DNA of 35,204 bases from a virus, in the IMG/VR virus record IMGVR_UViG_3300025000_000274, positions 1 to 35,204 of that record. One strand, written 5' to 3'. The position numbers were made by a program, and so were the translations under genes. The notes below the pieces were generated by a model. The model made no database searches, was not told the DNA's origin, and worked only from the letters and a program-made list of their open reading frames with translations. Shown here piece by piece: positions 1 through 35,204 of the stretch (position 1 is its first letter; the number at the start of each line of letters is the position of its first letter).

Positions 1-516
1 CATAAGGTTGATGTTCACGAAATTATCACAATTACTTCTGTAAAAGCATCAGTTTTAAAAACCCCTGTTGGTGCTCTTATTAGCGTATTTAAAGTAAATG
101 CTGATGGAACAAATGGTGTCGAATATACATTGGGTACACCTGCTTCAGAAGCTTTAGAGTTTAGCATTGCTTCAAAAGAATTAACTTTTAACGTTGCTGT
201 AGCAGACGGAACTAAATTCCGTGTTTATTATTATGCCAATACAGATGCAACTGCTAAAACTGTAAAGGTATCCAGTGACATGTTCGGTGGGAGTTTTAGA
301 ATCGTAATTGATGTTCTTGTTGTTGATGAATACACTAAAGAAGCATTCCAAGGACAATTGATTGTGCCGAATGGCAAATTCGAAGATAATTTTGACCTAA
401 GTTTTGCTGCCACTGGAGATCCTGCTGTTCTTGATCTTAATATTGAGTGTTTAAAGTCTCCAACTTCTACTACGATGTGGGAATTAGTTATTTATGACGA
501 TGCATTACTTGCGTAA
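1..516 (+). CDS. phage structural protein, tail-tube-like, 3' part only
   Basis: The frame is open from the first base to a TAA at 514-516, so this is the C-terminal ~171 residues of a gene that starts before the window. The visible product is beta-rich with an ordered mix of Gly, Val, Asp and Thr. It contains the stretch FGGSFRIVIDVLVVDEYTKE followed by an ASFDL-like segment (FEDNFDLSFAATGDP), a pattern I associate with phage major tail or sheath/tube-like structural proteins. No catalytic motif is visible. The next gene follows after 66 bases with its own ribosome binding site. Tail chaperone and tape measure genes lie 19 kb downstream, which would normally follow a tail tube gene directly. 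The structural assignment is good; the exact role (tube versus another virion protein) is an inference. Confidence 0.5.
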   Translation, partial: HKVDVHEIITITSVKASVLKTPVGALISVFKVNADGTNGVEYTLGTPASEALEFSIASKELTFNVAVADGTKFRVYYYANTDATAKTVKVSSDMFGGSFRIVIDVLVVDEYTKEAFQGQLIVPNGKFEDNFDLSFAATGDPAVLDLNIECLKSPTSTTMWELVIYDDALLA

Positions 517-582
517 TTGACTTAATATAATTGTTGGTAGTGATTTAATCGTATCCACAATTATAAAATAATGGAGGATACT

Positions 583-876
583 ATGGAAAAAAATAATTTA
601 TATGATAAGAATATACTAAAAGAAACTCCTAAAATTATTGAGGAGATTCCTAAAAAAATAATTGAAGTAAAATCCTCAGAGTTTAGAGTTCTTAAAAAGG
701 AAGATGATTCAGCGATTTTAAGCGTCCAAGGTTGGCGTATGCGTGTATATTTTGATAAAGGTCTAACAGATGAACAAAAAGATAAAGTTGCTAACGGTAA
801 GTATATTGCAGTTAATTATGTTGGAAATTTAGAAGATGTATTTTCGATTCAATTGCAACATTTGAATAAGATTTAA
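583..876 (+). CDS. small phage protein of unknown function
   Basis: The product is 97 residues. The start at 583 is chosen because GGAGG (573-577) sits just upstream of it; an in-frame ATG at 571 overlaps that ribosome binding site. The N-terminal ~35 residues are Lys/Glu/Ile-rich and probably flexible. Residues ~40-97 look like a compact alpha/beta domain with a predicted strand-rich core (AILSVQGWRMRVYF and KYIAVNYVGN). I do not recognise the family. It directly follows the tail-tube-like gene and is followed by two hairpins, so it is probably the last gene of that transcript. A small head-tail or tail accessory role is possible but not shown. Confidence 0.6.
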   Translation: MEKNNLYDKNILKETPKIIEEIPKKIIEVKSSEFRVLKKEDDSAILSVQGWRMRVYFDKGLTDEQKDKVANGKYIAVNYVGNLEDVFSIQLQHLNKI

Positions 877-895
877 TAAATAATTTAATATGGTT

Positions 896-968
896 TCTAT
901 TTGATTTTGCAAGATTAAATAGAGTAATTAAGAAGACTATATTATCCGAGATATAGTCTTCTTTCCCA
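896..968 (+). terminator. two hairpins, probable terminator
   Basis: A first weak hairpin pairs TCTATTT (896-902) with AAATAGA (917-923). A second, strong one pairs GAAGACTATAT (932-942) with ATATAGTCTTC (951-961), 11 perfect base pairs with an 8-base loop, followed by TTTCCC. This separates the structural genes from the homing-nuclease-like gene at 1000. Confidence 0.65.
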
Positions 969-999
969 TTTTTCTCTATTCGGGAAGGAGAATGATAAA

Positions 1000-2580
1000 A
1001 TGTTAATAACTAAAGAAGTAACAACAACATGGAATCCAACGACAAGAAAATATTATGAGGACTTAGGATATACATATACAAAACAACACGCAGAATTCAT
1101 TGTAAAAATAGAAGATTTACATAAAGGTTCTAATTCAAAAATAGATTACCAATGTGATTTATGTGGAGAAAAAGCATCCATAATGTTCTATGAGTATAAC
1201 GAAAAGAAAAATAAATATGGTAAGGATTTGTGTTTAAAGTGTGTTCATAAAAATATTACTCAAACTACAAGAAAACGAAATGATGATAATTATTCTAGAC
1301 ATGACACTCATGAAAAAAGAAAAGCCGACTTGCAAAATTACTTGTTAGAACATAAAACTTTAAATAAAATGACAACTAATACGTTTGGTAAAAGGTTATA
1401 TGACAATTTTAAAAGTTACAAAGATGATGTATATGATACTGCAATCGAGTTAGGATATAAAATTGAAGATATTTCTAAAACAATGCCAAAGAACTATTAT
1501 GTAAATTATCCAGAAATATTAAAAGATAAATTAATATCTTTTACAACTGAATATAAAAGATTTCCTAGAATAAAAGAAATGGAAAAAATATTACAAATCA
1601 ATACTCATTTTATTAGTGATTTTGGAGGACTTGATGAATTTAAAAAATTAATAAATTATGATGATAGTAAAGATTTAATCGATTTGCGAGGAGACTATAA
1701 CCGTTCGATAGCTGAATTAATAACGGCCAACTACTTTTATTCACAAGGATTAAAAGATAAATATAATAGAGAACAATATCCATTTCCAAAAGAGGATAGG
1801 TATTTTAGGTCTGATTTTACCTTTTACTTAGAAAATAATAAGGAATTGCATGTTGAGGTATGGGGATTTAGAGAGAGTGAAAATAGCACTGAAAAAGCAA
1901 TTCACTATCAAAAGACAAGAAAATTTAAAGAGGTTTTATATGAAAAATATTCTGATGATATAATATTGATAAGTATAAATTATGAATTATTTGATAAGAA
2001 ATATGATGAAATTCAAAAACATTTATATAATTTGTTTTCACCATATGTTAATTTAAAATTTAAAAATGTATCGTACAAAAAATTGCTGTCACCATCTCTT
2101 TTAACGGATGATGAATTATTTAATGAAGCAATGATTGTAAGTCCAGATGGAATAACATTGCCAATGACATCTGATTTAATTAAACATAGTGCAGGATTAT
2201 ATTATCAAATATTAAAACGTGGTTACACATATGGAGGATTTGCTAAAAAGTTTGGAGTGAAAACAAAACAAGATAAAATTGAATGGTCTAAAAAATTAAT
2301 ATTTGAGTATTTTGAAGAGATAATAAAAGTTGGTAAAGTGATTAATATAAAATCTATGAATGAACAACATAGTAATCTTGCAGATATTCTTAAAAAATAT
2401 GGGTATGTAACTAAATTAAAAATAGAATATTTCAGTAAGATTAATTCAATTCCAGAGCAAGAATTAAAATGGATTAAAAATTTAATTGACAAAGATATAA
2501 ACTCTACTGCAAAATATTCTAAAAAAGACATTGATAAAGCAAAACAAATACTAGAAAAACAAAAGGAGTATCCCCAATAA
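1000..2580 (+). CDS. homing-nuclease-like protein with zinc ribbon and PD-(D/E)XK/Vsr-like domain
   Basis: The product is 526 residues, starting at an ATG after GGAAGGAG. Residues ~48-83 carry a CxxC...CxxC zinc ribbon (CDLCG and CLKC). Around residues 170-220 is one copy of the homing-endonuclease-associated repeat (EYKRFPRIKEM then FGGLDEF). Residues ~225-335 form a restriction-endonuclease-like domain: RGDYNRSIAEL, then YFRSDFTFYL, then ELHVEVWGF and YQKTRKFKEVLYEK. Asp in SDF and Glu in VEVWG are the likely metal-binding residues. The same D-x(~12)-(V/I)E-x-x-G arrangement occurs in the genes at 5805 and 17968. It resembles free-standing phage nucleases that cut intronless relatives and copy themselves by repair. 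The target is unknown. Its stop overlaps the start of the next gene (TAATG). Confidence 0.65.
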   Translation: MLITKEVTTTWNPTTRKYYEDLGYTYTKQHAEFIVKIEDLHKGSNSKIDYQCDLCGEKASIMFYEYNEKKNKYGKDLCLKCVHKNITQTTRKRNDDNYSRHDTHEKRKADLQNYLLEHKTLNKMTTNTFGKRLYDNFKSYKDDVYDTAIELGYKIEDISKTMPKNYYVNYPEILKDKLISFTTEYKRFPRIKEMEKILQINTHFISDFGGLDEFKKLINYDDSKDLIDLRGDYNRSIAELITANYFYSQGLKDKYNREQYPFPKEDRYFRSDFTFYLENNKELHVEVWGFRESENSTEKAIHYQKTRKFKEVLYEKYSDDIILISINYELFDKKYDEIQKHLYNLFSPYVNLKFKNVSYKKLLSPSLLTDDELFNEAMIVSPDGITLPMTSDLIKHSAGLYYQILKRGYTYGGFAKKFGVKTKQDKIEWSKKLIFEYFEEIIKVGKVINIKSMNEQHSNLADILKKYGYVTKLKIEYFSKINSIPEQELKWIKNLIDKDINSTAKYSKKDIDKAKQILEKQKEYPQ

Positions 2581-2987
2581 TGAACAAACCTAAAGACCTA
2601 TCAATAATCAAAAGAAAACTACACACCAAAAAACATTCCAATCTATTAAATAACATCACAAGACATGTTGGTAATTTAACCTCAGATGATATGGATGAAG
2701 TATTAGATATTTTTGGCAATGATTATATGCTTGGAATTAAATATTGGTCAGGTAGAAAACCTTGTAGTGTAAAAAAGTATTTTGAAATGAAAGATGAATA
2801 TTTATTATCAGAGAACAAAGAAATGGTTAATATTGAAGATGATTTTGAAGATAATTATCTAAACATAAGAGAGGTATTTATTTGTGCTAGTGATTATGAT
2901 TATCTGATAAACAGTGAAGATGAGCAGAAATATAAATATAGTGAAGATGATAAAGAGGAACTTAGGAAAATATATTTAGTAAAATAA
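2580..2987 (+). CDS. hypothetical acidic protein coupled to the 1000 nuclease
   Basis: The product is 135 residues. Its ATG overlaps the stop of the preceding nuclease gene (TAATG), which implies translational coupling. The N-terminus is Lys/His-rich (residues 1-25); the C-terminal half is strongly acidic, with Asp/Glu-rich runs such as NIEDDFEDNY and NSEDEQKYKYSEDD. No domain is recognised. The first ~20 codons are C- and A-rich, unlike the T-rich remainder. Coupling suggests a partner or passenger of the homing nuclease, but there is no direct evidence for a function. Confidence 0.55.
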   Translation: MNKPKDLSIIKRKLHTKKHSNLLNNITRHVGNLTSDDMDEVLDIFGNDYMLGIKYWSGRKPCSVKKYFEMKDEYLLSENKEMVNIEDDFEDNYLNIREVFICASDYDYLINSEDEQKYKYSEDDKEELRKIYLVK

Positions 2988-3016
2988 TTATAGGAAATGT
3001 ACAATCCTATAATTAT
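2984..3016 (+). terminator. 12-bp hairpin overlapping a stop codon
   Basis: ATAATTATAGGA (2984-2995) pairs perfectly with TCCTATAATTAT (3005-3016) across a 9-base loop. The left arm includes the stop codon of the preceding gene. It lacks a T-tract, so it may be an RNA-stabilising hairpin rather than a true terminator; a better terminator follows at 3046. Confidence 0.5.
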
Positions 3017-3045
3017 CCCACACACCAAAACCCCAAAAACATCAA

Positions 3046-3094
3046 AATAAGGAAAGACAGACAAAACCAAATTGTCTTTCTTTCCTTATTTTTT
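3046..3094 (+). terminator. Rho-independent terminator
   Basis: AATAAGGAAAGACA (3046-3059) pairs with TGTCTTTC...TTCCTTATT (3073-3090), with a 4-base bulge on the right arm, followed directly by a T-tract (to 3094). This ends the 1000-2987 unit. The following ~155 bases up to 3252 hold no gene; I see an imperfect CTTG-N5-CAAG palindrome near 3182 and a TATAAT at 3200-3205, but no matching -35 box. Confidence 0.75.
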
Positions 3095-3252
3095 ACTATT
3101 TATCCATATATAATCAACAACCACATCTCCAATAAATCACTGATTTTATCCTAATTCTCAATATTTTTGACTTCTAAACTCCTTGATATACAAGGGTTTT
3201 ATAATCCATAAATAACAAAATCAAAAAATAATAAAGAAAGGAATGATTAACA

Positions 3253-3570
3253 ATGATAGGTCAATTACTCCATTCAGGTTTTATAAGCAGTCTTCCAATA
3301 GATAAAATAGGCGATGCAAACTATGATCCTTGGTACGTATTACAATCCAACAATGAATTAATCAATTTTACAGACTCTAATGGAAACAAAGCATATTTAA
3401 ATTCATTGTTTATAGAAGCGGAAAATACAAATTTATATATTAATATTGGAGGATATATTCTTTATGTCCCTGCTAATGAATCTAGAGAATATAATTTTCA
3501 GGGGATAAAATCTATTCAAGTAATGAATTTAGCAGGAGTTAAATTGCGGTTTAGTGGACAATATTTCTAA
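3253..3570 (+). CDS. small beta-rich phage structural protein
   Basis: The product is 105 residues with an ATG preceded by AAAGGAA. The C-terminal half (NLYINIGGYILYVPANESRE then IKSIQVMNLAGVKLRFSGQYF) has the pattern of small beta-sandwich decoration or tail accessory proteins of Gram-positive phages, in which a surface value is expressed relative to a ligand or capsid (ILYVPA...I..I.V....G..LR.SG.Y). This similarity is from memory of the pattern, not from a search. It lies immediately upstream of the fibre-like gene with a 20-base gap, so both are probably co-translated virion components. Confidence 0.5.
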   Translation: MIGQLLHSGFISSLPIDKIGDANYDPWYVLQSNNELINFTDSNGNKAYLNSLFIEAENTNLYINIGGYILYVPANESREYNFQGIKSIQVMNLAGVKLRFSGQYF

Positions 3571-3590
3571 AAGAAAGAAGGTGAAAAATA

Positions 3591-4967
3591 ATGCCAATAA
3601 AAGGCAATAATAATATTATAAAAACTGGATCAGATTTATTTATATCTTCTGGAACAGCGATAAAACCAACAATTACATATAACAATGGTGGAACAGTAGA
3701 TATAGGTGAAGGAACTTATCGATTCTTTCATAGTATAAATTATATAGGAAATATAAGCGAACATATAATATCTGAAGCAACAATAAGTATACCAGATTTG
3801 ACAACATCGTACATTGTAGCAAATTATAATTCTGGAAATCCTGAATATTCTACAACTACAGATTTAGCTTCCATTAATTTTTCTAGCAATATTGCAGTAT
3901 ATACAATCTCACGGGTAGGAGACACAAATATAGATATTTTGGATTGGGATGAACCTGCTTATGCTTTGGGTAATAAACTTCTTCGTAGAGATATGGAAAC
4001 ACGTAGATTTGATAGAATAAATGGTTTAACTTTATCTGAAGATGTTGGTAGGAAAATTATTATTTCTTCTGGTGCCGTATGGCAAGGATCATATAGAAAT
4101 TCAAGAATACAAGTAGATTCAATTATAAATAATTGTATTTTGGTTACTACAAATGGAACTGGTTGGGATAATGTTTCTATTACGGCTTATAATAATTCTC
4201 AATATGATAATGGTTCAGGTGTGACAACTTTAACAGATGGAAATTATGCAGTAAATTGGATATATAGAGGAATGGGAATAAATGCAGAATCGATAATAGT
4301 TTTTCTAGGTATTGGTGATTATACATTAGATCAAGCGAAAGCTTCTCAACCTCCAAATGTTCCAATTAGTGCATCAACAAATGCTATGCTTGTTGGGAAA
4401 ATAATTGTCTTAAAAGGATCTACAACAGCAACTCAAATTGATAGTGCTTTTCAAACATTGTTTGCTCCTTCATCTGTACTGCCATTTGCCTATAATGAAT
4501 GGAAAATATATACCCCAATATTAGGAGCTTATACAGGAGGTACTGCACCAACATTAGGGGCAGGTTCTATTGTAACGGGGTTATATAAAGTTATCGGTAA
4601 GTCTTTAAAATGTAAAGTAACTATATGTCAACAAGATATAGTAGGAAATGCAGGAAGTGGACATTATACAATATCTATTCCAGATGGATATACTATTAAC
4701 ACTTCATTGATGCCACTTGCTACGAGTGATCTTATAAACCAACCACAGTCTTCGGCAGCAGTATTAACAAAGATTCCATGTGGGTTTGGATTTGTCAATT
4801 CTGGTGGAGGAACTAATGGAGTTATTCAGGTATGTCCAGCTACAACAACAACGATTGCTATGCTTGGTGGAGTTGGTTCTGGTGCAAAATTTATAGGTTC
4901 ATTATGGTATCAAACTAGCATTGTATATCAGCAATATTCAATAGAATTTGAAGTAGCTATAAATTAA
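3591..4967 (+). CDS. tail fibre / receptor-binding-like protein
   Basis: The product is 458 residues; the ATG follows AAGAAGGTG. It is Gly/Ser/Thr/Asn-rich and strand-rich with no signal peptide or catalytic motif. The N-terminal ~120 residues (repeated short Thr/Ile/Asn segments) look like a virion-attachment or beta-helical shaft. Residues ~320-458 begin with WKIYTPILGAYTGGTAPTLG and resemble the YTP-type beta-sandwich tip domains found at the C-terminus of phage fibres and side-tail proteins. A terminator follows. Host-receptor binding is an inference from composition, tip-domain pattern and neighbourhood. A cell-surface glycoprotein-like decoration role is the alternative. Confidence 0.5.
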   Translation: MPIKGNNNIIKTGSDLFISSGTAIKPTITYNNGGTVDIGEGTYRFFHSINYIGNISEHIISEATISIPDLTTSYIVANYNSGNPEYSTTTDLASINFSSNIAVYTISRVGDTNIDILDWDEPAYALGNKLLRRDMETRRFDRINGLTLSEDVGRKIIISSGAVWQGSYRNSRIQVDSIINNCILVTTNGTGWDNVSITAYNNSQYDNGSGVTTLTDGNYAVNWIYRGMGINAESIIVFLGIGDYTLDQAKASQPPNVPISASTNAMLVGKIIVLKGSTTATQIDSAFQTLFAPSSVLPFAYNEWKIYTPILGAYTGGTAPTLGAGSIVTGLYKVIGKSLKCKVTICQQDIVGNAGSGHYTISIPDGYTINTSLMPLATSDLINQPQSSAAVLTKIPCGFGFVNSGGGTNGVIQVCPATTTTIAMLGGVGSGAKFIGSLWYQTSIVYQQYSIEFEVAIN

Positions 4968-4992
4968 TAAAATAAATAAAATAAATTATAAT

Positions 4993-5028
4993 AAAGGCAT
5001 AATCAGATGTTTGGTTGTGCCTTTGTTT
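4993..5028 (+). terminator. terminator after the fibre-like gene
   Basis: AAAGGCA (4993-4999) pairs with TGCCTTT (5018-5024), with additional partial pairs inside, followed by GTTTTG. It overlaps the annotated 5' end of the resolvase gene, so either that gene starts later or read-through and hairpin melting control its translation. Confidence 0.6.
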
Positions 5029-5609
5029 TGATATGGAGTGAAAATATAATTAATAATCAAAGCTATATACATGCATATGACCTTTCTATGGAATCAACAG
5101 GATTTTGCATATTTGATGAAAATATGAATCCTGTATTAATTGATTCTATACCAACCAAGAAAAGCCAATCTCATGGCAAAAGACTTAAAGTAATTGCAAT
5201 TAAAATGGCAGAATTAAAAACCAATTATCCTACTAAAACAATTGTGATCGAAAGAGGATTTAGTAGGTTTAATATGGCAACTCAAGTAATTTATCGCGTT
5301 CATGGTGTAACAAACTTGTTGTTTTATGACTGTGATCAGATATACTACCCTCCTAAAACCGTCAAAGAAGCAATTTTAGGTGGAAATGCAACTAAGAAAC
5401 AAGTAGCAGAAGAAATTAAGAAAAGATATCCTGATGTGGTTTTTAAAACAGACGATGAATCAGATGCTATGGCAGTAGGAATTACATATTTAATTAAAAC
5501 TGGGAAGTTGGAATGGATTAAGAGTATTGTGGTTAAGGAGAAGAAAGTTAGAGTTAAGAAAGATAGTAAGGAAAAGGTTGTTAAAGATGTTAATAAAATA
5601 GATAAATAA
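5007..5609 (+). CDS. RuvC-type Holliday junction resolvase
   Basis: The 200-residue product has the RuvC/RNase H fold signature: Asp25 in AYDLSMESTG, Glu82 in VIERGF, and Asp149/Asp150 and Asp153 in TDDESDAMAVG. Such proteins cut branched DNA in phage recombination, replication or packaging. The C-terminus is Lys-rich. The start is uncertain. ATG 5007 has AAAGG upstream but lies inside a terminator hairpin (4993-5024). A good GGAGTGA (5035-5041) is followed only by ATA/ATT codons (5046/5049), and conserved sequence begins near residue 22. The gene is followed by structured RNA and a homing nuclease, a typical insertion neighbourhood beside a conserved phage DNA-metabolism gene. Confidence 0.8.
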   Translation: MFGCAFVLIWSENIINNQSYIHAYDLSMESTGFCIFDENMNPVLIDSIPTKKSQSHGKRLKVIAIKMAELKTNYPTKTIVIERGFSRFNMATQVIYRVHGVTNLLFYDCDQIYYPPKTVKEAILGGNATKKQVAEEIKKRYPDVVFKTDDESDAMAVGITYLIKTGKLEWIKSIVVKEKKVRVKKDSKEKVVKDVNKIDK

Positions 5610-5649
5610 TATTTAATAAATAAATAATTTAATCAATTATAGAACTCAG

Positions 5650-5754
5650 GCACTTCATTAATATGAGGTGCTTACTTTGTGTGATTGATTATGTTGCACA
5701 GTAAACAGACTAGGGTAGCTCCTGAAAGTCACAAGTCCTAGTGATTGTCTGTTT
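5650..5754 (+). ncRNA. structured RNA element, copy A
   Basis: Three helices stand in a row. The first is GCACTTCAT (5650-5658) with ATGAGGTGC (5663-5671). The second is TGTG (5678-5681) with CACA (5697-5700). The third is a long stem AAACAGAC (5703-5710) with GTCTGTTT (5747-5754). The third stem encloses TAGG, a small GG/CC hairpin and the core CACAAG(T)CCTAGTG (5730-5743). The same arrangement occurs at 8834-8939 (copy B) with different but still paired stem sequences. The element ends 50 bases before the start of the 5805 nuclease gene. It may be a leader, attenuator or ligand-responsive RNA; no known riboswitch family is recognised. Confidence 0.55.
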
Positions 5755-5804
5755 ATTACTTTTTAGAGGTAAGGACGAATAATACGAAGGATGGTGTTGT
5801 AATA

Positions 5805-7565
5805 ATGGGAAATACATATACAGATGAAGAACTAATAGAACTTTATAAGAAATTCGCTCTAAAATTAGGTAGGACTCCTTTACAAAAAGATATTAATGAG
5901 GAAAGAAAAACAGACAAAACATTACCTTCTTCTCCTGTTTTAAGTAGAAGATTCGGTGGATTAACTAATTTAAATAATATCTGTGGATTAATAATGCATT
6001 ATAAATATTATACTGATGAAGAAATGATGAAATTGCTATATAATTTTTATTTAGTCAATGGATTCCCGACAAAGAAAATGATTAGCATGGATAATTCTAT
6101 GCCCCATGCAGAAGTGTATTGTAAAAGGTTTGGTAGTTTTAAGGATGCAATTATTAAGGCAAATATTCCAATTCCAAAACACAAAGAAGGAAGATTAAAT
6201 GATAATTTCTGCGAATTAACCAAAGAACAACTTTTGCACCAATTAGAAATTGTAATTAAAGAGAATGGTATTATACAGACCAATAAATTCAAAGAATATG
6301 GACTTAAAAGTTTCAGAGTTTACAGAAATAGATTTGGTTCATATAAATCAGCATTGCAGTTAGCAGGTATAGAAATACAGGATGATATTATGAGGAAGTA
6401 TTTCTCTGAATTTAAAAATATAACAAATGATAAATTGTTGGAATATCTCAAAGATTTTTATAGTAAATTTGGAATACCTACTACAAGGATACTAAAATTC
6501 AATAAAGATATGCCTAGTGATTCTTTATATAGAGAAAGATTTGGTAGTTTTCAAAATGCACTTATAGAAGCAGGTATTTGTATCCCGGAGAGTAGAGAAT
6601 GGTTGTATGATAGAAAAAGAGTTAATGATGAGGAAATATTGGAGATCGTTTCAAAATATATACATAACAACTTCACTGAAAAAGATAGATTGCCAAGTTT
6701 AAAAGATTTATATGTTCTATGTAATGCTCCAAGTTATAGTGTTTTAAATAATAGATTTGATACAACTGAAAAATTTTATAATCAATTAGGTATTAATTAC
6801 TTAAGTCATAATATAAAAGCATTTGAATTAGATATGATTGAAAATTATAAAAATTTAAAAGAAAGTTTAGGTTACGTTCCAGATAGTAGAGATGTTGATA
6901 TGGCTAGTAAGAAAGGATTATGCCAAGGAATGAAAACGTATTCTGAGCATTTTGGAAGTCTAATTAAATTTCAAAAAATGTTGGGATATGAACCTACTGC
7001 AAATCTTGGATTAATGATCACCAAGGAAGATGCATTACTTGAATTAAAAGAATTAGGTATTTCTTTAGGAAGATTACCTACTCAAAAAGATACAAATGAA
7101 TGTGAATGGACACCATCTCAAGGCTACTATCATCATAATTTTGGATCATATGGAAAAGCATTAATTTTAGCAGGATTTGATAGCACTTGGTACAATCGCA
7201 AAGTAATGATTACTCCCAAAGGCAACTTAGCGTTTTCTTCCTATGAATATGATTTTACTACTATGCTTGAAGAAAATAATGTAGAATTTATTAAAGAAGA
7301 TTATTATAAAAATCATATAATTGGTTTTCCAGAAAGACTTCAATTTGATCATGTCCTTTTTATTGATGGTAATACATATTACATAGAGATTTTTGGAATT
7401 ATGGAGTATGAATGGTATAGAAATAAAACTATTAGAAAAATAAAATTGTGTGAAGATAATAATTTAAAACTAATTGACTTTTACAAAGAAGATTTCAAAA
7501 AGAAAAATAGAGATCAATTATTCGAAATGCTAATGGAAAGAATTAAAGAAATAGATAATAAATAA
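5805..7565 (+). CDS. repeat-type homing nuclease with C-terminal PD-(D/E)XK-like domain
   Basis: The product is 586 residues. I chose ATG 5805 because it fits the leader and begins GNTYTDEEL; a TTG at 5745 lies inside structured RNA. It carries about seven copies of the homing-endonuclease-associated repeat, each ending in a motif such as RRFGGLTNL, KRFGSFKDAI, NRFGSYKSAL, ERFGSFQNAL, EHFGSLIKF and HNFGSYGKAL, preceded by helix-forming spacers with (F)GRTPT/(L)GYVPD. These repeats probably read the DNA site. Residues ~505-580 hold the nuclease-like domain: ERLQFDHVLFIDGNTYYIEI and then YEWYRNKTIRKIKL, with Asp in FDHV and Glu in YIEI as likely metal ligands. The gene resembles I-Bth0305I/Vsr-like homing enzymes in general layout. 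A 3-base-longer spacing and the integrase RBS follow directly. Confidence 0.65.
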   Translation: MGNTYTDEELIELYKKFALKLGRTPLQKDINEERKTDKTLPSSPVLSRRFGGLTNLNNICGLIMHYKYYTDEEMMKLLYNFYLVNGFPTKKMISMDNSMPHAEVYCKRFGSFKDAIIKANIPIPKHKEGRLNDNFCELTKEQLLHQLEIVIKENGIIQTNKFKEYGLKSFRVYRNRFGSYKSALQLAGIEIQDDIMRKYFSEFKNITNDKLLEYLKDFYSKFGIPTTRILKFNKDMPSDSLYRERFGSFQNALIEAGICIPESREWLYDRKRVNDEEILEIVSKYIHNNFTEKDRLPSLKDLYVLCNAPSYSVLNNRFDTTEKFYNQLGINYLSHNIKAFELDMIENYKNLKESLGYVPDSRDVDMASKKGLCQGMKTYSEHFGSLIKFQKMLGYEPTANLGLMITKEDALLELKELGISLGRLPTQKDTNECEWTPSQGYYHHNFGSYGKALILAGFDSTWYNRKVMITPKGNLAFSSYEYDFTTMLEENNVEFIKEDYYKNHIIGFPERLQFDHVLFIDGNTYYIEIFGIMEYEWYRNKTIRKIKLCEDNNLKLIDFYKEDFKKKNRDQLFEMLMERIKEIDNK

Positions 7566-7578
7566 AGGAAGTGTATTG

Positions 7579-8631
7579 ATGCCAAGAGAAACATTTAAGA
7601 AACAAATAACCTCCCCAGAATTAACAGCACAATTTAATCCTGAGAATGTAAAATTAGTCCAAAGATTTCTAAAATATAAAAATACCTCTAAAAGCGATGG
7701 TACAGTGACTGGTTACACTAGTGATTTAAATATTTACTTTACCTGGAATTTATTGGAGAATGATAACAAATTATTCACAGATATGAAGAAGATTGAATTT
7801 GCAGATTTCTTTAGTTATGGAGTAGAAGAGTTACATTGGAGTGCTAATAGGTTTAGTAGAATACGTTCTGCTTTAAGTTCTTTATCTGAATTTATCGAAA
7901 GATTTTATGATGAAACGTATATTAATTATCGCAACATTGTATTAAAAGCGGTAGATTTAATGCCAAAATCCCCTGTTAGAGAAAAGACAATATTATCTGA
8001 GGAGCAAGTTGATAGTTTGCTTAATCATCTTAAAAATACACTTAATAGACCAAACGAAGCATGTTTACTAGCATTAGCAATAAGTTCAGGGGCACGGGTT
8101 GCAGAATTGCTCAGATTTAAGACTTCTATAATTGATGAGAATAATATTGCATGGGATTTATTTTTAGAAACATTAAAACCAATCAAGACAAAAGGTTTTA
8201 CAAAACAGGGAAAAATGTTAACGAAATATATAGTAAAAGATTTATTTTTGCCATATTATAAAGATTGGTTAATTGAAAGAGAAAAAATAATGATAAAATA
8301 TAATCAAGAACATGATTCTATTTTTATTACTAGAGATGGTAAACCAGCAACGTTACATACTATTAGAGGTTGGATTGAAAAATGGGAAGAGTTCTTAGGT
8401 GTTCCGACATATTTCCACAATTTTCGACATTATACAGTAACTTATTTAACAAAAATAGGTTTAGAGTCCGATTTTATTATTGAAATTATGGGATGGAGTT
8501 CAAGTGAAATGTATCGTATTTATAATGATTTAACAGCAAAAGATAGAGAATGGAAGGGTTTAGATAAACTTAAAATACATCTAAATGATAAAGAGGTTAT
8601 TGAAGACAATAAAATAGAAGACTTTAAATAA
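7579..8631 (+). CDS. tyrosine recombinase / integrase-like
   Basis: The product is 350 residues starting at ATG 7579 with AAAGGAAGTG upstream. The N-terminal ~120 residues form a core-binding SAM-like domain (DLNIYFTWNLLE... SANRFSRIRSALSSL). The catalytic domain shows Arg173 (SSGARVAELL), a Lys-containing beta-hairpin around 205-215, HNFRH (His280/Arg283) and MGWSSSEMYRIYNDL with the nucleophile probably Tyr315; Trp306 replaces the usual His/Trp position. It belongs to the lambda-integrase/XerC superfamily. The length and N-terminus fit a phage or XerC-like recombinase. It lies in the middle of accessory genes rather than next to an obvious attP, so resolution of multimers or integration are both possible. 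Confidence 0.75.
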   Translation: MPRETFKKQITSPELTAQFNPENVKLVQRFLKYKNTSKSDGTVTGYTSDLNIYFTWNLLENDNKLFTDMKKIEFADFFSYGVEELHWSANRFSRIRSALSSLSEFIERFYDETYINYRNIVLKAVDLMPKSPVREKTILSEEQVDSLLNHLKNTLNRPNEACLLALAISSGARVAELLRFKTSIIDENNIAWDLFLETLKPIKTKGFTKQGKMLTKYIVKDLFLPYYKDWLIEREKIMIKYNQEHDSIFITRDGKPATLHTIRGWIEKWEEFLGVPTYFHNFRHYTVTYLTKIGLESDFIIEIMGWSSSEMYRIYNDLTAKDREWKGLDKLKIHLNDKEVIEDNKIEDFK

Positions 8632-8641
8632 ATAACAATCC

Positions 8642-8674
8642 AAGGGATTAAAATTACAAATTAATCCCTTCCCC
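8642..8674 (+). terminator. terminator after the recombinase
   Basis: AAGGGATTAA (8642-8651) pairs perfectly with TTAATCCCTT (8661-8670), followed by a pyrimidine-rich tail. The remaining bases to 8833 hold no gene. A weak hairpin joins about 8724-8734 to 8745-8763; the rest is AT-rich and unassigned, and an attP here cannot be shown from this window. Confidence 0.75.
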
Positions 8675-8833
8675 ATATCTCTCATTCTAACCCATCCAAT
8701 CCATCCACCCCAAATAAAATAAAAGGACATTTTCATAGGATATTTGATACTCTGAAAGTGGCCTGTAGCAAGGATTTTATGATTTGTAATATTCCATAAA
8801 TATAATAATTTAATAAAAATTTAAGATAGATTA

Positions 8834-8939
8834 AACACCTTGAGATAATTAAGGTGTTTTTAATGTGTCTTAAATATGACACAAAACTAGCAGGATAGAC
8901 TGATCATCGACAAGACACAAGCCTTAGTGTTTTCCTGCT
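8834..8939 (+). ncRNA. structured RNA element, copy B
   Basis: Copy B has the same plan as copy A at 5650: AACACCTT (8834-8841) with AAGGTGTT (8851-8858); TGTGTC (8864-8869) with GACACA (8878-8883); and AGCAGGA (8889-8895) with TCCTGCT (8933-8939), the last enclosing TAG and the core CACAAGCCTTAGTG (8916-8929). Total length is 106 bases against 105 in copy A. The paired stems differ in sequence from copy A but stay complementary, which is compensatory change. It precedes the GIY-YIG gene by about 55 bases. The following leader also resembles that of copy A (AATAATAC and a purine-rich RBS). Confidence 0.55.
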
Positions 8940-8995
8940 TCTCTTTTATTAATTAAGGCAAACAAATAATACAATATGAAAGGCGGTATTAAACA

Positions 8996-10069
8996 ATGAT
9001 GGTAGAAGAAATTGAAGAAGTAGAAATTTTAGATCCCTATGGTTTTATTTACATTACAACAAATATGGTAAATGGCAAGAAATATATAGGACAGTGTAGA
9101 TTTAATCGTATTAATAATTGGGAGAATTATTTAGGAAGTGGAGTTTATTTTAAAAAAGCAGTTAAAAAGTATGGGAAAGAAAATTTTTATAAAAGTATTG
9201 TAGCGATTGCTTATACAAAAGAAGAGTTAGATAAATTGGAAATTGAGTTTATTATAAATCATAATGCCGTAGAAAGCGATGACTATTATAATCTTGTTGG
9301 TGGAGGAAATACAACTATTGGATTCCATTGGTCTGAGGAAGGCAGAAAAAAATTAAGAGTAAAGAAAACAGAAGAAACAAAAAGAAGAATGAGTGAATCA
9401 AAAAAGATAGGATATAAAAATGGTAATTTACCAAAAATAAGAAAGGTTATATGTATAACAACGGAAGAGATTTTCGATTCTATAACTTATGGGGCAGAGA
9501 AATACAATATTGAAACATCTGGAATAATAAGATGTTGCAAAAACGAACGAAAATCGGCAGGTAGCCACCCCATAACAAAGGAAAAATTAAAATGGGTATA
9601 TTATGACGAATATAATTCAAAAAGCTACACTTCTTCCACAATTAACTTTTGTAAAATCATATGTTTGACAACTGGAGAAATTTTTAATTCTATTAAAGAA
9701 GCAGAAAAAACATTCAATATATTTAAAGGTGGAATTTTAAAATGTTGTAAAAATAAAATACATTCAGCAGGAATACATCCAGATACAAAAGAAAAATTAG
9801 TATGGATGTATCATAATGAGTATATTTTAAAGACTAAGGATGAAATTAATAATATAATTATAAATAAAAATATAGATAATAGATACAAACAAGTAATATG
9901 TTTAAACACAAAGGAAGTTTTTAATAGTGCATTAGAAGCATCAAAAAAATATAATATTGATAATTCAGCAATAATTAAATGTTGTAAAGGAAAATTAAAA
10001 TCGGCAGGTAAAAACACAATTAATAATAATAAAATGGTTTGGATGTACTATGAAGATTACATAAAATAA
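8996..10069 (+). CDS. GIY-YIG homing endonuclease with NUMOD3 and three NUMOD1 repeats
   Basis: The product is 357 residues starting at ATG-ATG after AAAGGCGGT. Residues ~14-100 are a GIY-YIG nuclease: GFIYITTNMVNGKKYIGQ, then YLGSGVYFKKAVKKYGKENF and LEIEFI. A NUMOD3-type DNA-binding motif follows at ~118-140 (EEGRKKLRVKK...ETKRRMSESKK). Three NUMOD1 repeats follow: around 152-205 (VICITTEEIFDS ... ASGIIRCCKN-like), 215-275 (IICLTTGEIFNSI) and 298-352 (VICLNTKEVFNSA), each ending KLxWxYxxEY-like. This is the architecture of I-TevI/seg-type phage homing endonucleases. It is free-standing, not inside a recognisable intron. Copy B of the structured RNA lies directly upstream. Confidence 0.85.
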   Translation: MMVEEIEEVEILDPYGFIYITTNMVNGKKYIGQCRFNRINNWENYLGSGVYFKKAVKKYGKENFYKSIVAIAYTKEELDKLEIEFIINHNAVESDDYYNLVGGGNTTIGFHWSEEGRKKLRVKKTEETKRRMSESKKIGYKNGNLPKIRKVICITTEEIFDSITYGAEKYNIETSGIIRCCKNERKSAGSHPITKEKLKWVYYDEYNSKSYTSSTINFCKIICLTTGEIFNSIKEAEKTFNIFKGGILKCCKNKIHSAGIHPDTKEKLVWMYHNEYILKTKDEINNIIINKNIDNRYKQVICLNTKEVFNSALEASKKYNIDNSAIIKCCKGKLKSAGKNTINNNKMVWMYYEDYIK

Positions 10070-10115
10070 AGCGTCTTGTAAACAGCAAATAAATAATAAA
10101 AAGGAATGGTGTTAG

Positions 10116-10283
10116 ATGGTAATCAAATCCAAAAGGATGAAAAGATTTTTGTATAATTTAGGGTTTGAGTTCACTTTAACAAATAGTGATGGTAAAGAAG
10201 GATATTTATTTCAAGAAAGTGCAGAATTGAAAGAATCAATAGCGTTTTATTATAAAATAAGGAAGACTTTTGAGAATAAATAA
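10116..10283 (+). CDS. small DUF5659-like protein
   Basis: A 55-residue product too short for most gene finders. ATG 10116 is preceded by AAGGA (10101-10105). The sequence (MKRFLYNLGFEF then GYLFQESAELKESIAFYY) follows the pattern of DUF5659-type phage proteins: short helix, GFE/GFR strand, a variable turn, then a strand and a helix that reads ELxxAIxxY. The family is assigned by pattern memory. The gene is 34 bases upstream of the helicase gene and probably belongs to the same unit. Function unknown. Confidence 0.55.
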   Translation: MVIKSKRMKRFLYNLGFEFTLTNSDGKEGYLFQESAELKESIAFYYKIRKTFENK

Positions 10284-10316
10284 TCCTCTCAATTAAAGAG
10301 GAGGTCGAAAGACTAA

Positions 10317-11357
10317 ATGAAGAAACTAAGAGTTAGTGATGTAGTTACAATTAAACAAATAAAATTATGGAATCTAGGAGACATCATAACAATAAAAGCA
10401 GGTACAGGCGTAGGTAAGAGTTGGTTAATCAAAAATATACTCTATGCTATTGCAAAAGGTGAAAATAAGAAAATATTAATGCTTATACATAGAAGCAATT
10501 GTACAGAACAATTTATTGATGAAATATCAAGAGATGGCAAATCAGATGTAATAGATATTAAGACATATCAAAAACTAGAATACAAAGAGTTAAAATCATA
10601 TTTTAATGATTTAAGCGAATACAAATACATAGTTTGTGATGAATTCCATTACTTTATGTCTGACGCGTCTTTCTCAAAAACAACTGATATGTCATTTGAT
10701 TTAATATTGAGTCAATCATCTGCAATAAAGATATTTATGAGTGCCACTGGAGATCAAATGAAGAGATTTATTAATGATAATAAAGGAATAGAAACAGTAG
10801 ACTATGAATTACCTATTGATTTTGATTTTATTGAGGATTTATCTTTCTTTCACAATGATGAGACTTTTGATATGTTTATGGATGAAATAATTACAAGAAA
10901 TGAGAAAGCAATATTCTTTATTCAGTCTGCAAAGAAAGCATATGAATTGTGTAAAAAATATAAGGATTATTGTTTATTTAATTGCAGTAAGCATAATAGT
11001 GATTATTATAAATATGTAGACAGAACAAAGATTAAGGAAATGCTAAAGAATGAAAGATTTGAAGAATTAATCCTTATTACAACAACTTGTATGGATGCAG
11101 GGGTTAATTTAGTTGATGAGGAAATAAAGCATATCGTATGTGAAGTTGAAGATACTGGAGTCCTTATACAGTGTGTAGGCAGAAAAAGAATACAAGACGA
11201 TGAAGATAAAATTCATTTGTATATCAAAGTTATTAGCAAAAATTCTTTAGGAGGGAAAGAGACTCAATTAAAGAAGAAAATACATATGGCTAATTTCTTA
11301 AAAGAGCATACAGTAAAAGAATTTATAGAAGAATTTCCAAGACAATATGGTTTATGA
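10317..11357 (+). CDS. SF2 (DExH-box) helicase-like protein, phage type
   Basis: The product is 346 residues; GAGGAGG lies ten bases upstream of the ATG. Motif I (Walker A) is AGTGVGKS at 28-35. Motif II is DEFH at 108-111, motif III is SAT at 142-144, motif V is ITTTCMDAGVNL around 254-265, and motif VI is QCVGRKRI at 285-292. These are the ATP- and nucleic-acid-contacting residues of a superfamily 2 helicase, and all are present. The domain ends abruptly (FPRQYGL), and what looks like the C-terminal continuation is in the next frame, overlapping by 11 bases. It may unwind DNA or remodel RNA in phage replication or expression. The enzymatic fold is well supported; the substrate is not. Confidence 0.75.
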   Translation: MKKLRVSDVVTIKQIKLWNLGDIITIKAGTGVGKSWLIKNILYAIAKGENKKILMLIHRSNCTEQFIDEISRDGKSDVIDIKTYQKLEYKELKSYFNDLSEYKYIVCDEFHYFMSDASFSKTTDMSFDLILSQSSAIKIFMSATGDQMKRFINDNKGIETVDYELPIDFDFIEDLSFFHNDETFDMFMDEIITRNEKAIFFIQSAKKAYELCKKYKDYCLFNCSKHNSDYYKYVDRTKIKEMLKNERFEELILITTTCMDAGVNLVDEEIKHIVCEVEDTGVLIQCVGRKRIQDDEDKIHLYIKVISKNSLGGKETQLKKKIHMANFLKEHTVKEFIEEFPRQYGL

Positions 11358-11817
11358 CAATGTTGTAAAGGAAGATAATAAAGGGACTAAGAAAATAAAT
11401 GAATTAATGTTTTTCAAATGTGAAGAAGATTTATCTGAAATATTGATTATAAAAGCATATGGGAAATATGGATATTGTAAATATTTAAAGGAGATTTTTG
11501 GAGTGGAAAATTATAGAATTATAGAAGAACAAAATGCAATTGATGAGTTAGAAAAATATTTGGATAGAATTATTGGTAAGAAATTATTTAAAGATGAGCA
11601 AAAAGAATTAGCTGTAAAAGTCAATATCAAAAGAAATGGTAAATTAATGAAAAGTTATGATACTTTAAATTCTGGTTTTATAGAGGATGGAATTGATTTT
11701 CTAATTAAAGCAGATACAGATTGGAATAGAAAATTAGAAGATGGTTCTAAAAATAAACAATATGGAAAAATTTATTGGATTGTATATAAATTAATAGATA
11801 ATAAAAATAATAATTAA
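11347..11817 (+). CDS. probable C-terminal part of the helicase, in the +1 frame
   Basis: The 156-residue product starts ATGGTTTATGAC, overlapping the end of the helicase gene by 11 bases. No distinct family is recognised; it is a Lys/Glu/Ile-rich, mostly helical protein with INELMFFKC and YGYCKYLKEIFGVENYR. My recollection is that related phage helicases continue straight into such a C-terminal segment, which would make this a +1 frame split; the shift point reads TTA TGA C. Alternatives are programmed +1 frameshift (compare CTT TGA C in prfB), translational coupling of two genes, or a sequencing error. The function, if separate, would be as an accessory to the helicase. Confidence 0.5.
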   Translation: MVYDNVVKEDNKGTKKINELMFFKCEEDLSEILIIKAYGKYGYCKYLKEIFGVENYRIIEEQNAIDELEKYLDRIIGKKLFKDEQKELAVKVNIKRNGKLMKSYDTLNSGFIEDGIDFLIKADTDWNRKLEDGSKNKQYGKIYWIVYKLIDNKNNN

Positions 11818-11828
11818 AATAAATATTA

Positions 11829-11885
11829 TTGCCAAGGTTTTGGATGTAACCCTCTTAATAAAGATTACATCCAAAACCTTGGCAA
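11829..11885. repeat. 21-bp perfect inverted repeat
   Basis: Left arm 11829-11849 (TTGCCAAGGTTTTGGATGTAA) is the exact reverse complement of 11865-11885, with a 15-base loop. It lies 11 bases after the helicase-associated gene. A transcript terminator is the simplest reading, but there is no T-tract after it on the plus strand; the minus strand has a T-rich continuation. Confidence 0.7.
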
Positions 11886-11957
11886 ATTGAATTAAATTAT
11901 ATAATATTACCAAAAAAACAATAATAAATAAATTTATAATTATCACAATAATCTCAT

Positions 11958-12162
11958 GAAGTAATTTTGGGACACCAAAATTGCTGAAATGACTTCCGTA
12001 AGGACAAATATCAAATTAAATAATAAATAATTTCATTATAATTATCTTGTGACATGTCATAATAACCTAACGAAGCAAGGTCTTGTATTGCTATGTCGCA
12101 ATACGCTTCTAGCCATTTCGCTAACGCTCAATGACTAGGATTTGATCATTTGCTTAAATGAT
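11958..12162. other. hairpin cluster, possible ncRNA or regulatory RNA
   Basis: Within ~520 bases without a gene (11818-12337) several helices follow each other. GAAGT (11958-11962) with ACTTC (11992-11996) encloses AATTTTGG (11963-11970) with CCAAAATT (11975-11982). TGACATGTCA (12050-12059) is a palindrome. GAAGC plus GTATTG (12072-12090) pairs with CAATAC plus GCTTC (12099-12109). CTAGCCATT (12109-12117) pairs with AATGACTAG (12130-12138), one mismatch. ATCATTT (12145-12151) pairs with AAATGAT (12156-12162). The part at 12070-12140 is richer in G and C than its surroundings. Strand and function are undetermined. Confidence 0.35.
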
Positions 12163-12254
12163 TTGTTAAATTTAAATTACTCTTAATACCTTCCCTCATC
12201 AAATAACAAAACCAATAAATAAAATAAATGTCACAATTAATCACATAAAAAACA

Positions 12255-12283
12255 TTGAAATTTCCTTCTCTTACATATATACT
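12255..12283 (+). promoter_or_regulatory. sigma-A-type promoter of the Ig-like gene
   Basis: TTGAAA (12255-12260), 17-base spacer, TATACT (12278-12283). It lies 55 bases before the ATG of the secreted Ig-like protein, which has GAGGAGG as its ribosome binding site. It gives that gene its own transcription start. Confidence 0.65.
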
Positions 12284-12337
12284 AAACACAACAAACAAAT
12301 CCAAATAATCAAAAAATAGTAAGAGGAGGAAACAAAT

Positions 12338-14062
12338 ATGAAATTAAAACTTAAATCTAATCCAAAAACAAAATTCCCCAAAAAACTATTAACCACAATT
12401 TCCACAATCACATTATCTCTATCCCTACTACTAACCCCTATCCTAACATCACCAACATTAGCGTCTGAGGTAAATACATCACTTCAAGTATCAAATTCAA
12501 ATACTATTTCACAAACTGCATCAATAAAAACAGTTAAACCAACAAAAGTAACACTAAACAAGAAAACAACAACCATAAACATAGGATTAACTGAAACATT
12601 AATTCCTACTATATCCCCCTCTACAGCAACAAATCAAAATGTAACTTGGAAATCTAACAATGTAAAAATTGCTATTGTAGATTCTGAAGGAATTGTCACT
12701 GGAATTAAAAAAGGAAGAGTAATTATTACAGCAACAACGGTTGACAGCAAGAAAACTGCTAAATGTGTAGTCACTGTAAAAACTGCTCCAATTATAAATG
12801 TTACAAGTATTAATTTAGATGAAGAAAATATATCCATGAATGTTGGTGACAGTGATATTTTAACAGTTACAATTACTCCAGACAATGCTACTAATCAAAG
12901 TGTAACTTGGAGTTCTAGTGATGAATCAATTGTAACAGTAAATTCAGAAGGTGAAATAGAAGGAGTAAGTTCAGGAGATGCCACTATTACTGCAACAACA
13001 AAAGATGGGAATAAGAAAGCAACTTGTGAAATTACTGTAATTGCTGTAGAAGATGATACTCCAATTGTAAATGTTGAAAGTGTTAGTTTAGATAGAAAAA
13101 TCATATCTATGAAAGTTGGAGAGAATGAAATATTAACTGCTACCATAAATCCTAATGATGCCACTAATAGAAATCTAATTTGGAATTCTAGCAATGAATC
13201 AGTATTGACAATAGATCAAAGTGGTAGAATAACAGCAGTAAGTTCTGGTTCATCAGATATTACTGTTGCATCTACAGATGGTAATAAGACAGATATTTGT
13301 AAAGTTACTGTAGAGAATGTTGAAACACCATTAACTATTAATTCAATTGCAGATATTTATCAAACTATTAATCAAAATGATTCATATTCTCCTCCGACAA
13401 CTGTAGAAGCTTTAATGAGTGATAATAGTAAGAAGCAAGTAGGAATTACATGGAATATTCCAAACTTAAGTTCTTTGTCATCCACTTCAATAATTAATGA
13501 AAATGATTTAACAAATGATTTTAACAAGGAATCATTAGAATCTTTAAAATCATTAACTAAATCAAATTCTATATTTAATATTGAAGAAAAAGAAAAAATG
13601 GAAAACAAAATTAAAGAAGAAAAATCAGATTTTGAAAATTCATTGGACATAAGCAATACAAGAACACAATTATTATCAGTTCTTGCAATTGATACAAGTA
13701 AATCTGGAATATTTACATTCTATGGGAATGTTGATGGATATAGTAAACAAGTAAAATTAACATTAACTATAAAAGCAATTAGTTCTGTGAAGTTTTTTCC
13801 ATTATTATCTGATGTACCGATGCCAGTAGGGTATGATTATAAGAAAGTTTCAGTAACTAGTGGTACTGTATTTTATTACTATGATATGAATGCTTTTAGT
13901 TTTTTGACTTTTTCAGAATCAATAAAACCTTATGGATGGTCGTATTATGATAGTGATGTTGATTATCAAGGTTATTCTATATTTTATTTTAAGAAAGGTA
14001 GTTCTTTGATAGGAATGGCATGGATTGGATATGACAGAGTTATTTACGGGAAAATTCGTTAG
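12338..14062 (+). CDS. secreted Ig-like (BIG2) domain protein
   Basis: The product is 574 residues. It has a typical signal peptide: Lys/Pro-rich N-terminus, hydrophobic core at ~20-38 (TISTITLSLSLLLTPIL), cleavage probably after LA (residue 42). Three bacterial Ig-like BIG2 domains follow at ~66-146, 153-235 and 242-327, each with INIGxTETLxPTISPxxAT... and WxSxxxxIVxVxxxGxVxGxxxGxxxITA. Residues ~330-478 look like a Big_4-type domain interrupted by a ~75-residue charged helical insertion (13460-13680). The final ~90 residues (VPMPVGYDYK...GYSIFYFKKG) are a separate unrecognised domain. No sortase motif or transmembrane tail is seen. It has its own promoter and a terminator, like a moron; adhesion or virion-surface roles are inferences. 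Confidence 0.8.
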   Translation: MKLKLKSNPKTKFPKKLLTTISTITLSLSLLLTPILTSPTLASEVNTSLQVSNSNTISQTASIKTVKPTKVTLNKKTTTINIGLTETLIPTISPSTATNQNVTWKSNNVKIAIVDSEGIVTGIKKGRVIITATTVDSKKTAKCVVTVKTAPIINVTSINLDEENISMNVGDSDILTVTITPDNATNQSVTWSSSDESIVTVNSEGEIEGVSSGDATITATTKDGNKKATCEITVIAVEDDTPIVNVESVSLDRKIISMKVGENEILTATINPNDATNRNLIWNSSNESVLTIDQSGRITAVSSGSSDITVASTDGNKTDICKVTVENVETPLTINSIADIYQTINQNDSYSPPTTVEALMSDNSKKQVGITWNIPNLSSLSSTSIINENDLTNDFNKESLESLKSLTKSNSIFNIEEKEKMENKIKEEKSDFENSLDISNTRTQLLSVLAIDTSKSGIFTFYGNVDGYSKQVKLTLTIKAISSVKFFPLLSDVPMPVGYDYKKVSVTSGTVFYYYDMNAFSFLTFSESIKPYGWSYYDSDVDYQGYSIFYFKKGSSLIGMAWIGYDRVIYGKIR

Positions 14063-14088
14063 AATTGTTTTGTTTTGAATTAAAATTT

Positions 14089-14119
14089 GACCTCTGATTT
14101 GTTTCAGAGGTCTTTTATT
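14089..14119 (+). terminator. terminator of the Ig-like gene
   Basis: GACCTCTGA (14089-14097) pairs perfectly with TCAGAGGTC (14104-14112), followed by TTTTATTA. It closes the single-gene transcript started at about 12290. Confidence 0.85.
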
Positions 14120-14250
14120 ATGTTATCACAAGCGTCAGGACTGTCTGGGTTGAGTCAGAATTTGTTGTTGGTGTGATTGTATGGGTTGGATTGATTTTTT
14201 GTATTTGGAGAGGATTTGTGATGATTATGTGATAAAATTATCAAAAGAAT

Positions 14251-14280
14251 AGAGACTCTAGTGGATTTAGAGTCTCTTTA
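14251..14280. terminator. bidirectional terminator between converging genes
   Basis: AGAGACTCTA (14251-14260) pairs with TAGAGTCTCT (14268-14277), ten perfect pairs, with TTTAT on the plus strand and a T-rich run on the minus strand. It lies between the plus-strand Ig-like gene and the minus-strand antirepressor gene. Confidence 0.8.
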
Positions 14281-14308
14281 TGAATAAGATTATTTATTTA
14301 TATTTATA

Positions 14309-15109
14309 TTATACAATCTCATGTAATCTATACATTTCTTCTACTAAAACATTCACCTCGTTCTCATACAATTTACATGCAATGGAATATAATTCATCTA
14401 TCATGCCAATTTCCTCAATATATTCTAATTTGCTTCTTAATTTAGATTTATGGGTTTTATTATAAAATTCCATTCTAGCATTTATTCTAGTTTTATATTT
14501 TAATTCAAATGCTTTGTAAAGTTCAGACCATCTATCATTGAAATTACTGCATTTCATTACCACACGATTAAGAATTTGTCTTTTGGAAGCAAGAGGTATG
14601 TCTTCTACCAATCCTTTAATAATATCAGATTTATAATCAATATCATTTTGTTGTTTAGCAATTATACCATTTTGATTAGTGATTACAGCTAATGTTGATT
14701 TGAATAATAGTTTTGTTGGTTCGTCTGCAAATGGTAAATATGTATTGATGAATTGTTCTGGATCTGCAACAAATCCTCCTGTCTTACGAATTGTAGGAAG
14801 AACAATATCAAATACCCACGATTCAAATTTTTCAGCAGAAGGAAGTTTTGATCTAGCTATAAGTCTATATAGATTTCCCTCTGTGATTAAGTTTATTTCT
14901 TGCCTTCTACCCATATTATCTATGACCTCGTGTTTCACGACCCCATCTTTTTTACAATGTCTTCCAATAGCATCGTGTGGATTTGCATATCCTAACATTG
15001 TTGCCGTAGATGTTGCTCCAAAATATTCTTTACCATTAATTGTGCAAATTTGCAATTCTCCAAATTGCTCATTCATAAATACTTGTAATTCAGTTGTCAT
15101 TGTTGTCAT
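14309..15109 (-). CDS. BRO-N / phage antirepressor-like protein
   Basis: The 266-residue product is the only clear minus-strand gene. Residues ~10-115 form a BRO-N domain: FGELQICTINGKEYFGATST, then ATMLGYANPHDAIGRHCK, and a later LITEGNLYRLIARSKLPSAEKFESWVFDIVLPTIRKTG. This is typical of phage antirepressors and regulatory BRO proteins. The C-terminal half (~150-266) is helical with SKRQILNRVV and WSELYKAFELKYKTRINARM, as in ORF6C/Kil-type C-terminal domains. It probably binds DNA or a repressor and modulates lysogeny. The start has an in-frame Met at residue 4 with AGAGGT upstream; either start is possible. Confidence 0.8.
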   Translation of the reverse strand: MTTMTTELQVFMNEQFGELQICTINGKEYFGATSTATMLGYANPHDAIGRHCKKDGVVKHEVIDNMGRRQEINLITEGNLYRLIARSKLPSAEKFESWVFDIVLPTIRKTGGFVADPEQFINTYLPFADEPTKLLFKSTLAVITNQNGIIAKQQNDIDYKSDIIKGLVEDIPLASKRQILNRVVMKCSNFNDRWSELYKAFELKYKTRINARMEFYNKTHKSKLRSKLEYIEEIGMIDELYSIACKLYENEVNVLVEEMYRLHEIV

Positions 15110-15176
15110 GTTTTTATTTACCTCTTTCTTTTAATTTTATTTTTGTTTATTACTTATAGGGATGCTAAAATTTTTA

Positions 15177-15276
15177 CACTCCTTTAAAGGTAGTACTAAC
15201 CTTGCCCTCTCCTTTGTACACTCCTTATGTATCCGTACTACTCAGGCCCATCTCGAATGATAATTATCCACTCCTT
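15177..15276. promoter_or_regulatory. repeats and palindrome in the divergent leader
   Basis: Between the antirepressor start (15109) and the next plus-strand gene (15353) the octamer CACTCCTT occurs three times: 15177-15184, 15219-15226 and 15269-15276; the first two are preceded by TA. Read on the minus strand it is AAGGAGTG. An imperfect palindrome AAGGT-N7-ACCTT (15187-15203) lies between copies. These could be operator sites for the antirepressor or decoy Shine-Dalgarno sequences in its leader. Confidence 0.35.
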
Positions 15277-15352
15277 TCTATCCTTATATAGTATACCATA
15301 ATGGAGTTTGATTTGTAAAGTAAGAAATAAAATTAATTTTAGGAGGTTCCAA

Positions 15353-15766
15353 ATGAAAGTTGGAAGAAAAGTCACAAATTATGATATCACTCTTAATGAT
15401 AAAGATATTGCCATTCTAATAGAATGTATCCAAAAAGCAAAATTAGATAATTGTAGACATATGAATCATGCAGAAGCATTATTAGAAGGGTTTGTGAAGA
15501 TATTTCTTGATGATAATTATGAAAAATATGTTGGTAGGTATTTAGAATTGGTTGGGATATATTTGAAACACAATCATAAGATTGAGGATAATAAGATTGA
15601 AATGTTGTTAAATAAGACAAGAGAAGAAATTGAAGATGATAAAAATTATGTATTTCATTTTGATCCAGTAGATTGGGCAGGACGTTTGGTTGAAACTGAG
15701 TGTAATAACATGGAGGATATGCCAAAAAGATTAAGATTTTTTAATAATGATGATGAAATAAAATGA
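15353..15766 (+). CDS. hypothetical protein, 137 residues
   Basis: The product is 137 residues and the start is ATG 15353 because AGGAGG lies nine bases upstream. It is rich in Asp/Glu/Asn/Lys with helical content and no transmembrane segment. Recognisable stretches include DKDIAILIECIQKAKLDNCRH and a C-terminal FDPVDWAGRLVETECN. I do not recognise the family. It is divergently transcribed from the antirepressor and shares the leader with its repeats, so a regulatory link is plausible, but no DNA-binding motif is obvious. Confidence 0.6.
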   Translation: MKVGRKVTNYDITLNDKDIAILIECIQKAKLDNCRHMNHAEALLEGFVKIFLDDNYEKYVGRYLELVGIYLKHNHKIEDNKIEMLLNKTREEIEDDKNYVFHFDPVDWAGRLVETECNNMEDMPKRLRFFNNDDEIK

Positions 15767-15799
15767 TTTTGTTGTATGTAAAGTAATAAATAAAATTAT

Positions 15800-15829
15800 T
15801 TGACATGAGTATGTTTTGTGTGATATTAT
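15800..15829 (+). promoter_or_regulatory. sigma-A-type promoter
   Basis: TTGACA (15800-15805), 18-base spacer, TATTAT (15824-15829). It lies about 170 bases upstream of the ribbon-helix-helix gene at 15999, so a long leader, or a short unannotated transcript, is implied. Confidence 0.5.
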
Positions 15830-15944
15830 GCTAATATAGAGGTAAAGGTTACTGATTTTAAAGCATATAATTAATAAATAAAATTATTGTCTTTGTTCAC
15901 TCTTTTGGTTCGATTCTGTTTTGATACATATGTTTATACAAGTG

Positions 15945-15972
15945 GTTATGACATATGAGATGATGGTATAAT
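15945..15972 (+). promoter_or_regulatory. extended -10 promoter
   Basis: TATAAT at 15967-15972 is preceded by TGG, giving a TGn extended -10; an imperfect -35 region lies around 15945-15951 (TTATGA). Transcription would start close to 15979, so the RBS and start of the next gene lie in its first bases. Confidence 0.5.
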
Positions 15973-15998
15973 AGATGGATAAGAATGGAGTGATTGGG

Positions 15999-16223
15999 AT
16001 GCCAAGATTTAATAAGGTAAATCAAACAACAGGGAAGAAAAGAAGTGATCAAATAGGGGTTGTGGTTGGATATGAATTAAAAAGAAAATTGGAATTATTA
16101 TCAAAACATCATAATAGAACACTATCTGATTTTTGTAGGTTAGAATTGAGTAAAATTGTAAACAAAAAGGAATATATCGAGATATTGAATATGATTGATA
16201 ATGAGCAAGATAACGATAGGTAA
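15999..16223 (+). CDS. ribbon-helix-helix (CopG-type) regulator, small
   Basis: The product is 74 residues when starting at ATG 15999, chosen because GGAG (15987-15990) lies eight bases upstream; ATG 15975 overlaps the likely transcription start and lacks a RBS. The central part (KKRSDQIGVVVGYELKRKLE then HNRTLSDFCRLELSKIV) fits a ribbon-helix-helix DNA-binding domain: a short strand for DNA contact, then two helices. It probably dimerises on an operator and represses neighbouring genes. An imperfect inverted repeat upstream of the next promoter (16244-16266) is a possible operator. Partner and target are not shown. Confidence 0.65.
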   Translation: MPRFNKVNQTTGKKRSDQIGVVVGYELKRKLELLSKHHNRTLSDFCRLELSKIVNKKEYIEILNMIDNEQDNDR

Positions 16224-16270
16224 ATGACTTAATATGAGCTTATACAGTAATATACTAGTCTATAGTACCT

Positions 16271-16299
16271 TTGCACAATACTATAACATCTTCTATAAT
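16271..16299 (+). promoter_or_regulatory. near-consensus sigma-A promoter
   Basis: TTGCAC (16271-16276), 17-base spacer, TATAAT (16294-16299). It lies 65 bases before the ATG at 16365. An imperfect inverted repeat (about 16244-16266) abuts its upstream side. Confidence 0.75.
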
Positions 16300-16364
16300 A
16301 ATAAATGTAAGGTTGAATAAATCAATCGGCCTTAACATCATTAGAGTAGAGGGGATAATTTATT

Positions 16365-16910
16365 ATGAGAGAAGTTACAGTTCAACAAATGTTAGGTTTA
16401 ATTAGTTTATCATTTCAAGGTAAGCAAATTGAAGTTGATCTTAGCCCTATTCAATCGTCAAATACCTATCATTGGTTTAAGGCAGAATTATTAAGGGATA
16501 TGATTGTGTTTAGTGATATGGATAATAATCATCCACAGGAGCTTCGATTCTATTCTGAGGATGTAATTGAAATAGATTATGTAGAAGGCGAGAATGTGTT
16601 TCAGAGCGTCTTTACGATAAATATGAAGGATAACACTCAAATTCAAATCTGTGTCTATGAAGAGCCTGTGAGATGCTTTAAATGCGGTTTAATTTTGAAT
16701 GAAGGTCGTAGGAATACAGTTTGGGAAGTAAATTCTAGTGGAGGATATGGCAGTCATTTCGATTCTGAGAGGGTTTGTGTGAAGATATGTGATGATTGTA
16801 TGTATGAGTTTATTTATGGTGAGAAGTTTGTTGATTTGGAAGGTTGTCTGGATGGAAGTTGTGAGGGGAATTGTGATGGTTTAGAGGTTGAGTTGAAAGT
16901 TTTGCATTGA
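16365..16910 (+). CDS. hypothetical cysteine-rich protein, zinc-ribbon-like
   Basis: The product is 181 residues, ATG after GTAGAGGGGAT. The N-terminal ~100 residues are a beta-rich region (ELRFYSEDVIEIDYVEGENV...TINMKDNTQIQICVYEE). Residues ~101-145 carry CFKCG and, ~38 residues later, CDDC, a probable zinc-ribbon. The C-terminal tail adds three cysteines (CLDGSCEGNC). No enzyme family is recognised. It has its own promoter and a terminator, making a single-gene transcript. A protein- or nucleic-acid-binding role is plausible from the zinc site. Confidence 0.55.
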   Translation: MREVTVQQMLGLISLSFQGKQIEVDLSPIQSSNTYHWFKAELLRDMIVFSDMDNNHPQELRFYSEDVIEIDYVEGENVFQSVFTINMKDNTQIQICVYEEPVRCFKCGLILNEGRRNTVWEVNSSGGYGSHFDSERVCVKICDDCMYEFIYGEKFVDLEGCLDGSCEGNCDGLEVELKVLH

Positions 16911-16945
16911 TTTATAGATTGTGATTATTATGGTTTGATGTTTAT

Positions 16946-16970
16946 GGGGAGTAAACTCTCCCCTCTTTTT
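16946..16970 (+). terminator. terminator of the cysteine-rich gene
   Basis: GGGGAG (16946-16951) pairs with CTCCCC (16958-16963), followed by TCTTTTT. Confidence 0.75.
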
Positions 16971-17032
16971 AAATATCATTATTTAATTTCATTACACTTT
17001 ATGGTAAAATGTGTATGAAAGAGGGTGCTGTA

Positions 17033-17230
17033 TTGTTAAGAACAAGAACACCAAAAAAGAATATTCGCCGTAAGAAAGTGAGGTGTGAATCACTAGTGAA
17101 ATATGAGTATAAGAAACCAATGACTTGCATTAATACAATGAGAGACATAATTCAATCTTCAATGAAAGAAAAAGGAATTACTCCAGAGCAAGCAAGGAAG
17201 TCCATTGGAATTAAAAGATATGAAAAATAA
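17033..17230 (+). CDS. small basic protein upstream of the PIN gene
   Basis: The start is a TTG at 17033, preceded by AGAGGGTG (17019-17026); an in-frame ATG at 17009 sits on top of a TAAAAT -10 box. The product is about 65 residues, with a very basic N-terminus (RTRTPKKNIRRKKVR) and a C-terminal helical segment (MRDIIQSSMKEKGITPEQARKSI). Its stop overlaps the next start (ATGAAAAATAA) by eleven bases. This tight coupling to a PIN nuclease resembles a toxin-antitoxin operon, with this gene in the antitoxin position; the protein itself does not match a familiar antitoxin. Confidence 0.55.
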   Translation: MLRTRTPKKNIRRKKVRCESLVKYEYKKPMTCINTMRDIIQSSMKEKGITPEQARKSIGIKRYEK

Positions 17231-17690
17231 ACGAAAAATACGTCCAAGGGTAGTTATAGATACTAATATATTCTTAAACTCTTGGATAGATGGTATGGGC
17301 AGTTGCAATTATATCTTAAAACTTATTTCTATTAATAGACTAAGATTATTATTTTCACAAGATACTATTGGTGAGTTTATGTATGTAGCAAAAAACTATT
17401 GTATATCAAATATGAGTAGTGATAAGTCTAGAATCCCATTTATGCAAAATTTAGCTGAGATGTTTTATTTGGCAACATCAGTTGATACTTCAGAAACATT
17501 GTGTCCAAAAATTAATGATATTTATGACGAAATGTTTCGGAAGTGTGCAATTGAGGGAAAAGCTAATTATCTTATCAGCAATGATTTTAGAAGTGGTATG
17601 CACGTATTAGAGATGAATGATAAAAATGATATTAAGATAGTTAGTTCTCAGGAATTTATTAAAATGTATGAAGAGTTGTTAGTTGGGTAG
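17220..17690 (+). CDS. PIN-domain protein (VapC/PIN_3-like)
   Basis: The product is 156 residues, starting at ATG 17220 inside the end of the previous gene. It matches the PIN fold: Asp14 in VVIDTNIF, Glu52 in DTIGEFM, Asp100/Asp103 region (KINDIYDEMFRKCA) and Asp122 in ANYLISND. These acidic residues bind metal in RNases of this family, such as VapC-type toxins and their non-toxin relatives. The gene is last in a two-gene unit followed by a terminator (17734). RNA cleavage activity is a family inference; the substrate is not known. Confidence 0.7.
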   Translation: MKNKRKIRPRVVIDTNIFLNSWIDGMGSCNYILKLISINRLRLLFSQDTIGEFMYVAKNYCISNMSSDKSRIPFMQNLAEMFYLATSVDTSETLCPKINDIYDEMFRKCAIEGKANYLISNDFRSGMHVLEMNDKNDIKIVSSQEFIKMYEELLVG

Positions 17691-17733
17691 GAATTTATTT
17701 AGAAAAAATATTAAATATTTTAAATATTTAGAG

Positions 17734-17766
17734 AAGAATCCACTGATTTTTGTGGATTCTTTTTGT
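17734..17766 (+). terminator. terminator after the PIN gene
   Basis: AAGAATCCAC (17734-17743) pairs perfectly with GTGGATTCTT (17752-17761), followed by TTTTG. Confidence 0.85.
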
Positions 17767-17794
17767 ATTGTATGGAAATTTAATTAGATAGTTT

Positions 17795-17890
17795 TAGCAA
17801 ATTATTGGACGCTTTAGTTTGCTATTAAATAAGCAACATCAGTTTAGCTAACTGTAGAAGGGAATACGCTCCTCCCTTCTTTTTTGTTGC
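17795..17890 (+). ncRNA. structured leader, three-way-junction-like
   Basis: TAGCAAA (17795-17801) pairs with TTTGCTA (17818-17824). GCAAC (17833-17837) pairs with GTTGC (17886-17890) and encloses two hairpins: CAGTT with AACTG (17840-17854), and GAAGGG (17857-17862) with CCCTTC (17874-17879). It lies upstream of the third homing-nuclease-like gene, like elements A and B lie upstream of theirs, but the sequence is different. Confidence 0.4.
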
Positions 17891-17967
17891 CTTTTTATAA
17901 TGTTTTGGTTTGGAGTGTGGGGCTTGGTAGGGGTAAGAATATAAAAATTGAAGGAGTGTGTTTATTA

Positions 17968-19575
17968 ATGGGAAATCAACACAAGGAATGGACAAAGGAA
18001 GAAATAATTAAAGCAATACAGGACTTTTATAGTAAAAATGGAAAGACGCCAAGAAGCAATGAATTTTTAGGTAAAAATGGCTTACCTTCATATGCCCATA
18101 CACTAAAAATACTAAATTACAGGTTTATAGAAGATGTATTTAGTCTATGTAATTTAGAGCGTACTGAAGCAGACGTAGCAAACAAAATAGATAAACAATG
18201 GGGATTAAATAAACTTATTGAACACTTCAACACATATAATAAAATACCAACTAGAGAAGAATTTAAAAAATACAATCTTACTCCTGCTCATGGATGGTAT
18301 GGTAAAAATTTTGGCAGTTATGAAAATGCTTGTTTTGAAGCAGGACTTGTGGATAAACCACTTACTGAAAAAGAAAGAATTAGTATTGCTTTAGATGAGT
18401 TAGAAATATTAGCAGATAAATTAAACAGATGTCCTACTGTGTTTGAATATGAAAATATCAAGCATAAAGGATATCAGAGACGAGATTTAGAAAAACATAT
18501 AAATATGAAATATAATGATATTTGTAAAAAATATATACCAAAGTATCAAGTTAATTCTAACAAGGATATATCAAAGGAAACAATATTAAAAGATATGAGT
18601 GATATGTTGATTAATAATGGTGGAGCTATGACATATGATGATATGAAAGATAAAGGACTACCTTATTCTCAGTCTATTTTTGATTCTAAATGTAATATGC
18701 TGTTTAATGAAATTATTTTACATTTAGGATATACACCTATTGGTACTACAACTTCAGTAAGAGAAGAAGAAACAATGTTAAATGATTTTAATAATTTGTT
18801 TATAAAATTAAAACGAGTACCATATACAAGGGATTTAGACGGAATCGGAATTGCTAGTTCTTCTACATATCTTAGTCATTTCGGATCAGTAGAAAACATA
18901 TGCAAATTGTTGAATATTGATTATACTAAATATTATAAGGGTACAGGAGCAGGAAAAATATGTTTTGATAAAAATGGTGGAAAATGTAGGTCTTTTATGG
19001 AATGTGTAATAAGTAATTATTATATTGATAATGGTTTGATCTTTGACAAAGAAACATCTTATGATGAATTTTTTGTCAAAGACACTAGAAGATTTGATTG
19101 GAAATTATCTATTAATGGAAATAATTTTTATGTAGAATATTGTGGCATGTACTACCCAAATAAAATGAATAGCGATATGAATATTGCTTATGTTAAAAAG
19201 ATTAATAGTAAAATAAAAGACTTAAAAGATAGTGGAAATTATGATAAGTGTCTTTTTATTTTTCCTGATGATATAAAAACAAAAACATTAAAAGAGATAT
19301 TCGAACCATTTCTTGGAATTGAATTGTTGGACATTACAAATACATATAAAATAAATACTGTAGAGTATTTCACAAAAACGTCTGAAGAACTCTTAGATAT
19401 TATAATGAAATATAGTACAAATACCAATATATTACCAAGCACTTCAATAATTTCAAGTAAAGAGGGAGGTGCTTATAATGAAATTAGGAAAAGGTTTAAG
19501 ACATATAATAACTTTGCTCTGCATTTCGGGATGACAACAATGTGTCCACCTAACAGAAAATTGTTTCTAATGTAA
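17968..19575 (+). CDS. repeat-type homing nuclease with PD-(D/E)XK-like domain, third copy of this kind
   Basis: The product is 535 residues. I chose ATG 17968 because AAGGAGTG lies just upstream; an in-frame TTG at 17884 lies inside the structured leader. Homing-endonuclease-associated repeats are visible, with (K)NFGSYENACFEAGL and (S)HFGSVENICKLLNI-type motifs and a last one after the catalytic region (KRFKTYNNFALHFGM). The nuclease part reads RRFDWKLSINGNNFYVEYCG, with Asp and Glu as likely metal ligands, in the same order as in the genes at 1000 and 5805. Overall identity to those two looks low, which points to separate acquisitions. The next gene (tail chaperone-like) begins 34 bases downstream, so this gene sits at the junction between accessory and tail blocks. 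Confidence 0.6.
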   Translation: MGNQHKEWTKEEIIKAIQDFYSKNGKTPRSNEFLGKNGLPSYAHTLKILNYRFIEDVFSLCNLERTEADVANKIDKQWGLNKLIEHFNTYNKIPTREEFKKYNLTPAHGWYGKNFGSYENACFEAGLVDKPLTEKERISIALDELEILADKLNRCPTVFEYENIKHKGYQRRDLEKHINMKYNDICKKYIPKYQVNSNKDISKETILKDMSDMLINNGGAMTYDDMKDKGLPYSQSIFDSKCNMLFNEIILHLGYTPIGTTTSVREEETMLNDFNNLFIKLKRVPYTRDLDGIGIASSSTYLSHFGSVENICKLLNIDYTKYYKGTGAGKICFDKNGGKCRSFMECVISNYYIDNGLIFDKETSYDEFFVKDTRRFDWKLSINGNNFYVEYCGMYYPNKMNSDMNIAYVKKINSKIKDLKDSGNYDKCLFIFPDDIKTKTLKEIFEPFLGIELLDITNTYKINTVEYFTKTSEELLDIIMKYSTNTNILPSTSIISSKEGGAYNEIRKRFKTYNNFALHFGMTTMCPPNRKLFLM

Positions 19576-19609
19576 TCAATCAATAAAATTATGAAAGAAG
19601 GAAATAAAA

Positions 19610-20113
19610 ATGGCAAACAATAAAAAACTTACTCTCAGTGCTGTTCACAAGGAAAACTCAAAATTTAATGAGAAAACAGTAGTTCCTCTTATGGATGGGA
19701 AATATGAAATGGTAGTAAATAAATATTTTAAAAAAACTGATATACCTAAATTAATAGGTGAATATATGTCAATTAATGAACAACTAAAAGAAAGTGGAAC
19801 AAGTATTGATGAATATACTGATAGCATTTATTTGTTCCATATTTTAATTGTTAAGTTTATGACTAATATACCTCTTCCAGAAGATGCTGTAAGTTTAATT
19901 GCTTATATATATGAATTAATCAACCTCAATTTACTGAACGAAATTATTGATGCCTTACCGAAGGAAGAAGTTGATAAGGCGAGTGGTTGGATAAAAGAAG
20001 TATTACAAAAGATGCCAGAAGTAACCCCACAGATTATGGAGATGATTGTAAATAAAATGAATGCAGAACAAATAATTGATATAAATGATAATTCAGATAG
20101 TACGATCATTTAA
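19610..20113 (+). CDS. tail assembly chaperone-like protein
   Basis: The product is 167 residues, ATG after AGAAGGAAA. It is acidic and mostly helical, with a central LIVKFMTNIPLPEDAVSL and a C-terminal helical stretch (GWIKEVLQKMPEVTPQIMEM). Its position, two genes before the tape measure gene, and its size match tail assembly chaperones (G-like proteins) of siphoviruses. I see no clear slippery sequence and no downstream T-like extension, so a programmed frameshift product is not supported. Confidence 0.5.
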   Translation: MANNKKLTLSAVHKENSKFNEKTVVPLMDGKYEMVVNKYFKKTDIPKLIGEYMSINEQLKESGTSIDEYTDSIYLFHILIVKFMTNIPLPEDAVSLIAYIYELINLNLLNEIIDALPKEEVDKASGWIKEVLQKMPEVTPQIMEMIVNKMNAEQIIDINDNSDSTII

Positions 20114-20129
20114 ATATTGATATCATTTG

Positions 20130-20164
20130 AGAGTAACTAATTTATATTTGTTGCTCTCCTTATT
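20130..20164 (+). terminator. hairpin between tail genes
   Basis: GAGAGTAAC (20130-20138) pairs with GTTGCTCTC (20150-20158), one G-T pair, followed by CTTATTTAC. It may attenuate rather than stop transcription into the following tail genes. Confidence 0.55.
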
Positions 20165-20196
20165 TACAATAAGTGGTTTTTAAGGAGTGGTTTAAT

Positions 20197-20685
20197 ATGT
20201 CTATTTCAGGAGCAATTGATAATTTATTAAAGTCAAGTAGTTTTCTTAATCAATTAAAGGCAATTCAAGCGATTGCGGTAAGTGAATTGCAACAGGCTGT
20301 AAATGAAACAATATATGCTCTTCCAGCATCTCCAAATTATGAAAGAAGTTTTTCTCTACTCAATTCAATAACCGCAGGAGATTTAATTGTTACATCAACT
20401 TCAATCCAATTTAAAGTATATTTTGACCATGAGAAAATGAGGCATACGTCTCTATTTGGATCTACTAAATTGGGTATTGCCAAAGGAGCTTATGTTGATA
20501 TTGAAGATTGGATGAATGATGGTTTTTCGTGGGGAGGAGTTTGGGAAGGAGTCAATGACAGATTCCATGATAGAAGTGCGTCTCATTTTATGGAAAAAGC
20601 AATTGTAAAAATACAGGCAGATATAGTTGCAAGAGTTAAAACAGCAATTAACATAGAGGTTAGAAAATTAAATAGGTTCAAGTAA
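20197..20685 (+). CDS. phage tail-completion-like protein
   Basis: The product is 162 residues; ATG 20197 is preferred because TAAGGAG lies nine bases upstream, while GTG 20173 overlaps no RBS. Helices at both ends flank a strand-rich centre (SITAGDLIVTSTSIQFKVYF). The C-terminal HFMEKAIVKIQADIVARVKT resembles the C-terminal helix of HK97 gp10-like minor tail or tail-completion proteins. The gene precedes a small membrane protein and the tape measure gene. The family call is by pattern, so moderate. Confidence 0.45.
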   Translation: MSISGAIDNLLKSSSFLNQLKAIQAIAVSELQQAVNETIYALPASPNYERSFSLLNSITAGDLIVTSTSIQFKVYFDHEKMRHTSLFGSTKLGIAKGAYVDIEDWMNDGFSWGGVWEGVNDRFHDRSASHFMEKAIVKIQADIVARVKTAINIEVRKLNRFK

Positions 20686-20752
20686 ATTTATTTGTATTTA
20701 GTGATGTAATATCATATACTATAAATAGTAATAATTTGCAGGATGTGAGACA

Positions 20753-20995
20753 ATGCAAAAATCAAAAATTCATGTGGGTGATATTTTTGGTGGATTAGTA
20801 ATACTTTTTGTAATTTATTTTATGGTATCTCAACTATATACTAACATTCAAAAAAATTCTAATCAAAGTAAATTACAAAAATATTACAATTCAAATCCCA
20901 ACAATTATATGCAAGATATGGAAGATCAAGAGAAAATTCAAGATTTAAAGAAAAACATTCAAAGTAAATTTGAAGAACAGAAATTATATCAATAA
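20753..20995 (+). CDS. small single-pass membrane protein
   Basis: The product is 80 residues, with AGGATGTGAG before the ATG. One transmembrane segment spans about residues 11-31 (FGGLVILFVIYFMVSQLY), followed by a hydrophilic Gln/Asn/Lys-rich tail likely to form a coiled coil. No family is recognised. It is directly upstream of the tape measure gene and its leader hairpin. A role in membrane association of tail assembly or superinfection control would be speculative. Confidence 0.55.
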   Translation: MQKSKIHVGDIFGGLVILFVIYFMVSQLYTNIQKNSNQSKLQKYYNSNPNNYMQDMEDQEKIQDLKKNIQSKFEEQKLYQ

Positions 20996-21008
20996 AGTAA
21001 ATCATTTT

Positions 21009-21095
21009 ACCTCTCATTATGGGGGGTATTTTATTTGCCCTATTCTTGTGTATAGGGTTTATTTACTATCCCATAAAACTAAAAACGAGAGGTGG
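21009..21095 (+). promoter_or_regulatory. leader structure burying the tape measure RBS
   Basis: ACCTCTC (21009-21015) can pair with GAGAGGT (21087-21093), which is the ribosome binding site of the tape measure gene. TTATGGG (21017-21023) pairs with CCCATAA (21070-21076), stacking on it, and CCCTAT (21038-21043) pairs with ATAGGG (21052-21057) inside. The start codon is at 21103. Translation could therefore need unfolding by coupled transcription or a protein. Confidence 0.55.
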
Positions 21096-21102
21096 TTAAA
21101 CT

Positions 21103-24100
21103 ATGGCAGATGATTTTTCAGGTATTCTTATAAAAATAGATATTGCAAATTCACAAAAAATAATTAATACACAAATGACGGAAATTCAAAATTGGTTTAA
21201 GAATAACCATAATTTAAAAATAGATTTAAACATTAGTGATAGTGCATTAAAAGGATTAGAAAAACTAGGTAAAGAATTTGGAAATACAACGAATGGAATT
21301 CGTAGTGGTTGGAAAGATATTACCAGAGATATAGAAAAATTAAACAATATAAAAAACATAAAAATAGATATGGTTGAAAAAGATGGTATTTCAAAAGCGG
21401 TACAAAAAGTAGGGGAACTTAAAACTGCTACAGGTCAAACTGTTCAAATTACTCAAAAATTAGTTAATGTGCATGATGATGCAGGTAAGATTATTGGCGA
21501 AAAATGGGTAGAATCAACTAGAAAAATAAAAAAATTAAATCAAGATACTATAAATAAAATGGGTCAAGATTTATCTAAGTTTAAAGCAGAATTCCAAAAT
21601 AATGTTTTAAAATTAGATGGGAGCAAGTCAAACTCTTTTGTAAGTAACAATGATCTTAAAACATTAAGAGAATTAAAAGCAGAACTTGGTGGTATGGACA
21701 TACGGAATTTCAATGTACCTCAAGACTTAAAAGCTAAATTAGACGAGATCAAATCTTCTTTTGATAAAATTAAAATATCTGCTGATAATGCAATGAAAGC
21801 AACTAAATCTTTAGGTACTGGTAATACAGGAACAAGTACAGAAACGATAAACAAGATATCAATAGAAATAGAAAATTTAATTAAACAGTATAAAGCTGCA
21901 AATATTAGTGCAAAAGAATTTATGGATACAGGTATTAAATTAGCAGGTAATACAGACATTGATCAAAGAATTAAATTATTAAATGTTTTAAAAACTGCCC
22001 AAAAAGAATATGATTCAGTAATTAATCAAGAAAGTAAAACAAATAGTAGTATTTCTAATAATGTTTACGCACAACAAAAACAAGCATTAGAAGGCGTTTA
22101 TTCACTTTTAAAACAGAAAATGGACGCAGAAAAGAAAGGTCAAACAGAGTTAACTGCCCAATTGCAAGAACAATTGAAAATTGAAGGACAAAAATATGCT
22201 CTTGCTACTAAGAATATTAAATCAGGAGGATTAACGGATTCTTCAAGAGAGATTGAATTATTAAATACAAAACTTTCCTTACAAACTGAATATAATAATA
22301 GAAAAACTAAAGAAATTGATATTACACGCCAAAACAATCAAAATAATGCATATACACAATTAGAGCAATCTCTAAAAAATATATTAGACTTATCTGGAAA
22401 AAGGATTGATGCCGAAAAAAGAGAACATATTGAATTAACATCTCAATTGCAAGAGCAAATTAGGTTAGAGGGTCAAAAATATGCTGTAGCTAGACAAGAT
22501 ATTAGGTCAAGTGGATTATCCGATTCTTCTAGAGAAGTAGAATTCTTAAATTTAAAAAATACACTTCAAACTGAATATAATAATAAAAAAATCAGAGAAG
22601 GAGATATTTCTCGCCAAAACGCTCTAGATAATCAACATTGGTTAAGTATTCAACAACAAGATTTTGCATCTCAAACTACGAAATTTGCACAACAAAAATC
22701 AGGGTTGTATAATACGTCTGAATTCGAGAGACTTCAAAGAGAAATGGCATCTCTAACACCCACTACAGATAATGTTAGACAAAAAGTAGATAATCTAAAG
22801 GCATCATTTAGAAGTTTAGATGCTGAAGCAGTTTCTAATGGTTTAAATAATGCTAATAAATCAGCAATGTCTTTTGGAGAGTCAATTCAAGTCGCGGCTT
22901 ATAAAATGGGAATTTGGTTAGGGGTTGGAAATTTAATTTTTGGGGTAATTTCCCAATTAAAACAAAGTTTGGTATTTTTGTCAGATATGAACCAAGGATT
23001 CACTAATATGAGTCTTGAGATGACAGATGTAAACTTAAACTTTAATGAAATTACTCAATCGGCAAATAATTATGCTATAGCGATGGGAACAACTACAACT
23101 GCAGTAATGAGAGGTTTAGAAGTATTTTCGACTTATAATAGTACCCTTGAGGAGTCTATCAAAAAGACGCAAGCAGCAGCAATTATGTCGAATATCACAG
23201 GGCAATCTATGACGGATAGTGCCGATCAATTAATGGGTACTCTTGCCCAATATAGATTAGGAGCAGAAGATGCGTTAGGTATTGTAGATACTATAGCATC
23301 TGTTGCCAGAAACTTACAAGTTGACTTTCCCAAGGCTGTTTCTGAGATTTCTAACGGTATGCGTACTGTCGGGGCGGTAAGTGCGGAAGCTGGAGTTTCT
23401 GTGCAGGAATTGTCGGGAATGCTCGGAACCCTTGTCGAAACAACTCGAAGATCGGGGAGTCAGGTCGCAAATGGTCTAAAAATGATATTTTCTAGACTTG
23501 GAAATGTTGGTGAAGATACTAATCCTGAAGAATTTGTAAGAATAGAAAAGTCATTATATAATATTGGCATAACAATGAAAGATTCCGCTACTTCCATTAA
23601 ACCAGCATCAGTTTTACTTCGGGAAATTGCTTCACGTTGGTCGACATTAAATGACATAGAACGACAAGCAACGGCTACCGCAGTTAGTTCAATTTTCCAG
23701 AGAAATATTTTCGTTAGTTTAATGCAAAATTATGACAAAGTTCTACAAAATACAACATCTGCAACCGATGCAAATGGAGTGGCTTTACAAAAACAAGATA
23801 TTTATATGAAATCTTTAAAAGCCCATACATCGGAATTTGTTGCCAGTCTACAAGGGTTATATTTATCAATGGCAAATCAAGATACCCTTAAAGGGTTGGT
23901 AGATACTGGAACAGGTATAGTAAATGTATTTTCAAACCTTTCAAGTGTTTTGGGTACAATTCCTGTATTGTTAGGAACTGCTGTTGTTGGTATAGGGTTA
24001 TTTTCCAGTAAATTCCGTGAAGGAGTTATGGGCTCTGTAGGATATCTTAAAGTTTTACAAATGGAAATGGTTAAAACAAATTCAACGTCGGTTATTGGAT

Positions 24101-27100
24101 TTAAAGGGTTTGCTACTGCTGGATTATTAGACAATATGAAAAATTTCTCTGATAGATTAAGGGCGATTAGAACTCAGTTAAGTATTGATGCTGTATTTGC
24201 AGGTACTTCTTCTAATGTTTCAAGATTAGGAACAGCATTCCAAGCATTAACTGGAAGAACCATAGGTTATACTACTGCAATAATTGGAGCAAGAATTGCT
24301 ACAATTGCTTGGCAAGCAACTTTAACAGTGGGATTATCTTTTGCAATTTCAGCTATAGTTTCTGGAATAATTAATTTTACACAAAAAACAGAAAAAGCAA
24401 AAGAAGCATTTGAAACATTAACAAAATCAATTTCTCAACTTAAATCAGAAACATCTGAAATCCCATCTCTTATATCTCAATATGAAGAACTATTTCCAAA
24501 ATTAAATAAAACAACAGAAGAAAAAGAAAAACTCTCTACGGCAACCTCCAGACTATCATCTCTCTTTGGAGATTCTGTAATCCAATTAGATTCTGAAGGT
24601 AAAGCAATTCAAGTGGATATAGAATATGTTAAACAATTAACTCAAGCTAAAAAAGACTTGTTAATTACTCAACAACAAGAATTATCATCTAAATTTAATT
24701 CTATGGGTAAAGATCAATATGATGAGATATTAGAAAAACAAAATAGAATTAAAGAAATTAATGCTGAAATTTCTGAAAAGAATAGTAAAGTTACCAATTT
24801 ACAAAATTATAATGACTCAAACCCTGATGACTTTATTAGTGCTAAAGTAAATAATAAATTCATTAAAGACTATCAAGAATCAATAGCGGAATTAGCTACA
24901 GAAAGAACTAAATTGTCAGGTGAAAGCAATGAAATACAGAAAACACTTTCTCAAGAAGCATACGCTTTTGATCAATCTACTGAGTCATCCAACAAATTAA
25001 GTCAAAGTTTAATTAATAATTTATCAAAAGCAACTTTCGATTCTGGTAAAGGATTTAATGACCTTTTATCTGTAATGGGAGTATTTAGTAAATTAGACGT
25101 GTCAGAAGTATTTAAAAGAATATCTGAAGATATGACCAAAGGTACTACTACTGAAAAAGCAACAGAAGATATCAAAGATATGGAATCTGCTTTAAATAAA
25201 TATGGTGTTGAGGCAGATATAGTAACTAATATTATTAAATATTTTAATAATGCTATAAAATTAGATAATGCTCCAAAAACTACTAATTCTATAAAAGGTA
25301 TTGCTATATCATCAAAAGAATTAGCAGATAGTCTTAAAGATGTAACTTCTGTAGCAACTGATGTTTCAAAAGCTATGGAAGAATATAATGAGACAGGAAA
25401 GTTATCAGCATCAACAATTGTAGATTTAGTTACAAAATATCCTCAATTAATTGACCAATTAAAAGTTGAAAATGGACAGTTAACATTAAACAAAGAGGCG
25501 GTTCAAAGTTTACTTCAAGTTCGCATTGATGGAATGATAACATCTCTTCAAGAATCTATAAAATTTACTGAAGCAGAAGCTGAAAATACAAAGGTAAGAA
25601 TCAATAATCTTATACTTGAAGCAGAGGCGATAGAAAGAAGAAATTCCGCATATAATTCTGGATTACCATCGTTTTTTAAACCAACTGTTGATTTAACTAA
25701 TGTAGATGCCACGGGTGGAATTCCATATGCCAATAGAGAAGAACAGTTAAAATCAGAAGCAGAAGCTAGATTAAAAGCAGAAGCAGATATTTTACAAAAA
25801 CAAATTGATGCTGACAATGCTACAAAAGATAAAATTGCATCAATGAAAGCATTACTAGGGAATATCAAGTCTGCAGCATATTCTGGAAGCTATCCATCAG
25901 CCCAGAAAGACAAAAAAGAACCAACCTCTTCCCTAGCAGAACAGGTCGATATTGAAGAATCCCTAATTCGTTCATTCCAAACTCAAGTAAAGCAAACAAT
26001 AGAACAAGGAAAATTACTAGAGAAACAATTAGCAACTGCAAAATCTGCTAAAGATTACAATGCAATACTCTCTATTACAAATGATCTTATCGAAAATCAA
26101 AAACTTCAAATTATACAATTGGGAGAAGCAAAAGATAAGGTTGAAAAAGAATTTGCAAAGGTTTCTACTCAGTCTGGATTTCAAAATACCTCACAATGGA
26201 TAGATCCTAATGGAGAAGCAACCCTTTATTATCAAGAACAATGGAATGCTAGTTCAGTTAAAACACAAAAACAAATGTCCGCAACTTTTGATAAATTGTC
26301 TAAACTTCAAAAGGCGTGGACTGATAATACCACCGCTATTAATACTACTATAGAAGCTCAAAAAGCCTTTTCCCAACAATCTCGCGAAGACCTAATAAAA
26401 TCCCTAGAAGAACAATCCCAAGCCCTATCCTCCTCCGAAACCACTTCTCTAGAATCCTCTTTCAAAAACCTAGACATCGAATCATGGATAAAAGACAACA
26501 TCACAGCAACATCAGAATGGTCAGACGTAACGGCCTCTCTCCAAGAAGAATTAGAAAAATTAGGTAACCCAACAACATTTGAAGGACAGAAAAAATATAA
26601 TGAATATCTTCAATCCTCTGCTAAATTAGCTGCTGATGCTCTAAAGGCACAAAAAGATTATCAAAAAGAAGTAGAAAAAGCAAAGCAAAATGCTCTTTTT
26701 GAATCTACAGATGCAAATCTTCAAGAAATCATGGACAAAATCGATGCCGTAGACCAAGCCCAACAATTATCAAAAGGTGGAATATCATCTGCGGTTCCTA
26801 AAATTGATATGGAAATTGTCCCTCGCATAGACTACAAATCAGTAGAAGAAGCAATAGCAGAGATTCCTAAACCAAATGTTGATGAATATGAATTCACTCC
26901 ACCTACAACATTTGTCACCTTTATCCACGACGAATTCACAAATGCTGTATTAAAAGCTAAAAATGACGTAGCAGATTTAACATTAAAAATCAATTCTCTA
27001 GGAGAAATAACTCCTGCTAATCAAACCGAAGTCCTTGGTTATTATCAAAAAATTCAAGATGTATTAACTACTCTTTCTAAAACAGCATCAGAAGCAGAAG

Positions 27101-29157
27101 TAGGACTTAACATCAGTTTAAAGAATGGTGAAATATCTCAAGAAGATTTTGATGAAAGACTAAAAGCAATTCAAGTTGCAGATTTAGAAGTTCTCGCTGT
27201 TCCTAAATTTGAAATGACTGCTGATGCTCAAGCAAGTCTTGATGCTGTAAAAGAAAAAATTGGTTCTATTGCAGTAAATACAGATACAGAAGAAGCAAAT
27301 AAAAAGATTCAAGACTTAATAAAAGACAATGAAGTAAAAATTACAGCTATTTTTGAAGATTCCGCTGCCTTACAAGCTAAAGCTGAATTGCAAATTGATA
27401 CTTCTTCAATTCATACAATTTATGTTCAAACTGTAGAAGGAGAAAAACCAGAAGGTTTTGCAAAAGGAACAAATTACTCACCCTCTGGATTAGCTATAGT
27501 CTCAGAAAAAGGCAGAGAATTAATAAAACTTCCAAATGGTTCAATATATCTATCTGGTGATGATGGAGCAGAATTAGTAAATCTTCCTAAAGGAACAGAA
27601 GTAACTCCTAATGATGAAACTGAAAGAATCCTCAAACTAAACAACGGTAAAATCCCTGCATACGCCGAAGGTACTGGTTCTCATATCACTGATATAGACT
27701 TCCTCAATGATAGTTTAGATGAATTTGCTCAATCAATTTCTGATGTTTCTAAAGAAATTGCTAAAACAACAAAAATTGTTGCAAAAGACAATACTGCTGT
27801 AGAAAAATCAGATAAGAAAATTGCAGGATATGAAAAAACTCTATCAAAATATTCAAATGAAGATGGAACATATAAGGATAAATATGTTGGTTCAAGAAGT
27901 GCTGAGAGAGCAGTTGATAGAACACAAAAAAATATCGATAAAGAAACAGCTAAAAATTCTGAATTAGTAACAAAAGCTGAATCAGATCAAGCTATTCTTG
28001 ATGCTCAAAAAGCTTCAAAAACTGACTATACTCAGAAACTTATTGCAACTCAAAAAGCATTAGCTAATTTAAATTCCGCACAATATATTGAACAGAAAAT
28101 TAATCTTTATCAAGAAGCTATAACGGTTGCATCTGAAAATATTGATAAATTATATGATTCCATCGCTAAGTATAAAAATGAAGATGGAACATATGAAGAC
28201 AATGAGCAAACAAGAGCAGTCCTAGCACAAATTAAATCTAATTTTGAAGCTCAGAAATCTGCTCAATTATCAATCAAACAATTAGTTAAAGAGAGGTTTG
28301 AAGCTGAATATGAAGGATTTGATAAAGCTCAGGCAAAAGCTGAAGCTCAAGTTTCATATTTGCAAAAAACCTTAGAATATCAAAAACTAATTGGTGCAAG
28401 TATCGAAGATCAATTAGCAACTGAGCAAGCAATTCAAGACGAAAATCAAACTAAAATGGATTCGCTCCAAGTCGAAAAAACGAAAGCCGAAGCAGACAAA
28501 GCGGAGGCAGAAGCACAAGTAAAAGCAGATTTAGCAAAAGTTGACCCTAATTATACTGCAACTGATTTATCAAATGCATTAGCAAATTCACAAGAATATA
28601 ATCAAGCGTCTGAAAAACTTAGTGAAGTTAATTCTAAAATTATTGATGCTAATATTGCAATTAAACAAACTGCTCAAGAAATTGAAAATATTAAATTTGA
28701 TAATCTGGTAAAACCGTTCAAAGACGCGATAGCTCATCTACAAGTTTTGTTGCAATTACTTGATGAAACTGATTTTGAAGGAAGTATTGCTAATATTGAA
28801 GCACAAATGGCACAAGAAGTATCTATAATTGCATCTATTAAACAGCAAATTGCTGAAACTCTTGCAGATACATCTTTAACAGCAGGTGAAAAAGCAACGA
28901 AAGTTTCTGATTTAACAACTCAGTTAAATGAAGCAGAACTTGCAATGAAGGGTTTAATTAATTCTGAAAAAGAGTTTCAAAATAAGCAACTTGCAGCTAC
29001 TTTTAAAACTCAATATGAAGCGATTGAGAAAACTCTTTTTAATGGTTCAACTGAACAAGAGGCACAAGACGCTTTAAATCAGAGAATTGCATTGCAGGAA
29101 AAGTATCTTTCTGGAGTAAATAATAATTATCAAATACATAGACAAATGTGTGCATGA
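21103..29157 (+). CDS. tail tape measure protein, 5' exon (with intronic read-through stop)
   Basis: The tape measure protein sets tail length and later helps DNA entry. The open frame from ATG 21103 has 2684 codons; the last two or three before TGA 29155 are read from the intron. Residues ~1-590 are coiled coil, with a tandem ~95-residue repeat (~319-508). Residues ~590-810 hold the TP901-like core (AYKMGIWLGVGNLIFGV then SDMNQGFTNMSLEMTDVN... GMLGTLVETTRRSGSQVANG). Hydrophobic segments lie at ~598-622, ~933-969 and ~1054-1096. Long coiled coils follow, and ~2118-2180 has the FAKGTNYSPSG...GRELIKLPNGSIYLSGDDG pattern seen near tape measure C-termini. The frame continues at ~31041 after the IStron, giving ~3142-3143 residues. 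Its RBS is buried in a leader stem. Confidence 0.9.
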   Translation: MADDFSGILIKIDIANSQKIINTQMTEIQNWFKNNHNLKIDLNISDSALKGLEKLGKEFGNTTNGIRSGWKDITRDIEKLNNIKNIKIDMVEKDGISKAVQKVGELKTATGQTVQITQKLVNVHDDAGKIIGEKWVESTRKIKKLNQDTINKMGQDLSKFKAEFQNNVLKLDGSKSNSFVSNNDLKTLRELKAELGGMDIRNFNVPQDLKAKLDEIKSSFDKIKISADNAMKATKSLGTGNTGTSTETINKISIEIENLIKQYKAANISAKEFMDTGIKLAGNTDIDQRIKLLNVLKTAQKEYDSVINQESKTNSSISNNVYAQQKQALEGVYSLLKQKMDAEKKGQTELTAQLQEQLKIEGQKYALATKNIKSGGLTDSSREIELLNTKLSLQTEYNNRKTKEIDITRQNNQNNAYTQLEQSLKNILDLSGKRIDAEKREHIELTSQLQEQIRLEGQKYAVARQDIRSSGLSDSSREVEFLNLKNTLQTEYNNKKIREGDISRQNALDNQHWLSIQQQDFASQTTKFAQQKSGLYNTSEFERLQREMASLTPTTDNVRQKVDNLKASFRSLDAEAVSNGLNNANKSAMSFGESIQVAAYKMGIWLGVGNLIFGVISQLKQSLVFLSDMNQGFTNMSLEMTDVNLNFNEITQSANNYAIAMGTTTTAVMRGLEVFSTYNSTLEESIKKTQAAAIMSNITGQSMTDSADQLMGTLAQYRLGAEDALGIVDTIASVARNLQVDFPKAVSEISNGMRTVGAVSAEAGVSVQELSGMLGTLVETTRRSGSQVANGLKMIFSRLGNVGEDTNPEEFVRIEKSLYNIGITMKDSATSIKPASVLLREIASRWSTLNDIERQATATAVSSIFQRNIFVSLMQNYDKVLQNTTSATDANGVALQKQDIYMKSLKAHTSEFVASLQGLYLSMANQDTLKGLVDTGTGIVNVFSNLSSVLGTIPVLLGTAVVGIGLFSSKFREGVMGSVGYLKVLQMEMVKTNSTSVIGFKGFATAGLLDNMKNFSDRLRAIRTQLSIDAVFAGTSSNVSRLGTAFQALTGRTIGYTTAIIGARIATIAWQATLTVGLSFAISAIVSGIINFTQKTEKAKEAFETLTKSISQLKSETSEIPSLISQYEELFPKLNKTTEEKEKLSTATSRLSSLFGDSVIQLDSEGKAIQVDIEYVKQLTQAKKDLLITQQQELSSKFNSMGKDQYDEILEKQNRIKEINAEISEKNSKVTNLQNYNDSNPDDFISAKVNNKFIKDYQESIAELATERTKLSGESNEIQKTLSQEAYAFDQSTESSNKLSQSLINNLSKATFDSGKGFNDLLSVMGVFSKLDVSEVFKRISEDMTKGTTTEKATEDIKDMESALNKYGVEADIVTNIIKYFNNAIKLDNAPKTTNSIKGIAISSKELADSLKDVTSVATDVSKAMEEYNETGKLSASTIVDLVTKYPQLIDQLKVENGQLTLNKEAVQSLLQVRIDGMITSLQESIKFTEAEAENTKVRINNLILEAEAIERRNSAYNSGLPSFFKPTVDLTNVDATGGIPYANREEQLKSEAEARLKAEADILQKQIDADNATKDKIASMKALLGNIKSAAYSGSYPSAQKDKKEPTSSLAEQVDIEESLIRSFQTQVKQTIEQGKLLEKQLATAKSAKDYNAILSITNDLIENQKLQIIQLGEAKDKVEKEFAKVSTQSGFQNTSQWIDPNGEATLYYQEQWNASSVKTQKQMSATFDKLSKLQKAWTDNTTAINTTIEAQKAFSQQSREDLIKSLEEQSQALSSSETTSLESSFKNLDIESWIKDNITATSEWSDVTASLQEELEKLGNPTTFEGQKKYNEYLQSSAKLAADALKAQKDYQKEVEKAKQNALFESTDANLQEIMDKIDAVDQAQQLSKGGISSAVPKIDMEIVPRIDYKSVEEAIAEIPKPNVDEYEFTPPTTFVTFIHDEFTNAVLKAKNDVADLTLKINSLGEITPANQTEVLGYYQKIQDVLTTLSKTASEAEVGLNISLKNGEISQEDFDERLKAIQVADLEVLAVPKFEMTADAQASLDAVKEKIGSIAVNTDTEEANKKIQDLIKDNEVKITAIFEDSAALQAKAELQIDTSSIHTIYVQTVEGEKPEGFAKGTNYSPSGLAIVSEKGRELIKLPNGSIYLSGDDGAELVNLPKGTEVTPNDETERILKLNNGKIPAYAEGTGSHITDIDFLNDSLDEFAQSISDVSKEIAKTTKIVAKDNTAVEKSDKKIAGYEKTLSKYSNEDGTYKDKYVGSRSAERAVDRTQKNIDKETAKNSELVTKAESDQAILDAQKASKTDYTQKLIATQKALANLNSAQYIEQKINLYQEAITVASENIDKLYDSIAKYKNEDGTYEDNEQTRAVLAQIKSNFEAQKSAQLSIKQLVKERFEAEYEGFDKAQAKAEAQVSYLQKTLEYQKLIGASIEDQLATEQAIQDENQTKMDSLQVEKTKAEADKAEAEAQVKADLAKVDPNYTATDLSNALANSQEYNQASEKLSEVNSKIIDANIAIKQTAQEIENIKFDNLVKPFKDAIAHLQVLLQLLDETDFEGSIANIEAQMAQEVSIIASIKQQIAETLADTSLTAGEKATKVSDLTTQLNEAELAMKGLINSEKEFQNKQLAATFKTQYEAIEKTLFNGSTEQEAQDALNQRIALQEKYLSGVNNNYQIHRQMCA

Positions 29158-29612
29158 GTAGACATTTGTGTTTATTCGATAAACGTTAAGCTCCGCATAT
29201 AACGTGAGTTGTATGTAGCGATAGGAGACGTATAACAACCTATCCAATATCTCAACAATTGCTGGCAATCGCTAAGAGCTAACTAAACTACAACGTAGGT
29301 ATGAAATAAAACCAAGCGTGAATGTTACGAAAGTAGAAAAAATTAGTTAGATGGCATACGGTTAAATCCTAAGTGTCACAAACAATGCGTCTTCAGCAGC
29401 ATATATCCGAATAGGATATTGTTCAACGATCATTCCCCTTGAGGGAAGTAGGGCCAAGTGGCTCGAAACGAGAGACTCCTTATTTATATTATTAACAAAA
29501 TATAAATATAATAGTATAATTAAGGATGATGATATGATCTGTGCTGTATGGAAACATGCAGATGCGAGTAATGTCGCTGGTAGAGATTAACGACCTCTAT
29601 TGAACACGCTAA
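29150..29612 (+). ncRNA. group I (IA2, td-like) intron core
   Basis: The 5' exon ACAAATGT (29142-29149) pairs with the internal guide ACATTTGT (29162-29169) to form P1. GTTTAT pairs with ATAAAC next (29170-29184, P2-like). The segment 29423-29475 (CAACGATCATTCCCC... GTAGGGCCAAGTGGCTCGAAACGAGAGAC) and the segment 29521-29610 (GATATGATCTG, CTGTATG/CATGCAG P9, GCGA/TCGC, TAGAGATTAACGACCTCTA) match the phage T4 td intron order that I recall. P8 is TCCTTA...TTAAGGA (29477-29526). The catalytic core is thus complete from P3-P9 by pattern. The intron ends at the right edge of the IStron, 1.4 kb further on. Confidence 0.8.
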
Positions 29613-29754
29613 AAATAATATTCCGAATGTGTATACTTTTATTTATTTAATAATTTTAGTGGGACAGAGGGTTGCTCCTTTTCTAATTACTGCAAATAAT
29701 TAGATTACCACTATTTTTATATTACCAACTTTTTTGCAGAAAGGAGGTGAGAGG

Positions 29755-30888
29755 ATGTTAAGGTCTTATAAAGTAAGATTATTACCAAATCAAATTCAAG
29801 AACAATTATTATGGAAACATATTAATACATCTAGATTTGTTTGGAATTTTGGATTGTCTCACCAATTAGAAAGATTTAAAAATAAAGAAAAACATCTAAG
29901 TGGTTATGATTTGAGAAAGATGTTCACAAATCTTAAACAACAAGAAGAATATATATGGTTGAAAGAAATTTCTGCCCATACCATTTCTAATGTTTGTTTA
30001 GATTTAGATGTTGCTTATAAAAGATTTTTTAAAAAGATAAGTGGGAAGCCAAAATTTAAGAAAAAATATAAATGTAAAAACAGTTTTCCAATAAGGCAAG
30101 ATAGCTTTTATTTTAATAATAATTGTGCGACCATTGAAAAAATCGGAAAAGTAAAATACCAAACTAATTATGAATTACCACAAGGTATAAATCTGCAAGG
30201 TAAATTTAGTAATCCAAGAATTAAATTTAAAAATAATAAGTGGATTTTAAGTTTTGGTATGGAGTGTAATAAACAAACACAAATACTTACTGATAATAAA
30301 ATGGGGATAGATTTAGGAGTTAAAGATTTAGCAATTGTAAGTTGTGGAGATGAGTTTAAAGTTTTTAAAAATATTAATAAGACAAAGTATGTAAAGAAAA
30401 TCAAAAAACAATTAAAACATGCTCAAAGAATTGTTAGTAAAAAATATCATACTAATAAATCTTGGAGTAAGTCTAATAATATAATAAAAGCTGAAAAACG
30501 AGTTAAACAATTACATAATAAACTATCAAATATCAGAAAAAATTATATTCATCAAACTACAAAAGAACTTGTAAATAAACTTCCAAAAAGAATAATAATG
30601 GAAGACTTAAATGTGAGTGGTATGATGAAGAATAGGTATCTTTCAAAAGCAATTCAGGAACAATGTTTTTATGAATTCAAGAGACAAATACAATATAAAT
30701 GTGAAGAATATGGGATAGAATTTGTTCAAGCAAATAGATTTTATCCAAGTTCAAAAACATGTGCATGTTGTGGATTTATAAAGAAAGATTTAAAACTCAA
30801 AGATAGAGTTTTTGTATGTCCTGATTGTGGATTCGAGATTGATAGGGATAAAAATGCTAGTCTTAATCTTATGAATTATAAAGGTTAA
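29755..30888 (+). CDS. tnpB: TnpB RNA-guided nuclease (IS605/IS200 family), IStron-borne
   Basis: The product is 377 residues, starting at ATG 29755 directly after AAGGAGGTGA (29741-29750); an in-frame TTG at 29734 would add seven residues and has no RBS. The RuvC residues are all present: Asp186 (GIDLGVKDLAI), Glu283 (IIMEDLNV) and Asp363/365 (EIDRDKNASLN). A zinc finger lies at Cys336/Cys339 and Cys355/Cys358 (CACC...CPDC). The N-terminal ~180 residues include the REC/wedge part (SFPIRQDSFYF, GKPKFKKKYK). It is in the same orientation as the intron and the tape measure gene. The omega RNA would be transcribed from the 3' end of the gene and downstream sequence, so the guide would read the right flank at 31041 onwards. 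Confidence 0.92.
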   Translation: MLRSYKVRLLPNQIQEQLLWKHINTSRFVWNFGLSHQLERFKNKEKHLSGYDLRKMFTNLKQQEEYIWLKEISAHTISNVCLDLDVAYKRFFKKISGKPKFKKKYKCKNSFPIRQDSFYFNNNCATIEKIGKVKYQTNYELPQGINLQGKFSNPRIKFKNNKWILSFGMECNKQTQILTDNKMGIDLGVKDLAIVSCGDEFKVFKNINKTKYVKKIKKQLKHAQRIVSKKYHTNKSWSKSNNIIKAEKRVKQLHNKLSNIRKNYIHQTTKELVNKLPKRIIMEDLNVSGMMKNRYLSKAIQEQCFYEFKRQIQYKCEEYGIEFVQANRFYPSSKTCACCGFIKKDLKLKDRVFVCPDCGFEIDRDKNASLNLMNYKG

Positions 30889-31040
30889 TTGATTAAAATA
30901 TTGAGGATTAATTAACTTTTTAGGACTTTGGTGCATCCGAAATCAAGCCTTTTGAGTGCTACATCAAATGAGAGTAGTTTTAGCAATAGAACAAAATCAG
31001 GCACGATGAATAGGGAAATAAATAAAAATATACACATTTG
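30889..31040 (+). ncRNA. putative omega RNA region / IStron right end
   Basis: This 150-base stretch links the tnpB stop to the exon junction. In TnpB systems the omega RNA scaffold is the 3' end of the element and the guide is the adjacent flank, here starting GGTATGTTTTTAGC. The same bases form the 3' end of the group I intron, so the omega RNA and intron overlap and compete. It is a candidate by position; the fold was not computed. Confidence 0.5.
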
Positions 31041-32423
31041 GGTATGTTTTTAGCACCAGCAGAAAAAGACTTAGAAATAAGTAAAATTAAAGCACAAATT
31101 CAAGCTGAAGGTTTGACTCTAACTGCTGAACAGACCGCTTTATTAAATACTCAAGGTGATATTGAAAAATCTTCTATTGAACGATTACAAAAACAGCTTG
31201 ATATTCAACAATTGCAATTAAAAGTAAAAAATCTAATGGATCAAAAAACTATTCAGCAAATGACAAAAAATGCAGATGGTACATGGGATTTTGCTTATGT
31301 TGCGGACCAAGAAGCAATTGCTACAGCTCAAGAAGAATTAGCAAATAGTCAAGTTGATTTAATTAATTGGGAACAGGACGAAGTGAATGAGGCAGATCAA
31401 GAAAAACTTGATGAAAAGTCTAAGTATTTAGCAAGAGTTAAAACTATAATGGATAATGCTCTAAATGGCGAATATGATAGCATGGAAGATTTTAATAGAG
31501 CAATGACCAATTTAAACAAAGAATATATGGGCGATATGAATTTGATAAATTCTACTGAGTGGGGAAGTATTTTAACCTCTACTCAGACAAATTTGGATAA
31601 TATTGAATCTGCATATTCTACTTATGTAACTAATATGGAAGAGTTAGCTGTTAGAGCAAAACAAGCATTACAAGACATTATTGATGCTCAAGCTGCCGAG
31701 GCAAAAGCTAAAACAGATGCAGCAGCAAGTCAACAAGCAGCTCAATCAGCACAAGAAAACAGGGCTAACACATCTTATGAGTCACAAACAGCAGAAATGA
31801 ATGCTAATAATGCTAATGGCAGTGTCCCTACTGTAAATGTAAATAAAGTGTGGAATGTAGGTTATTCTGGTGCTCAAAGTGGTACTCCCGATGTTACAGT
31901 TACAGATAGTCAAGGGAATGTTGTACCTGTAACAGTAACAAGGACAAATGATTCAAATTTTGCTGTGACACCAAATCAATCATATGTTGAAGGGCAAACC
32001 TATACTATTGTAGCTGGAGGCACTGTACAAGAGTTTAAGACTAGTAAAACTGGAAGTTATGCTGAAGGGGGAGAAACTCAGAGAACAGGTTGGCATTTTC
32101 TTGACGGAAAAACTGGAGCACCTGAGAGGGTTCTTACATCAGAACAAACAGCTTCATTTAATAAATTAGTTGATATGTTACCAAGTCTTGATATTACTAA
32201 GATAATGAATGACTCTGTATTAAAAGTTAGGAATATGGCAGATATATTTAAACCTGTTGATATTGTTTCTAGCATTAGTGGGATACTTAAACAAACTAGT
32301 CAGACAGTAGAAAACCATTTTCATATCAATAAACTTGAATTGCCAAATGTTAATAATCAAAACGGAATAGATGGACTGATTCATGGTCTCAACAGTTATG
32401 CGATTCAGTATTCAAAGAAATAA
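31041..32423 (+). CDS. tail tape measure protein, 3' exon
   Basis: About 460 residues that continue the tape measure frame. A TTG at 31038 could be misread as a start; it has no RBS and lies at the intron border. The sequence runs GMFLAPAEKDLEISKIKAQI and then coiled coil to ~residue 200 of this part. It is followed by an Ala/Gln-rich linker, a beta-rich segment (PTVNVNKVWNVGYSGAQSGT) of an Ig-like or filamin-like kind, and a C-terminal GWHFLDGKTGAPERVLTSEQ, common near ends of tape measure proteins. Unspliced mRNA would lose this part. With splicing at U29149/G31041 the whole protein is 3142 residues. Confidence 0.85.
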   Translation, partial: GMFLAPAEKDLEISKIKAQIQAEGLTLTAEQTALLNTQGDIEKSSIERLQKQLDIQQLQLKVKNLMDQKTIQQMTKNADGTWDFAYVADQEAIATAQEELANSQVDLINWEQDEVNEADQEKLDEKSKYLARVKTIMDNALNGEYDSMEDFNRAMTNLNKEYMGDMNLINSTEWGSILTSTQTNLDNIESAYSTYVTNMEELAVRAKQALQDIIDAQAAEAKAKTDAAASQQAAQSAQENRANTSYESQTAEMNANNANGSVPTVNVNKVWNVGYSGAQSGTPDVTVTDSQGNVVPVTVTRTNDSNFAVTPNQSYVEGQTYTIVAGGTVQEFKTSKTGSYAEGGETQRTGWHFLDGKTGAPERVLTSEQTASFNKLVDMLPSLDITKIMNDSVLKVRNMADIFKPVDIVSSISGILKQTSQTVENHFHINKLELPNVNNQNGIDGLIHGLNSYAIQYSKK

Positions 32424-32450
32424 AAGTACAATTCTAATGGTTTGTGTTTT

Positions 32451-32487
32451 AAAGAGTTAGAGGATTAATTTCTTCTAACTCTTTTTG
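32451..32487 (+). terminator. terminator after the tape measure gene
   Basis: AAAGAGTTAGA (32451-32461) pairs with TCTAACTCTTT (32474-32484), followed by TTG. Read-through would reach the next small tail gene. Confidence 0.75.
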
Positions 32488-32512
32488 ATAAATAATTTAA
32501 GGGAGGTTTGTC

Positions 32513-32692
32513 ATGGCAAGAGGTCAAGGAAGAATTTCAGATAATGAATTGAATTCAGGATTAATAAATGAATTAGATGCTAAAGCATTACAAAGTGGTT
32601 TAGATAATTTGGCAGGGACTGGACGAACAACAGAAACGGTTAAAGGTGTTAATGATACTGTTGTGTCGCATTTGACGCATTATGTCGCGTAA
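32513..32692 (+). CDS. small phage protein, 59 residues
   Basis: ATG 32513 follows GGGAGG (32501-32506). The product is 59 residues with ISDNELNSGLINELDAKALQ and GRTTETVKGVNDTVVSHLTH. The Gly-Arg-Thr-Thr-Glu-Thr-Val-Lys stretch reminds me of tail-fibre-associated proteins but no family is certain. It is between two terminators and ends just before a hairpin (32715), so it may be a separate short transcript or be read through. Confidence 0.55.
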   Translation: MARGQGRISDNELNSGLINELDAKALQSGLDNLAGTGRTTETVKGVNDTVVSHLTHYVA

Positions 32693-32714
32693 CACAATTA
32701 GAAAATTAAATATA

Positions 32715-32752
32715 AAAAGAGAAGATAATTATGAGTTATCTTCTCTTTTACT
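32715..32752 (+). terminator. terminator between small tail genes
   Basis: AAAAGAGAAGATAA (32715-32728) pairs with TTATCTTCTCTTTT (32736-32749), perfect over 14 bases, with the T-run inside the right arm. Confidence 0.8.
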
Positions 32753-32793
32753 ACAAATATAAAATCCTAAAAATAAAGGACTGATAAAAAACA

Positions 32794-33054
32794 ATGTCAA
32801 ATAAAAAAGAAATTTTAATGGAATCAATTGACATATTAATTGCTGAGAGATTGAGTAAATTAAAGTTCTTACGTCTTCTAACTGGTGTAGTGGTCTCGGT
32901 TATTGACCCTATAAATTATACAGTATTAATAGATGATTCAGAAACAAGTGCAAAATCTACAAATGGTATTACATATTTAGTGAATGATATTGTAGAAATT
33001 TTAGTAGAAAATAATAATTTACAAAATAAAAGAATTTTATGGAAAAGACCATAA
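32794..33054 (+). CDS. small OB-fold-like tail/baseplate protein
   Basis: The product is 86 residues; AAAGGA lies about a dozen bases before the ATG. After a helical N-terminus (ILMESIDILIAERLSKLKFL) it has a strand pattern GVVVSVIDPINYTVLIDDSE...NGITYLVNDIVEILVENNNL typical of small OB/SH3-like baseplate or gpV/XkdR-type proteins of phage tails. It sits between the tape measure gene and baseplate genes, where such proteins occur. The exact member is not identified. Confidence 0.5.
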   Translation: MSNKKEILMESIDILIAERLSKLKFLRLLTGVVVSVIDPINYTVLIDDSETSAKSTNGITYLVNDIVEILVENNNLQNKRILWKRP

Positions 33055-33073
33055 AACAAAGGTGGTGAAATAA

Positions 33074-34123
33074 TTGGCCCTCACAACTCCTTCGCTTACT
33101 ACAATTTTACCATTCTCCTCAACTCAATCACAAATATTTAAGTTTTTAGTTAACTCTGGTGATCAAGTTGTAAGAAATAATCTTGTAATCGAAAATAATA
33201 GCACTAATGTAGAAGTTTATAATCAGTCAGTAGAATCTTTTCAATTACAGCATATTTTACCTGTAAATACTTTAACTAATGGGATAGAATATCGTGCAAA
33301 AATACGCACAGGGAATTTAGCAAATGAATGGTCTTTAAATTTCTCTGAATGGATTTATTTTTATGTATTATCATCTCCCATAATTTTAATTCCAACAATA
33401 GATGAAAATCATAAAGTTTATAATTCAACAATTAATTTTACAGCAACATATACTCAATCTGAAAGTGAATTAATGAGTTCTTATAAATTTCTAATTTATG
33501 ATACAAATCAGAATTTATTAAAAACATATTCTGAACAATTTTCTGACGGTACAACTCCTCCAATTACTCAAGAAATAACAGGATTAGAAAATGAAGAATT
33601 ATATTATTTAGAAGTAAAAGGAATTTCAATACATTCGCAACTTTCAACTTCTGGTTTAATTGCTTTTACTCCTTTTTTTATCACACCTAGATTAATTACA
33701 ACACTTAATGTTGAAAATCTTCCATCTCAAGGTGCAGTAAAACTATCTGTGCAATTAATACAGGAAATTGGTCAAATCGATTCTGGAACAGTTACGTTCA
33801 TAGATAATAACTGGGTTAATTTAACTAATGGTCAAATTAGTTTTCAAGATGGTTTCCAACTTGGTTCTGATTTTATATTAAAATTATGGTGTAAAAACAT
33901 TCCAGATGATGTTGTATTTTTGAAATTGATTTCTGAATATGGAAGAATTGAGATTATTAAATATGAAGATAGGATTCATATTTTTAAATATCTGAATGGA
34001 CTAACTGCAATTGTTCCACATTTTATAAGTAATAGTTTAATTGTTGGTGTAGATGTTGAGTTTATGATTTATTTACAATCGTTAAATAATGCTTTAGAAA
34101 TAACACAACAATTAGTAGTGTAA
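33074..34123 (+). CDS. phage tail protein with fibronectin-like beta domains
   Basis: The product is 349 residues with a TTG start at 33074 after AGGTGGTGAAAT; the following gene uses the same RBS with ATG. It begins ALTTPSLTTILPFSSTQSQI, then strands such as FKFLVNSGDQVVRNNLVIEN and YRAKIRTGNLANEWSLNFSEW, which is a fibronectin type III-like pattern (the Trp/Tyr positions of EYRxxIRTGN...EWS). A second Ig/FN3-like unit at ~115-205 (YTQSESELMSSYKFLIYDTN). The C-terminal part is strand-rich. It lies between the OB-like gene and a distal-tail-like gene, so a tail-tip or fibre-adaptor role is likely. Not a recognised enzyme. Confidence 0.55.
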   Translation: MALTTPSLTTILPFSSTQSQIFKFLVNSGDQVVRNNLVIENNSTNVEVYNQSVESFQLQHILPVNTLTNGIEYRAKIRTGNLANEWSLNFSEWIYFYVLSSPIILIPTIDENHKVYNSTINFTATYTQSESELMSSYKFLIYDTNQNLLKTYSEQFSDGTTPPITQEITGLENEELYYLEVKGISIHSQLSTSGLIAFTPFFITPRLITTLNVENLPSQGAVKLSVQLIQEIGQIDSGTVTFIDNNWVNLTNGQISFQDGFQLGSDFILKLWCKNIPDDVVFLKLISEYGRIEIIKYEDRIHIFKYLNGLTAIVPHFISNSLIVGVDVEFMIYLQSLNNALEITQQLVV

Positions 34124-34137
34124 AGGTGGTGAAATAA

Positions 34138-35043
34138 ATGTTAATTGGAATAGATGCGTTTGATAGTTCATGTTTTCAAACGATTGTTGCTTTTCCATCA
34201 TTTTATAGAATAGAATTAAGCAATTCAGTCGTAGATGAAATATATATTGATGAAGATACTGAAATTACGGATTCGATAATAAAACCTGTAGCATGGGGAT
34301 TTCAAACAATATTAGATGCCCCTTTTAGTGATGATTCGTTAGAAGGTGGGTCAATTTCATCTGGAAATGGTCTAGTGATAGATCATATTTTATTTCAAAA
34401 AAGAAAAGCAGATGAATTATATTGGTCGAATGTTTCTCAAATAATATATGATGGAACAAGTACATTTTATGAAGCAATAGATAAATATGTTGCTTGTGAT
34501 TTTGATTATGAATATTCACTTTTACCTATGGTAAATGGCGTTCAAGGTAATCGTGTGACTAGTCCTACGATTACAGCTTTGTTCGATGGGGTATTTCTCT
34601 CAGATAAGGATAATAACTATTCATTAATTTTTGATGTTGAGTATGGAAGTCGAGAGCACGTTACTCAGAGCACAGAATTAATGCCTTTAAATGCTCAATA
34701 CCCAACTATAGTTTTTGGAAATTCTGATTATGTCAAATTTGATATAAAAAGCACTTCTGTTTCGGATACAACTTATAATTCTGGAGGCAAAATTGATATT
34801 AAACAAGAGAAATTAACAAGGAATAAACTTCTTAATTTTTTGAAGAATAAAAAACCTAAAATTTATAGAGATGGAAATGGTAATATATTTTTAGTATCAT
34901 TACTTAGTAATCCTACTGAAGAACATCAAAGTGGAATAAATGGTATTGCGAAGGTTTCATTTGTTCTTGTAGAAATTGGAAATTATGAAGATAATGATAC
35001 ACTTATAAATGCAGGTTTATTAGAAGGATTAACGACAACTTAA
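34138..35043 (+). CDS. distal tail / baseplate-like protein
   Basis: The product is 301 residues; its ATG follows GGTGGTGAAATAA, 14 bases after the previous stop. It opens with LIGIDAFDSSCFQTIVAFPS and has beta-rich stretches with FQKRKADELYWSNVSQIIYD and CDFDYEYSLLPMVNGVQGN, then FDGVFLSDKDNNYSLIFDVE. This arrangement (W-rich strands, YEYxxxP turn, DG-loop) fits distal tail or baseplate proteins of siphoviruses of Bacillota. C-terminal NKKPKIYRDGNGNIFLVSL may bind a fibre. Family assignment by pattern memory. Confidence 0.5.
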   Translation: MLIGIDAFDSSCFQTIVAFPSFYRIELSNSVVDEIYIDEDTEITDSIIKPVAWGFQTILDAPFSDDSLEGGSISSGNGLVIDHILFQKRKADELYWSNVSQIIYDGTSTFYEAIDKYVACDFDYEYSLLPMVNGVQGNRVTSPTITALFDGVFLSDKDNNYSLIFDVEYGSREHVTQSTELMPLNAQYPTIVFGNSDYVKFDIKSTSVSDTTYNSGGKIDIKQEKLTRNKLLNFLKNKKPKIYRDGNGNIFLVSLLSNPTEEHQSGINGIAKVSFVLVEIGNYEDNDTLINAGLLEGLTTT

Positions 35044-35084
35044 TTTAATCATTTTTTAAAAGAAATTGGGTGATAAAAAATTAA

Positions 35085-35204
35085 ATGGCAAATATAACAC
35101 AAGCAGAATATAATGCTCATTTGCAATCTACTAGAATTTTAAATGTAAAGGTAGAATTACTTAATTCTTCAGATGCTAAAATTGATGTTCTTACGGGTGT
35201 AAGT
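35085..35204 (+). CDS. phage tail-tip protein, 5' part only
   Basis: The gene starts at ATG 35085 after TTGGGTGATAAAA and runs off the window after 40 codons (MANITQAEYNAHLQSTRILN...SSDAKIDVLTGVS). The VKVELLNSSDAKIDVLTG pattern is like the N-terminus of phage tail proteins of the DUF5048 sort, in which a first strand segment is followed by GxxxSGxxxIDxxxxxRR. It continues the tail gene order. Only a partial call is possible. Confidence 0.45.
   Translation, partial: MANITQAEYNAHLQSTRILNVKVELLNSSDAKIDVLTGVS

Follow-up and report, generated by a model that had tools for sequence, protein, structure and literature searches.

Among the structured RNAs collected in Rfam, the int-alpA RNA (RF02996) is named for its position between int and alpA genes. 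Rfam classes it as an sRNA with its function unexplained, and the printed consensus structure includes no pairing between a loop and a target. Other structured RNAs adjoin nuclease genes, as in the case of HEARO and the IS200/IS605 RNAs, which guide their nuclease. The Rfam model of the C4 antisense RNAs (RF01695) matches c4 of phage P1 as well as CI of phage P4. The loops of c4 occlude a ribosome-binding site, with specificity given by a' (PMC5320573), and the CI RNA pairs with seqA and seqC and acts through termination (PMC4825925). In phages T4 and Aeh1, hairpins are present at the ribosome-binding sites of homing endonuclease genes, including I-TevI, segB, and mobE (PMC2988022).

The window analyzed here, 35,204 nucleotides of virus record IMGVR_UViG_3300025000_000274, contains two RNAs, copies A and B, which resemble int-alpA in the architecture of stems P1, P2, and P3 and in the CUAG...CGAAAAGC core but differ from it in having nucleases as cargo. 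Neither lies between int and alpA; the gene preceding A is RuvC-like, that preceding B encodes an integrase, and each copy is followed by a homing nuclease gene. With the C4 RNAs, they share a closing stem around two hairpins and a second loop complementary both to a further site and to the ribosome site of the next gene on the same transcript, whereas in C4 P1 is longer, the core is different, pairing involves another region (b'), and one of the targets is located upstream. As in T4 and Aeh1, RNA structure is predicted to mask the site at which ribosomes bind the message of a phage homing nuclease; those elements, however, are single local hairpins that are bypassed by a late promoter, whereas the modules described here possess a conserved domain that is separate and that carries a private complementary word. 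Like the HEARO and IS200/IS605 guide RNAs, A and B adjoin nuclease genes, but they lack an Rfam match, and the module swaps between unrelated nucleases, which argues that it does not serve any one protein as a guide.

Homology of copies A and B

The original prediction described two structured RNAs of about 105 nt, each preceding a homing nuclease gene. Both copies are present with the predicted stems (Table 1), and Pfam matches confirm both downstream genes as homing nucleases. The fold of each full copy is stronger than that of dinucleotide shuffles (z of -3.9 for A and -4.0 for B; 0 of 200 shuffles), with hairpin 1 supplying much of the excess in fold energy in both. The word CACAAG-N-C-Y-TAGTG, found at 5730-5743 in A and 8916-8929 in B, is weak evidence by itself, since 0.7 matches to this 14-mer are expected in shuffles, and covariance models were therefore used to test homology. 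Model R2, for which 101 matches were taken from viral contigs other than the window, detects A with 48.3 bits (E = 2.5e-14) but misses B, the second hairpin of which has drifted; this miss is a selection artifact that arose because the training loci of model R2 were selected on the core TAGGGTAGCTCC, and it was settled with model R3. The latter, built without B, with relatives of the window's phage group and with A among its training sequences, detects B with 38.5 bits (E = 3.1e-9) and also detects its own training member A. Each copy is thus detected by a covariance model built without that copy, and A and B are genuine homologous RNAs.

Members of the class were retrieved with the core TAGGGTAGCTCCNGA; a first degenerate search pattern returned mainly chance matches within coding regions. 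Further homologues with covarying P1 and P3 stems occur in other viral contigs, as the original prediction implied. DNA searches of phage and plasmid collections returned only distant matches inside the GIY-YIG nuclease gene or chance words, and protein searches of IMG/VR identified two close relatives of the HNH_repeat gene and no close relatives of the GIY-YIG gene. A simple terminator-like hairpin (~930-963) preceding the gene at 1000 was considered as a third copy and rejected, having no model match. The RNA module is absent upstream of a second HNH_repeat homing nuclease gene in the window (17962-19575).

No known riboswitch had been recognized in the original prediction. This view holds insofar as A and B have no Rfam match at E values of up to 5, and the record has none to RF02996 at E values of up to 10; it has to be revised insofar as both are divergent members of the int-alpA structural class. 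Neither A nor B reaches the gathering threshold of RF02996, whereas relatives in the same alignment exceed the gathering score with 55.0, 49.3, and 39.4 bits, and both copies are therefore assigned to the class as divergent members by continuous homology and not by the Rfam test. The continuity consists of a P1/P2/P3 fold with a UAG...CGAnAAG core shared with RF02996 members; the training set of model R2 includes the Rfam-positive loci L116, L130, and L137, and B is connected via model R3. The class is large, with matches across many phyla among the matches listed in two viral-contig scans and one bacterial-genome scan. The C4 model RF01695 has no match in the window, model R2 does not match phage P1 or phage P4, and no covariance model connects int-alpA-type RNAs with C4.

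At permissive E values, no Rfam family was found around A or B, and the only one found elsewhere in the window was RAGATH-18. At 29752-31017, an IS605/IS607-type TnpB gene is followed by this RAGATH-18 RNA (RF03064, 66.1 bits); together they interrupt a long tape-measure gene, the C-terminal part of which seems to resume at 31038. RAGATH-18 RNAs are reported to be guide RNAs of IS607 TnpBs (PMC11061315). A large intergenic palindrome at 11837-11884 (ccaaggttttggatgtaa / ttacatccaaaaccttgg) is probably a terminator. A stretch of ~90 nt at 8722-8813, located 3' of the integrase gene, recurs with 91% identity in another context in L298 and L303 and is possibly an attachment site or another RNA.

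Table 1. Coordinates of the two modules, their flanks, and the genes behind them
Feature	Position	Strand	Remarks
Hairpin 1 of A, terminator-like, upstream flank	5648..5672	+	AGGCACTTC..GAGGTGCT then TTACTTT; kept in L289 though the RNA behind differs
H2 (TGTG/CACA hairpin) of A, upstream flank	5678..5700	+	In relatives, spacing variable
RNA module A, structured part	5702..5755	+	Match to model R2, P1/P3 covariation, fold
P1 of A	5702-5710/5747-5755		
P2 hairpin of A	5713-5723		
P3 of A	5727-5732/5741-5746		
Loop L3 of A	5733-5740	+	AAGTCCTA
Site R1 of A	5770..5776	+	TAAGGAC; AGGAC predicted to pair with GTCCT of L3
P4 hairpin of A	5781..5798	+	AATAC/GTGTT; from fold and coordinates
Site R2 and Shine-Dalgarno of A, in P4 loop	5786-5794	+	GAAGGATGG; AGGA predicted to pair with TCCT of L3
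HNH_repeat homing endonuclease gene, putatively controlled by A	5805..7565	+	PF18780, 9e-53
Hairpin 1 of B, terminator-like, upstream flank	8834..8858	+	Kept in L289
H2 (TGTG/CACA hairpin) of B, upstream flank	8864..8883	+	
RNA module B, structured part	8887..8941	+	Match to model R3
P1 of B	8889-8895/8933-8939		
P2 of B, weak	~8898-8908		
P3 of B	8913-8918/8927-8932		
Loop L3 of B	8919-8926	+	AAGCCTTA
Site R1 of B	8953..8959	+	TTAAGGC; TAAGGC predicted to pair with GCCTTA of L3, 6 bp
P4 hairpin of B	8973..8990	+	AATAT/GTATT; predicted from homologous L015 hairpin
Site R2 and Shine-Dalgarno of B	8979-8986	+	AAAGGCGG; AAGGC predicted to pair with GCCTT of L3
GIY-YIG (SegE-like) homing endonuclease gene, putatively controlled by B	8996..10069	+	PF19835, 1.9e-10; PF22083, 1.9e-7; SegE GIY-YIG and I-HmuI NUMOD-like domains

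Anatomy of the module and complementarity of its loop

From 5' to 3', the RNA is composed of P1, UA, a short hairpin (P2), GA-n-AAG, a second hairpin (P3) carrying loop L3, and the 3' strand of P1. It is followed by a somewhat T-rich stretch, a first repeat (site R1), a spacer, hairpin P4, and the start codon; a second repeat (site R2) lies in the loop of P4, and the Shine-Dalgarno sequence is located in its 3' arm or loop. The module and its covarying stems, like the match of L3 to R1 and R2, hairpin P4, and the recombining boundaries described below, are read from sequence comparison. The original prediction that the closing stem stays paired despite different bases extends to the relatives: across 96 distinct sequences, P1 and P3 covary strongly, with 88% of cells paired compared to 35 to 50% when slid and with 335 double changes compared to 116. 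P2 is invariant in this set because the loci were chosen by P2; in other members it is formed by GTG/CAC, GCCC/GGGC, or GAA/TTC. Hexamers resembling a -10 box are located 1 to 11 nt upstream of P1 in 93 of 196 loci (summed counts, if each is counted only once), at a density near P1 about 8 times that further upstream, so that many modules seem to own a promoter; copies A and B have no obvious promoter of their own. T is enriched just after P1 (0.31 to 0.46 over the first nine positions versus ~0.2 later), and runs with at least 5 T in 7 positions reach 23% there versus 7% further on.

The complementarity of the P3 loop to the leader was overlooked in the original prediction. For 78 distinct loops among the matches listed, the mean longest Watson-Crick run in the leader is 5.87 nt, compared to 3.69 +/- 0.10 nt in a control in which loops were permuted between loci, and 53% of these loops, compared to 3.6% of permuted ones, match the leader at two distinct sites that are each 5 nt or longer. 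Both sites likewise reach this length for 60% versus 6.6% in another scan, which used a different core (53 loops among the matches listed), and for 52% versus 4.0% in a bacterial-genome set (81 loops among the matches listed), giving a total of about 200 loop words among the matches listed, with some overlap between the sets. Among 13 loops that share no 4-mer, a best site of at least 5 nt and a second of at least 4 nt were present in 85% versus 15%. Complementarity in an equally long stretch upstream of P1 is at the chance level (3.61 versus 5.90 downstream). The two target sites are separated by a median spacer of 8 nt, and site R2 begins a median of 13 nt before the start codon.

The P4 stem around R2 covaries as well, with a stem score of 4.32 versus 2.61 +/- 0.12 and with a score of at least 4 in 73% versus 20% when spacers were permuted. 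In the window, the match between L3 and R2 in A extends over only 4 bp, and the leader of B folded alone does not form the predicted P4. The loop words differ between copies within one record, both between A and B and in L026, L287, L289, and L012. One further member, at 2950-3060 of L289, has a much longer P2, the loop word ACTCAC, and GTGAGT twice downstream, and precedes a gene of 408 amino acids without a clear Pfam match. The complementarity of L3 to both a spacer repeat and a Shine-Dalgarno repeat seems to be new. In the literature searched, int-alpA was mentioned only in a list, and the original description of the family may already note loop pairing.

Complementarity between the P3 loop and a ribosome site, a hallmark of C4, is found in the class, in A and B, and in phages P1 and P4. 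The P3 loop of phage P1 c4 has a match of 8 nt downstream and 7 nt upstream, and that of phage P4 CI has a match of 9 nt downstream and 8 nt upstream; the downstream matches of both sit near the next start codon. In the class described here, the second copy of the target (R1) is not upstream of the RNA but downstream. Because both targets are downstream, unlike the situation in c4 and CI, the module is proposed to work like these RNAs but is not filed as a member of C4.

Boundaries, mobility, and cargo genes

The conserved unit begins at P1 (5702 in A and 8887 in B), includes the leader, and ends at the start codon (5805 and 8996). It is thus displaced relative to the 105-nt unit of the original prediction: hairpin 1 and the TGTG/CACA hairpin (H2) are not part of the RNA, because homology to relatives breaks 3' of both. 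L289 matches the upstream flank of the window up to a few bases before P1 at both loci and differs beyond, and L003, which is unlike the window upstream of A, becomes identical to it where P1 begins. H2 occurs with variable spacing in L003, L004, L026, L177, and L287, and the module boundary lies just 3' of it.

Comparisons among three relatives separate the module from the gene that it precedes. The module is shared between L286 and L289 (94%) and the gene is not (40%), the module of L286 preceding an HNH_repeat nuclease and its equivalent in L289 preceding a GIY-YIG nuclease. In contrast, L286 and L287 share the flank (94%) and the nuclease (91%) but not the module (39%). Homology breaks at P1 and at the ATG in these comparisons, which indicates that the module recombines as a unit, from P1 to ATG, between different nuclease genes. 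A guide RNA, like feedback from the nuclease encoded behind the module, is disfavored by this independence of the protein, and the separation of the module from a given nuclease gene within the phage group of the window suggests a control cassette rather than a part of the homing element.

Pfam matches among 120 nonredundant downstream genes were led by HNH_3 (11), HNH (9), DUF1376 (9), HNH_5 (7), and NUMOD4 (5), followed by Rha, endonuclease VII, AP2, and GIY-YIG (4 each); these counts are not additive, as one protein can match several families. In a control set of 100 genes taken from these loci, 2 matched HNH_3, and the other leading cargo families were absent from the 25 most frequent. The cargo is therefore enriched for HNH and GIY-YIG nucleases, yet it is not limited to nucleases and includes DUF1376 primosomal proteins, Rha antirepressor-like proteins, and methylases. 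Cargo in named phages includes an HNH nuclease in thermophilic phage D6E, a Seg-like nuclease in a Rhizobium phage, a NUMOD4 protein in a bat-feces siphovirus in which the flanking genes are on the other strand, and an Rha protein in an Acinetobacter phage. In the member at 1508-1606 of L435, the loop reads GCCTTA and both repeats are present, and the gene behind it, read by eye, resembles a phage primase and not a nuclease. The original suggestion that the RNA travels with or controls homing genes thus stands in part: the RNA travels with nucleases and probably controls them, but its cargo extends beyond homing genes, which are enriched without being the sole class.

Proposed mode of action and alternatives

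Each copy is probably a self-contained control module of the 5' leader that represses the following gene by an antisense mechanism like that of c4 and CI. P1 would hold the two hairpins, and P3 would present L3 as a loop of 6 to 9 nt that may pair with R1 or with R2 at the Shine-Dalgarno sequence inside P4. Pairing with R2 would block translation initiation, and R1 would serve as a competing partner or, during transcription, as the first partner. The repressor would be made from the same transcript as its target and could reach in trans every message that carries its word, so that nuclease would be made briefly upon entry and then be switched off as the RNA accumulates. Repression itself, its action in cis or in trans, and its timing are what we infer. 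That L3 matches the ribosome site and that P4 covaries speak for control at the level of translation, and repression is the simplest reading. The diversity of the words, the swapping of modules, and the presence of different words in one genome suggest specific action in trans, as with the c4 RNAs of phages P1 and P7, though compensatory drift in cis could yield the same pattern.

Counting against an antisense repressor of this kind are the short match between L3 and R2 in A, the downstream location of both targets, which sets the class apart from c4 and CI, and the failure of covariance models to connect the families. The core (UAG..CGAAAAG and the UAGCU loop) also shows more conservation than a bare scaffold would require, which speaks against an antisense repressor and would suit binding of a ligand or protein. 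The core might accordingly sense a small molecule or a host or phage protein, and L3 would then alternate, in cis alone, between R1 (the on state) and R2 (the off state); a strongly conserved core beside a variable expression platform and a single loop with two mutually exclusive partners do resemble a switch. We nevertheless regard such a riboswitch or protein-responsive switch as unlikely, given that the cargo genes (nucleases, DUF1376, Rha, and methylases) are unrelated, with no common pathway hinting at a metabolite, and that the loop words diversify widely and differ within a genome, neither of which a purely cis-acting switch needs. The T enrichment just after P1 raises the prospect of transcription attenuation, in which P1 to P3 and a U-rich stretch would end transcription, read-through would give the message, and pairing of L3 with R1 would modulate the outcome, a precedent being termination by phage P4 CI RNA (PMC4825925). 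Since most members have no clear U run and R2 lies at the Shine-Dalgarno sequence within its own covarying hairpin, which points to translation, attenuation appears improbable. That homology breaks exactly at P1 and at the start codon would also fit an element acting in DNA, such as a recombination hot spot or the boundary of a homing target, with the RNA fold as a by-product; compensatory changes in P1, P3, and P4 and the three-way match of L3, R1, and R2 are signatures of RNA, however, and the modules have no common fixed DNA word at the break, making this reading very hard to credit.

For the antisense repressor, the private word common to L3, R1, and the ribosome site provides a directly testable mechanism for the int-alpA RNA, which is listed without a function, and makes it comparable with the classical immunity RNAs c4 of phage P1 and CI of phage P4. 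The roughly 200 loop words are a natural set for studies of RNA switches, and the arrangement suggests how many phages restrain homing nucleases and other accessory genes. More tentatively, the int-alpA-type RNAs could together form a very large and modular class of antisense regulators in phages. Each module would carry a loop with a private word and two targets matching it, would move between genes as a unit, and would act in trans, phages that share a word silencing the cargo genes of one another. If this is true, homing nucleases and other accessory genes would have immunity groups.
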